From: Isoetes taiwanensis
Taxonomy: Eukaryota; Streptophyta; Lycopodiopsida; Isoetales; Isoetaceae
Direction of reading: 5' to 3'
Length of the DNA: 64,000 bases
Assembly: GCA_021234155.1 (NCBI GenBank)
Contig: JAJEKV010000223.1
Span: 186,001 to 250,000 of the forward strand
Part shown: one piece after another, positions 1 to 64,000 of the stretch
Position numbering within the stretch: position 1 is the stretch's first letter
Layout: every line of letters begins with the position of its first letter
Notes under the pieces: generated by a model
Told to the model about the DNA's origin: nothing
Database searches by the model: none
The model's input: only the letters and a program-made list of their open reading frames with translations
Position numbers and translations under genes: made by a program

Positions 1-1560
1 AGAATCATCAAAAACTTTATCTGGGGAAAGAAACACTTGGTCAATTGGAACTATACCACCAGATCTAAAGCCCATGGTGGTCTAGGTTGCAAGGAACTGC
101 TTTAGCTGGTAAACATGTTTGGAGGACAATTTTTTCACAAAATTAACCCAGCCTCTTGTCTTCATTAAATATTGGTTTCAAAAGTGTGGAATTACAGGGC
201 ATCCCTCCAATCAGTCATCAGCTACCTTCCTCGATTTTCGTTGATATTCATCATCCTCAGAACATTTCTCCTCTTATGAGAAGTTTGGTTTTAGCTTGGA
301 ACAAGATTTCTAAAATCTTGACTCATAACGATCCTGACCTGTTTCAGAGGAGCACCTCCATCTTCTGGAATCCTTATTTATCTTAGGCAAATGGTTATCT
401 TCTAGCTATCAATCACCCTAAGATTTATAAGAAATGGTCTCAATCGGGTATTACTACTCTAGGGGATCTCAGACAGGACAACAGGTGGATCTCTTGGACT
501 GCTCTCAAAAGAAAGGTTATGGGGACTTCTTCTGATAGGATCCTTTTTAATCATCTTAAAGCTAATTTATTTACTCTGAATCTGAATCCTCTGAACTTCC
601 ATATTGACTGCACTTGTAAGGAAAAGTATAACTACAAAGTCTCCATTGTTTATAAATTGTTAGCCTACAATAATTCTCCTTCAAAAGCTAAAACCTATTG
701 GAATCTTAATGACAATGAGGAGATTAGGCTTCATAAGAATATCTGGCTATCTTATTGCCCTCCAAAAGTTTCTTATTTTATCTGGTTATTGGCCAATAAA
801 AGTTTATCCAATCGCTAAGCACTACAATCCTAGTAGACATAAATTTGGTCTTAATCCTATTTCTGCTAATTGCCATCTTGATTGCAATAATAATGAATCT
901 TTGAATCATATTTTTAATTGTCCGAAATTAGATCCCTTATGGATTTGGTATGCTCTGTTCATAAATAAGCCAAATAATCTGATTGATTTCTTCATCCATG
1001 ATGACAAGTTTGATAATACTTTATTCTTCATTGTTTCATGGAATATATGGAAGTACCGGAGTAGATGTCTCCATGGGGGACATGCTATCTCTATATGCTG
1101 GATTAAGATTAACATCAAGCATGACATACAAATCTCTGCAACTGCTCATAGGTTTCAAAGTGAACAGAACATTTATGATGACAAATGGAACTCTATTGGT
1201 TATTTTTTTGGTCAACATAATTTGTTTAAATTACAGTGCTCTGAAACGGATACTAACTCATCTTCTGATGTTGATGCTAGAATATCTGGAGTTTTGTAAA
1301 CGCATCTTGGATACAAGCTTTGATTGTTTTGAGAAGGAATTGGGAACACTTTGACACGCAAGTAAATGCCCTTGCTGATATGATTGGAAATAAAAAATAC
1401 CAGGCTGGTTGTTCCCAAAGTTCCATGAATTTCCAGTCAGAGAGGTTCAGTGGGCATATGAATTCTGCAAGAGTACCTATCAGATGACTACCCTCTTTTG
1501 GTTTCTGGAAATCAATCATACGCAGATGACATATAGCCACTTTGAGTTTTACAGAGAGTG
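1..1560 (+). pseudogene. LINE ORF2 C-terminal relic (RT thumb, zf-RVT)
   Basis: This is the decayed 3' part of a plant LINE ORF2. The first 110 bases read, across stops, as the FIWG...GGLG segment that follows the reverse transcriptase palm. Positions 519-818 encode the block ending PPKVSYFIWLLANKSLSNR, typical of the zf-RVT region. A frameshift moves the reading frame to 709-1299, where Cys-rich residues and NHIFNCP mark the zinc finger. Multiple stops and frameshifts show it is dead. The 5' end lies outside the window. Positions 1340-1480 keep a fragment (WEHFDTQVNALADMIGNK) that may be the C-terminal tail. Confidence 0.75.
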
Positions 1561-1896
1561 ATATTATTATCATAGAGGGAAAGCAGATGCTTATGGAAAT
1601 CTCATGCTAATCATGGCTACTTCTTATGTTACTAATCTACTGGAGGCTCTAGATTGGGGAAATGATACCGACCATATCTTACAGCCAGCCTTCTCTAACC
1701 ATTTTTCCTATCTTGACCCTTAAGCTCAATATATATACCATAAATTTCCTGCTTCTCATACATTTTGGCTCAATTATGTTTACACAGGTTCATATTCAGC
1801 TAGATCAACTACATGAGAAGTGGAGAACTCGGAATATTTATGCTACTGCTACATTATACAAACTTTTAAAAAGCCTTCAAACATTAAGACTATTGA
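1561..1896. other. unassigned spacer between LINE relic and foldback element I
   Basis: No gene is recognised. Short open frames exist on both strands but carry no motif I know. The segment ends at TTGA directly before the CACTAG terminus of foldback element I. Confidence 0.4.
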
Positions 1897-3000
1897 CACT
1901 AGAGTTATTACTGGAACTATCCAGGGTTCATCCACCAGAATTGATCCAGCATACCCTCTGCCACTTAAATCCAGATATCTAACAAGAGAGATTTCCATTT
2001 CATAAGATACCACCACTTTTGGAATCTTCACTTGATTCTTTATGGCTATGGAGAATTTCATGACCAATGGATTACTGATATGTTGTGGTGATTGCCCAAA
2101 CCTTATAGAATTCAGCAGTTTTTACGCCAGGCCAGAACTGCATTTTCTAAACTTTCTAGCATAAAGGGGTCCAAACGTTTCTAAAATTGAAAGTAATTGA
2201 TGTTTTATTATAAAACATATTGATTTACATGTTTTCATGTTTCGTTGCTATTAGATGACATTATATGAAGTCGTCAAACCATATTTAGCTCAAAAAAGCT
2301 GTTTGAGGTTGTGAATTGTTTCTCCTTTACTATAACAAGTTTTGACGTAAGACTTGTGGCCATAAGTTGTCAACTCTAAGAGCTATAATCTAATAATTTT
2401 TTGAAGTCTCCATAAGTCGCGTTGATCTCAATTTTCATGAAAGAAGGTTTGACACATAATCCAGGACAAAAAAAAGAACTAAAATGGTGTAACTAAACTC
2501 ATATATAAGCTTTCTATGGGCAATAAAAGATGCATTCCATACATTCCACTTATATCTACATAATAAAGAATTTTATCAACTTAAATATGGTGAATAACTA
2601 TGTATTCGTTATATTTAGAAGTGGTTGTCAGTACACAAAATTGGAGCTTAGTTAGGATAATAGTAGAATAAACTCATATTTTATGATAGGCAATATTTTT
2701 TTAATGAATATGATCCTTGCTTGGCAACATAGACATGAATTTTATGTTAAAAGTAACACATTATGTAGAAGATTTGGTTTAAAATAGAACTGAACTATTT
2801 CTAGTTTTTACTTAAGCTTGCCATATTTTAAAGCAAGATAACACTCTTTTTCAACTCATGATTGACAAAACATGTGATACAAGTTCAAAATATAGTTTGT
2901 ATCGTCTTAGTGCAAAACATACGATGAAATCTTCTTATTTTTTACTATCACAAACTTAGGACATGTGTTTGCTACTTAGAAGTTCCTATTTTAGGTATAA
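1897..3000 (+). repeat. left arm of foldback element I
   Basis: Inverted copy of 7,739-8,840. Differences are mostly single substitutions, with a few small indels. It stops at GGTATAA, exactly where the Helitron CTAG begins. Confidence 0.85.
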
Positions 3001-3029
3001 CTAGAAACGTGTGCCCGGCGATGCCGGGC
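3001..3029 (-). other. Helitron A 3' terminus: hairpin plus CTAG
   Basis: On the plus strand CTAG (3,001-3,004) is followed by 8 nt and then GCCCGGC-GAT-GCCGGGC (3,013-3,029). Read on the minus strand this is hairpin, short spacer, CTAG, then T. Confidence 0.75.
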
Positions 3030-4690
3030 ATTACTCGTGGACGTGTGGAATGGATAGACATAATAGGATATGTAGGTGGAATAAAAAATAGTAAATGTAC
3101 ATGGATGTAATGGAGTTACGAATATCGGGCGGACAGAAATGCATAATGTGGAATAGAATGGGTAGACATAATGGAATGCATAAAGTTTAGGATGCCTGTG
3201 ATAGTTTAGGATTTTTTGAAGATTATGTGGTCAACACAATTGCAATTGGATGTTGTCTGTATGTTTGAGTGGAAGACGTGTGTGGGTAGTGTAGTGTAGT
3301 TTGTGGGGGTGTGTTTTGTGTGTGACTTAATAATATCTATCTAGGGTAATGGTAATGTGTAAACTCAACATTTTGGAGTTGCTTCTGTCTTTGGAAGTTG
3401 CAAATTTCCTTCATGCGATTTGATGACATGGTTGATACAAATTTTTGTCTTTCAATCCATGAGTTGCATGTTACATCCTCTAAGTTCTTCAAAATTTATG
3501 ATATAATGGATCCCCAAACTCCTCTAACCTCCTAAACACACAGACCTTAAATTCATGGACCCTGAACCAATGCCAACTATTAGTGCTCGTGCCTTGGTTT
3601 AAAAAATAATCTCGTATAACTGTTCATTGTAGGGATACAACTTTCAAGAGTTTATAGAATAAAGATTCATAGATACTTCTGTGGTCTAATGAGTGCACAT
3701 GTTAAGGTTGAGAATAGTAATTAAATATGTAAATGCTTTGTATCCAAAAAATGTCACATACAAAAAACATAAAAAACATAAGTGCCAGGAAAATATTACA
3801 CGATCATTCAACATAAAAAGGCTTAAGAAATAAAAGCACATTTGGGAGAGTTGAAGGCGTAAGAAAGACAACTATCTTGAATTTTGAGAGACACAATAGT
3901 ATTGCATCTAAGACATTGGGATTTTATCAAAGATACAACAAAGACATCACATTTGCCACATGGTACAACAAACTAACCACGATAAGTGTCCCAATTTGCT
4001 TGCTTGTTTCTGTACATGCACATGCAGAATTATAAATTCAACAATTATAAGAATGTAGTGTAAATATTAGTAAGGTATATGGATATACTGGGAAGCTTTA
4101 GCATTAACCTATTGGGAATTGAGCTAAGAACTTTATCTTGAATAGCTCAAAGAGTATGGGAAAACAAATAGAAGCCTCAAGGATGTTAAACTCCTAAACA
4201 TTAAGTTTAGTTGTAATCTCAAACTGCACCTTTTGTGAAATGCATTAAAAACATCCATTGATAACTATCAACATTTGTGATTCCCAACACAGGAACAATA
4301 CTATCAACATCTGTGATTCCCAATACAGGAACAGTGCTGGAAAAGTCTAACCTTGAAAAGTGGATGCAATGCTAATACTATAACCATGTCATGGGATAGG
4401 CTAAATTTGGCCAGAGCTACTACGTTGAAACATAAAAGCCATTTATGAAAGAATACCTATATCCAGAACGTCCATGCCATCCAATGCTTCCAGTTTTTTA
4501 TTGCAACAGCCATAGAAGAAGAGCCAACACAGAGATACATGGAGCCGACTCGCTTTCCCTGGTTTGAGACCTCACCCAAACCTTGGTTTTTATGAATATG
4601 AAATAGAAACATGTTTAAAAGAGAACTTTGGAAACATAAACGGGAGAATGGATTTGTAAACTTAACAGGTTGGAATCATCATTGATATAC

Positions 4691-5658
4691 CTAGGTCAAG
4701 GTAGTGCAAATCATCGAAGTGCTGGCGATTGTCCGTGAAACCACCAAACACAAAAGATATTTGTCAAGACCATTCCAGAATTCATCATTATCAACTATCA
4801 AAAGAGCCCGATGACATTCTGGATGTTTCACAAGTACTTGCATGAACACCAAATGCGGATAATTTTTAACTGCAATAAGAAGAGGCAATATAAACTGCAT
4901 GGTCCATTAAATGTGAGATTGAAGATTGCTTACAACTCTTCTATTAGAGTAAGGGAGGGTACACATTTACCTTTTCAACAACTATTTCTGCGCTAATACT
5001 TACTGCCAAATTCAACAACTATTTCTGCGCTAATACTTACTGTCACAACTCGCATTAGAACGTCTTCCGACTTGCAATTTTGAGCCTGAAGAGATGAGCA
5101 GATATAAGCAGCTACTACGATTCATAAGATGCAATTATTTAAGTACTTCAATCTACTAATTCAAGGGGCCATAAAAATCAAAACAAAAGAAAACACAAAG
5201 GGTTGAAATAAAGAAAGTAAACTTTGATCTTTTAGTCAATGTCTAACTTCTTATGCATGTTCGCAAAGCATTCGGACTATCTTATGCAGATCTTCCAGCA
5301 ATGTCTAGGTATATCTTGAACGTGGTGGTGCTGCCTTTACTGCAGGTAGCTGAGAAGGAATATCCTGGATCGATGGATGTGAATGACACTTTTTCTCTTT
5401 TAAGAATTTTAGCATTTGTTTTGGGCAGCATAGCTATGGCGCTGCAATAGCAGCTCTGGTTGCCCTTCTATGCCACGCCCATTCCTTTCCTTGGCACTCA
5501 GCCACTTTTCCAGACCACCCATCTCCCTTATTAGCTCGAATGGCTTTGAAATCTTCCGATGCTTGCTCCCAAGTAATTTCAAACGTTAACCACGACGGTA
5601 TTCCTAAGATTGAACCCAAGCTGTTCCAATCCAAAGTTAAGGATCCAAAGTTGGACAT
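4691..5658 (-). other. unidentified exon-like segments in Helitron A
   Basis: Two minus-strand open stretches look coding but I do not recognise them. One (4,691-4,900) contains LVKHPECHRALLIVDNDEFW. The other (5,434-5,658) contains WEQASEDFKAIRANKGDGW and KEWAWHRRATRAAIA. Between them, a plus-strand frame at 5,253-5,450 is also open. They lie in the same orientation as the RBM39-like exons and are probably captured gene pieces. Which gene they come from, and whether they are one gene, is unknown. Confidence 0.3.
4974..5042. repeat. 37-bp tandem duplication
   Basis: The 32-bp core at 4,974-5,005 recurs exactly at 5,011-5,042, a recent local duplication inside Helitron A. Confidence 0.85.
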
Positions 5659-5872
5659 TTAGAGAATCAACCTTTCTATCATCTACCTACATGTCGCATG
5701 TTAGAGTTTGATGACCCAGCACGGTTTGATGGCCATAGAAACAGCAAAACGAATTCGTCAACCACTCTCGGGAAATTTTTCCTCATAAGAAGAAATAGTC
5801 TGGAAAGTAATAGAGAGTGAGATATAGCATGAACTGGCAACCACAAAGAGCAAACAGGTTTGATGAATATAC

Positions 5873-6247
5873 CATAAATGTTGCAGTGATCATTTTTCCT
5901 GCAAACCATCGACCATGTAGGGCTTGCTGTGCTTTAGTGGCTGCAATTGCTGAATCAAAACGAAGATATACATGTCCTTCACTATTTCTGCAATGTGCTT
6001 ATGTCAGTGACTCAAATAGTTGTAAGTAAACAATATTCAAAAGTAACTTACTTGTCAACAAATATGTGCTTAATGAGTCCAAATTTTAAACACTCTTCCT
6101 GAACATCATCCTTGATGTCAAGATCAAAATCCGGCTCCGTCTAGCATGCAACTAAATTGTGAAAAAAAAGATCATAGGAAGCAAAAAGTGCAGCTTACGA
6201 AAATACCTCAGTTTTGGGATCAAAAATCAAAGTAGCAACGCAATTGT
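5873..6247 (-). pseudogene. RBM39-like splicing factor fragment (C-terminal RRM)
   Basis: Three minus-strand exons match the C-terminal U2AF-homology RRM of the RBM39/CC1-like splicing factors. Exon 6,247-6,207 encodes LIFDPKTE. Exon 6,140-6,052 encodes EPDFDLDIKDDVQEECLKFG and ends KHIFVDK at a GTAAGT donor. Exon 5,987-5,873 follows a GCAG acceptor and encodes NSEGHVYLRFDSAIAATKAQ, then GRWFAGKMITATFM before a GT donor. The intron phases join in frame, so genomic DNA rather than cDNA was captured. The N-terminal RS region, the earlier RRMs and the C-terminal tail are absent, so it is a non-functional fragment. Confidence 0.8.
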
Positions 6248-6399
6248 AAATCATTTCATGATAATGTACATCTCCTCCCAAAAACTTGCAAAATATTAAT
6301 AGAAGTATCTCTCCAAAAACTGCAAAATATTTATCAAAAGTGAGAAATCCAGTTTAACCTCCAACTTAAATAAAAGCATAAGGGCATCAGAGTGAAGAA

Positions 6400-6560
6400 T
6401 CACCATGAAGAAGAAACAATGTAATTCCAACTGAAATGGTGGCAAGTTTGCCCTACAAATGTTACATCAGATAACATAAGAGAACAAAAAATTTCACCTC
6501 AATGGAGCACAATATAGAGAAATTGAGCCCTTCAGACCTGCTCCACCTGTTCCCAAAGCC
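6400..6560 (-). other. possible captured exons, family unknown
   Basis: On the minus strand two short open blocks are bordered by plausible splice sites: one reads LGTGGAGLKGSISLYCAPLR before GTGAAA, the next reads GKLATISVGITLFLLHG after a TTGTAG acceptor. They resemble consecutive exons of one gene, upstream of the RBM39-like exons. I cannot name the family. Confidence 0.3.
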
Positions 6561-6800
6561 AAAGAGCTGACATAAGTGGGAAAAAATGTTTCAAGGGCAG
6601 ATATCTTTGCAACGAAATAGCTAAAGAATAACTCTGATGAGGAAATAGCTTGAGAAAGAAACTACTGGCCCCTGGCTCCAAGAAGAGAAGTGCTCACCCA
6701 AGAAACAAATGGCATTTTTGGAGAAGCAAAAACCTGGCCGAAGATGAATGAGAGCTCCACACTTGCGCTTGGAGCAAGCACTGGCGGAAACAAACACAAA

Positions 6801-7215
6801 GTGGGAGAGTAACCTGAAGAATAAAACAGCATTATTGGCAAGAACAACTTCGGATTCTTGCTTTGTTTCCATGCTCACCTGCCGCCCAGCTGAAGAGCTC
6901 CACAGCTCCAAGGATCCCAAGTGCGCACAGCCTGTGTTTCGTGAGTAAAGAGTGGGAGAGTAACCTCAAGAATAAAAACAGCATTATTGGCAAGAACAAC
7001 TTCGATTCTTGCTCGTTTCCATGCTCACCGCCCGCCAAAAAGAGCTCCATACTCAAGGATCCCAAGTGCGCACAGCCTGCATTTCGTGAGTAAAAGTGGG
7101 AGAGTAACCTGAAGAATAAAACGGCATTATTGGTAAGAAGAACTTCAGATTCTTGCTTTGTTTCCATCCTCACCTCTCACCTGCCGCCCAGCTGAAGAGC
7201 ACACCTCCAAGATCC
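6801..7215. repeat. three ~147-bp tandem repeats
   Basis: Units start at 6,801, 6,952 and 7,096 with GTGGGAGAGTAACCT. The first two end near CACAGCCTG..TTTCGTGAGTAAA; the third diverges after about 105 bp. Differences are small indels and substitutions. Confidence 0.85.
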
Positions 7216-7363
7216 GACCCAGGGCAATAGCCAGAAGAAGCGCCAAACTGAGTTTCGTATCCAAAATTCGTCGTCATTCAATTGTGTCGGCTCGGCCAAC
7301 TTCAAAAAATTCGAATTAAATGCTGGCGATGCCGGAAGGGGGAACTCAGGATGCTGGCGATGC

Positions 7364-7738
7364 CGCACATCCTCATCTTAATTAGTTGGTTGCTAGAATT
7401 GCATTATTTAATGGTAAAGTTGAAGCACAAGCAAACTGAACCTATATGAATCTCCACTCATCCTTCCAAAAATTATGTTAGAGAAGGTAGAAAATCACCA
7501 CATCATTGTATAAGTGACAAATGAACAATAAATAAAATTGATAATCATAATTAGAGAGATTTAATTCTATACCCAATTCGTTAATTGTGGACCATAATGG
7601 TCCATGCCCATTTATATTCAAATCTTACATATAGTAGTATGTTATTTTTAACATCAAATTGGAGATCTATGTTGCCAATGAAGCTTGAACCCATAAAAAA
7701 TATAGTCTATCATGAAAGATAAGCTAAAGTTACTATTA
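7364..7738 (+). repeat. core of foldback element I, shared with element II
   Basis: This single-copy core matches 15,841-16,163 and 20,548-20,660 of element II in the same orientation. Element I lacks about 60 bp that element II has near 15,860-15,920. Element I also lacks the LINE that splits the core of element II, so it shows that insertion site empty. Confidence 0.8.
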
Positions 7739-8840
7739 TTATACCTAAAGTAGGAACTCTTAAGCAGCAAACACGTGTACTAAGTTTATGATAGTAAAAA
7801 ATAAGAAGATTTCATCGTGTGTTTTGCACTAAGACGATACAAACTATATTTTAAACTTCTATTACATGTTTCGTCAATCATGAGTTGAAAAAGAATGCTA
7901 TCTTGCCTTAAAATATGGCAAGCCTAAGTACAAACCAGAAATGGTCCATGTCTATTTTAAATCAAATCTTGTACGTAATATGTTACTTTAACATGAAATT
8001 CAAGATCTATGTTGCCAAGGAAGGGTGACATTCATAAAAAATATTGCCTACCATAAAAGATGAGTTTTTTGTATTATTACCTTAGCTAAACTCTAATTTT
8101 GTGTAGTGGCAACCACCTCTAAATGTAAAGAATACATGGTTATTCATCATATTTAAGTTCATAAAATTCTTTATTATGAATGTATAAGTGGAATGAATGG
8201 AGTGCATCATTTATTGCCCTTAGAAAGCTTATATATGAGTTGAGTTAAACCACGTTAGTTCTATTTTTGTCCTGGATTCTGTATCGAATCTTCTTTAGTG
8301 AAAATTGAGATCAACATGACTTATAGACACTTCAAAAAATTATTGGACTATAGCTCTTAGAGTTGACAACTTATGGCCGCAAGTCTTACGTCAAAACTTG
8401 TTATAGTAAAGGAGAAACAATTCACAACCTCAAACAGCTTTTTTGAGCTAAAAATGGTTTGACGACTTCATATAATGCCATCTAATAGCAACGAAATATG
8501 CAAACATGCAAATCAACATGTTTTATCATAAAACATCAATTACTTTCAATTTTAGAAACGTTTGGACCCCTTTATGCTAGAAAGTTTGAAGAATGCAGTT
8601 CTGGCCTGGCGTAAAAACTGCTGAATTCAATGAGGTTTGGGCAATCACCACAACATATCAGTAAATCTATTGGTCATGAAATTCTCCATGGCCATAAAGA
8701 ATCGAGTGAAGATTCCAAAAGTGGTGATATCTTGTGAAATGGAAATTTCTCTTGTTAGATACCTGGGTTTAAGTGGCAGAGGGTATGCTGGACCAATTCT
8801 GGTGGATGAACCCAGAATAGTTCCAGTAACAACTCTAGTG
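7739..8840 (-). repeat. right arm of foldback element I
   Basis: Inverted copy of 1,897-3,000, uninterrupted. Its complement reads GGTATAATAATAG at the point where the left arm is followed by the Helitron, so it shows the site without the insertion. Confidence 0.85.
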
Positions 8841-11460
8841 TTAATGAAAGCCATAAAATCATGCTTCATAATATCCCAAAGGTATAAGTAAAATTCAGGA
8901 GGAAAGCCATCTGGGCCAGATTTGCCATGCTTTAGACTTTTGAGCATAGAATAAACTTCCTCTATTTGATCAGAGCAATATCCATTTTTGATTGATCACT
9001 GGGAATGAACAAGTCAACGAGCTTTTTAAAATTATCATCTTTAGCTGTCTCAGAGGCAACTCTTGGGAGATCAATAGCAAACGGTTTAGAATAATTTGAG
9101 GACAAGAAGCTAGAGATCTCATCTGGCTTGTTAAAAGTATTACCTAAATTTTCTTTGACTTCAGTTATAGAGAACTTGAGTTGTCTGGATTTTGCAACCC
9201 TGAAGAAGAGATTAGTACATCCCGAGTCCATATCATTGATATATCTGGTTTTGCATCTGATAGCAGCAATATTAAAAGTATCCAGCTAGATTATAACTAT
9301 TTAAATAGTATTCATGATCCCAATTATTTTTTTCTCCTTGACTACTATTTTCTTTATTGCTCTCAATATCAGAATCACTCTCATTTTTGGATAAGATGCC
9401 ACCGGGGATAAACTCAAAGAGTTTATTAACAATGGGGTTAGAATCCAAACCGGCATCTGCAATGATATTACAATTTGAATTATTATTATTTGTTATAGGA
9501 TTGAAGACTTGCCTGATAGATAGACCCTCAGCTTTTCTTGAGTATGGAGTGCTCACATTTGTTGTATCCTTTGGAGTTTATGGTACATATTCCATATCAG
9601 CAGCTTGCTGAATATTTCTTTCAAGATCTATTTCAACCTCTTTTTCTTTGTCAGTGCCTAATTGGATCTACCATATAGTGTACTTCTTGTTCCTTTATCT
9701 CTGCACTATTTTTCTTTTGCTTATAAAAATCAATGGATGCCAACTGTTGAGCAATTTCCTTGGAAATGAAAAGACGGTTATGAGGAAGGTTACCAGAGGA
9801 ATTAGGAGATGATAAATCAATGAGGTCTATGAAAATGGGGGTGATATTTTTTCTGGTTTTAAGAGGAGAGAAAGAAATAGGTAGGTTAACCAGGGAAGAT
9901 AATGGTTGAGCTTCATTCTTTGAATGCAAAAAATCAGTATGGTCTGCAGGCTTGTTAACAAGGACAACAAATTGGTTAGAATAGAAGATTACCTCATCAT
10001 CATCATCCTCAGAGGATAATATAGCTTTATCCATTTCTCCAGAGACACTTTGTTGTCCCTTCTTGTTGACAACTTTCTTCTGAGGTGCAGATAGGTGAAC
10101 TTGATGCTGCTTAATAAGATCCCCTGTAGTATTTTTAATTGATGTAGAATGGTTGCTTCACTCGGTGGGTCTCCGCTTATCCGCTGAGATTTTATTCCTG
10201 TCTCTGCATTTATACTTGTATTTGACTCTTTGATTGAATAAAGTCTGACGTCCTTCAACAAAAAAAAAAAACAACTTTGGATCAACAACACTCTGTGCAT
10301 TATTCTTGCATATGTTGGCCTTTGCTTCTTTAGGAACCTGGTTAATTTTGCTCATTTTTGGCTCATTAATTTTTAGCGAGTATTTGTTTTGAATTTCCTT
10401 AGTTAATGAATCTCTCGTACCTTTAGTTGGATTCCAAATTAAAGGAATGCATTGTGGTTTTAAAACGAAGGTCAAGGCTTTACCGTTGATCTAAATCTTG
10501 GAGTCCCTAACAATCTGTGAGAGAGTAGAATGAAGATCTAAGATGTGGTCTTTCTCATAACCAACCTTTGTCTCACCCTTTAGCTTATATCTTGGAGCAT
10601 CTATTAGTTGTGTTGTAGTTGAAGAAGTAGTTGTAAAAGCACCATTCCTTTATAATAGTGGAGATTTTTGCTGCTCTCTCTCCATTTTCTTTCTTGCAAA
10701 TTTTTTTGCACTGCCATTAACTCTAGTTCATGGGACTAATGGATCTTTCTCAATGACAATGTTAATTTCTAAAGTCCTGCCAATCGAGTCCTTTAGAGTT
10801 TTCTTTTCCTTCAAAACATCATTGTTCACATCGATTTTGCAATCTGCATACCAAAAATGTCTAGAACAACATTTAATACAATTTGGAGGTAAGCCAGCCC
10901 ATCTTAGGTGGAGAATAGCTTTTTGGCCAAAACAATTAGTAAAGGGTATAGTTGAAGGAATTTTTTTTGGATAGATCCAGTTAGACATAGGCTATTAGAG
11001 GTTTGTCTGGAGCATAAACAGTAGAGATGTAGGTACCAATGGAATTGAAAAGAGTTTTGAAAGAATCTTTGCTCCAATTGATTGGGTAAGACCATAAAGG
11101 GATGTAGAAGCTACACAAAAGTTGTTAACATCAGAGATCGAGAGCTTTATATTCCATTCAATGAAGGATATATAAAAGTTCTCATATACCATTGTACCAC
11201 TGTGAAGCAAGAAATTAGCAATTTCTTGATTTCCACATTCAACCATGATATAGTAAACAACATTAATAGAAAGGCCTTTTTGCATGGACAGAAGATATGA
11301 TAATAAATTAGCAATATTGACTCCTATCTTATCAACTTTCAAGATAACAGCAGAGTTCGAAAGACATTTCATTTTTTCAAAAACCATAAGGAAATTTAGA
11401 TGAAAACCATGAACAGTGGCGAGTTTTAGGGGCATTTGTGGCTGCCCTTATTGAAGAATC
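8841..11460 (-). pseudogene. LINE relic: ORF1 (DUF4283-like, CCHC) and partial ORF2
   Basis: Read on the minus strand from 11,435. Positions 11,435-10,995 resemble the DUF4283-type ORF1 domain. Positions 10,988-10,728 carry a degenerate zinc knuckle, CIKCCSRHFWYADC. Positions 10,475-9,651 are the low-complexity ORF1 tail. ORF2 is represented by 9,556-9,272, then 9,231-8,962 (DSGCTNLFFRVAKSRQL, the linker before RT), then GKSGPDGFPPEFYLYLWDIM of the RT finger at 8,947-8,841. The APE endonuclease is missing, so there is an internal deletion. ORF2 stops abruptly at FIN where foldback element I begins. Several stops and frame changes are present. Confidence 0.75.
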
Positions 11461-12158
11461 CCGTCCTATACAGCATCAAAATTAACTTCATTGACAGTCG
11501 TGGAGTACCATAAGGCTCCGGAACTCCAGTGGCAGGATCAATTGTATGAGTAATCCCGAGCAGGCTTGGATACTAACCTTAGAAAAGTTATGAAACAGTA
11601 GAAAGGCAATCCAACACCGATGTAAAGAAAAAACAAAGGATATTTGTGAGCATGGCCGAAAAATAGGGACTTTTTTTTTACTACCCTTCCATTGATCTTC
11701 CCATTTTGGGACCGATAAGTATTTTTATTTCTTTCTACCTTCATCCAGAAGCAATGGGATTTTTTTCAGCTTGATTCTTTAGGAGTTATTCTCTTACAGC
11801 TTGATTCTTGCAGACCGAGTTGAATCCACTAAATGAAGACATGGGAAAGCATGAAGAAAGATGAAAAACAGGGAAGGAATGCAACAATGGAATTGGTCAC
11901 AACCCTTTCTCTGCACTGTAAATTGGTAAAAATTAGTGTCTCCAAAAAGGTGAGCCCAACTTTCATCCCATATAAGGAAAGGACAGGCCAGAAATCAGCC
12001 CAAAAGCCTTTGGCATAATATAGAGGATGGCATGACCCAATCCATCTATGCCATGTGTCGTGCAAAAATCATGCACTCTTTTTTTGCCTTGAGGCAATCT
12101 ACAAACCATTTATATTAGTAGAAGATGCATTTTACATGTTAAAATTTTAAGTTCAATA
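11461..12158 (-). other. probable 5' region of the minus-strand LINE
   Basis: No gene is recognised. A minus-strand frame at 12,065-11,829 (starting MHDTWHRWIGSCHPLYY) is open but has no motif I know. Position suggests LINE 5' sequence or an upstream ORF1 part. Confidence 0.3.
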
Positions 12159-12240
12159 ATGAGAATGAGAATGAGAATGAGAATGATTTTTTATCGTCCA
12201 CTGAGGCCAATCGGCCTATGGGACCCATAAGGAGCGCAGC
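12159..12240 (-). mobile_element. short LINE 3' end with (ATTCTC)n tail
   Basis: On the minus strand this reads GGGTCCCATAGGCCGATT, then GGCCTCAGTGGACGATAAAA, then four ATTCTC-type repeats. It contains the stem AGGCC-GATT-GGCCT found at other LINE 3' ends here. No coding sequence precedes it, so it is strongly 5'-truncated; its 5' edge is not defined. Confidence 0.6.
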
Positions 12241-12299
12241 AAACTTATTACTGTCCGGGTTGTCCTATTTATAAGTTTGCAATAGTACTTTACTATGTT

Positions 12300-12725
12300 C
12301 AACAACTTCCTATTTTAGGTTGAGGTAGGGGTCAGTAAAAATTAATATTTTTACCAACTTTATATTTAGGTTGAGGTGTTTATTAGTTCTAGTTGACCAG
12401 TCAAAGCTCATTACCTGACCCCCACGACATTCTAGAAACGTCCAGTAAAAAGTTACTATTTTTAGAAACTTTTCAAAAATTACTATTTTTAGCAACTTCA
12501 TAAGTTGAGGCACCTATTGCTGCTAATTGATCAGTCAATGCTCAATAGCTTACTTCCATGACATTCTGAATGTTCTAGTAAAAATTACTATAAAGTTATA
12601 GTAACTATTTCTACATACTTTCTATTTTAAGTTGAGGTGCTTATCCATGATAGTTGACCATCAAAGCTCATTCTTGAACATTCTATAACATTCTAGAACT
12701 TTCTAGAAACCACGAATTACTTAGA
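12300..12725. repeat. degenerate ~135-bp tandem repeat
   Basis: Blocks starting AGTTGAGG or GGTTGAGG at about 12,318, 12,369, 12,502 and 12,632 continue with related strings (TAGTTGACCAGTCAAAGCTCA, GACATTCTAGAA, AAATTACTATTTTTAG). The first unit is partial. Positions 12,726-13,385 show nothing I can name. Confidence 0.65.
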
Positions 12726-13385
12726 TGTAGGTTGAATATTCTTAAACAAACAATTTGTATTATGATTGATGCCCACCCCTTAGTGGTTATTTGGAGGGGC
12801 TCAAACCTATGGGGCAAGGGCTCAATTTCCACTTCTGTGGGAGTTCTTTTAAGACGAGTAGAAACCAGTGATTCTAATCCACTAAGTTAACATTGTACAC
12901 TGCAAAGAGCCTTTTAAGAGAAGTTTGGAAGCTAATAATTACATTGTCTAACACCACAAAGAGCATCAAGAGGAGTTTGGATGTGCAACAGTCAAGATTC
13001 ACTCAACCAAGAACTTTGGAGATAATTACTTATGCCTCAATTGCTTCAACCTAGAACTTTGGAGACAATTCTTATGCTTCAGCATGCTTCTATCAATCTC
13101 AAACAATCATATGCTATAAATAATACTGAAAACGCATTTGCCAACATTTGCCAAACAACCAATTTAATTTTCTGTAAGAGGACATCTCTTTGCCAGACAG
13201 ATTCTATAGGATAATTTTGATGTGACGAAAGAGCTTCTTTGTCAGAGGAAGTACATTTATTATAGCTCTAACAAGTAGATACCAAACGATTACCATTTTT
13301 ATACATCGAGGAGGAGGAGGAATTTTAATGTCATGCCACAATTTGGAGCATTCAATTGAACATGTGATGCACACACCATACTAAC

Positions 13386-14113
13386 GTGCAGGAGCACAGA
13401 TGCGTGCAGGTGGACACAGCGGCCGATCGTGACAGCCGGCGGGAGTACCTAGACGCTTGTTTCCTTGGCAAGCTCTGGGACCCCGGCGCTCTAGAGCAGG
13501 TCAAAACGGCCCATTACAAGGAGCACATCAACCCCGTGTTAGCCGGGGCCCTGGCTCTACCTGCGTTCCCAATTTGAAAAAAGCTTGAGACTCATTGCCT
13601 CCATTCGCGCAGTGCCCACCATCTTCGATCGAGGCGGGCGGTGGATTGGGGAGCCCGCCGGGGCGAGCTCTGTCGGTCTTTGTCAAGCGGGTGCCATTGA
13701 GGATGAGTCTCACACTTTCGAGTTTCCGGTGTTTAGTCGGATCCGGGGCGGACACGCTCCCTTAGTGCGGCCGGACTTGCCCTTATATTTCGATGAACAC
13801 ACCATCGATGCGTGCCACGGGTCGTACATTCGAGGTCTTGGACTGCGAGGTCACCTTTGCCCCGCCTAGCTGCCGTGATTAGGCACTACAGTGCGGTGCA
13901 TGACAGTATATATTTGGGTGTTTCGCATTTTATATGTTAGGGACGGTTTGTCGGCCAGGCTGATTCTTCGCCACGGTTTTCCCTCGAAAACCCTTCGGGC
14001 GGGGTTTTTAATCCGGCGATAATCCGCTTCTTTGCGTTTTTGTATTGGGTCCCATAGACCGATTGGTCTCCGTGGACGATAAAAATACCTTCCTTCCTTC
14101 CTTCCTTCCTTTC
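13386..14113 (+). pseudogene. 5'-truncated LINE, ORF2 zinc-finger end, (CTTC)n tail
   Basis: The frame 13,386-13,577 (LGKLWDPGALEQVKTAHYKE) ends in a stop, and 13,585-13,869 continues with GLCQAGAIEDESHTFEFPVFSRIRG, the Cys/His finger at the end of ORF2 in non-L1-like plant LINEs. The 3' UTR ends GGGTCCCATAGACCGATTGG followed by TCTCCGTGGACGATAAAAA and a CTTC microsatellite at about 14,087-14,113. G+C content is clearly above that of the neighbouring DNA. Confidence 0.75.
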
Positions 14114-14419
14114 TCCAACTACCTTACATTGAATGCGACTCTAGATGGCATCAAATATGAGATATTTATTCTAGCACTAGCATGTATTTATTCTGAGAAT
14201 AGTAATCTTTTAGAATAAGAAACCAGAAATTGCCATTATATATTGCAACTCATCCTCGTACAAGTATCTAATTCTATGCAAGAAACAACTCTATGCTGCT
14301 AATTTTTAATATATTGATGATACAGTTCTTCAAAAAAAACTCTATGCTGCTAATATATATTTTAGCTGCAAACTAATTCTTTGTCGTTTAACCTATAGAA
14401 CCAAGGAGACCTACGTTGG

Positions 14420-14439
14420 AGATCTCTTCTTCTTCTTCC

Positions 14440-14482
<43 letters not shown>

Positions 14483-14500
14483 GAGAGAGAGAGTGAGATA
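14420..14500. repeat. pyrimidine tract, poly(T) and (GA)n
   Basis: CTT-rich sequence runs into about 34 T residues and then AAGAGAGAGAGAGAG. No gene lies in 14,114-14,603. Confidence 0.9.
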
Positions 14501-15008
14501 TTTTTTTCGTTAATTAAAGATCAAAAAGTACATTGTAAGCAACATGGTATTGCTATAAGATATATAATAGATACTAAGCATAAATATTAAAGACAAAACA
14601 GTCTTAACACTAGAGTCGTCACATGATGTACCAGAAAAGGTGCATTTGCACTGTTTGCTTTAAAATTCATATAAAATCAAAGGTTCAATAATCAGTCAGA
14701 CCCTTCTTATATGTTAATATGTAGCAGTCATATTGCATGGAAAAAATACCTAACAATCTATTGGTCCCCGTTTATGAGAGTTACACTTAGGTAAACACAA
14801 GGGGGTCAAGTCTTTTTTGCTTTATATTTAGATAAAGTAAAACTGCCTCAGTAAGAAGATTTTTATGATGTATTTCGTTATTTTTGTATTTTTCTTCACG
14901 AGTTGGAGAGTAAAACACAAAAAACTGCATCTCAATCCGAGATCTGAGAAGGGAGATAGGGTTGTTTGAATATGACAGGGTCAAAACTATTGTTTGTCTT
15001 CTGTGAAC

Positions 15009-15129
15009 CAGGGATAGGTTCTGTACGTATAAAATTCAAATTCCTGACGATTATACGGCAAATATGTGTCGTATCATACAATTCATACGTATTCTATATA
15101 AAACATACAACGTATTGAACCTATCCCTG
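15009..15129. mobile_element. 121-bp hAT-type MITE
   Basis: Termini CAGGGATAGGTTC and GAACCTATCCCTG are perfect 13-bp inverted repeats, flanked by the 8-bp duplication CTGTGAAC (15,001-15,008 and 15,130-15,137). The other arm of element II reads straight through the site near 21,530 with a single CTGTGAAC. The 8-bp duplication and CAG start point to hAT. Confidence 0.9.
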
Positions 15130-16357
15130 CTGTGAACCAATACTGGTTTCCAGAAAGCTGTTCCCAAATCAAATCTCTAACTTTTGTAAGGAAATGAATT
15201 TTGACCTAAAATTTCGAATATAAGTGGTAGACAACTTGCTTTATCTAAGAAAAATGCCCATTAGCCTTAATGATGAAGTTTTGATTTTCTTTTATTTTCT
15301 CATTTACAAGTGACTGATAACTTATGTCTATATAGGAGTAAAATGATTCAAATTCATCTTCCAAAAAATCATATTATGAAAGGTTACCATAATATAGAAT
15401 CACTCTAAAAACAAACACGTTAAAAAAGCGCAGCGTTTGTCCATAAGAAATCAAGAAAGGTTTGTTTTCCTGGGACCATTACTGGTCCATCTTCTTTTTA
15501 AAATTAAGAACTCCCTCATCTTAATCGATTTCAGTCTCAATTGTGGGATATAAGCACCTCATGAACCACTCTATTCATTAAAAATAATCAATGCCCATTA
15601 TCTTGAGGTTTAGAGTAAACTTTCTAGTGTCCATTCCAAGTTATCTGTTAGATTACGTGTTCCATGGATTTCATAAACCTATATACTCAAAACTTGTATT
15701 TTCAAACTTCTCAAGTTGTGGAAGTAATGCAAAAGAATGAAGAACAAATATAAAAAGCTATAACTATGAAAAATAAAGGTAGACTGCTACGTCTATTTCC
15801 TACTGTTGGTCCACATAGCTTAGGATCATTCAAAAAGTCAGAACATCATCATCTTAATTGGTTTTAAACTCGCCTTAAGAATATATAGATTCCATATATA
15901 GTATTCTATTTGAAAAAATTAGTTGGTTGCTAGAATTGCCTTATTTAATGGTAATGTTGAAGCACAAGCAAATTGAACCTATATGAATCTTCACTCATTC
16001 TTCCAAAAATCATGTTAGAGAAGATAGAAAATCACCATATCATTGTATAAGTGACAAATGAACAATAAATAGAATTTGTAATGATACTTAAAGAGATATA
16101 CTTCTATACCCAATTCATCTAATTGTGGACCATAATGGTCCTTGCCTATTTATATTCATGTCTTTTTTTTTTTTTTTTTTTTTTTTATTGCAAGATTTTT
16201 ATATTATATAAAAAAGAGAGTGGGTTACATGTCCCATATGGACAAATCTAGCTTGAAGCCCCAAGGGAGTGGGTATGACCTCCCTTGTAACAAATAGGGC
16301 GCCTATCCAATAAGCAGTGATTATCCATGACCCTATCTGAATTCAGCCTATCCTGGA

Positions 16358-19300
16358 CTAGTCATCACCAGCCCCCTGGGCAGCCCATGTGCAAACAAAG
16401 TGCTCATAGAATCCCTTCATCACCCCGATGGTGTCAAAATCCGGGTCGTATGCATCTCCAAATTTCCTACGATGCGCAATTGCCATGAGGGAGATGTCAA
16501 AGTTGAAGTTAGCCATAATTCTTCTGATGTCAATTCCTTTGCTGCCTCTCGCCACCTCACACCTATGCCGCCATACTCCCCATAAAGCAATTGCTACCAG
16601 TGATCTTTTTAGCTTTGACATTTGTAGCATGGCTATTTCTGGCCATAGTAGCTGCTGGGGTGATAGACCAAGAATGGGCATTGCCCAATGCCAGAATTGC
16701 AATATAGCTGGGCAGAAGAACATATGGTGCAGGTCCTCCTCATCTTGGCAACCGAGTGGACAGCTAGTGTCTGCTATTATCTTTCTTTGTTTCAATCTGC
16801 TAAGAACCGGTACCCCTTCTTGCCATGTGAGCCATAGAAAATACTGTATTTTCTTTGAGGTCCATAAATTCCAGCTGCTGGTCAAGCATGGTAGAAACTG
16901 TTCTTCATTCATCAGACAATGTTGGCTCAGACAATGTTGGCTCGCTTTGAGAGGAGCTCTAGATAACATCACCTTATATATGGTTCTCACGTTATATCCT
17001 TGGTGCAGATGACCTTGCTTATCAGCTATGCTCCATCTCTCCTTTGGCCCTGTTATTCCGGACAAAACATCAACCACTTTGAGTAGTCGCTCATATAATT
17101 TTATGTCCCCTTTAGTAGGTGTTTCCAGCATTGTTTTGATGGCAGACCAAGACTTCCATTTTTGCAAATCTTCTGCCCAAATATCTTTAAGGTAGTTGAT
17201 ATCTTTCTCTCTCCATCGAGCATATAACCTAGGATGTTGGAGGGCTAGAGCTGTGCCTCCACTAGTGCTCATGTTTTTGCTCCACCATATTGAGAAAGAG
17301 CCCGCTTCCCAAGGGATGTCCTCAGAGGTAAAGTGGACTGCCACTTCTCTCCAAGCTGATAGCATGTATCTCATTAAGGGGGAAGTTCCTGCACCAATTT
17401 TCAGATCAAAGTATGCTGCATTTGGTATCAGCATTGGAGTGGCTGGTTTCCCGGTTGGATGGCATTTCTGCAAGTCATATCTTATGAAGCTCATTGCTGG
17501 CGAGTCTTCTCCTTGGAGAGCTCTCCAAACCTGTTTGGATGCAAGCACCTGCGCTTGAGTTTTAAAGTCTTTTAAACCAAGGCCTCCATCCTCTTTATTT
17601 CTGCATACTTCTGACCAAGCAATCTTGGATGCTCCACCCCATAGGAATCTTCTGACTATTGTCTCCATCTGCTTATAGACGTATTTTGGTCCCACTAAGA
17701 CTGATGAGAGGTAGATATGGGAGGCACGAAGGACTGCGTTGCATACAACAGACCTCCCTGCTACAGAGAGAGCTTTGAGAGACCATATACATATTTTCTT
17801 TTTCAGCTTGTCTAGTATTGGGTTCCATAGCCCCTTCAGTCCAAGATTGGGACTTAGTGGAAGACCGAGGAGTTTGAAGCCCTCTTGCCTAGCTAAGATC
17901 TTCATATTGAGGACCTACAGGCTTGGGTTGATGGCCTCATCAAGTGGCCATATTATAGAGCACTTGTTCTGATTCAGTTCCACCCCTGTGCAACTAGAGA
18001 ACAGCTTTAAGCATTCCAGGAATTTTGGGATGCTACCATCGTCATATCTGAAAAACATGAACGAATCATCTGCAAATTGCATTAGAGGTACCTGTTTGTT
18101 GGTTGCTTCTGGTAACACCAGCCCATTGACTGCGCCACTTTCCTGCTTCTTGCTGATCATACAGTTCAGTAGATATGCTACTATAAAAAATAGATAAGGG
18201 GCCAGGGGGCAGCCCTGTCTGACCCCACGCCTGAGAGAGAATAGAGCAGATGGCCTGCCATTAATGATTATCGAAGCGCTTGCTGATTGCAGAAGCCCTT
18301 GGATCATTTCGATTGCGCTTTGTGCCATTTGCATCTTTTGCAGGATTTTGATCAATGTGTCCCAATTTATAGTGTCAAATGCATGAGAGAAATCAAGTTT
18401 GAAAAGTACACTTTTGTTTGCTTTCCTTAGACCAATGCATACCTTCAGCGGCCACTAGGTAGTTATCATGTATACATCTTCGAGCCAAAAATGCTGTTTG
18501 CTCCTTTCCTATGATTCTGTTCAGGGCTATTTTTAATCTGTTTGCCATTAGCTTGGCAACTATCTTGTAGATGGTATTTGTAAGCGCTATTGGTCTCCAT
18601 TCATGAATGTGCTTTGGCCTGTCCACTTTTGGTACAAGTGTTATGAATCCGGTTGCCATTGCTGGATGCATCTTTTTTTGTACCCATATGTCTTTAATCA
18701 TTGCCACTAGGTCGTGACCAAGTATGTCCCAAAATTCAGCAAAGAATTCTCGTGGAAGTCCGTCTGGGCCAGGCGACTTTCCATAGCTCATAGACACTAG
18801 AGTTTTGTGAACTTCCTCTGCTGAGATCTCTTGAGAGAGGGCATTGTTTTCGGCTTCACTGAACTTTTGCACTATGTTGCTTAGGCTGTCCATGGTGATC
18901 TGGTGGTGGTTGTCTGGTATCTTTTTCTCAGCAAAGAGATCCTTATATTTCTCCACAAAGTATTTTTCAATTTGCTTTGGATCTGTGAGTAATGTCCCCT
19001 GACTATCCCATACCTCGGTTATACCATTGATGGCTAATCTGGAGGTTGCCATCCTGAAAAAGAGTTTGGAGCTCTCTTGATCCACCTCCAAATAATATTT
19101 CGTTTTGGACCTTACTGCTGCACCTTTTGCCTCGACTTCTTCGATGGCCTTGATTCTGTTCTCAAGTATCTCTTCTTGGGCGTGGAGATTCGGGTCTTGA
19201 GGATTTGTTACTAGCTGCTGCCTTACGAGCTTCATATTTCCATAAAGCTCATCTTTGGATTTCCTGAACTCTTGATTCTTTTTGGATCCCCAGCCTTTGA

Positions 19301-20151
19301 TCCATCCTTTGATATCTTTGACCTTCTGACACCACCTGTTCATACTTGGCAGGTTTGGATAGGAGGGAGAATTCTCCCTTGTTTAAGTAGCTAGTGTTAA
19401 ACTTGAAAGGTGAGGTGGATTTGGGAATTTTTTTACCTTTGGCATTGAGATGCAGAACTTGGGGGATGTGGTCCGACTGCGTATATCCAAGGTCAGCCTC
19501 CACATAGCAGCCCTCAAAAATCTGAGCTCCTTTGTTACTTACGTAGAACCTGTCTAACAAACAGTAAACTCTCTTTTCCCCTTTCTGTTTGTTGGACCAT
19601 GAATAGAGACTATTTGAAGGGGGGATCAGACTAAGCCCCAATTCATTAATCAGCCTTTCCCATTCTAATTTTTCTCTTTTTTGGAGGCTTCTATGAAGCC
19701 ATATCTTCTGGTTCCATGAATCTGTCATAGTAAGGTCCCCTGCCATAACCCAGCTAGCTAGTGGTTGGCTTTGAAGCCAGAGCCTAATTTCCTTCCATAA
19801 TTCAACTCTCTCATCTGGAGAGTTGGATGCATAAATGTTGATGATACCCCAATTTTCTTCATGATCAATTAAGACTGCTTGCCATCTACCACTATTAGAG
19901 ATGTAGTGAGACTTAGCCTGCATGTTCTTCCATAAAATGGACACCCCGCCTTTGGTACCAGATGCTTTGGCGTTGATGAAATGATAACCCCTTCCAACCC
20001 AATCACCCAAAGAGTTAGCCTGGAAATCATCTAGCCTATGCTCCTGGAGAAGTATAACATCTGCTTCCATAGCTCTTATTGCAGTTAGGATACGTGCTCT
20101 CTTAAAAGCTCCTCTAATTCCCCTTAAGTTCCATGTAACTATACGCATCAT
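16358..20151 (-). pseudogene. LINE ORF2: APE endonuclease, reverse transcriptase, zf-RVT
   Basis: The endonuclease (20,151-19,430) shows WNLRG, QEHR, LDR and SDH, but the usual GDFN motif reads GDLT, losing a catalytic Asn. RT follows with GKSPGPDG, WRPIALTN, GVRQGCPLAPYLF and the catalytic FADDS (in 18,355-17,915). The last part (17,905-16,358) has the thumb FLWG and a zf-RVT region with FLWLTWQEGVPVLSRL and CPLGCQDEEDLHHMFFCP. Frameshifts near 19,340 and 18,390 and an in-frame stop at 17,915 disable it. Otherwise the order and length fit a normal plant L1 ORF2. Confidence 0.9.
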
Positions 20152-20546
20152 GGAGGGGGGATGAGGGCATCGGGTGTTGCTGATCCATTCCCGGGGCCTC
20201 CTATTGCTGATTCTTCTGTTTGAGAGAGATTCTTGCTCCCAGAATTCTCACCTGCATTATGAGAATGGATCAGTGCTTCTTTGTATTGGGCAATTGCTTC
20301 TTTGTATTGCTTCCTCCTACGTCTCTTAGCCGCACCCAAGGTACAGGATAGAAGAACTTGCAGGGCTATTCCACTTGACAGAGGCATATCATCAGCTGGG
20401 ATTTCCCTGTTTGCTTGTAGGGTATCTACAGCCCCTGCTCTGGTATGGTTGTTAGTGGTCTGCAGCAGAGCCACTGTTGTTTCTTGCTGCCCCGGACTGC
20501 TTTGGGGATGAAGAGAGTCTGGAGCCAGAGGAACCCTAGCCCTAGT
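20148..20546 (-). pseudogene. LINE ORF1, C-terminal end only
   Basis: This open frame precedes ORF2 and overlaps its start by ATGA, the usual LINE arrangement. It reads from the truncated 5' end of the element to LIPPP-stop and contains a basic patch, KRRRRKQYKE, that could bind RNA. The upstream RRM/DUF4283 and zinc-knuckle parts are lost. Confidence 0.6.
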
Positions 20547-20789
20547 ATCATGTCTACATATAGTAGTATGTTATTTTTAACATCCAATTGAAGATCTATA
20601 TTGCCAATGAAGCTTAAGTCCATAAAAATTATAGTCTATCATGAAAGACAAGCTAAAGTTACTATTTTCTTTTTTATTTTGGTAAGGTGTTGGTAATTGT
20701 GCCTGTGCAGCCGCATGGAACGTCGTATGCGGTGTTCCCTTTTGGCCTGAGTTCCCCCTGAATGATCATAAGCCATGTGGACCAGCAAT

Positions 20790-20855
20790 GGAAGGAAGGA
20801 AGGAAGGAAGGAAGGAAGGAAATTTTAACGTCCACGGAACCCAATCGGGTTATGG
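20790..20855 (-). mobile_element. ~65-nt LINE 3'-tail insertion
   Basis: On the minus strand it reads CATAACCCGATTGGGTTCCG, then TGGACGTTAAAA and (TTCC)n. Aligning the two arms of element II shows the left arm lacks exactly this block near 15,800. It therefore inserted as little more than the terminal hairpin and tail. Confidence 0.75.
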
Positions 20856-21936
20856 GAAACAGACATAGCAGTCTATCTTTATTTTTCATAGTTCTAGCTT
20901 TTTATATTTGTTTTTCATTCTTTTGCATTGCTTCCACAACTTGAGAAGATAAAAAATACAAGTTTTGAGTTCACCATTCAATACATAGGTTTATGAAATC
21001 CATGGAACGCGTACTCTAACAGATAACTTGGAATGAACACTAGAAAGTTTATGCTAAACCTCAAGATCAGGAGCATTGATTATTTTTAATGAATAGAGTA
21101 GCTCATGAGGTGCTTATATCCCGCAATTGAAACTGAAATTGATTAACATGAGGGAGTTCTTAATTTTAAAAAGAAGGTGGACCGGTAATGGTCTCAGGTA
21201 ATACGAACCTTTCTTGATTTCTTGAAAACAAACGCTATGCTTTTTTTACGTGTTTGTTTTTGGGGTGATTCCATATCGTGGTAACCTTTCATAATGTGAT
21301 TTTTTTTAGGATGACTTTGAATCATTTTACTCCTATATAGACATAAGTTATCATTCACTTGTAATTGAAAAAATAAAAGAAAATCAAAACCTCATCATCA
21401 AGGCTAATGGACATTTTTCTTAGATAAAGCAAGTTGTCTAATACTTATATTCAAAATTTTGGGTCAAAGTTCATTTTCCTACAAAAGTTAGAGATTTGAT
21501 TTGGGAACAGCTTTCTGGAAACCAGTATTGGTTCACAGAAGACAAGCAGCAGTTTTGACCCTGTCATGTTCAAACAACCCTATCTCCCTTCTCAGACCTC
21601 GGATTGAGGTGCAGTTTTTTTGTGTCTTACTCTCTAATTCGTGTAGAAAAATACAAAAATAATGAAAAAAATCATAAAAATTGTCTTGCCGAGACAATTT
21701 TACTTTATCTAAATATGTAGCGAAACAGACTTGACCCCCTTGAATTTACCTAAGTGTAACTCTCATGAATGGGGACCAATAGATTTTTAGGTATTTTTCC
21801 CATGCAACATGACTGCCATATATTAACATATAAGAAGGGTCTGACTGATTATTGAACCCCTGATTTTATGTGAATTTTAACGCGAACAGTGCAAATGCAC
21901 CCTTTCTGGTACATCATGTGACGACTCTAGTGTTAA

Positions 21937-22700
21937 AGGTTTCTGGACTTTCAATCATCTATTGCTAGTGGTTTTATTTCTCTGGTTCCTAAGATAAATA
22001 AACTTACTACTATTTTTGATTGGAGACCGATTCCTTTAACAAATTCCAACCATTTGCCTGTATTAGCCCTGACCCTCATTATGTCATTGTTCAAAATTCT
22101 ACTCTTAGCTGTCTTGAAAAAGAAGGCAGAGCTTCCTTTATCCGTGTTATTTATATATGTGCATTTGCTTCTTACAACCAAAGATCTAGCTTTCTCTTCT
22201 TCAATACCTTTAACCTGGATTGCTTATTCTGCAACAGAGTGTTGTCCTTATCCATGAACAAACCTTTTTTGATAGTTTTGATCTGATACTCTGTTTCTTT
22301 TTTTTTTTTTTCATGTACCATTCTTTCCCCCATTGTTTGATCCATGTCTTACATATCTTCATCTTATCAAGGAAGTCCTTCATGGATTCTGTTTTTCTGA
22401 CCAAAGGTAGCAATTTATAGTATTCCTTAAATTCTCGACAGAATATTGTTTTTTAATAGGTCTGTGTTGAATTTGAACGGGACATTATCTCCCACTTTAG
22501 TAGCTCCATCCATCTTCTCCGACACTTGAGGGTAGTGGTCTGATATCGAATTATCCAGATCACTAGTGACTACTACATTATCCCATGAGTCCAAGATTTT
22601 ATTGCAAATACAATAGACTCTTTGATCTCCTTTCCTATTGGTACTCCAAGAGTAAGTATTAGAAGATGAGGGTAGGATATAGCAAAAATACTCCATAAGC
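21937..22700. pseudogene. convergent LINE ORF2 fragments
   Basis: Plus strand 21,937-22,056 encodes SGFISLVPK and FDWRPIPLTNSN, RT motifs. From about 22,057 to 22,700 the minus strand encodes the end of the endonuclease (NTYSWSTNRKGDQRVY, ISDHYPQV) and the RT linker (SSAFFFKTAKSRILNN). The two parts read towards each other and both are truncated at the junction. Confidence 0.65.
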
Positions 22701-23640
22701 CTATTCTAGCTAACTTAAGAACGGGCTCTACCAAGACCCTAAACAAGTGTGATTAATGGACCAGTCATACAGCTATGTCTTGTAATTGTTGTTCTGCATC
22801 GCATACATTGCACTTACTAAGGTTTGATTTATTGCTATAAATTGTACATGGATATGAATACTCTAGCAACACAAATGATTGATGTCTAGGACTAAATGAC
22901 GCCTAGTTCCTCCTACTTCATGCTTCCATAATTTTTTTTATGTTGCCATAACTTCTTAGATGGACAAGGATGAACTTAAGTTTTGATTATTTGAAAATAG
23001 GATTTGATACAGTTCTATACTCTACAAACATAGCATATCGTTCTATGCTCTAAGTCCTGGATGGAACTTATACGTTGCTCTAAATTATATGGTCAAGGTA
23101 GTGCAATGCAAAGTAATTATTAAAAGTATGACATTGCTAGAAAAAGTCTGAGGTTTGATGACAATGGCCAAGGATTTGCTTGTTTGCAAAGCTTGGAAAT
23201 GTAAATATGCCTTTACGGCCTATTTGTCCATGGAAAGGAACAAAGTTTGAGGAAATGGTAAACTTAGATAATATGTGCAAGTGCTGAAGCTTAAAACTGA
23301 TACAGATTTGTTGCACCATGTTTATAAGGGGTGCATAAAACATAAAAGTTTGATAAATGTGTAGCAACTCTTATTGCAGCTTTTAAATTTGAGAAAAAAC
23401 TCAAGTTTCAATTCCATCTCCTTTTTGTTAAAGCTAACTCAGGACAAAAGGATACAATTGGTGATTAGTGATAAACTGAGAGACCCCATGTACCTTTTGG
23501 CCCTGCACATTTCCTATTTTCACAGAAGAGAAAAAGGCTTCCGAAGTAAAAGATGAAGATCAAACATGTAAATTTCAGATACGAAAAATGAATTACGCTT
23601 ATTGCAATAATAGGATAGATTCAAGGTGCTAATTGCTTTA
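22701..23640. other. no feature seen
   Basis: AT-rich sequence with stops in all frames and no repeat or motif that I can name. Confidence 0.5.
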
Positions 23641-24226
23641 TGCTGGTACGCTTCATCTATCTAACTGGTCATTATATTTGCGAATCCGAGAAAGTTTGTT
23701 TCTTGAAACCCTTCCAAGGTCTACATAAAATCTTCGGATCAACTTCCAACAACATATACAAAATTGGAGCATCTATATGAAACTTAGCTCTTAAATCCTG
23801 ATAGGCCAAACATTGCAAGAACACATGCTTTTCATCCTCGATCTCTGTCTTGCCACAACGTTTTGCATATTATCTCGTTCTTGGGACTTCTGTGCCACCT
23901 GTCTGTCTCTACCTCAAGATGGTATGCGCTTGTTCTGTATCTTGCAATCAGACCCCTATTGTGCTTTGGTAACGACGCCTTTAGATAAGCTTGTTCTTCA
24001 TAAATTACCATTGGATTCACCTCTATTTTATAAAAGGGACATTTGTATCCCTTGTTTGGACCATAATTTCTCCAAGACTTTGTTTGGACTAGCTCGTGAC
24101 CAGCTACCTCTACAAAAGATTGCATGTGCCTCCAAAGGGAGAAGACCAATCTCCGCTAAAATAATACGCCCTTCAATTACATGTTTACCAATTTTAAGTT
24201 GTGCACAATCAAACATAGCTTTTTAA
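23640..24226 (-). pseudogene. LINE ORF2 C-terminal relic
   Basis: Minus-strand frames carry LAEIGLLPLEAHAIFCRG (24,150-24,097) and, in another frame, YRTSAYHLEVETDRW. The plus-strand LINE at 26.0-32.7 kb has the equivalent pieces ETGMLPLEVEALCR and LRLSSHHLYAETGRW, so both belong to one clade. Frameshifts and stops break it. Positions 24,227-24,560 hold nothing recognised. Confidence 0.65.
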
Positions 24227-24559
24227 GGTGAAGGTGGCGATTAAAAATTTATAATAACATGTTGTGAAAATTTATATTCACACAATATCTTAATATGTGT
24301 TTCCATGTCAATAAATTTTGCACATCATGGTTCCCAAAGTAAATTGAAAAGTAGCCTGGCATAAAAGCATCTTCCTTGGGCATTAAACCATGGTAATAAA
24401 TATTGGGTCTCACACTATGAACTTCTATACTTCCGAGGGTCCTGCATGCTGTGTTTTTTCACATGGAACTTATATCAACAAAGAAATGTCGATACATATA
24501 TATAAAGCAGTTTTGAAATTTTCATTGTTTTTGACCCTCTCTATTTTTCCGCGCCGCAA

Positions 24560-26000
24560 TTTAAGTGCGGCTTCATTCGCTACGTGTTGATGCTCGCAGG
24601 AATCTTGGATGCCATAGCCCAATGCTTCACTGAATCTTGCACTGCCATAGCCATGGAAGCAGATGCCGCGATTGGAAAAGCCTGAAAATGTCTAGCGAAT
24701 GCCAAAAAATGATGGATTATGCATCGAATGAAGAATTTGGGAATTTAGATCTGCACAGCATTTACACGACACGCCTGTTTGCATTGATTCAAGCTGGAGC
24801 TCCTCTACTACAGGGCGGCGGCATTGGAATCTGGTATGGTATTAATTTCAAGGGATGCAAGTGGGTTACAGAGACACTTGGACGTGCAGTGCAAAACGCG
24901 TGTTGCCGGATAGATCTCTGTGACTGGGCGAGGAGAGCACACCTGTTTAGGGCTTTGGTCGAGCCGGTGCTGCTATATGGGGTGGAGGTTTGGGGCCCAG
25001 CAGTTAGCAAAAACACGTGGGATAGGTTGGAAAGGGTGCAGAAAGCTTTCTTGACATATAGCTTGGGAGTGAAGGACACCGCATCGTGTCATTTTGTTGT
25101 ATGAGACGGGGTTCGCCTTTACAAAGATTCGCTATGCGCAGCATCTTACTTGCTTCCATAAGGTGGATGGGATGGATGAGCATCGCTTGCCCCCACAGCC
25201 GTGTTGTTGTTAACGGGGCCCCCCCGGCCGACGAGGGTATGGCACGAAAGTAATCGTAAGGGATGGTTTAGGAGGTGGTCTATGGATTACCAACGGATGG
25301 TGGCAACCGCGCATTCGATGCGCCTTAATGGGCAATTGGATGCGCCTATCTTTGCCACCCATGGGATGCCTCTACTCTTGCAAAGCCCAAGACGAGCACT
25401 ATCACGCCGATTAATCCCCGCCTTGAGCATGGACCCCATCGGTATTTTGAAAGCACACATCTCTCGTGGAAGAAACGGAGAGCTATTGCTGCCATAAGGA
25501 CGGGTTCCCATTACCTGGCGAATTGAAACAGTCATTTTGGGGTGAATGGCGGGCACGGGATCCCCTGGGAGGAGAGGATATGTCGGTGTTGTGAGATGCA
25601 CGTGATAGAGGATGAGCACCATGCCCTCCCGGGCCATTGCCCAAAGATATGCCCATGTCCGAAAGCAAAGGCACACCGATCTTAGATGCTCGACACATCG
25701 CTACATCGGGTTACTCGCATCACCTATGGTAGCCGACCGGGAGCTTATATCGGGCAGATTTCGGGCCGCCGACTTGCTCTTGAGGGGCATGGTACTTGAG
25801 AGCCTATTTTGTTAGGGTTTTTCCTCCCAAGTGGGGGTTTTTTCATCCCGGTAGTAGGGTTCTACTGTACAGTTACATTGTTTGTTTTTGGTGTTGGGGT
25901 TTTTGGCTTTTTTGCCTGTATCTCTGCATGTACCGTCTCATAGGCCTCTAGCCTCCGTGGACGTTAAAATAAACTTCCTTCCTTCCTTCCTTCCTTCCTT
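24560..26000 (+). pseudogene. LINE ORF2 C-terminal relic with (TTCC)n tail
   Basis: Frame 24,637-25,104 contains RAHLFRALVEPVLLYGVEVW and WDRLERVQKAFL, the segment after the RT palm in non-LTR elements; downstream frames (25,201-25,815) are interrupted. The 3' UTR ends with the stem AGGC-CTCTA-GCCT, then CCGTGGACGTTAAAATAAA and a TTCC tail to about 26,000. It is GC-richer than its surroundings. It abuts the next LINE directly. Confidence 0.7.
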
Positions 26001-26489
26001 TTGTTCCTCTAAGCAAATGCAAATTAATGTAAATAAATAAAAAATTATGGTGTTTGGCGGCAAGGATTTCACTATATTTACAGTGGGCGGTGCTCCTTTG
26101 CAAAGGGTAACAGAATATAAATATCTTGGGATTGATATGACATGTAATTACAGATGGACAAGGGCGGCTCAGAAACGCGCTTCAGGAGGATTGCGGGCCT
26201 TTTATAATATGATTTATCAATGTAGGCTTAATAATTTTGAACATTGGAAGTTACGAAGATTGCTTTTTGGAGTTCAAGTGAAACCAGTTATTCTATATGG
26301 TAGCCCAATATGGAGCCCTGGGTTATCCCGAAAATGCTGGAATGACATTGAGAATGTGCAGAAGTGGCTTTTATTAAGTGAGCTTGGTGCAAAGCCACAA
26401 ACTCCATATTGCATGATGTTGGCTGAGACAGGCATGTTACCCTTAGAAGTGGAAGCCCTATGCAGAACAATAACTTTTGTTAATAGGGT

Positions 26490-26799
26490 CAGTGATGACT
26501 TTATCATCCTCTAGCTGCTTCTAAACTATAGAAATGGTGGCGATTGTTTCCTATTTTTCCAACATTTTTATAAAAACGAATTTAGTAGAATTGGATGTTT
26601 TACCATAAAATTGAGGTTTTTATTGTAAAATGTCCATTAATTTGGCGAATTTACTATAATTGAGATGCAATATTATCAAACTTTGGCGATTTTATGAAGT
26701 TCTTTAGCGTATGCATCCTAGTAAACTATCGAATCCAGATTTTAAGAAATAGTAAAATATAGCAACTTTACGAAGTTTCACACCTTAAAGTCATCACTG
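26490..26799. mobile_element. 310-bp hAT-type MITE
   Basis: The termini CAGTGATGACTTTA and TAAAGTCATCACTG are perfect 14-bp inverted repeats flanked by the 8-bp duplication AATAGGGT (26,482-26,489 and 26,800-26,807). Removing the MITE and one duplication restores the LINE reading frame. No coding capacity. Confidence 0.93.
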
Positions 26800-27455
26800 A
26801 ATAGGGTTCTCACAATGGAAGTGGATAGATTTCCTCGCCTAGCCCTCGAGCAATCCAAGGATAAGGGGTGGTATTGTGGAGTGAGAAAATGGAGTACCAA
26901 GTGGCTTGGACAAAATGTGTGGCCGGATTCAACTAAGTACAAAGAAGTTTATGGGGAGGTGAAGGCTTGTGTCCTGAAGGAAATGTGGAAGCTTGAACCT
27001 GACGGAGATGTTAAAAAAAGGTTCTATCTTGATGATATAAATATCTAGCATTATAACAGGGGGTTACTTTTGTATTTTTGTACGTTTTTTACTAAGGTTT
27101 TACTATGATTTTGTGGTGTATTTCAATTAACGTACTAATGCGTACATCTAGAGTGCGCATATGCTTTCATTGTTTTTTATGGCACTTAGACAATGGTCTA
27201 ACCCCTTGAAAAAAAAAATGTAATATATTGAAAAAAAATAAAATGGAATATGGCATGCAAGGCTCGAGAGGTGTTACTTTAGGGTTCTTCTGGAATTAGG
27301 GTTCACCTGGAAAGACCTCTGCCGTTGAAGCTCTGCAACACTAACAAGTTTCGAATTTCATCCTCTCTTGATGGGCTTGAGTTTTCATCAGGCAAATCCT
27401 TATAACAGATCCGAGAAGTTAATGTCTTGCTTAATGTATCCCATTGTTTTTGCAG

Positions 27456-27593
27456 AGCACACAGGGTTGGAACTTGCAGGGATTTCAGGGCTGTGACAAG
27501 CTATATGACCCTTTTTATGCAAGGACAGATGTAGATGTGTTTAAGACAGCTTTACAGAATTCTAAAAGGGCTTCGGGGTGGCTGCTTCCATGA
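27456..27593 (+). pseudogene. captured exon of unknown gene
   Basis: After a polypyrimidine-TGCAG acceptor an open exon reads STQGWNLQGFQGCDKLYDPF and on to GWLLP-stop. I do not recognise the family. It is the first fragment of the block. Confidence 0.4.
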
Positions 27594-27959
27594 TCTATGC
27601 GATATAGAGAATTTATAAATTTAAGGGCAGTTAGTTTCCTCTACATTTCATAGAGAACGTCTTATGATATACATAGTAGGCCATTGCCAACGCATAATGC
27701 TCTCGCCATAGCTGCATATAGGCGATGTGCAAGGGGAAAATTGTAAATCACCATCAATTTCACCGGGCCAAGTAGGAAATAGATGTCTGCGCAGAGGGTA
27801 CACCGCTTTGATGCCAACGCTTCTTCCGCTAGTTATATTAAGAGATTTATATGTTAATTAAAATATGGTACCCAAATATGGTTCGCACAAGACATGTGGA
27901 TCTTTTAAGATAGTCAGCATGTGCCCCGATTCATCCTCTTGGTTTCCGTGTCTTTCGAA

Positions 27960-28390
27960 TTAACATTTGACTCGAGACCGGATATCAGCAAAAGTGCTTT
28001 GGAAGTCCTTTTCAACACCTTACATGATCATGGACACTGTTTTTCCCCGGTCGTGGAATAACATTTTTACTCCATCATTTTTCCTATTTTTGATCATGTG
28101 CGTTATGCCATAAGGCAGCAGGATTTTAATATGGAACAGCAGCAGGGAATTGATTCTTGGCATTATAACACGTGTGTCCTAGCTTTGCATTTTGTGCTGG
28201 ATTTGTACCCGAAATTTTACGTTGCAGTTCATGCTTCATTAGAAAAAATGCTACGTCTTCTGGTTCAATTTATCAAGCGACCTCATGAAAATTTGGCTGG
28301 CATATGTATAGCATCTTTAGTACAGTTGGTTGGCAAAATAGGGCATCACTTTAGAGATGAGGATTGGGAGCTTGTTGTGTCAGCTTATTA
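27960..28390 (+). pseudogene. BIG-type ARF-GEF fragment (C-terminal HEAT region)
   Basis: The translation LTFDSRPDISKSALEVLFNT, LHDHGHCF, then after a +1 shift IFPIFDHVRYAI, then VQFIKRPHENLAGICIASLV matches the conserved region downstream of the Sec7 domain in BIG/brefeldin-A-inhibited ARF-GEFs, which activate ARF GTPases at the trans-Golgi. A second shift near 27,958 separates WFPCLS. The Sec7 catalytic domain is absent, so this is a dead fragment. It lies directly upstream of the SULTR exons, with no space for the rest of either gene. Confidence 0.8.
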
Positions 28391-28432
28391 TGCTTACCGA
28401 TTCTTACAAATCTGACAGCAGATAGGCTAGCA

Positions 28433-28881
28433 AGGAAATGTTTTTCCCTGATGACCCATTCCGTCAGTTCAAAAATCAGTCCAAACACAGACAATTCATC
28501 CTGGGAATGCAGTACATATTTTCTATCCTCCAGTGGGGACCATCATACAAACTTAGTGATTTCAAATTCGACCTTGTCTCTGGCCTCACCATTGCCAGCC
28601 TTGCAATTCCTCAGGTTCTTTTTCGCTCATCAACTCTCACGTCATTTTAATACCTTCCTTTTATTTTATTTTCAGTTTCTCTTTTGCTTTTGCTTGCAGG
28701 GAATTGCCTATGCAAGACTCGCAAATTTGCCACTGCTCCTTGGCCTCTGTAAGTATGCTTGTGCAAGAATGCATGTTTTATAGATTAAACGGTTTTATTT
28801 TTTTGCCCCCCCAGATTCCAACTTCTTGTCTCCACTCTTGTACGCTATTTTCGGGAGTTCCAGGAACATTGCTATTGGATG
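28433..28881 (+). pseudogene. SULTR sulfate transporter fragment (N-terminal exons)
   Basis: Exon 28,433-28,614 encodes FFPDDPFRQFKNQSKHRQFI and FDLVSGLTIASLAIPQ, the cytosolic N-terminus and first membrane segment of plant sulfate/proton symporters. Exon 28,700-28,748 encodes GIAYARLANLPLLLGL. The exon from 28,813 encodes SNFLSPLLYAIFGSSRNIAIG. Introns are bounded by GT-AG and phases match, so the reading frame continues across all three. It then passes without a stop into PPR sequence. Later membrane segments and the STAS domain are missing. Confidence 0.85.
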
Positions 28882-29311
28882 CGATATTTTTGTTGGTAAT
28901 GCTCACGTTGACATGTATAACAAACACGGATGCTTAGGAGCAGCACATGAGGTTTTTAATAGAATCTATATATGTGATCGTGCAACTTGGAATGCGATGA
29001 TTTTAGGATATGTTCAGGCAGGATATTGCTGTGAAGCATTTGATCTTTTTAAAGTAATGAATGCGAAAGCAAATGAAATAACATTTATTGCCATTCTTTG
29101 TGCTTTGTACTCAGATGGCAGCCCTTTTGAAAAAGGGAGACAAGTTCATGCGGATATTTTAGAAGCTGGATATGAAATTGATGTTTTTCTTGGAAGTACA
29201 ATTGTTGACATGTATGCCAAGGCAGGGAGCATGCGCGATGCAGAAGAAGTATTTAGGAAGCTTCCAAAACGAGTCTTAGTACTATGGAATGCACTGATAG
29301 CAAGCCTTTGA
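28882..29311 (+). pseudogene. PPR protein fragment fused to SULTR exon
   Basis: The frame begins directly after SULTR IAIG with CDIFVGNAHVDMYNK and continues with VFNRIYICDRATWNAMILGY, GRQVHADILEAGYEIDVFLG and TIVDMYAKAGSMRDAEEVF. These are P, L and S repeats of a plant organelle PPR protein, which bind RNA for editing or splicing. It stops at 29,309-29,311 after LIASL. About four repeats remain and no E/DYW tail. The open frame from the SULTR exon is unbroken, so a chimeric transcript is possible. Confidence 0.85.
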
Positions 29312-29453
29312 TAGAAAGCCTTTGCCCAACATGGACAGGGGAAGGATGCCCATGTATGACAAGTTCGTTGCATTTAGTTTGTAAGAACATTTGTTTTAAA
29401 ATACATGGTAACTTATAGGTGTTGGAAGATTTTTTCTTCTTAATTTATAAACT

Positions 29454-29766
29454 AGGCACTGGATGATGCATTGATGGCCAATAATTATGTAAGTCATTTC
29501 TTGATTTGCAGGATGACATCCGAAGGGAGGCTCAAACAATGAGCCTCATTAATCATCCCAATGTTGTAAAGTCGTATTGTTCATTTGTTGTAGACTGTAA
29601 CCTTTGGGTGGTTATGCCATATATGGCTGGAGGCTCATGTCTGCACATAATGAAGGTAGCATACCCAGATCGTTTTGAGGAGACTATTATTGCCACATTT
29701 TTAAAAGAATCTTTAAAAGCTTTGGAGTACCTTCATCGACATGGACATATTCATCGTGATGTTAAG
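29454..29766 (+). pseudogene. STE20-like kinase fragment (subdomains III-VIB)
   Basis: Exon 29,512-29,766 follows a TTGCAG acceptor and encodes DIRREAQTMSLINHPNVVKS, WVVMPYMAGGSCLHIMK and EYLHRHGHIHRDVK before a GTGATC donor. This matches the STE20/GCK-like kinases related to BLUS1. A short upstream exon (about 29,454-29,490) ends at GTAAGT. The ATP-binding Lys/Gly loop and the activation segment are absent, so no activity is expected. Confidence 0.8.
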
Positions 29767-30392
29767 GTGATCCATTGGAATGCAGGGAATTCAGATTACA
29801 AAATGTACTCATAGTTGTTTGCAATGAAAATAATTTGTTTGTCTTGATGTTATTATGCTTTTTAATAATTAATATTTAGGCTCGTAAAGTTTTCCTATGT
29901 TTGTTTTAGTAAAATTTTTTAATATAACAATCAACACACAACTATCATTAACATTATTAACACAAACCATTGCATTTAACACATTTAAATTAAAATCCCC
30001 CTTAAACCCCCTTTGGTTTGGGTTACGTAGGGCAGCGAGAGCCTCAAAAATATATTTACAATACATGTATAAAATTAACACCATTAAGTACATTCTCTCA
30101 AACCTTATAGTATTTTGCAAACCTTAATATACAGTATACAAAAACTTGTACATGCATACCCCACAAACGAGGATCGCTATGTACGGTCCAGATCTTGGAA
30201 TAAACAGAAACATCACCAGAAAGAACCGCATGTTAATTTCTCAGTTGCGGTTATCATCGCATCACCTATATGCTGAAACAGGTAGATGGAATGGAACACC
30301 TCGTAATGAGAGATTTTGCCTAGGATGCCTAGACCTGAAGTTGAAACAGAGAACCACGTATTTCTGGAATGTTCAGCTTATGAGAATATTAG

Positions 30393-30709
30393 TGTCGAGA
30401 TATATGATATCGAGATCACCATCTTGCTGCTAGACGTGATGTCACAGCACTGACAACACTCAGCACATAGGTGCTGACTAAGCACTTATCAGCACTAAGC
30501 ACCGACCTAACTAAGTAACGGCAGTTATTTAGTGGGCGGTGGTTGAACGACTAATACTATTCTTAGTATCACCGTTTTGTTTATATCATTGTACTTCATG
30601 TATTGATACAACATTGAATACAATTCCAATTTGCCTTTGTTTTGGGAGCTTGCGCTCTCGGATATTGGTGTGCATCCCCTTCTCTCCCCTTCTTGGTGCA
30701 ACCTTGACA
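30393..30709 (+). repeat. 5' LTR of TR-GAG element
   Basis: 317 bp, starts TGTCGAGATATATG and ends CAACCTTGACA. It is followed at once by the primer-binding site. Confidence 0.95.
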
Positions 30710-30721
30710 TGGTATCAGAGC
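30710..30721 (+). other. primer-binding site (tRNA-iMet)
   Basis: TGGTATCAGAGC directly after the 5' LTR is the usual plant LTR-retrotransposon site, complementary to the 3' end of initiator methionine tRNA. Confidence 0.95.
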
Positions 30722-30759
30722 ACTAGGTGTGCTGAGATTGATTCAAGATCAACACAGCA

Positions 30760-31764
30760 ATGGAGAAGGATGCAAGCTACAACCAGATTACCTTCCTTGG
30801 CGGTCATGCGATTCATATCTTTGACGACACAGGTTTCCAGCAATGGAAAAACGGAATGATCTTCATTCTCAAGGATGAAGGAGTTTAGGGAATTGTCAAT
30901 GGCCAAGAACCTACACCGGATGCCAAGAATATTGCTGATTTGCATGCTTGGCAGCGCCGAGATGACAAGGCAATGGCATATATCGGGCTCTCTTTAGCTG
31001 ACTCTATCCTTAATGAGTTCCAGCAAGAGAATAGCCACGATTTGTGGCATGCTCTCATTGAGAAGCATGACCAAAAGACCCATATGATTGGGCATTTGCA
31101 TGCTGAAACGGCAAATATGCGCTGGGAAGAGACCGAGAGTCTTGACCAAGACCGTATGAAGCATGTTTTCCAGCAGATTGAAGCTTTTGGAGAAGAACAT
31201 CAGATCTCACAATCGATGCAACTATTTTTCTTCCTCAGGTCATTACCTAATGCATTTTATTCTTTGTGCAGCAGCTTCATGCAAGACAAAGATATGGGCT
31301 TCCATCAAGCAATCACTTCTATTAAGGAGGAGATCATGATGAGGCTAGATGCAGGTAAAGATAATCATGCCACTCTCTTTGCAGCAGGGCATTCAAAGAC
31401 TCAATCTATCCTAAATGGGGATGAGTACGATGAGGAGGAGAAGCACATTGGCAGCAGATTATCTCTTCCTATTAAGCATGAAGTAGTGGATTTAGATCCT
31501 TCTGCTTTCTGGATATCAGACGATGCAGTAGCACCCAATAAATGGATGCCAATTTCTGATATTCCAGCACCTTCCAAGCAAGGATTAATAGATACCTCAG
31601 CCATTGAGCTAGGATATCTTAATGTGGCCTTCGTCTCCCCATTTTCAGGCAATGTAGCAACACTTCATCAAGTGGCATTCATTTCTGATAGCACTTCCAA
31701 CACTTCCAGCACCTATTATGGCACTCAACTCTTTTCTGGTTCCAGATCAAGGAGGAGACCTTAA
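30760..31764 (+). pseudogene. Copia-type gag (UBN2/DUF4219-like) with early stop
   Basis: From ATG at 30,760 the frame runs to 31,764 but codon 43 (30,886) is TAG. Residues around the N-terminus (GGHAIHIFDDTGFQQWKNGM) and the middle (HDLWHALIEKHDQKTHMIG, FLRSLPNAFYSLCSSFM) match the capsid domain of Copia gag. No CCHC knuckle is seen. The C-terminal third is acidic and probably spacer. An overlapping open frame at 31,718-32,047 has no known domain. Confidence 0.8.
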
Positions 31765-32122
31765 TTCACTTGATTGTGAAGGAGTTGAATATGCATCATA
31801 TATGATCATGATTCCAAAGCAAGGAGGAGTAGTTGACTCTTTACTTCTAGCAACACTTGATCAAGGTCAAACGAAGGTACTAAGGTTTGATTTTCATGGA
31901 GAATTTCAACCTAGCATTGTTGGAGTAGCTGCATTTATGGTTCCTGATACAGTGGTTGATCAGCAGGTCTATTTACCTATCAGAGAGAATAAAGCTGATC
32001 TCTTCATGCAAACTTGGTTTTTGAGCCTTTCAGATGACCCTGATTAAGCGACAGTCTTGACCAAGATTCAGATCTTATCTCCAGGAGGAGGAGGCTGAGC
32101 ATGGAGATGGCGATCTCTCATC

Positions 32123-32131
32123 AAGGAGGAG
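32123..32131 (+). other. polypurine tract of TR-GAG element
   Basis: AAGGAGGAG lies directly before the 3' LTR and would prime plus-strand synthesis. Confidence 0.8.
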
Positions 32132-32447
32132 TGTCGAGATATATGATATCGAGATCACCATCTTGCTACTAGACGTGATGTCACAGCACTGACAGCACTC
32201 AGCACATAGGTGCTGACTAAGCACTTATCAGCACTAAGCACCGACCTAACTAAGTAACGGCAGTTATTAGTGGGCGGTGGTTGAACGGTTAATATTATTC
32301 TTAGTATCACCGTTTTGTTTATATCATTGTACTTCATGTATTGATACAACATTGAATACAATTCATTTTTGCCTTTGTTTTGGGAGCTTGCGCTCTCGGA
32401 TATCAGTGTGCATCCCCTTCTCTCCCTTTCTTGGTGCAACCTTGACA
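32132..32447 (+). repeat. 3' LTR of TR-GAG element
   Basis: 316 bp, nearly identical to the 5' LTR; one base shorter at a TTATTTAG/TTATTAG difference. Confidence 0.95.
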
Positions 32448-32690
32448 ATTAGAACCAAATATGATATACAGAGACAGACCTTGAGAGAGATACTAGAAAT
32501 ACCTGCACATAAGTTAAGTGCTTATCTTAGGGATGTTTGGATGGAGCGTACAGACATTATAAACTTATTTAATCCTATGGATAGTTTTGATATTTCAGGT
32601 GCTTCGGATTGAGTGCCTATATTACATTGCATTTTGTTTGCCATAGAGGCCTGGGGGCCTAAATGGCTTGATAAATAAATTAAATTAAAT

Positions 32691-33031
32691 ATAAAGTCTA
32701 GATTTCCTTTTTTTTTTCTTTTTGGATTCCCTGTTTGTTAAGGGGCAATTCGTTAAGGAGAGGGTGGATTTCGATATCAAGGGGTAAATCCTAGGCATAT
32801 CTAATGATCTAATGGCCACAATTATGGTTCTTTTTCCAGCGGCAAAAAATTATTTGGCCTTTTCTATGTGATAGGTGGGCCTAGGGTTCTTGGTTTTTTA
32901 GATGCCCAAAAAGTTTCAAGGTCCATCTGAGAACTCATTTTTGCCCTAAAATTTTAATAATCAAACCATACATTCCATTTTATTTTATTTTATAAAGTGT
33001 TTTATTCAGTTATTTTTAGCAGGTTTCTGGA
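32691..33031. other. no feature seen
   Basis: AT-rich sequence between the LINE tail and a GC-richer stretch; nothing recognised. Confidence 0.5.
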
Positions 33032-33047
33032 CTATATAGACCACAAG

Positions 33048-33362
33048 CTAAATCTGGCCATAATTTCTGCGGCTTCCTTTGCAAGCAACCCATAGACGTG
33101 GTCTGTTGGAAATGTGATGTTGGTTTGGGCTTGGCTCCATCGGGCCCTCCCTCTCGGTCCCGTCCGGTTGGGCTGTCTTTGTGGTGGTGCCTTGCTCGTG
33201 TTTCTGTTGCCCCATTGGATCTCGTTTGGCTTGTTCATGGCAGTTGGTTCCACTCCATTTGGCACCTTTGTGGCCTCGTGCCAGATTGCTGGCCTTGTCG
33301 TAGTTGGTGGCCCCTGCCAGATTGCTGGCCTTGTCGTAGTTGGTGGCCCCTGCTTTCGCCAT
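33048..33362 (-). other. open frame of unknown origin with 36-bp duplication
   Basis: A 104-residue minus-strand frame begins MAKAGATNYDKASNLAGATN; the repeated GATNYDKASNLA comes from a 36-bp direct repeat at about 33,288-33,353. It ends ITFPTDHVYGLLAKEAAEIM-like in the neighbouring frame. It is rich in Gln, Pro and basic residues, as in transposon gag or ORF1 linkers. No certain family. Confidence 0.25.
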
Positions 33363-33477
33363 AATTCATAGGCCTTGGATGGTTAGAGATGTGCTTTTAC
33401 CCTCTTTGTGTTGAGAATGGCAGCGGAACCTCTTTCACCAACCATGCTGGAGTTCCAGATGCACACAAACTCGAGAT

Positions 33478-33557
33478 GTAATGATTAATAGGGACAGTTG
33501 GGGACGTTCATATTTCATTGTCAGAGGTGAAATTCATAGATTTACGAAAGACGAACT

Positions 33558-33621
<64 letters not shown>

Positions 33622-35334
33622 AATCAGATACCGTTCTAGTCTCAACCATAAATGATGCCGACTAGGGATCGGTGAAAGTTACTTCGATGACTCCGCTAGC
33701 ACCTCATGAGAAATCAAAGTTTTTGGGTTTCAGGGGGGAGTATGGTCTGAAACTTAACGGAATTGATAGAAGGGCACCACCAGGAGCGGGCCTGCATCTT
33801 AATTTGACTCAAAATGGGGAAACTTACCAGGTCCAGATCAGGGTGTTTTTTAGTGGCTTCGGCGGGCCAGTTGGCCACACGTTCACATTTTTCAAAAAAT
33901 AGTCGGCCACACCAGAGTAGGATGCATTCTCGCCACGAGCAAAGGGTGGTGGCCAGTTTACAACACCAGATTATTAAATTCATTTCATAAGTGGCCAATG
34001 TATCATTTGCCAAGTCTTCATAACCATAGGGCGTGGCCATTTGAAAATATTATCCGCACTAAAAAACCTGCTGGGGTGGCCATTTAAACCATGGAATAAT
34101 TGTAAATTTATAGGATTGTGGCCAGGCCCTACATTGGCCAATTGTAGAGACACAATTTCACCACTTGTAGGGGCTAAATTTTGTTTGAGTTTTTAGACCT
34201 AAATTCCCAAAGTATATTTTTTAATAATATATTATTTTTTCAAATTTTGTGGATTCGATTTTGCAATTGCCCTAATCTGCTCCAGTCCCGCTCGAATCCT
34301 CTCTTCATTGACTCGCCTCAAATAAAAGGTTAGTTTTCATTCTCCAAGTACCTGCAATAAGTGTTTTTGTTAGATTCATGCTATCGAATCCAGTTGTGCT
34401 TATGTCTACAATCAAATAATCTCTTAGTAATCTTAGTTAAAGAATGAAGCACGAATTTGTTTTTTACAATTGCATCAAGATCATAGAAACTAGAGACCTA
34501 CTCTGCTCAGCAAAGAAACAGATGTTAGATTGTATTGTTCTGATATTGTCATATTTACTTCCTTATTTTGTAGAGAAATTCTTGTAACTAATTTTTATAT
34601 GTTGATACAACTATAATGGAGGGAACTTCACAGAAGAGAACAAGTGAATTCTTGAGAGATGCGGCATGCAGGACTAAACGATGGATTACGGTATCATTTG
34701 CTACCTCCACCTTCATAGATCAAATTGAAACAGTTAATGAAGGCTACACATCTGCGGACGACAGAAGACTCACTCAATGAGATAGAATCGTCAGAAGATG
34801 AATTGCATGGTGTAGACGATGCTAGAGAGAATCATATGCATCGACATAGTGATGAAGAAGTAGTCCATATGCGAGGACCTACTCGCAAAGAAACCTTATG
34901 GCGCAAAACAAGTTTGAGAAGGCTCTAAAATGATAGGTGAGCTATCGCGATCTCAATGATCAAGGGGGCTCTTCGACAAATATTGACCTAGTTAACATCT
35001 TTACATGTTAGATATACAGATGTGGCCAATTCGATTTTTTTGAGAAAAAATTAGTCCCATGGTTTCGCCATTTAAGTTACAACCCCTTGTTGTAACAATT
35101 CAAAAAAAGGCCAGGCCAAACTATGCTTAGCAATTCATCCAAGGTAAGTAGTGGCCAATATTTTACGCCCCTTCAAATATGTAGGGAGGTTAAAAAATAC
35201 CCTGGTCCAGATATAGTAAGGATTGACAGATTGAGAGCTCTTTCTTGATTCTATGCGTGGTTGTGCATGGCCGTTTTTAGTTGGTGAAGTGATTTGTCTG
35301 ATTAATTCCGATAACGAACGAGACCTCAGCCACC
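33478..35334 (+). rRNA. 18S rRNA gene fragment, split by a hAT element
   Basis: Positions 33,478-33,838 and 35,205-35,334 match the central part of plant 18S rRNA: TAATGATTAATAGGGACAG, GGTGAAATTC, GAACGAAAGTTGGGGGCTCG, GAAATCAAAGTTTTTGGGTT, and, after the insertion, AGTAAGGATTGACAGATTGA and AACGAACGAGACCTCAGCC. Only about 480 bp remain. Base changes and a small gap (TATGGTC-TGAAAC, lacking CGCAAGG) show a decayed copy outside the rDNA array. The right edge falls just after CCTCAGCC. Confidence 0.9.
33839..35204. mobile_element. hAT element, 1,366 bp, non-autonomous
   Basis: The termini CAGGGTGTTTTTTA and TAAAAAATACCCTG are inverted repeats with one mismatch. The 8-bp duplication GTCCAGAT (33,831-33,838 and 35,205-35,212) is perfect and is 18S sequence. 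Subterminal regions carry many copies of GTGGCCA or its complement, such as hAT transposases bind. Short plus-strand frames at 34,617-34,928 (MEGTSQKRTSEFLRDAA...) have no recognised domain. No hAT transposase remains. Confidence 0.92.
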
Positions 35335-35339
35335 ACATA

Positions 35340-35605
35340 TTTGATGTATGGTATGTGTGGTGGATGGTGTATAGTGTGTAGAATATGTGGTGTAGAGTGT
35401 GTGGTGCATGGTATGTACTATGGGATATGTGGTGTGGCATGAGTTTAGTATCATCTGTTTGGTGGTTATGATGTGTGTGGTGCATGGTGTGGTATGGTGT
35501 GGTGTGTGGTAACGTACACAACACTAAGGTGCTCGGTCTGGTGAATATGACGTTTGTGGGGCATGGTATGGTGCATGGTATGGTGTGGTATACATATCCT
35601 AACAG
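35340..35605. repeat. TGG/TATG-rich degenerate microsatellite
   Basis: Repeated TGGTGTGGTATG-like words with few interruptions, between the 18S fragment and the transposase-like gene. Confidence 0.8.
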
Positions 35606-35620
35606 TTTAGTGTTCATTTC

Positions 35621-36642
35621 ATGCAGATGCTATTGTTCAAGAGGTTCAAGGACCAACATCCACAAATTAAGAATCGTCTTCGAGCTTTTGAGAAGCTAAA
35701 ATCTTGGTTTGTTGTGAAATTGAAGGACTTCAATAGTTGCTATTGGATTCAGCATGTGAGGATGCAAATGCTAGTGGATGGACTCAATGGGATGAGAACC
35801 AAACATCCGAAGAATTGCACTTGCACCTGTGACGTGTGTAGATCAAATGAACTTGGTCAATGCAAAGCACATCAGCATAAAGTTCCAAGTACAGGAAGCC
35901 TGTGGAGATCTATATTGTGTGCAAAGAGTGAATTAGATGAGTTTCACAAGAAGGCGTCCATCCTTGGAGATTGTGAGTTGTATGGAATCAAGAAGTTTCA
36001 GACTTGTCCCATGGAAGAAACTGGCAGTAACAGGAAAGTAAAATGGGGGTACATTGACTACGATGTTGAGTTTTGGTAGGAGATTGACTCATTAGTACAA
36101 TGAGACAGAACTCAAAGAGCTTCTAGATAAACTGAAAGAGCGTCTAAAAATCTTTCCACCGCATAATTTCATGTACCAATGGCAGGCAAAACAATTTAAG
36201 GAGCTTCTAGAGAATCTCCCAGCAGATGCATGTCTTTCGGTAGTGGATTTTGCAGAGAACTATACATTCCAGGAACAAGAGGAGGTGCAGTCGATACGCT
36301 GGGTCAATAACCAAATTACCATTTTGGTTCAAATAACATATCAGTATGACTCAGGCGAATGAGATTATCAAGAAAACACATTACTATATATCAGATGATA
36401 GGAAACGCGATACTTTATTCGTGCAACACTGCTTCATGAAGCACCACAAATATCTGGAGCAGAAAAGAAAGGTACCAAAGAGACATTATGTGTTTTCAGA
36501 TGGCGGAGCATCTCAATTCAAGGCTTCTAGACCATTTTACTTTGTGGCTAGGTGCACAAACGACACTAAAGTCTATATAATGTGGAATTTTTTTTGTTCT
36601 AACCACAGAAAGGTGAACATGATGGCAAGGCTGCTGAGTTGA
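35621..36642 (+). pseudogene. DDE-like transposase relic, family not identified
   Basis: Frame 35,621-36,079 holds a basic segment and Cys cluster (CTCTCDVCRSNELGQCKAH). Frame 36,171-36,362 contains LSVVDFAENYTFQEQEEVQS; frame 36,346-36,642 contains THYYISDDRKRDTLFVQHC, HYVFSDGGASQFKASRPFYF and WNFFCSNHRK. The Asp in VVDFAENY and the Asp in FSDG may be catalytic, and the sequence after HRKGEHDG could supply the third acidic residue. I have seen similar uncharacterised proteins described only as transposase-like. Stops and frame changes break it. Confidence 0.5.
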
Positions 36643-36685
36643 AGAGATGGTTAAGACAACTGCAATTAAAATACAACAGCATAAA

Positions 36686-37100
36686 ATTGGGTAATGCTCA
36701 TGAAGTGGTAGAAGTTGCTGAAGAGATGTTTACTTGTGGAACATCCGAGTGGATGAACACATCTGAAACCAGCAAGAGGAATTATAAAAAGGTTCTTTTG
36801 GGAAATCAAGGTGGGTGATATAGATAGAAAGAAAGCATGAGGTGCAAAAAGGATTTTGGATACTAGGCAGATCCATTGTGTACATGCATTCAATTTCTTG
36901 AATCTCCATTGCAGTTGCATACGAGGGAACTTTCATGCTTCTGCAGCTATTGCTTGTTCATAAAATTTGGTAATGCTCATGAAGTGGTAGAAGTTGCTGA
37001 AGAGATGTTTACTTGTGAAACATCCGAGTAGATGAACACATCTGAAACCAGCAAGAGGAAATATAAAAAATTTCTTTTGGAAAATCAAGGTGGGCGATAT
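36686..37100 (+). repeat. duplicated end of the transposase relic
   Basis: About 135 bp at 36,690-36,825 (GTAATGCTCATGAAGTGGTA...) recurs at 36,970-37,100 with a few differences. The second copy is cut at its 3' end by the CACTA-like element. Confidence 0.85.
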
Positions 37101-37101
37101 A

Positions 37102-37620
37102 CACAACAAGAAAAGGGTCATTTAGCGACGCCAATAGCGGCGTCGCCGGCTGACGCCCCGACGGCTCGCCGTGCTTTATCGTGTAGGCGTCGTTGAACAT
37201 CGCCGCATGCGGCGCGCGCCGCATACGTAAAGCGCCGTCAGACGTCGCGTGTAGACGTGCGATACCGGGCGTCGCCGCGAGGCGTAAAGATGGCACGTGA
37301 CACGTGAAATATACACGTGGAATATACACGTGGAATATACACGTGGAATATACACGTGGAACATCACCAAAATCCACGCGTGCCGTAAAAGCCACATGTA
37401 TACGTCGCATGCGACGTGACACGTGGAACAGACACGTGGAATATACACGTGGAATATACATCGTCGCGTAAAGCCCGCGTGTATCGTCGCATGCGACGTG
37501 ACACGTGGAATATACACGTGGAATATACACGTGGAAAATACGAAAATCCGCGTATAGAAAATCCACGTGGCAAAAAAAAGCCACGTGGATACGTCGCATG
37601 CGACGTGTAGGGGAAAAAAA
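37102..37620. repeat. subterminal palindrome array of CACTA-like element
   Basis: ACACGTGGAATAT-type 13-bp units repeat in runs at 37,303-37,365, 37,425-37,460 and 37,500-37,535. The palindrome CGTCGCATGCGACG occurs three times (about 37,403, 37,484 and 37,591). G+C is high, then drops sharply at 37,620 to an AT-rich block. Such repeats are where TNPA proteins bind in En/Spm elements. Confidence 0.8.
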
Positions 37621-37779
37621 TAAAAAAAATAAAAAAAATATTTATATAAAAAATATATTTATATTTATATAAAAATATTCATATTTTTAAATAGTCACAA
37701 AATTATTTTTATATTTATATTTTTAAATAATCACAAAAGTGAATTGTATTTATATTTTTAAATAATCACAAAAGACTCG

Positions 37780-39930
37780 TTAAGAGGAGTATCCACCCTT
37801 TTAGCCTAGAGCTACTCTCTCTCAGATTCAGTGGAGTAGTCATCCGAGTACGTAGTTAGAGGACGCCTCAAACCGTCAGCCGCACGGTTGCGATTGGATG
37901 GCTCTCCAGCGACGTTTGCAGATCCCTCGCCGCCCCCGAGCCGCCCCATGTCATGCTCTAGACCTTCATTCATATCCGCCACTGCTTCCTATAAAAACCA
38001 AAAGAATATGGCGTTAATGTAGTTCATAGAATTATAATAATTTTCTACAACGCACCCCCGCATTCCCGCGAAGTGGGAGAGTTCCCTCGTCGTATAACTG
38101 TTGATACAGATAAACAGCTCCACGTTCCGTGGCTACTTGTACGTGCTGCTTGTTAGGGGCAAACCCGTATAGATGTTCCTATGAAAATATAACGAGTATT
38201 AGCTAGTGACATTTAAAGTTCTTATTAAAATTAATGTGAACTAATATAGCTCTTACGAATCTATAGAGAAACCCTTTTTCGACCACGGAGCCAAATGACG
38301 CCTTTTTCGGTCACTTTTAGTTGCTTTGTCGGTCAGGAGCTCTATGTTTGCTTTTTCGGATCCTTTGCGTTCGAATGCAATCTGATTGCAAGGCACACAA
38401 CATTATCACAAGTTAAAGTGAGCGAATGACAAAAAAAAATAAGAAATACCTTGATATCTTCCTTGTGGAGATTAAGTGGTTTAGGGACTTTTGACCAATC
38501 GCCTCCTTCTTTTTTCGCAAAGTCCGCTTCGGTTCCTTGACCACATGGTGCCTTTGACATAAATCGATAGATCAACGCCATATCAAAATAATAAAAACAA
38601 GACTATGACTAGGTCATGTACCTCCTTTTTCCGTATAAGCTCGCCCATCATCAGTGAGCTTCTTTCCGGTTAAACGCCTTTGCTTTTTCTATCTACGGGA
38701 AACTCTGTTTCATTTTATTTTTGACGCTCTCTATTTCGCGTTGGTCATAAGCTGAGGCCACTCCCCTATATACCGGGGAGGCCATAAGCGAGAGATATTA
38801 TTTGTGACCGCGTCCCTCGGTGTAGTATAAAAGATACTTCCCTCATCATCCTTCTTAGGAAGAGCGCCCCTGAAGCATAAATGGTGGGTATATAAAAGCG
38901 TGTTTATGTCTCACCGTCAATATACATATCCCGGAGTCCCGATTAAGAACCTTTTGAGCACTTTACAATGTATTCTAAGTGAAGAGAATGAACAAAACAA
39001 CAAATTCGGATGACAAAGTACTAATATTTAAGGTTGATATCTTAAATAATATGTTCACATAACTTACATCAAAAATTATTATTAATATGATAGTCGGGTA
39101 TATTGGGGCCAAATCAATGCCTGAGACTTACGTGTCTAAAACAAAGCGAAATGGACGCTCTTCTTGGTGACACGTGGACGTCGCCGGGATCCTTCCTCTC
39201 CAAGTCAGCGCGGCGACCATGTTCTTGGATCCCCGAACCCCGTGATGATCGTCGCGATCTTGAACGTTAGAGTCCGTTGCTCCACTACTTCTTGACTCGG
39301 CATCTTTAACATGCCGCAACCAAAGAAATGTTTGGTAACGTAGTGGATATATTTTATTGTTGAAATCTTCCTCCAAGTTCCTTGCATTAGAAAAATACAT
39401 TTCCCGTCTCTTGCCTAGAGCGGAGTCCATACTACGCCTAGCATTCTCAATATTCTCGCGAGAGCGTGGAGGCCGATAATCAACACTATGTCGTTGGGGA
39501 ATAGGAGTGAGGTCGCCTTAACCGGGCGTTTGGTGTCAAAGAGGCAAAATATCTTCGCAATTTGGTCTCTCTCGGCGGGAGACATGTTTGCGAGGAAGGC
39601 GGGGAGCGGCGGAGGAGCTGCATAAGCACAAATATCATGCAAAAAACAATTCATTTATTTATTATTTTTATAAAAAGCTATCTTAATACCCAAACCTGCT
39701 GGTGTAGTGATAGGTGGAGGTTGGCGTCTTGGAGGAACATCAGCACGATTGCCCCTACCTCGTGGAGTCCTCCTCCTATTTTCTCTAAACTCGTCCCTTT
39801 CCTCTACACAACAAATTAAAACTCCATGCATAAACTCACATACCTAATTAGAGGGTAAAGCGTATAATAAAAACTATATAAATACTTACCTTCGTCTTGC
39901 TCATTCTTCTCAGACGATTGCGATTACCTC
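37780..39930 (-). pseudogene. TNPA-like CACTA gene
   Basis: Exon-like minus-strand pieces lie in order towards the element's 3' end. Positions 39,654-39,415 encode FLANMSPAERDQIAKIFCLF. Positions 39,430-39,128 encode EEDFNNKIYPLRYQTFLWLR. Positions 38,581-38,440 follow, and about 38,360-38,250 encodes FERKGSEKANIELLTDKATK. The last, about 37,985-37,790, is acidic (EAVADMNEGLEHDMGRLGGG). Basic middle and acidic end, and location next to the terminus, fit TNPA/Transposase_24-type proteins that bind subterminal repeats. Frames are short and splice sites were not all verified. Confidence 0.45.
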
Positions 39931-40399
39931 TATTCATCAGAAAAAAAAGAGCACACCTAGATCAAAAGAAATTGTGAGAGAAACATTTGATAACCATGAA
40001 TGATATTGGTTGCAATAATAGAATGATACTTACAAACCATAGAGATGAAAAATAGTATTTTTATGGTTCGAAATGTGCCACTAATGAGCCCCGCAGACTT
40101 TACTAGTCTTTGACCGTCCTTGGACCGGGCGGAGGGGGAGACGATAATGCCATGAATATTGCATCAGCGAAAGAGGGCCACAATGAGGAAAACCGCTAAG
40201 AATTGAGCCTCGCCATGACTATATATATTAATTTGAACATAACGAGAATTAGCGAGAGAAAAGCTTTGAACAAGTGTCTTTGAATAAATACCTAAATTTA
40301 TATTCTTATCTTCTTATTTATATTAGAAAAGTATCTCGTATATATGTATGGGGTGCATATCGAACTCTAGGTTGCCATATTATCAGGCCATGTATCATG

Positions 40400-40665
40400 T
40401 CATACACCGAACCCTAAATTATCCCACGTGGCATTTTTAGTGCCACATCATGAAACCCCCTACGCTATGCGTGTGGCACATCATCAAACCCTAGGTTGTG
40501 TCACGTCGCGACTTCCTATTGCCACATCATAGTAAGTGCCATGTCATCAAACCCTAGCTTGCGTGTGCCACATCATCAAACCCTAGATTGTGCCACATGG
40601 CATTTACAATCTAGGGTTTGATGATGTAGCACACAAAACCTAGGGTTTGACGTCTGTAGCGACAC
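40400..40665. repeat. CCACATCATCAAACCCTAG repeats with a long hairpin
   Basis: Words like GCCACATCATCAAACCCTAG recur about five times. At 40,564-40,633 two 28-bp inverted copies with one mismatch flank a 14-nt loop. The neighbouring sequence to 40,850 is AT-rich without genes. Confidence 0.85.
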
Positions 40666-41036
40666 TTTATCTACAAGTTATGATTAATAATTTATTTACC
40701 ATTAATAATAATTTTTTTGATTAATAAATTACTTTTTTCATTAGTAATTTTGACTAAAAAACATTTATTGGTTGCAACAAGCCTCAAATAGGAAGACAAA
40801 ATTATATTAATCACTTCTTGCAAGCATTTAACGGTAGCTTAGCCATCTCAAGTGGATCACCACACTTCATATGTCGTCTCTCTCTCACAACTATATCAAG
40901 AAAGCCCTCATTGTTTTGAACACATCGACTTGAGCAATAGATGGGCGATCCATGTGCACCAGCTCTCTATCCATCATCATTTGGACCTTCATATGTTGGA
41001 TGATGTCCAATGTGCTAGAGTATCGGTCGGTTGGGT

Positions 41037-42453
41037 TTATCTCAACACACAACCCCATAAGCCGCATTCCTGGACAAAATCAAGGAGCATCTCGTGAAAT
41101 GTAGCCCGTGGAATATATGTCGATATCTCATGCCCCCATGATGCTTGGTCATCGATGATGATGTAAAAACTCTCTTCTCCCACCAAGGATATCATGACCG
41201 TTCCATCTTGTAGTGTATAACGGCTCTTCAATTTGGGCATTCACTCCTTGCAAAAAAAACGGAGGGTCAGTGGTCCCAATCACCAATAGCCACCCACACA
41301 TTTGTAAGGGAGTCATCAAAATGGAGTTTGACCCTTTTGCAATTGAGCTTTGTGTGTGTCCAACCTGAGCGTGGATGGCATAGACTCCTTCTACAAGAGC
41401 GAGAGCTATTTCGGGACGCACTTATACACGGTGAAGTCTCATTTTGGCTTTCCACTCCGCACTTATCTTCATATCAGCCCTTCTTGGAGCACTATGCATT
41501 GCATTTGACCATCTCCTATAAGAAGAGAATTGGGGAAAGGAAGATGGTCAAGTAATTACCGCAAAGGTTCCTCCATTCATGAATGGCGGGACTACCATTG
41601 GTCCCTCGCGGGCTCATCTCCACAAAAGACCTGGGGGCAAGTCCAAGGGGTGTGGCCAATCTTTGGACTTGGGCTCTTGAAACGGATATACTTGTCGACC
41701 AACAACCATGATGCAGCTCTATCTTGGCCTCTCCACACAATGCCCGAGATAATAATCATCTTGATTAAAGTACAGTGGTTCCCAAGATCCGGATTTGGTA
41801 TATTTGGCGCCTTTGTTTACTACCAATGCACTTTATAACTCCAACAAAGATCCATGTGAATGTTGTCAATAAATGCAAAGACATTTATCATGAGCATGTA
41901 ATGATAATCTAGCCCCCGCACCAATAGAGCTCCCACCATGGATAAGACTATCTAACTCCTTTACCCGCTCATCATTGAGACTGCCATCGCCATCTTGTGA
42001 TCTTTGCGGCCGAACCTTTGCACTTCGCCAATTTAATTAGCCCATCGTCCACGTATGCCTCAAAGATAGGGGCTCATAAGTGGCACTTTATACTTAAGTA
42101 GCATCCTCAATTCGCCTCGGGATTGCAAACCCAAGACTTTAAGTTCTTTCTCATCATATCTTCCAACTCGGACTCATGCTCTTCGCCACCTCCCACATAA
42201 TTCGTAGGCCAGACATTCTTTTCTCAACGATGCTACAAAACGGTTAATTCGATCCTCCGGTTTGCATATGTCGTTTCGGCCTGGTCTCAGGCGCGATATT
42301 TGATTGATGAGGATGCCTAATTTCACTAAGCATCTCTGTCCCCATCGAGGCCATTTTATGCCTACAAACAAAACAAAATAATGAATACAAAAAGCCAAGC
42401 ATGCACAAAGTAAATGCAACATAATCTGACAATATCAAACATGTATGCACCAT
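41037..42453 (-). other. possible decayed coding region, unidentified
   Basis: Minus-strand frames include 42,453-42,244, 41,421-41,149 and 41,240-41,037 (LQDGTVMISLVGEESFYIII, ATFHEMLLDFVQECGLWGC). The last looks protein-like, but I cannot name it. The location inside the CACTA-like element suggests either a divergent TNPD remnant or a captured gene. Confidence 0.3.
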
Positions 42454-42984
42454 ATAATCATTACTTATAACGCCCTATGGCGACTAATACCTTATCCCCC
42501 CCAAAAAGCAAAAAAAAAAGAAGAAGAAACAAGAAAAACTAAATAGGTTAGATTAGGGTATTGGGGACCCACGGCTAATTTACATTCAGATTACTAGTTA
42601 ATTAGTTAGCAGATAGTCCCAAAATTTAGTTAACTTTTTTAACCAAAACACTACCTAAACTTATCTTCGCACCTTGTTAGGATTAGTTAGCAAAATTAAC
42701 TAAAAATTAACTAAATTAGAAATTAGCACTATAGAGGTCACTTTAAGTTTAGTTAATTGTACATATAATTTTTTATGCCTTTGGCTAACTTAACTAGACA
42801 TGTTCAAAATAATTTAGTTAATTAGTTAAGTTATTTTTACCAACGCTTTTAGTGCCAATTAGTACTACATTAAGTTAGCCTAACCTATTTTTTTTTTTAA
42901 CTAGCACGGTGTGAAGGGAATCATCCGCCATTGTTAACTTAACCTAGCCCTAGCTACCTCTAGCTAAAATCGACAATAACGCGT

Positions 42985-43380
42985 GAACTAAGGTTCGAAC
43001 ACCTGGTCCTCCCCACTCAGCGGTGGGAGCCGACCATGTCCTTGCCGTAGCCACATCTACCTAAGAATGAGAAGAAAAGTGGACTTGGACCCGGACACCT
43101 AGTCCTCTCCGCAAGGTGGAGCCGACCGTGACCTTGAACAAGCCACTACAATTTTATTTTAAACCCTAAAAATAACAAGTGGAACTGGAAGTGGACTTGA
43201 ACCCTGCACGCGGGTCCCTCCACTCTAGGTGGAGCCGACCGTGCCCTTGAACAAGCCACTCATTAACCTAGGAAACATTTATGATTGTAGTGAAAGTGGA
43301 CTTGAACCCTGCACATGGTCCTCCCCACTCTAGGTGGAATTAATCTGCGTGCCCTTGAACAAGCTTACTCCATCAATTTT
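42985..43380. repeat. four ~70-100-bp repeats with GGTTCAAGTCC box
   Basis: On the minus strand four units read about GGCTTGTTCAAGGGCACGG, TCGGCTCCACC, a G-rich stretch and GGGTTCAAGTCCAC. Spacers between units are AT-rich. The last box resembles a tRNA B box, but no cloverleaf is evident. Confidence 0.65.
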
Positions 43381-43489
43381 TTAACCTACTTAAAACTATA
43401 AAAATAAAATGCAAGCGATCAACTACTTACCAAAATAAGGACGCGTGTACAAGATCCTCGGGTCCAAATCGTAATAGAAAGCCGCAAAA

Positions 43490-44335
43490 TGTGAGGTAAC
43501 AAAGCATTAGAGGAATAAGAACAAAGAAGAAAAGATCAAGAAGAAAGAAAGGAAAAAAAGGGGGGGATAGAAAACAAGAGATAGAAATAAAACAAGAGAA
43601 AGAAATAAGAGAATAGAAGGGAAGAAATAAGGATAGAATAGAGAAGAAATAAGAGAAGAAACAAGAAAGAATGAAGAAAATAAGAGGAAATAAGAGAAGG
43701 GAAGGGAATAGAATGGAAGGAAGAAATAAGGGAAGGGAAAGAAAAGGATCGAATGGAAAGTGAGGAAGAAATGTGAAGAATAAGAAACAAATGAAGAATG
43801 AAGAAATGAAATTAAAAAGAATGAAGAATAAGAAAAAAAAAAAAATGAAGAATAAGGAAGGGAAGAGAAGAAAGAAATGAGGGAAGGGAGGGAAAGAATT
43901 AGGAATGAGAAAGCATGAGAAAGAATGGAAATGAGAAACAAATGAGAAAGCATGAGAAAGAAAATGAGAAAGAAATGAGAAAGCATGAGAAAGAAATGAG
44001 AAAGCAAGAAATGAGAAAGAATGAGGAAGAATGAGAAAGAGTGAGGAATAAAGAATGAGAAAGCATGAGGAAGAAAGAAATGAGAAAGAATGAGGAAGAA
44101 AGAATGAGAAAGAAATGAGGAAAGAAGAAATATGGGAAGAAAGAATGAGGAAAGAATGAAGCATGGAAGAAGGAGGAAGAAATGAAGCATGAGGAAGAAT
44201 GAGGAAGAAATGAAGCATGAGAAAGAAAGAAGGAGGAAGAAATGATGAGCGAGGCATGGAAGAATGGGAAAAAAAAAAATCAAGAACAAAGAAGAAGAGG
44301 AAGGAAAGGAAACCAAAAAAGAGGAAGGTTGGGCA
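43490..44335. repeat. ~850-bp polypurine (GA-rich) tract
   Basis: The plus strand is almost only A and G, built from GAAGAAA, GAGAAAGAAT and similar words, with scattered T mainly in ATGAG. Long minus-strand open frames here (rich in Phe, Ser, Leu) follow from base composition and are not called as genes. Confidence 0.9.
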
Positions 44336-44504
44336 TGCACCATTCAATCCAAAAACCTATTCAATCTAAAAACATGATATACTAACCTTTAGAATAGTTG
44401 CTTGGTGTGTAGATCGTGGTACTAAGGGCCGCGGATCGCCCAAGAACCTCAAGAAGTAGGGCAAAAAGAAGTTCGGAAAAGCCACGCGCCAGCGGGTTCA
44501 AAAT

Positions 44505-44610
44505 ATTACAGAGGCCGATGCGACGTTATTTTCAACGTCGCCGCACGGACGCCCTTGCGGCGTGTTATTTTGTTATAGCGACGTTATTGTTTTTGCATCT
44601 TTTTTTTTAA
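44505..44610. repeat. CACTA terminus-like block before the array
   Basis: GATGCGACGTTATTTTCAAC, GTTATTTTGTTATAGCGACG and ATTGTTTTTGCATC resemble the right end of the element at 54,535-54,615. It may be a duplicated subterminal region that now borders the tandem array. Confidence 0.55.
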
Positions 44611-44629
44611 TGTGAAGCTCATTAAAGTT

Positions 44630-47600
44630 TGTCCCTAGGCTTATTTGAACAGTCCTGAGGCTGGATCCTTGAACGGAGGATTCAACGGTCGAATATATAG
44701 GGGAACTGAGCTTCGGGAGGGTGTTCATTAGCATACTGATCCTCCTGTGGGGTGCGGGGTGACGTGCTGCCTCGAACGTTTTTGGGGTCCGCCTCGGGGA
44801 CGGGACTCTCCCCACCGAGGTGGCCATTCAAAGTCGCCTTTGTTTGACTTGGGGAAGGGTGCTACCATGCTTGCCCAACAACGGCTGCCGGACCGTTCCT
44901 AACCCCAACGCTTGGGTCTGGACCTTATCCGAAAATTTTGGAAATTTTCCTGTATGCTGGTGATGACCATAGAAGCCAGCTGACCAAAAACCATAATTTA
45001 ATTCCATGCCATGCATTAACTACGAATTTATAAACCATAAATGCAATAAAATGCATAACTAAAAGAGTGTGCATCAAAAAAAGGCGAAGTCTTTGACCGG
45101 GGGCAACAAAGGCGGTCAAGTGTAGACACATTAAAAAATTTTCACTTGGAAACTATGAAGCTATCTTTTATCAAGGTACAATTGTTTTAGAAACAAACGA
45201 TTCATTACAAGTTAGTTATGCCATCCATGTCAAATAGCTTTAGGGAGCGGAAAAACCAAAACAAAAACCCTTCTAGAATCGGCAAGTCACGTGGTTTTCG
45301 CCCAATGCAATCTTAGACCAAGTATAACGCCCAAATGAGCCAAGGTCAACCCCAAGTACAACGATCCCACAAACTCCATTCCTTTGACCTTAGCTAACCC
45401 TTTGACCTAGACCTTCTCAAAAATTTCAAAATTGGGCTGTGTGGATGGAGATGGATTAGGAATCCAGTGGCAAAAAAATCAGAAATTTATTTTCGCACAA
45501 TGCATTAATTGCGAATTTATGAATGTCTTGCCATCCAAAAGCCCCCGACTTCTACTTGCCACATCGGAGGAGGACAGCCCAAACTCCGCTCCCGTCTGCT
45601 CCCCTTGCTCCGTATTCTCGGCTGCGGCTTCTCGGCCAGGTCCCAAGTGCAACGACCAAGTCTCCCGCCCCCAAAACGCAAACCCTTCTAGAACACGGCA
45701 ACCCACGGGGTTTACGTTTTGGAGGCCCCTCTCCTTGTCGATTAGGGGCGGGACCTTGCCGCGGACTTGACGTGGAGGGGGTGTTGATGCTAGAGCACGG
45801 ACCCTAAAATCCCAGGAAGCTGCTTGCCCCGAATTTCCTCTCCCCAAGGCCCGGGGCCGGACGGCGACCTCCCTCTCCTGAACTGCGATTTGACTCTGCT
45901 TGAATGGACTCGAATCGCCGACGGCGTTGCCCTGGGGACCAAGTTCTGCGGGCGGAAGACCAAAACTCGGCCCCCAAAACAAAAACCCTTCTAGAACTGC
46001 AAGTCCGCTGGGGTTTACGTTTGGAGGCCCTCTCCTTGTCGATTTGGTGGGACCTTAATCAATATCTTGACATGGAGTGGGGGTGTTGGCCTTGAGTGGG
46101 ACCCTAAACTCCCTCGGAAGTTGCTTGCCCCAATTCAGTTCATTACAAGTTAATTATGCCATCCATGTCAAATAGCTTTAGGGGGAGTCCGTTGAACAAG
46201 GGCATTCTCTCTATCCATATGCCTTGATCTTTGAAACACAACCATCATCACAAGCAACCAAATCTAACCCCCAACCCGCACTAGTCTTTGCTTTTCGTGA
46301 ATCATTTATCTTCATTCTAGTAGTTATGATGCTTTTCTCAGAATCATTTATCTTCATTCTAATAGTTATGATGCTTATATTCTCAATGCAATCTTAGACC
46401 AAGTATAACGTCCGTTTGAGCCAAAGGTCAACCCCAAGTACAACGATCCCACAAACTCCATTCCTTTGACCTTAGCTAACCCTTTGACCTAGACCTTCTC
46501 CAAAAATTTAGAAAATTGGGGAATGTAGGCTGGAGATGGGTTAGGAATCCAGCGCAAAAATCAAATTTATTTTCAGACAATGCATTAATTGCGTAATTTA
46601 TGAATGTCTTTACATCGCAGTAAAGCCCCGACTTCTACTTGCCACATCGGGAGGAGGGAGGGCCCAAACTCCGCTCCGTCGAGTTCCCTTGCTCCATATT
46701 CGAGGTACAGAACTTCCGGCGGAGTCCCAAGTGCAATAGACCAAGTCTCGGCCCCCAAACGCAAACCCTTCTAGAACCACAGCAACCCACGGGGTTTACG
46801 TTTTGAGGCCCTCTCCTTGTCAAATCAGGCGGGGACCTTTAGTGACTTGACGATGGAGTGGGGTGTTGGCCTTGAAAGCGGACCCTAAAATCCCCGGAAG
46901 CTGCTTGCCCCGAATTTCCTCTCCCCAAGGCCCTGGGGACGGACGGGCGACCTCCCCTCTCCGGAATCGTGATTTGACTCTGCCAATGGACTCAGAACGT
47001 CGACGTTGCCACGGGGGGACCAAGATTACGGGCAGAAGACCAAAACTCGGCCCCCAAAACAAAAACCCTTCTAGAATCTGGCAAGTCACAGGGTTTACGT
47101 TTGAGGAGGCCCTCTCCTTTGTTAGATTTGGTGGGGACCTTGCACCGTATCTTGACATGGAGTGGGGTGTTTGGCCTTGAGCTGGGACCCTAAACTCCCA
47201 GGAAGTTGCTTGCCCCGAATTGAGTTCATTACAAGTTAATTATGCCATCCATGTCAAATAGCTTTAGGGGGAGTCCCGTTGAACAAGGGCATTCTCTCTA
47301 TCCATATGCCTTGATCTTCAAAACACAACCATCATCACAAGCAACCAAATCTAACCCCCAACCCGCACTAGTCTTTTGCTTTTCTGTAATCATTTATCTT
47401 CATTCTAGTAGTTATGATGCTTTCCGCAATCATTTATCTTCATTCTAATAGTTATGATGCTTATATTCTCAATGCAATCTTAGACCAAGTATAACATCCA
47501 ATGAGCCAAAGGTCAACCCCAAGTACAACGATCCCACAAACTCCATTCCTTTGACCTTAGCTAACCCTTTGACCTAGACCTTCTCGAAAATTCAAAAAAT

Positions 47601-50600
47601 TGGGTTGTGTCTTTGGAGATGGGTTAGGAATCCAGCCGCAAAAAATCAGAATTTATTTTCGTACAATGCATTAATTGCGAATTTATGAATGTCTTGCCAG
47701 CACCAAAGCCCCAAACTTCTACTTGCCACATCGGGAGGAGGACAGGGGCCCAAACTCCCGGCCCGTCGGTTCCCCTTGCTCCGTATTCTCGGTTGCGGCT
47801 TCCGGCGGTCCCAAGTGCAACGGACCAAGTCTCGGCCCCCAAAACGCAAACCCTTCTAGAAACACGGCAACCCACGGGGTTTACGTTTTGGAGGCCCTCT
47901 CCTTGTCGGATTCGAGGGGACCTTGGGGACCGTGACTTGGCGATGGAGTGGGGGTGTTGGCCTTGAGCAGGACCCTAAATCCCCGGAAGCCGCTTGCCCC
48001 GAATTTCCTCTCCCCAAGGCCACAGGGACGGACGACCTCCCCTCTCCTAGGAATCGCGATTTGACTCTCGCCAATGGACTCGAAGCGTCGGCGTTGCCAC
48101 AGGGGACCAAGTTCTGCGGCCCGGAAGACCACCGACCTCAAGAAGCGCCAAAGTAGCTCACTTCCATCACACTTCGTAGTCAATTGGCCTAGGATGTGGA
48201 TGCAGATCTTTGTCGTGGAGGGCGTGAGTGTTTTCTTTCTTTTGCAAAACCGACCTTGTAACTTGCTCCCTAGGGTAATTTCGCCCATTCGGACCCATTT
48301 GGCGGTCGATTTGCCATTCGAGCCTACCCGTGTCGAACGACAAGACAACTGCGGTTTCTACAAGGCCGACCTCCGGGGCCCCAGGGGTTTGACAAGTTCT
48401 CCTGACCGATCGGAATCTTTTGGGCCAACCCCGAAGAGGGGCCCCCGAACGGAGGATCCAACGGCCGGATAGGGGAAGGGCTCCGGAGGGTGGTCATTAG
48501 CGCGGCCGGGATTCTAGTAGGAAGGGCTGCCTGGGGAACTTTTGGATCCCCGCCTCTTGGGGTGGGACTCTCCCCTCTTGTGAGGGATCCCCGCAAGGTC
48601 ACGGCCTCGTTTGACTTGGGGAAGGGTGCCAGCCAAGGTTCCCCAAAAGCGGGCTGCCCCAAACCGCTCTAATGCTAACCCTTTGACCTAGACCTTCTCC
48701 GAAAAATTTCAAAATTGGGCTGTGCTGGAAATGGATTAGGATCCAGCTGGCAAAAATCAGAATTTATTTTCGCACAATGCATTAATTCGCGAATTTATGA
48801 ATGTCTTGCCAGCGCAAAGCCCCCGGCTTCTACTTGCCACATCGGGAGGAGGGCGGGCCCAAACTCCATCCGTCAGTTCCCCTTGCTCCATATTCCATTT
48901 TGCGGCTTCGGCCAGGTCCCAAAAGTGCAATGAGATTGTTTCCGCCCCAAAAGCATAAACCCTTCTAGAACACGGCAACCCCGGGGTTTCGTTTTGGAGG
49001 CCCTCTCCTTGTCCGGTCAGGCGGGACCTTGCGGCGTGACTTGGCGATGGGAGTGGGGGTGTTGGCCTTGCGAAGTACGGACCCTAAAATCCCCGGAATT
49101 TGCTTGCCCATTTCCCTCTCCCCAAGGCCCGGGGCCGGACGAGGCGACCTCCCTCTCCGTCCTTGCGATTTGACTCTACCCAATGGACTCGAGCGTCGGC
49201 GTTGCCACAGGGACCAAGTTCGGTGGCCAGAAGACCACGGACCTCCAAAAGCCAAAGTAGCTCACTTCCATCACACTCGTAGTCAATTGGCCTAGGATGT
49301 GGATGCGGGATCTTTGTCGTGGAGGGCGTGAGTGTTTCTTTCTTTTGCAAAACCGACCTTGTAACTTGCTCCCTAGGGTAATTTCGCCATTCCGGACGAT
49401 TTGGCGGGTCGATTTGCCATTCAGGAGCCTCCCGGTGCGAGCGACAAGACACTGCTGCGGTTTCTACAAGGCGACCTCGGGGGCCCAGCGGTTTGACAAG
49501 TTCTCCGGACCGATGCGGAATCTTTTGGGCCTTCGAAGAGGGGCCCACGAGCGGAGGATCCAGCGGGCCGGATAGGGGCAGAGACTCCGGGAGGGTGGTC
49601 ATTAGCGTCGCCCAGGGGGCCCATTTGCCGAGGAAGGGCTGCCTCGGGATAACTTTTGGATCCCGCCTCTTGGGGTCCCGGACTCTCCCCTCTTGTGAGG
49701 GATCCCTGCAAGGTCGGCCTCGTTTGACTTGGGGAAGGGTGCCGGCTCGGTTTGCTACGCAGCGGGCTGCTGCGGCCGTTCTAATGGTAACCCTTTGACC
49801 TAGACCTTCTATAGAAAATTTCGAAAATTGGGAACATTCTTGCTGGAAATGGATTAGGATTCCAGCTGGCAAAAAATCAGGGAATTTATTTTCGTACAAT
49901 GCATTAATTAAATTTATGAATGTCTTGCCACTTTAAAAGCCCCAGAGCTTCTACTTGCCACATCGGGAGGAGGACGGGCCCAAACTCCGCTCCGTCAGTT
50001 CCCCTTGCTCCGTATTCTCGGCTGCAGCTTCTCGGCCAGGTCCCAAGTGCAACAGACCAAGTCACCGACCCCCAAAGCGCCAAACCCTTCTAGAACACGG
50101 CAGCCCGCGGGGTTTACGTTTTGGAGGCCCTCTCTGTCCGGTCAGAGGCGGGACCTTGCGCCGTGACTTGACGTGGAGTGGGGGTGTTGACAGCGAGCCA
50201 CGGACCCTAAAATCCCCGGAAGCTGCTTGCCCCGAATTTCCTCTCCCCAAGGCCCTGGGGACGGACGGGCGACCTCCCCTCTCCGGAATCGCGATTTGAC
50301 TCTGCCAATGGACTCAGAACGTCGACGTTGCCCTGGGGACCAAGTTCCGTGGCCAGAAGACCACCCGACCTCCAAGAAGCGCCAAAGTAGCTCACTTCCA
50401 TCACACTCGTAGTCAATTGGCCTAGGATGTGGATGCGGGATACTGTCGTGGAGGGCGTGAGTGTTTCTTTCTTTTGCAAAACCGACCTTGTAACTTGCTC
50501 CCTAGGGTAATTTACGCCATTAGGACGATTTGGCGAGGGTCGATTTGCCATTCGGAGCCTCCCAGTGCCCCGAGCGACAAGACACTGCGGTTTCTACAAA

Positions 50601-53600
50601 AGGCCTCCGGGGCGCCCAGCGGTTTGACAAGTTCTCGGGACCGATCGGAATCTTTTGGGCCTTCGAAGAGGGGCCCCTGAGCGGAGGATCCAAGCGGCCG
50701 GATAGGGGGAGGGCTCGGGAGGGTGGTCATTAGCGTGCAACCCAGGAGGTGGCGCTGCCGGGAAGGGCTGCCTCGGGAACTTTTTGGATCCGCCTCTTGG
50801 GGTCCAGGACTCTCCCCTCTTGTGAGGGATCCCCGCAAGTCTTTGGCCTCGTTTGACTTGGGGAAGGGTGCCGGCTCGGTTGCCACCCGCGGGCTGCCCC
50901 GCCCGTTCTAATGCTAACCCTTTGACCTAGACCGAAGAAAATTTGAAAATTGGGGCGTGTGCTGGAAATGGATTAGGATTCCGCTGGCAAAAATCAGAAT
51001 TTATTTTAGGTACAATGCATTAATTGCGAATTTATGAATGTCTTACCCTTTACCGCCCCAGACTTCTACTTTGCCACATGGAGGAGGACAGGGCCCAAAC
51101 TCCGCTCCGTCAATTCCCTTGCTCAGTATTCGGCTGCGGCTTCGCCAGTCCCAAAGTGCTGAGACCAAGTCTCGGCCCCAAAGCATAAACCCTTCTAGAA
51201 CACGGCAACCCACGGGGTTTACGTTTTGGAGGCCCTCTCCTTGTCGGGTCGAGGCGGGACTTCTTGGCCGTGACTTGGCGTGGAGTGGGGGTGTTGGCCT
51301 TGAGCCACGGACCCTAAAATCCCGGGTGCTTGCCCGAATTTCCTCTCCCCAAGGCCCCTAGGGGGGCCGGGCGACCTCCCCTCTCGGGAATCGCTTGATT
51401 TGACTCTGCCAATGGACTCGAGAGCGTCGGCGTTGCCACGGGGACCAAGTTCGTGGCAGAAGACCACCGACCTCCAAGAGCGCCAAAGTAGCTCACTTCC
51501 ATCACACTCGTAGTCAATTGGCCTAGGATGTGGATGCGGGATCTTGTCGTGGAGGCGTGAGTGTTTCTTTCTTTTGCAAAACCGACCTTGTAACTTGCTC
51601 CCTAGGGTAATTTGGCCATTCCGGACGATTTGGCGAGGGTCGATTTGCCATTAGGAGCCTCCCGGTGCGAACGACAAGACAACTGCGGTTTCTACAAGGC
51701 CGACCTCGGGGATGCCCGCGGTTTGACAAGTTCTCGGGACCGATCTGGAATCTTTTGGGCCTTCGAAAAGGGGCCCTGAGCGGAGGATCAGCGGTCGGAT
51801 AGGGGAACCGGGCTCCGGAGGGTGGTCATTAAGCGTCTGCGGGAGGCGGTTGCGGGGAAGGGGCTGCCTCGGGGAACTTTTGGATCCCGCCTCTTGGGGT
51901 GGGACTCTCCCCTCTTGTGAGGGATCCACGCAAGGTCGGCCTCGTTTGACTTGGGGAAGGGTGCGGTAGCAGGCTGCCCCGACCGTTCTTCGGAAAATTT
52001 GAAAATTGGGCTGTGTGCTGGAAATGGCGGGCGGTGGCAAAAATCGAATTTATTTTTTCTAATGCATTAACCCTTTGACCTAGACCTTCTCAGAAAAGGA
52101 CAGGCCCAAACTTGGGCTGTGTTCCTTCCGGAAATGGATTAGGATTCCAGGCGGCAAAAATAGAACACGGCAATTTACGTTTGGAGGCCCTTTTTCGTAC
52201 AATGCATTAATTGGCGAATTTATGAGCGTCTTAGGGGCCGGACGGGTGGCGTGAGTTTTCCTTCTTTGCCAAACCGGCGTTGTAACTTGACCTCCCTAGG
52301 GTAATTTAAGCCAATTCTAGGATGTGGACGGGATTTGGCGTGAGTGTTCTTTCTTTCCCAAAGCAAAAACCCGACCTTGAAACTTGCTCTAGGGATTTGC
52401 CATTCGAGACCTCCCGATTTGTGCGAACCTCCCGACAAGACGACAAGACATGGAGTGGCGGTTTCTACAAGGCCGACCTCGGGGGCGGCTGGTTTGACAA
52501 GTTCTCGGGACCCGATCTGGAATCTTTTGGGCCTTCGAAGAGGGGCCCCTGAGCGGAGGATCCACTTATGCCGGATAGGGGAGCAGGCTCTCGGGAGGGT
52601 GGTCATTAAGCGTGCGGCCAGGGGCTTTTGCCCGGGAAAGAGCTGCCTCGGGAACTTTTTGGATCCCGCCTCTTGGGGTCAGGACTCTCCCCTCTTGTGA
52701 GGATCCATGCAAGGTCTGGCCTCGTTTGACTTGGGGAAGGGTGCCGGCTCGGTTGCCCACACCGGGCTGCCCCCGACCGTTTCTAATGCTAACCCTTTGA
52801 CCTAGACCTTCTCAAAAAATTTGAAAATTGGGCTGTGTGCTGGAAATGGATTAGGATTCCAGGTGGCAAAAAATCGAGAATTTATTTACCGTACATTGCA
52901 TTAATTGCGAATTTATGAATGTCTTGCCCGCCAAAGCGCCCCCGACTTCTACTTGCCACATCGGGGAGGACAGGCCCAAACTCCGCTCCGTCAGTTCCCC
53001 TTGCTCGTATTCCGGCTGCGGCTTCTCGGCCAGTCCCAAGTGCCAGCGAGACCAAGTCTCGGCCCCAAAGCATAAACCCTTCTAGAACACGGCAGCCCAC
53101 GGGGTTTCGTTTTGGAGGCCCTCTCCTTGTCGGTCCGAGGCGGGACCTTGCTTGCGTGACTTGGCGTGGAGTGGGGGTGTTGGCCTTGAGCACGGACCCT
53201 AAAATCCCCCGGGCTGCTTTCCCGCGAATTTCCTCTCCCCAAGGCCACAGGGGCCGGGCGACCTCCCCTCTCACGGAATCGCGATTTGATTTCTCGCCAA
53301 TGGACTCGTGAACGCCGTCGGCGTTGCCACAGGGGACCAAGTTCCGTGGCCAGAAGACCACCCGACCTCAAAGCGCCAAAGTAGCTCACTTCCATCACAC
53401 TTTCGTAGTCAATTGGCCTAGGATGTGGGCGGGATATCTTGTCGTGGAGGGCGTGAGTGTTTCTTTCTTTTGCAAAACCAACCTTGTAACTTGCTCCCTA
53501 GGGTAATTTCGCCATTCGGGGACGATTTGGCGGGGTCGATTTGCCATTCCTCGGGAGCCTCCCGGTGCCGAACGACAAGACAACTGCTTGCGGTTTCTAC

Positions 53601-54490
53601 AAAGCCGACCTCGGGGCGCCCAGCGGTTTGACAAGTTCTCCCGGACCCGATCACGGAGTCTTTTGGGCCTTCCAAGAGGGGGGCCTGAGCGGAGGATCAA
53701 CGGTTGGGATAGGGGAAGGGCTCGGGAGGGTGGTCATTAGCGTCTGACCCCAGGGGGGCCCCGGGGAAGGGCTGCCTCGGGAACTTTTGGATCCCGCCTC
53801 TTGGGGTGGGACTCTCCCCTCTTGTGAGGGATCCCCGCAAGGTCACGGCCTCGTTTGACTTGGGGAAGGGTGCCGGCTCGGTTGCCAACTGGGGACGCCG
53901 CCTGACCGATTCTAATGCTAACCCTTTGACCTAGACCTTCTCAGAAAATTTGAAAATTGGGCTGTGTCTTTGGAAATGGATTAGGATTCCGGTGGGCAAT
54001 TAAAAATCAGAATTTATTTTCGTACAATGCATTAATTGCGAATTTATGAATGTCTTGCATGCAACTGCAAAAGCCCCCGACTTCTACTTGCCACATCGGA
54101 GGAGGACAGCCCAAACTCCGCTCCGTCGGTTCCCCTTGCTCCGTATTCTACCGGCAAGCTTCTCGCCAGTCCCAAGTGCAGCAGACCAAGTCTCGGCCCC
54201 CAAAGCGCAAACCCTTCTAGAACACGGCACCCCCGGGGTTTTACGTTTTGGAGGCCCTCTCCTGTCGATTCGGAGGGACCTTGCGGCGTGACTTGGCGTG
54301 GAGTGGGGGTGTTGGCCCGGATCCACGGACCCTAAAATCCCCGAAGTGCTTGCCCAATTTCCTCTCCCCAAGGCCACGGGGCCGGACAGGCGACCTCCCC
54401 TCTCCGGAGCTGCGATTTGGCTCTGCCAATGGACTCAGAACGTCGACGTTGCCCTCGGGACCAAGTTCTGTGACCAGAAGACCACTCATG
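44630..54490. repeat. tandem array of ~1.1-kb units, about nine copies
   Basis: The marker AACCCTTTGACCTAGACC occurs near 45,395, 46,477, 47,562, 48,676, 49,788, 50,915, 52,068, 52,788 and 53,919, giving a period of 1,080-1,155 bp apart from one ~720-bp rearranged unit. Each unit also has CAATGCATTAATTGCGAATT, CTTCTACTTGCCACATCGG, CTAGAACACGGC and TTTGACTTGGGGAAGGGTG. The first three are a variant type containing TTAGACCAAGTATAAC; later ones carry AATTGGCCTAGGATGTGG instead. Units differ by many 1-5-nt indels. Open frames inside are GC-driven and inconsistent between units, so no genes are called. Confidence 0.9.
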
Positions 54491-54618
54491 TTAACCCAAC
54501 TAAGAAATGAGTTTTAAAGCGTCATTTGTGTACATCGCATGATGCGGCGTCAATCGTCGCATCTTGCCGTTATTTGTTATAGCTTGACGTCGTTTAAACT
54601 ATTTTTATTTTTGTTGTG

Positions 54619-55190
54619 TACATGTTTGATCTTTGGGGCATGTTTGAGCCTAGACAATGCTTGAGCCTAAGAGGCTTGTTTGAACCTAGGTAGCATGTTA
54701 GACCTAAAAAGGAAATGCAAGCGCCTACACGTTCAACATCTGTAGGCTCCTCATGGTTCACTCTATGTATTTGGACTTGTTCACCCTACAAAATACCATT
54801 ATTATTATCTGTTTGAAAGGTAGAGCAGTGATCCACAACAGAAAGCTAGTGGATAGCATCAAATTAAGCAATGATCAGGTTAACTTGGTGGTGGCACTGG
54901 TTTAAGGTTAGAGAAAATCGGAAGTAACTAAGATACCATTGAAGACTCTTTGCATGTTCTAGTCTAGAGGCAATGCTTGAGCCTATGTGGCTTCTTTGAG
55001 CCCATGTTCCGGCCGTTCTTTATTCCTCGATATAATGTATACCAAAAGGGGGAGGGGGGAAAAAAAAGAATTGAATTGAATGGGTTTTTATTGCACACGA
55101 AGACCAATAGACATAGCCTATCAGAAGGATTGCACTGAGGATGTGCATAATATTTGACATATAGAATTTAATGATCGTCTCCTCTAGGTG
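54619..55190. other. no gene; flank between the two CACTA parts
   Basis: GCTTGAGCCTA-like words recur at 54,660 and 54,970. Nothing else is recognised. Confidence 0.4.
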
Positions 55191-55194
55191 CTAA

Positions 55195-58100
55195 CTAGGA
55201 GTCGTCATTGTTAGCATTGCCAACATTTGTATTAAAATGCTCAAGTACATCGTATTTCGTGGAATTGCTCACGGTGTAAGATCTTTGCATGAGAGCTGGT
55301 GGTCCAACCTCTTGATGCTCGTTTTCGGTGAGTTTGAATGCCTTGATCGCGGAGGGCTCTTGAGACGTTATTGACTCCTCTAGCACAACACCTTGGAATA
55401 TTGGGCGCCCCTGTAGTTTGTATGATAAACCACCATGTTGGGTCTTGTCGATCGGTAAAAAAAAAAAAATCTGGTCAAAGAAGCCGGACGTGAGATTGAT
55501 ATTGATGGTCTAAATTTTGAAGTGGATATGTGTATGTGTGTACACATTTCACGGTTATGCGGAAGGACAAGCGTCTCACTACCAGGGTACATCTTGCTAG
55601 AGTTGACAGCGAAAAAGCCACTTGTTCTATCATACTTTACTGTAGGCCTGGCCCCCCTTAATTGAAGGTCAAACCAATCGACATCGAATATGAAGGTCTT
55701 AAAATTGCCACCAACATCCACCTCCATTATAGTCTTTAACCTCCGGCCCAATCACGGGTGGCTTCCCGGCGATTCACGATCGGCAACACTTGATTGAAAC
55801 TCCATCGTGAATGATGCCATGACTCCATGATCACAAGTCTTCTGTGTATGTCAAGAGAACTCACACGATAGTGGGTCCCATGCCACCATATCGAGGGAGT
55901 AAGATATATCTTTATCAAAAGCACCATTAATGTCAATAGATACAATAACATCAAAAGAAAATACTCGATTTCGACATCAACATAATTTGTTGCAACTACC
56001 TTTTTCATGACACCTTGTGCGTATGCCCATTCCGTAGCTGTAATATACTCCCCCTTGTGATATGCATCGGTCAAAGCCTGTAGTACCCATTCTCTTTCCA
56101 TCTTGTCCGGCAAGGGTTCATATCCATCGAGTGCGGGGCTGCGTCTATTATGTCGTCTCCATTCATGCCTCTTCTCTTCCATTTCTTCCTTTGCGTTCTC
56201 ATAACGAGCAATCCATTTTGCCATTGGTGCGAATTGTAAAGAAGAAATTGATTAACCTTAATGATCATATCAAAGGAAATGACTTCTGCATACCATTGCC
56301 TTCTGCCACTACCCCCACAATCTTCTCGTCCCCTTCATCACTCCATAAGCGAGGTGCATCTGGATGTACGGCGGAAATATATTCATCATATAGAAAAGTG
56401 ACTCTTTTCAAAGCCATCCCTCGCCATACTACCTTCGGGGCGTGCTCTTTGACGCACCATATCCTTCAATACCTTCATAAACCTTTCCAAGAAAAACATC
56501 CATCGGCATATACGGTTCCATGAGCTCCACTTCCTCAATAAGATGTACCAAAAGATGGGTTTGATCGTCAAGAAAGCTCGTAGGGGAAACTCCTTCTCCA
56601 ACAAGCAACATGCCTCTGCCATTTTCACTTTCATCTCTTCAATTTCGTCTTTCGGTATAGTTTTTTTACACATCCACCTATGAGGTCCAAAACAAAAAAC
56701 TTAGCCACAAATAAAATAGACGGGGGACCACTAAATCAACATGGGTAACAACCTTATGACCTTTGATAGGGCACTTATTGCCTCCAATGGTCCCTTGTCT
56801 AAAACTCCCCTAAAGGTCAGGGGCATGAAGAATTGCATGATCCAAACACCAAATATAAGTTATGGGTTACATTTTATAGTAGTGCATATATATGTGGACT
56901 TCAATTGCTTACATGCAAGAACTTATGCCAGTCATGGGACTTTAAACAAGTCAGCTCCCCACTACTTGTGAATGCGGTTCGCAATGATTGCATGTAACCA
57001 GTTGGTGTTCTAAGGGCCCTTAAATCATCATAAATAGCTCGATGGTCAGACCTAGCAATAACCCATTTTGCCGGAGGAAGTGGTTGCCCTTCACCTCGGA
57101 TCCATGCCTCTTTCTTTGTATTACTTACCTTAAGGTCCATCCTGGCATTTGTTGTGTCTTTTTGACCAAATACATGCTTCCATAAAGAGTTTCCCACGTT
57201 CTTGAAGATATGCATCGGGTCTAAAAGGTGTTGAATCAATAGGTCGGTCCAATATGGTAGTCTATAAAAAACAGACTTCCTTTTCATATTGGCAGTAAAG
57301 ACTTCCTCCTCCGCGGCTTCCTCGCCACCACTGTATAATTCCTCATCCTCACTGTCTAGGTCGGCTACGACCTCCTCAGCTGCAGGTGCCCCCCTACGGA
57401 TTTCCCCTTGCGGATTTTCCCCCTCTTCCTTCTTATCCCAACGCTCACCCCATTCTCGTATGGTAATTCTGCTTGGTGGTTCTGTATAGTCTACAGTGCC
57501 ACTGAATTGTGCACGCTGCTTTCTGAAGGGGTGCGTGAGCGGCAAATACTTCCTAAAACCCTCGTATACTACTTTCTTCAGATGCTTAGAGTGACGGTGC
57601 TGCAACTTTTCCCCACATATCATGCAAGGGAAGTGCCCCGATGTCTTAAACCCGAACACTTTCGGCAAACCCGGGGAAAGTCATGCATAGTCCACAATAG
57701 TATACCTCTAAGATTAAAAACGTCATTTTATGGGCATCGTGAGACTGAATACTGTGTTCCACAAAGGGAGTAACTCATCCACAATTATTCTTAGGTACAC
57801 ATCTAAATTACTTGGTTTTTTCTTCCCAGGTATCAATAAAGTCATCATAATGTGCCCACTCTTCATCAACAACCATGGGGGTATGTTGTAGTTCACTATC
57901 ATCACTGGCCATGTAGACCATGCAGTCGATTGTGTACCATATGGGTTTACGCCATCGGTGGCCAGGCCCAAACGCACGTTACGTGGTTCTTTTTCAAAGT
58001 CAGGCCATGTCGCATCGACATGCTTCCAAGCTGCACTGTCGCTCGGGACTCGCATCACATCATCACTAGATGCATGTGTAGCCGTGAAGTCCATTAGGCT

Positions 58101-58870
58101 AGCCAATGTCTTGCAACGGAACATCAACTTTAACCTATAGAATAAATTATAGGCAACATATAAGTACCGAAAATAAGTGAATTTACAACTATTTGTAAGA
58201 AGTGGTGATGCATATACCTTGGGATTATTGGAAAGTGTCGAATAACCTTCTGAGGTACCGTTTTCCCTTTAGGTCATTCCTGTATCTCGGTTCATTACAT
58301 ACGAGACAATGAGTGGACTTCTCATGCTCGGCAGGGGGATAGAAGATCATACAATCATTTGGACATGCATGTATGACTTTATAACCAAGGCGGTCGCTTG
58401 AATCATTTTCTTAACTTGAGATCCGCCGGTAGGCATATTGTTCTTCTCTGAAAGGATCTTCTCGTGCAATAACCTCGCGATCTAAGAGTGGTAAGATAAA
58501 AGATGGAGATGGTGGTAAGATAGAAAGACTTGATAAGTATGTCACCTCAATAGAGCAGAGACACTTGCATTGCTCCACTTGAACTTGGTTTGGAGATTGA
58601 GAATTAGCGAGCCGCGCCGAAAAGCGAGAGGTTCGGGGACGCAGAAATAATCTGCGTTTCTGCTTCGATAACAATAGGGTCATCGTCAGTACGACCAATC
58701 CTCGAAGGGTATCCCACATCTTCTACCATATCCTCTCCACCACCATCCTCGACATCATCTAAATCAATATCAGGTAATTCTTGAAGAGCGTGCAACATAT
58801 CGAGCATCGGCACCGTCACGAAAAGACTTCGTTCTCGGGTTCGTCAATAGTTTCATCCTCTTCATATTGA
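55195..58870 (-). pseudogene. CACTA TNPD transposase (Transposase_21, DUF4218, DUF4216)
   Basis: Minus-strand order: acidic segment (58,819-58,604); CxxC-type block with THCLVCNEPRYRNDLKGK (about 58,330-58,260); Transposase_21 with NVRLGLATDGVNPYG, STAWSTWPVMIVNYNIPPWL, LLIPGKKKP, LLWTMHDFP, GHFPCMICGEKL (58,127-57,540) and DLLIQHLLDPMHIFKNVGNS; DUF4218 (56,673-56,390, ARPEGSMA); coiled segment (56,224-56,050); DUF4216 (55,751-55,380, FDVDWFD, ARPTVKYDRTSGFFAVN) and a C-terminus to 55,195. Several frameshifts (for example near 57,715 and 56,560) and stops break it, so it is probably inactive. It would cut and paste a CACTA element. Confidence 0.9.
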
Positions 58871-59133
58871 TCGTATGCAATATCTTCATATTGGTGCGCT
58901 CTGGCTTGAAATTCACGACGATAGGTTTCCCTTTGCCTGTAACTTAGAACTAATGGATCGGGATGGAGACCGCTCTGCGAATGAGTTCATTAAGCAGAGT
59001 AGCGTATTAACCATCATGTCAAATAATGTAATAAGTATAAAATACATACAACCATTTGTATAGACTCACGAATGACAAAAAACATATTAAAAAAAAAAAA
59101 CCTCTTTATTCCTTTTTTTTTAGTACAACAATA

Positions 59134-60187
59134 CTATTGTTCCATCTCAAATGGGAGAGGTCTATCATAGCGATAGTTGATGAATAACTCATCTCCAATG
59201 TTTATGCTTTTAATAGCACACACCATGATATATCTGCTTTTTACAGATCTTGTAAAAAAATCTTCCTCCCCTCCTTGACACTCTAAAAATTCACAATTGC
59301 ATCGCTCACGGTTGTCAATAGAACTGTTGATGAACCCTGCAATATTGCCATGAACCCCTGGCCGACCATCAATAAACTTCAACTCCTCATCACATGCCCC
59401 CCGACTATCGGCAGAAACATTGGAATTCATTCCATAAATCCTCATACGCCAAGCATATTTAGTCAAAGTTTGCCAAGTTTTCCAATCGTACTCGGGACCT
59501 GCATATGGCATTAATGGAATGTGGGTATCTCGCTCCACTTCTATACGCGTGCCGGAGATAAGGCCGAATCCAGCTTCTGGACAAATGCGGCTCCGCATAA
59601 TGATGTATCTTCTTCCCCAATAAGCAAATTCTTGATCCATAGGGATAGGTAAGTCTACTGGCCACAAGCCAAATGTCTTGCGGTGCCTAACAAAGGGTCG
59701 GACTAATCTTTGCAATTCTTCAGGAATTTCACGCTCGGGCAGTGAGGCCAAGCGTTCTTGGGAAATGTGCGACACATGCAATGTTCTCATGATTGTAGCC
59801 CTTCGTGTTCTTTCACGCAGGGGAACACTCAGCGTTGAGCGGCACCCATCCACATTATTGATGAATCGGGTTACTGCTTCAGTTTCATATGCCTCTATGG
59901 ACAACATTAAACCAAAATCCACATCTAGTTTGATGGAGACATCAGCATCATCTACCTACATATTTAGATATCATAAACATCTTGAATATATACTTAAACT
60001 GGGAGAGATACTCTTAAAAAAAAAAAAAAACAAATAATAATTGTATACCAACCTGATATCCATGACGAGCATCAGATCTGGTGGGTTGTTCAAATGTACC
60101 AAATCTTATCAGATGGTCTTCAACAACCGTTCTAAGTCGTCTCTTCAGCCCCATACATCTTTTACAATCGCAAACTATTTTGTCCCT
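59134..60187 (-). CDS. Transpos_assoc-like + SET domain protein of the CACTA region
   Basis: Two minus-strand exons, 60,187-60,053 and 59,955-59,134, join in frame across a GT-AG intron. Exon 1 (5' end missing) reads DKIVCDCKRCMGLKRRLRTV, then VEDHLIRFG and ARHGYQ. This fits the C-x-C-x2-C...V-x2-HL...G...HG pattern of the Transpos_assoc domain at the N-terminus of CACTA transposases. Exon 2 is open over 273 codons to a stop and holds a SET domain: GFGLIS (residues 118-123 from the first Met of exon 2), GNIAGFINSSIDNRERCNCEF (192-212, the NHS..N region) and GDELFINY (243-250). SET domains transfer methyl groups to lysine. The canonical NHS reads FINSS, so activity is uncertain. It lies 5' of TNPD on the same strand. 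Confidence 0.7.
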
Positions 60188-60690
60188 CTGCCAATTACAA
60201 AAGGTAAGTACTATATACTGCACAATAGCCCGGGGGTTTCACCTAGGCATATGGGGATACCACATCTGCGTGCAAGGGGTCCAGAGAAAACCCCTGTATA
60301 CGACTTTTTGGAGGTGGAAAACCCCTACATACGTAAATAGGAAAAGCCAGTTTCCAAGCCCCTTTCCGTAGATGTACTTTCGGACTATCCTAATTTTTAC
60401 ATACCCCTACCCGATCTTGTACTTGAGTTTGTGCTTGTGCACCCTACCCCTATGTACAGAATAAATAAAATTTCAAAATGTTTTTAATTGACATTTCTCG
60501 CATCTCGGTCTCGCATTTCCCTGGGGTTCTTACATGCATGCGACATTACAAGGGTAATTCTAAGGAGCCTTTGCAAATTATGAACACGTATTTAGGAGCC
60601 CTTGCAAAGACAATACCGGGACAATACGGGAACAATACATGCTAAGGACAATACATCATGGTAAGATCAATACCTCAAATTATACATCTA
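60188..60690. other. no feature seen
   Basis: Upstream of the SET gene, intron-like sequence to about 60,205, then unrelated DNA with CCCCTA-rich words. No CACTA terminus is visible, so the 5' end of this element is lost or interrupted here. Confidence 0.4.
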
Positions 60691-63600
60691 CTAGAAAAAG
60701 TGCCCAGCGTTGCTGGGCTATTCGTCCTGCATAAGTTTACAAACTAATAAAGACTATTGGTGGATTTACATTGCATACTTAAAAGCAAAAAATTGTATAA
60801 GTGCAATATTCAATGCTTTTCTACGATGTTCTAATGCACAAAGGCAATTACGCGTTTAACAAGCAAAAAAAAGCTAGATTTACCATTGACAATGCAAAAC
60901 ATGCTATTCAATGCAAGTACAAAGGCCTTGCACAAATCTTTTTTTAGCTACGTTTGAAGTATAGACAACAGTTGACCCCTTTCTTGACATAGAAGCATTA
61001 TTATGAACTTTTAACCTCTCCCACTCACAACACCCTTAATGTTCACATACTAAATAGTCTAAAAAATACCAATTGACTTTGCTCCGCTAGATAGTCTTGA
61101 AGTGTGCATTGATACCATGACTTTGCACCATAAGAACTTGTGATGGCTGCATTACTGAATATTACATACATAACTCCTTATGTGTACATTTTGTCTTCAT
61201 ATGGATTGTTATTATCACTATCTTATTTGCCTAGGATAGACACACAAGAGCCTGTATAGGCCTACATCCCCTATGTCACTAATCCCTCAATTCCTCTATC
61301 ATCCACGAGGATGCCTTTGAATAAAATATCTGGTCTATTTGTTGGTATATGTGCCTTGTACCTCACCAGGATGGAAGCTTCAATGTTACCATGTTCTAGA
61401 AATAAAAAACCTATATGTGATAAAGAAGTTAAGGCGTGCTTCAAGATGAATAGAAATGACGAGGTCAAAATTCCTTATTAGCTTACCTTGACAAAAGAAG
61501 TGCCCATGCTTATCCTGGCCACTACCTTGTACTTGACGTTCATATCTTAAGAACAATACTTTGGCACTGATTGAGATGGCATCGGAATTCATTATATTAT
61601 ACTGTCCTTTCCAATTTGTGCTTCTCTCAACATAAATTGCCCTCTGCCATTGGGAATTATATTGCAAGGCAACGTCAAAGGCCTTTTAGTCCATGTGCCA
61701 TTGATCTCATTATCATCTATAACTATGCCCTCAAACACATCGGTTATATTCTCTGAGTTATACAGTTTACTGAATTTTATGTTATAAGCACATCCAATTA
61801 TCAAATTCCCCTCCCATCCATATAGCAAAACATCCGAATGCCATGAAGGGAACACTTTTGTCAAACTATGCAATTAAATGGATTGCTTTTGTATGTTGTT
61901 GGTTCTGCAATCAAATCTTCTGCTACCAAACAGTCATTCAAATTTCTGAAAAACTGCAAAGAATTGGAAGGCAAGTGCCATCGACGCAGCCACTGCACAT
62001 TTTGGCATGATTGCATAGCTTCGTCACCAACCTCTGCTCATAAAAGGACGTTCACATGCTCCCCATATCGATATGTATCTTCGACTATGGACCTGAAGAT
62101 AGATTTTCTGGCTGAATTTGTTGCACCATCATTATCTTGTGCGCACGAGTCATTCATGGTCAAAAAATTGTTAGAAATATTATCCTTTCTATTCCATGTC
62201 TCCATACCAGCATGATAGCCTCTAACATGGAAAACTGACCCAGGTTTATAGTGCTCATTGCACATATTCAATGCATCATTTCCTGTTTCCTGCACCCCAT
62301 CACATTTATCAGATAACAGGTACAAATTTAACAGGAAGATTTACACCATTGTTGCATCACAAAGATTTACTCCAAAATTTTAGCCATGCAGCCAATAAAT
62401 TCAAAAATAGAGCATACTACAGATAAAAAAGATTGCGAAAATCTTGCCGTAGGTTTTGCTTTTTTTGGTAGAGTTGAAAACAATCATTTAATAACGTCAC
62501 TTTTTCTATATGGAAGTTTTCCATAGTAGTTCTTTCATATTAGAAGGCTCTGAATGGATTATGATCATCTTTCTTGGCAAGGCAGCAACAAATGTAAGTT
62601 ACCCAGCCTACCCTAAACTAACTTATACAGTAAGAGGGCTCTGGAAGAAAGAAGCAAGCAGAATAGAAAAAGCAAGAAAGTAAACAAAAGAAATTGGAAT
62701 GCAAAGATGAGACGAACTTGAAATACCTCAAAATGCAGCCACCATCTCCATGACTTAGAAAGAGAACTTGAAGGTTCCAAATTCGAAAAAGTGTCTCCAT
62801 GCAACTGTAGCTGTGCAGGCCATGCAAAAATCAAATCTCCCAGCATATCCGCATTGTATAATTCTCCCCTTAGGTTTCTTCTTAACTTTAGATCATCAAA
62901 TGTGCAGAGCAAACTTAGAAAAACTTAGCGTAATCATGCCATGATTTACAATAGAGATCCTGTGTACCTGTTTGATCAAGCAAAACACCACGCTAGTTTT
63001 GTCACTCCCATTCCCCCTCAAATGTGGGAAAAACGTACTCCAAAATGACTGCAGACAGATCTCCGGCTGTGCCTCAATCCTTCTCCGTAGTAGAAACAGA
63101 CTGCCACTATAGCCACAATCTCAAAAATCGATACACCCTAAAATAGCAAAAATAGAAAACGCACCCTAAACCCAGGAAGAAGGGGATCTTGTCAGGCCCT
63201 TTTGTTTCCCCATTAGCCTACAGGGTTTTTAGACAGTCAACTACACCAAACAAACTAAAAAACTACAAACGAAGCATTAGGAAAGGCACAACACTTATAC
63301 CACAATAATAAGTAGTTAACACTCGTGCATCAGAAGCAACCGATCGTATTTTCTCTGCCATTGTTCGTATAGTCTCATACTGCTCCAAACTCAAAGGCTA
63401 AAAAGATAACCACCAATCAGAGGACTTGTATGTAACAGATAATCTCTTCTAAAGCTAAAGATGCAAACTAATCTGTAAAGAACCAAATCTTCGTAGTTGA
63501 TGGCCAGCTCTAATATTTCTCGTGTTTCTCTTCTCACCTCATCCCATAGGTAAAAATAAGCCTTCTTCCAATGAAATTTCGTCTTTAATATTTCTAGTTC

Positions 63601-64000
63601 TTTGCGTGCAACATCTTCCCCTGTGCTTGTACTGTGATATTCCGCCAAATCAAAACTTAGAAGATATGTATAAATGCAGAAAGCAACACTCCAAATGTTT
63701 ACGCCCTTAAGCACCTGGTCGAAACTGGTGCATATGGAACAGCATATGCAGCTAGTCTTGGATCAGAATAGCTTCAGCCTTTGGATGATCAGCTGCTCAA
63801 CAAGCGACGATGCGTGGAAACCAAAAAGAAAAGCAGACAAGCTTTAACCTGAGCTACAACACTTCGATGCATAACCTATCCACAGATATTTAAATAAGAA
63901 TCAACACAGGTATAAAATACCAAGCCAAGGACAAGTATATGTCAAGACGCGCATGCTATCACCCCATCTGCAAAAGTATGGGCTTATCCTGTATTGCAGG
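60691..64000 (-). mobile_element. Helitron B, 3' end present, 5' end outside window
   Basis: On the minus strand a 7-bp stem hairpin (60,718-60,702, GCCCAGC-AAC-GCTGGGC) is followed by 7 nt, CTAG (60,694-60,691) and host T. This matches the Helitron A terminus in layout, with the spacer AC(G)T..T and flanks alike. Exon-like pieces on the minus strand follow to the window edge, in the Helitron's own orientation. No Rep-helicase is seen. The extent to 64,000 is an assumption. Confidence 0.55.
61271..63770 (-). pseudogene. unidentified multi-exon gene or fragment
   Basis: Minus-strand exon-like pieces include 63,740-63,391 (FDQVLKGVNIWSVAFCIYTY, YLWDEVRRETREILELA), 62,912-62,730 (ADMLGDLIFAWPAQLQLHG, SKSWRWWLHFE before GTATTT), 62,310-62,040 (EHYKPGSVFHVRGYHAGMET), 61,873-61,592 (FPSWHSDVLLYGWEGNLIIG, VFEGIVIDDNEINGTW) and 61,468-61,271 (ILFKGILVDDRGIEG). 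The last two share an F-x-GI-x-VDD-x-x-I-x-G pattern, perhaps repeats. I do not recognise the family. Introns are implied, and stops occur between pieces. Confidence 0.4.

Follow-up and report, generated by a model that had tools for sequence, protein, structure and literature searches.

DNA transposons that carry SET genes have already been reported from oomycetes, in which HarbingerS and MuDR elements of Phytophthora carry SET methyltransferase genes (PMC12730594); SETMAR (Metnase) joins a SET domain to a transposase-derived part (PMC8616336); plant Vandal/MULE elements carry Ulp1 and VANC as anti-silencing cargo (PMC13317346); and plant mobile domains have been captured by MULEs (PMC5418596). 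Among the papers listed by our literature searches there was no plant CACTA element with a SET gene. In the 64,000-nucleotide stretch of DNA analysed here (the window), a SET-domain reading frame and half of a Transpos_assoc domain lie on the same strand as, and 5' of, the broken remains of a CACTA-type transposase gene, TNPD. We read this locus, with a probability of roughly 0.6, as a decayed CACTA (EnSpm) transposon whose cargo, a SET gene, sits within intron 1 of TNPD. The reading starts from two exons, the intron proposed between them and a possible transcript end:

60053..60187, minus strand: exon 1, the C-terminal half of Transpos_assoc (PF13963), 45 codons ending in phase 0
59956..60052, minus strand: proposed intron separating exon 1 from the SET exon, GT...AG and in frame, predicted from sequence
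59134..59955, minus strand: SET exon, 273 codons plus a TAG stop, with the SET match at residues 190-261
59105..59110, minus strand: possible polyadenylation signal AATAAA, 23 nt past the SET stop codon

The SET domain that a first-pass annotation had claimed from the sequence motifs was borne out by homology. The frame at 59955-59134 (minus strand) matched the Pfam SET profile PF00856 with an E value of 4.3e-6 and 27.5 bits, above the curated cut-off of 22.4; the match spans positions 46-104 of the 105 in the profile, leaving the N-terminal part of the profile unmatched. A single-sequence protein search with the window SET protein returned three relatives at 33-37% identity (E values from 6.1e-16 to 5.0e-11). 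Because an open frame of 273 codons is by itself unusual, yet possible by chance (simulating 300 sequences of 6 kb gave longest open runs with a median of 125, a 95th percentile of 176 and a maximum of 295 codons), it is this homology that decides the reality of the frame. When the two exons were joined, SET and Transpos_assoc were the only domains that Pfam reported at E<=1. The AATAAA downstream of the stop is the sole one on the minus strand within 58501-60700, and its position is consistent with a transcript ending there.

The window protein holds the GxG motif (GFGL), the Asn of the GFIN motif and the final Tyr (GDELFINY). In canonical SET enzymes, this Asn is followed by His (the NHSC motif). 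In the window protein it is followed by Ser, and in a 79-row alignment, made up of the window protein and 78 related rows, the same position is Ser in 63 of the related rows, Asn in 12 and another residue in 3. The Asn itself is kept in 76 of these 78 rows and the final Tyr in 63, the remainder being 12 gaps and 3 other residues. Because Ser replaces the usual His in the window protein and in most of its relatives, activity is uncertain, and since the Asn-His pair is lacking we name the product a SET-domain protein rather than a methyltransferase. With its core motif altered, the protein may instead be an inactive binder. An AlphaFold2 model of the window protein was poor (mean pLDDT 53.3, pTM 0.41), and a PDB search with the single window sequence matched no SET structure.

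Searching with an alignment built from the three relatives brought out a much larger family: of 1301 candidates, 563 proteins reached E<=0.01, and the top 120 of these are described here. All 120 come from jgi, ena or lgn sources and none from ncbi, uniref or nr, so that the family is without an annotated NCBI, UniRef or nr protein among the best 120 of its 563 matches; with a tnp2 query in the same database, 21 of 59 matches were plant records from ncbi, uniref or nr sources. Contigs longer than 10 kb hold 50 of these best 120 relatives. We aligned the window protein with 52 of the 120; PF00856 was matched by 53 of the 53 sequences, and the window protein shares 28-42% identity with the other 52. 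The many distinct clusters within the family suggest a multi-copy gene, perhaps a mobile one. The family to which the window protein belongs is thus large, multi-copy and unnamed, and its core motif is altered (Asn-Ser versus Asn-His).

Several other profile matches were set aside. Matches to PRDM2_PR in 38 of the 53 aligned members (best 2.2e-5) were regarded as general SET similarity, as were NCBIfam matches to LegAS4 (AnkI), cut-off 550, by the window protein (E 0.019, 13.7 bits) and by the relative P0001 (E 0.00038, 19.3 bits). A beta-lactamase match of another relative, P0018, was regarded as chance.

For exon 1, the first-pass annotation had proposed a Transpos_assoc domain, and here the outcome was mixed. 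Over a 29-residue stretch, exon 1 shares 14 identities (48%) with P0159, a tnp2 protein from Persea in which a complete Transpos_assoc domain (PF13963) occupies residues 3-76 and is followed by PF02992. However, exon 1 carries just half of this domain: within a 52-residue piece, it matched positions 31-65 of 74 with an E value of 7.7e-6 and 26.4 bits, below the Pfam cut-off of 27.7, and within the joined 324 residues the score fell to 21.0 bits. Neither a second Transpos_assoc domain nor the N-terminal half was found in the window by tblastn with P0159 as the single query. Exon 1 runs from a CAG acceptor (60190-60188) to a GT donor, and there is no in-frame Met from the upstream stop to the exon. 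An exon upstream of exon 1 must lie outside or have been lost. Separately, on the plus strand at 60687-60718, upstream of exon 1, we noted TCTACTAGAAAAAGTGCCCAGCGTTGCTGGGC with an A before it. It resembles the pattern of a Helitron 5' end, and its first 23 bases occur once in the window; a Helitron insertion upstream of exon 1, if real, may explain the absent 5' part.

On the other side of the SET exon lie the pieces of TNPD:

58819..58974, minus strand: possible TNPD exon, following a CAG acceptor, able to continue exon 1 in phase, placed by eye without a homology match
57723..58401, minus strand: first pieces of the TNPD catalytic part, with Transposase_21 at 1e-42 in 58268-57723 (Pfam) and tblastn matches
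56904..57715, minus strand: TNPD catalytic part, continued, with the C-terminal part of Transposase_21 at 2.1e-10 in 57680-56904 (Pfam) and tblastn matches
56389..56700, minus strand: DUF4218 of TNPD, 1.6e-10 and 41.3 bits (Pfam)
55383..55751, minus strand: DUF4216-like piece, E 0.029 and 15.4 bits, below the Pfam cut-off of 30.6

Two further first-pass claims, that the SET frame lies on the same strand as and 5' of TNPD and that it sits inside a CACTA-type gene set, agree with these matches. We assign the element to CACTA/EnSpm by its tnp2-type transposase (PF02992) together with DUF4218. In tblastn, the tnp2 homology is split over three frames (58401-58231, 58270-58208 and 58169-57750), for which introns are not an obvious cause throughout, and the frame from 58974 runs into a TGA at 58818-58816. 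TNPD is therefore broken, whereas the SET frame stays open.

The ends of the element are less clear. An ungapped search for CACT...AGTG terminal inverted repeats, comparing 30000-59000 with 60100-64000, gave no convincing pair, no 3-bp target-site duplication was found, and short repeats shared near exon 1 were likewise looked for without a convincing result. An end of the element may lie outside the window, or may have decayed. With neither terminal inverted repeats nor a target-site duplication found, co-transposition of the SET exon with the element is putative. Repeated motifs at 60270-60680 were considered as subterminal repeats and rejected, there being no matching set at the other end. 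Adjoining the 3' side of the element, GC-rich units about 1.1 kb apart occupy 48000-54500, perhaps from 45400, the extent over 45.4-48 kb being judged from ORFs.

Exon 1 ends in phase 0, so that it could be read on into the SET exon (at 59955) as well as into the candidate TNPD exon (at 58974). Phases match by chance in one case out of three, and what they show is that both joins are possible. The first-pass annotation had joined exon 1 and the SET exon as an in-frame two-exon gene. Its GT-AG intron does keep the frame, and an alternative junction at 60049/59951 gives identical residues around the join; the gene itself fared less well, with no start codon and with an exon 1 that is most simply TNPD's, because it holds the only Transpos_assoc match found (with one query) and takes the position of a tnp2 N-terminal domain.

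We consider it unlikely, for this reason among others, that the locus holds a true fusion, that is, a dedicated gene of two or more exons, separate from TNPD, whose Transpos_assoc-SET product would find element or host DNA by its transposase domain and modify chromatin there by its SET domain. In its favour are a GT-AG junction that keeps the frame, with either of two splice pairs yielding the same residues, the AATAAA after the SET stop, and a SET frame that is open where TNPD is broken. However, if exon 1 were used by SET alone, TNPD would be left without a Transpos_assoc domain of its own, and the N-terminal half of that domain is missing along with the start codon. Moreover, PF13963 was detected by Pfam in 0 of the 53 scanned family members, and it was found in none of the best 120 of the 563 relatives, although single-exon gene calls could mask a Transpos_assoc-SET pairing.

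It is likewise doubtful that the SET gene, itself a mobile or duplicated copy, came by chance to lie within or next to an old CACTA element in which it plays no part, since, for all that the SET family is numerous (563 proteins) and without a detected tnp2 link, that no terminal inverted repeats were found and that transposon remains abound in the window, the SET exon lies on the same strand as, and between, two parts of TNPD, with compatible phases. Other remains in the window are the following, together with an rRNA fragment; the LINE, PPR and copia pieces among them mark the window as plant-like:

16358-20247, minus strand: LINE remains, with RVT_1 and zf-RVT matches
28784-29311 and 30889-31764, plus strand: a piece of a PPR gene and a copia gag
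33296-33728, plus strand: fragment of a eukaryotic SSU rRNA, 187.7 bits, adjoining 36-bp tandem repeats

We looked for SET beside tnp2 in the relatives by comparing the sizes of the contigs that hold the 120 listed SET relatives with those of 54 tnp2 contigs. A single value was common to both, 607 bases, which belonged to ENA fragments in each case and was regarded as chance. The comparison is a weak one, as the tnp2 matches (59) and the SET matches (120 listed of 563) possibly come from different plants. A tblastn search of viral and prokaryotic contig collections returned no relatives of the locus, which says little about plants.

We thus return to a SET gene carried as cargo within TNPD. 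Support for this reading comes from the SET profile match, the large related family, the motifs that are kept and the AATAAA after the SET stop, and from the fact that the sole Transpos_assoc match found with our one query lies 5' of TNPD on its strand. The SET gene is probably cargo, as read from one copy of the element. In such an arrangement, exon 1 would serve TNPD in the usual way, while the SET exon, which brings its own stop and has the AATAAA close by, would close the TNPD transcript as an alternative last exon and give a Transpos_assoc-SET protein. Alternatively, the SET exon could be a separate gene that starts at an internal Met; the first Met in the exon, at residue 17, could serve as an independent start. 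In En/Spm, TNPA and TNPD are produced by alternative splicing. If expressed, the SET product would be predicted to methylate a lysine of some chromatin protein, histone or other, close to the DNA of the element, and this methylation could in turn change the silencing of the element.

A more general form of this idea is tentative, and we hold it to be rather improbable: that there is a plant CACTA family in which alternative splicing after the first exon of TNPD would yield a transposase and a SET methyltransferase that share a DNA-targeting Transpos_assoc domain, so that the element would mark its own chromatin where its transposase binds, using a SET domain with Asn-Ser that is present in many copies. 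Were the SET exon a fixed part of the element, this would be a plant transposon with its own histone-modifying enzyme in its transposase gene, and it would become testable whether elements write chromatin marks, beyond erasing them, to survive in a host.

Among SET proteins of known structure, the nearest to the family are the plant H3K27 monomethyltransferases ATXR5 and ATXR6, which were the best PDB matches of the family profile (PDB 5vbc and 4o30, E values of 8.1e-4 and 8.5e-4) and share with it an NIA-F-I stretch and the final Tyr. However, this match covers about 54 profile positions and is slightly ahead of that to KMT2A (3.6e-3). Because it is limited to so few positions, we do not assign the family to ATXR5/6. 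ATXR5 and ATXR6 also carry a PHD domain beside SET, whereas Pfam found no PHD domain in the window protein.

The comparison with SETMAR that was made in the first-pass annotation is apt as an analogy, and as that alone: in SETMAR a host SET gene acquired a mariner transposase, whereas here a SET exon lies inside a transposon, and the two show no homology as far as tested. VANC and KIU (Ulp1) of Vandal MULEs are reported to be transposon cargo acting on the silencing of their own family (PMC13317346), which makes them comparable in how they work only; they belong to another superfamily and are other proteins, and a silencing effect of the SET gene here is putative. The HarbingerS and MuDR elements of Phytophthora differ from this element in that the transposase here is of the tnp2 (CACTA) and not the Harbinger type, that the host here is plant-like, and that the SET exon here is placed within the TNPD gene and is not a known separate ORF. 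The likeness, drawn from description and not from SET sequence, is that in both a cut-and-paste transposon is accompanied by a SET gene, which in the Phytophthora elements is described as a histone methyltransferase gene (PMC12730594).
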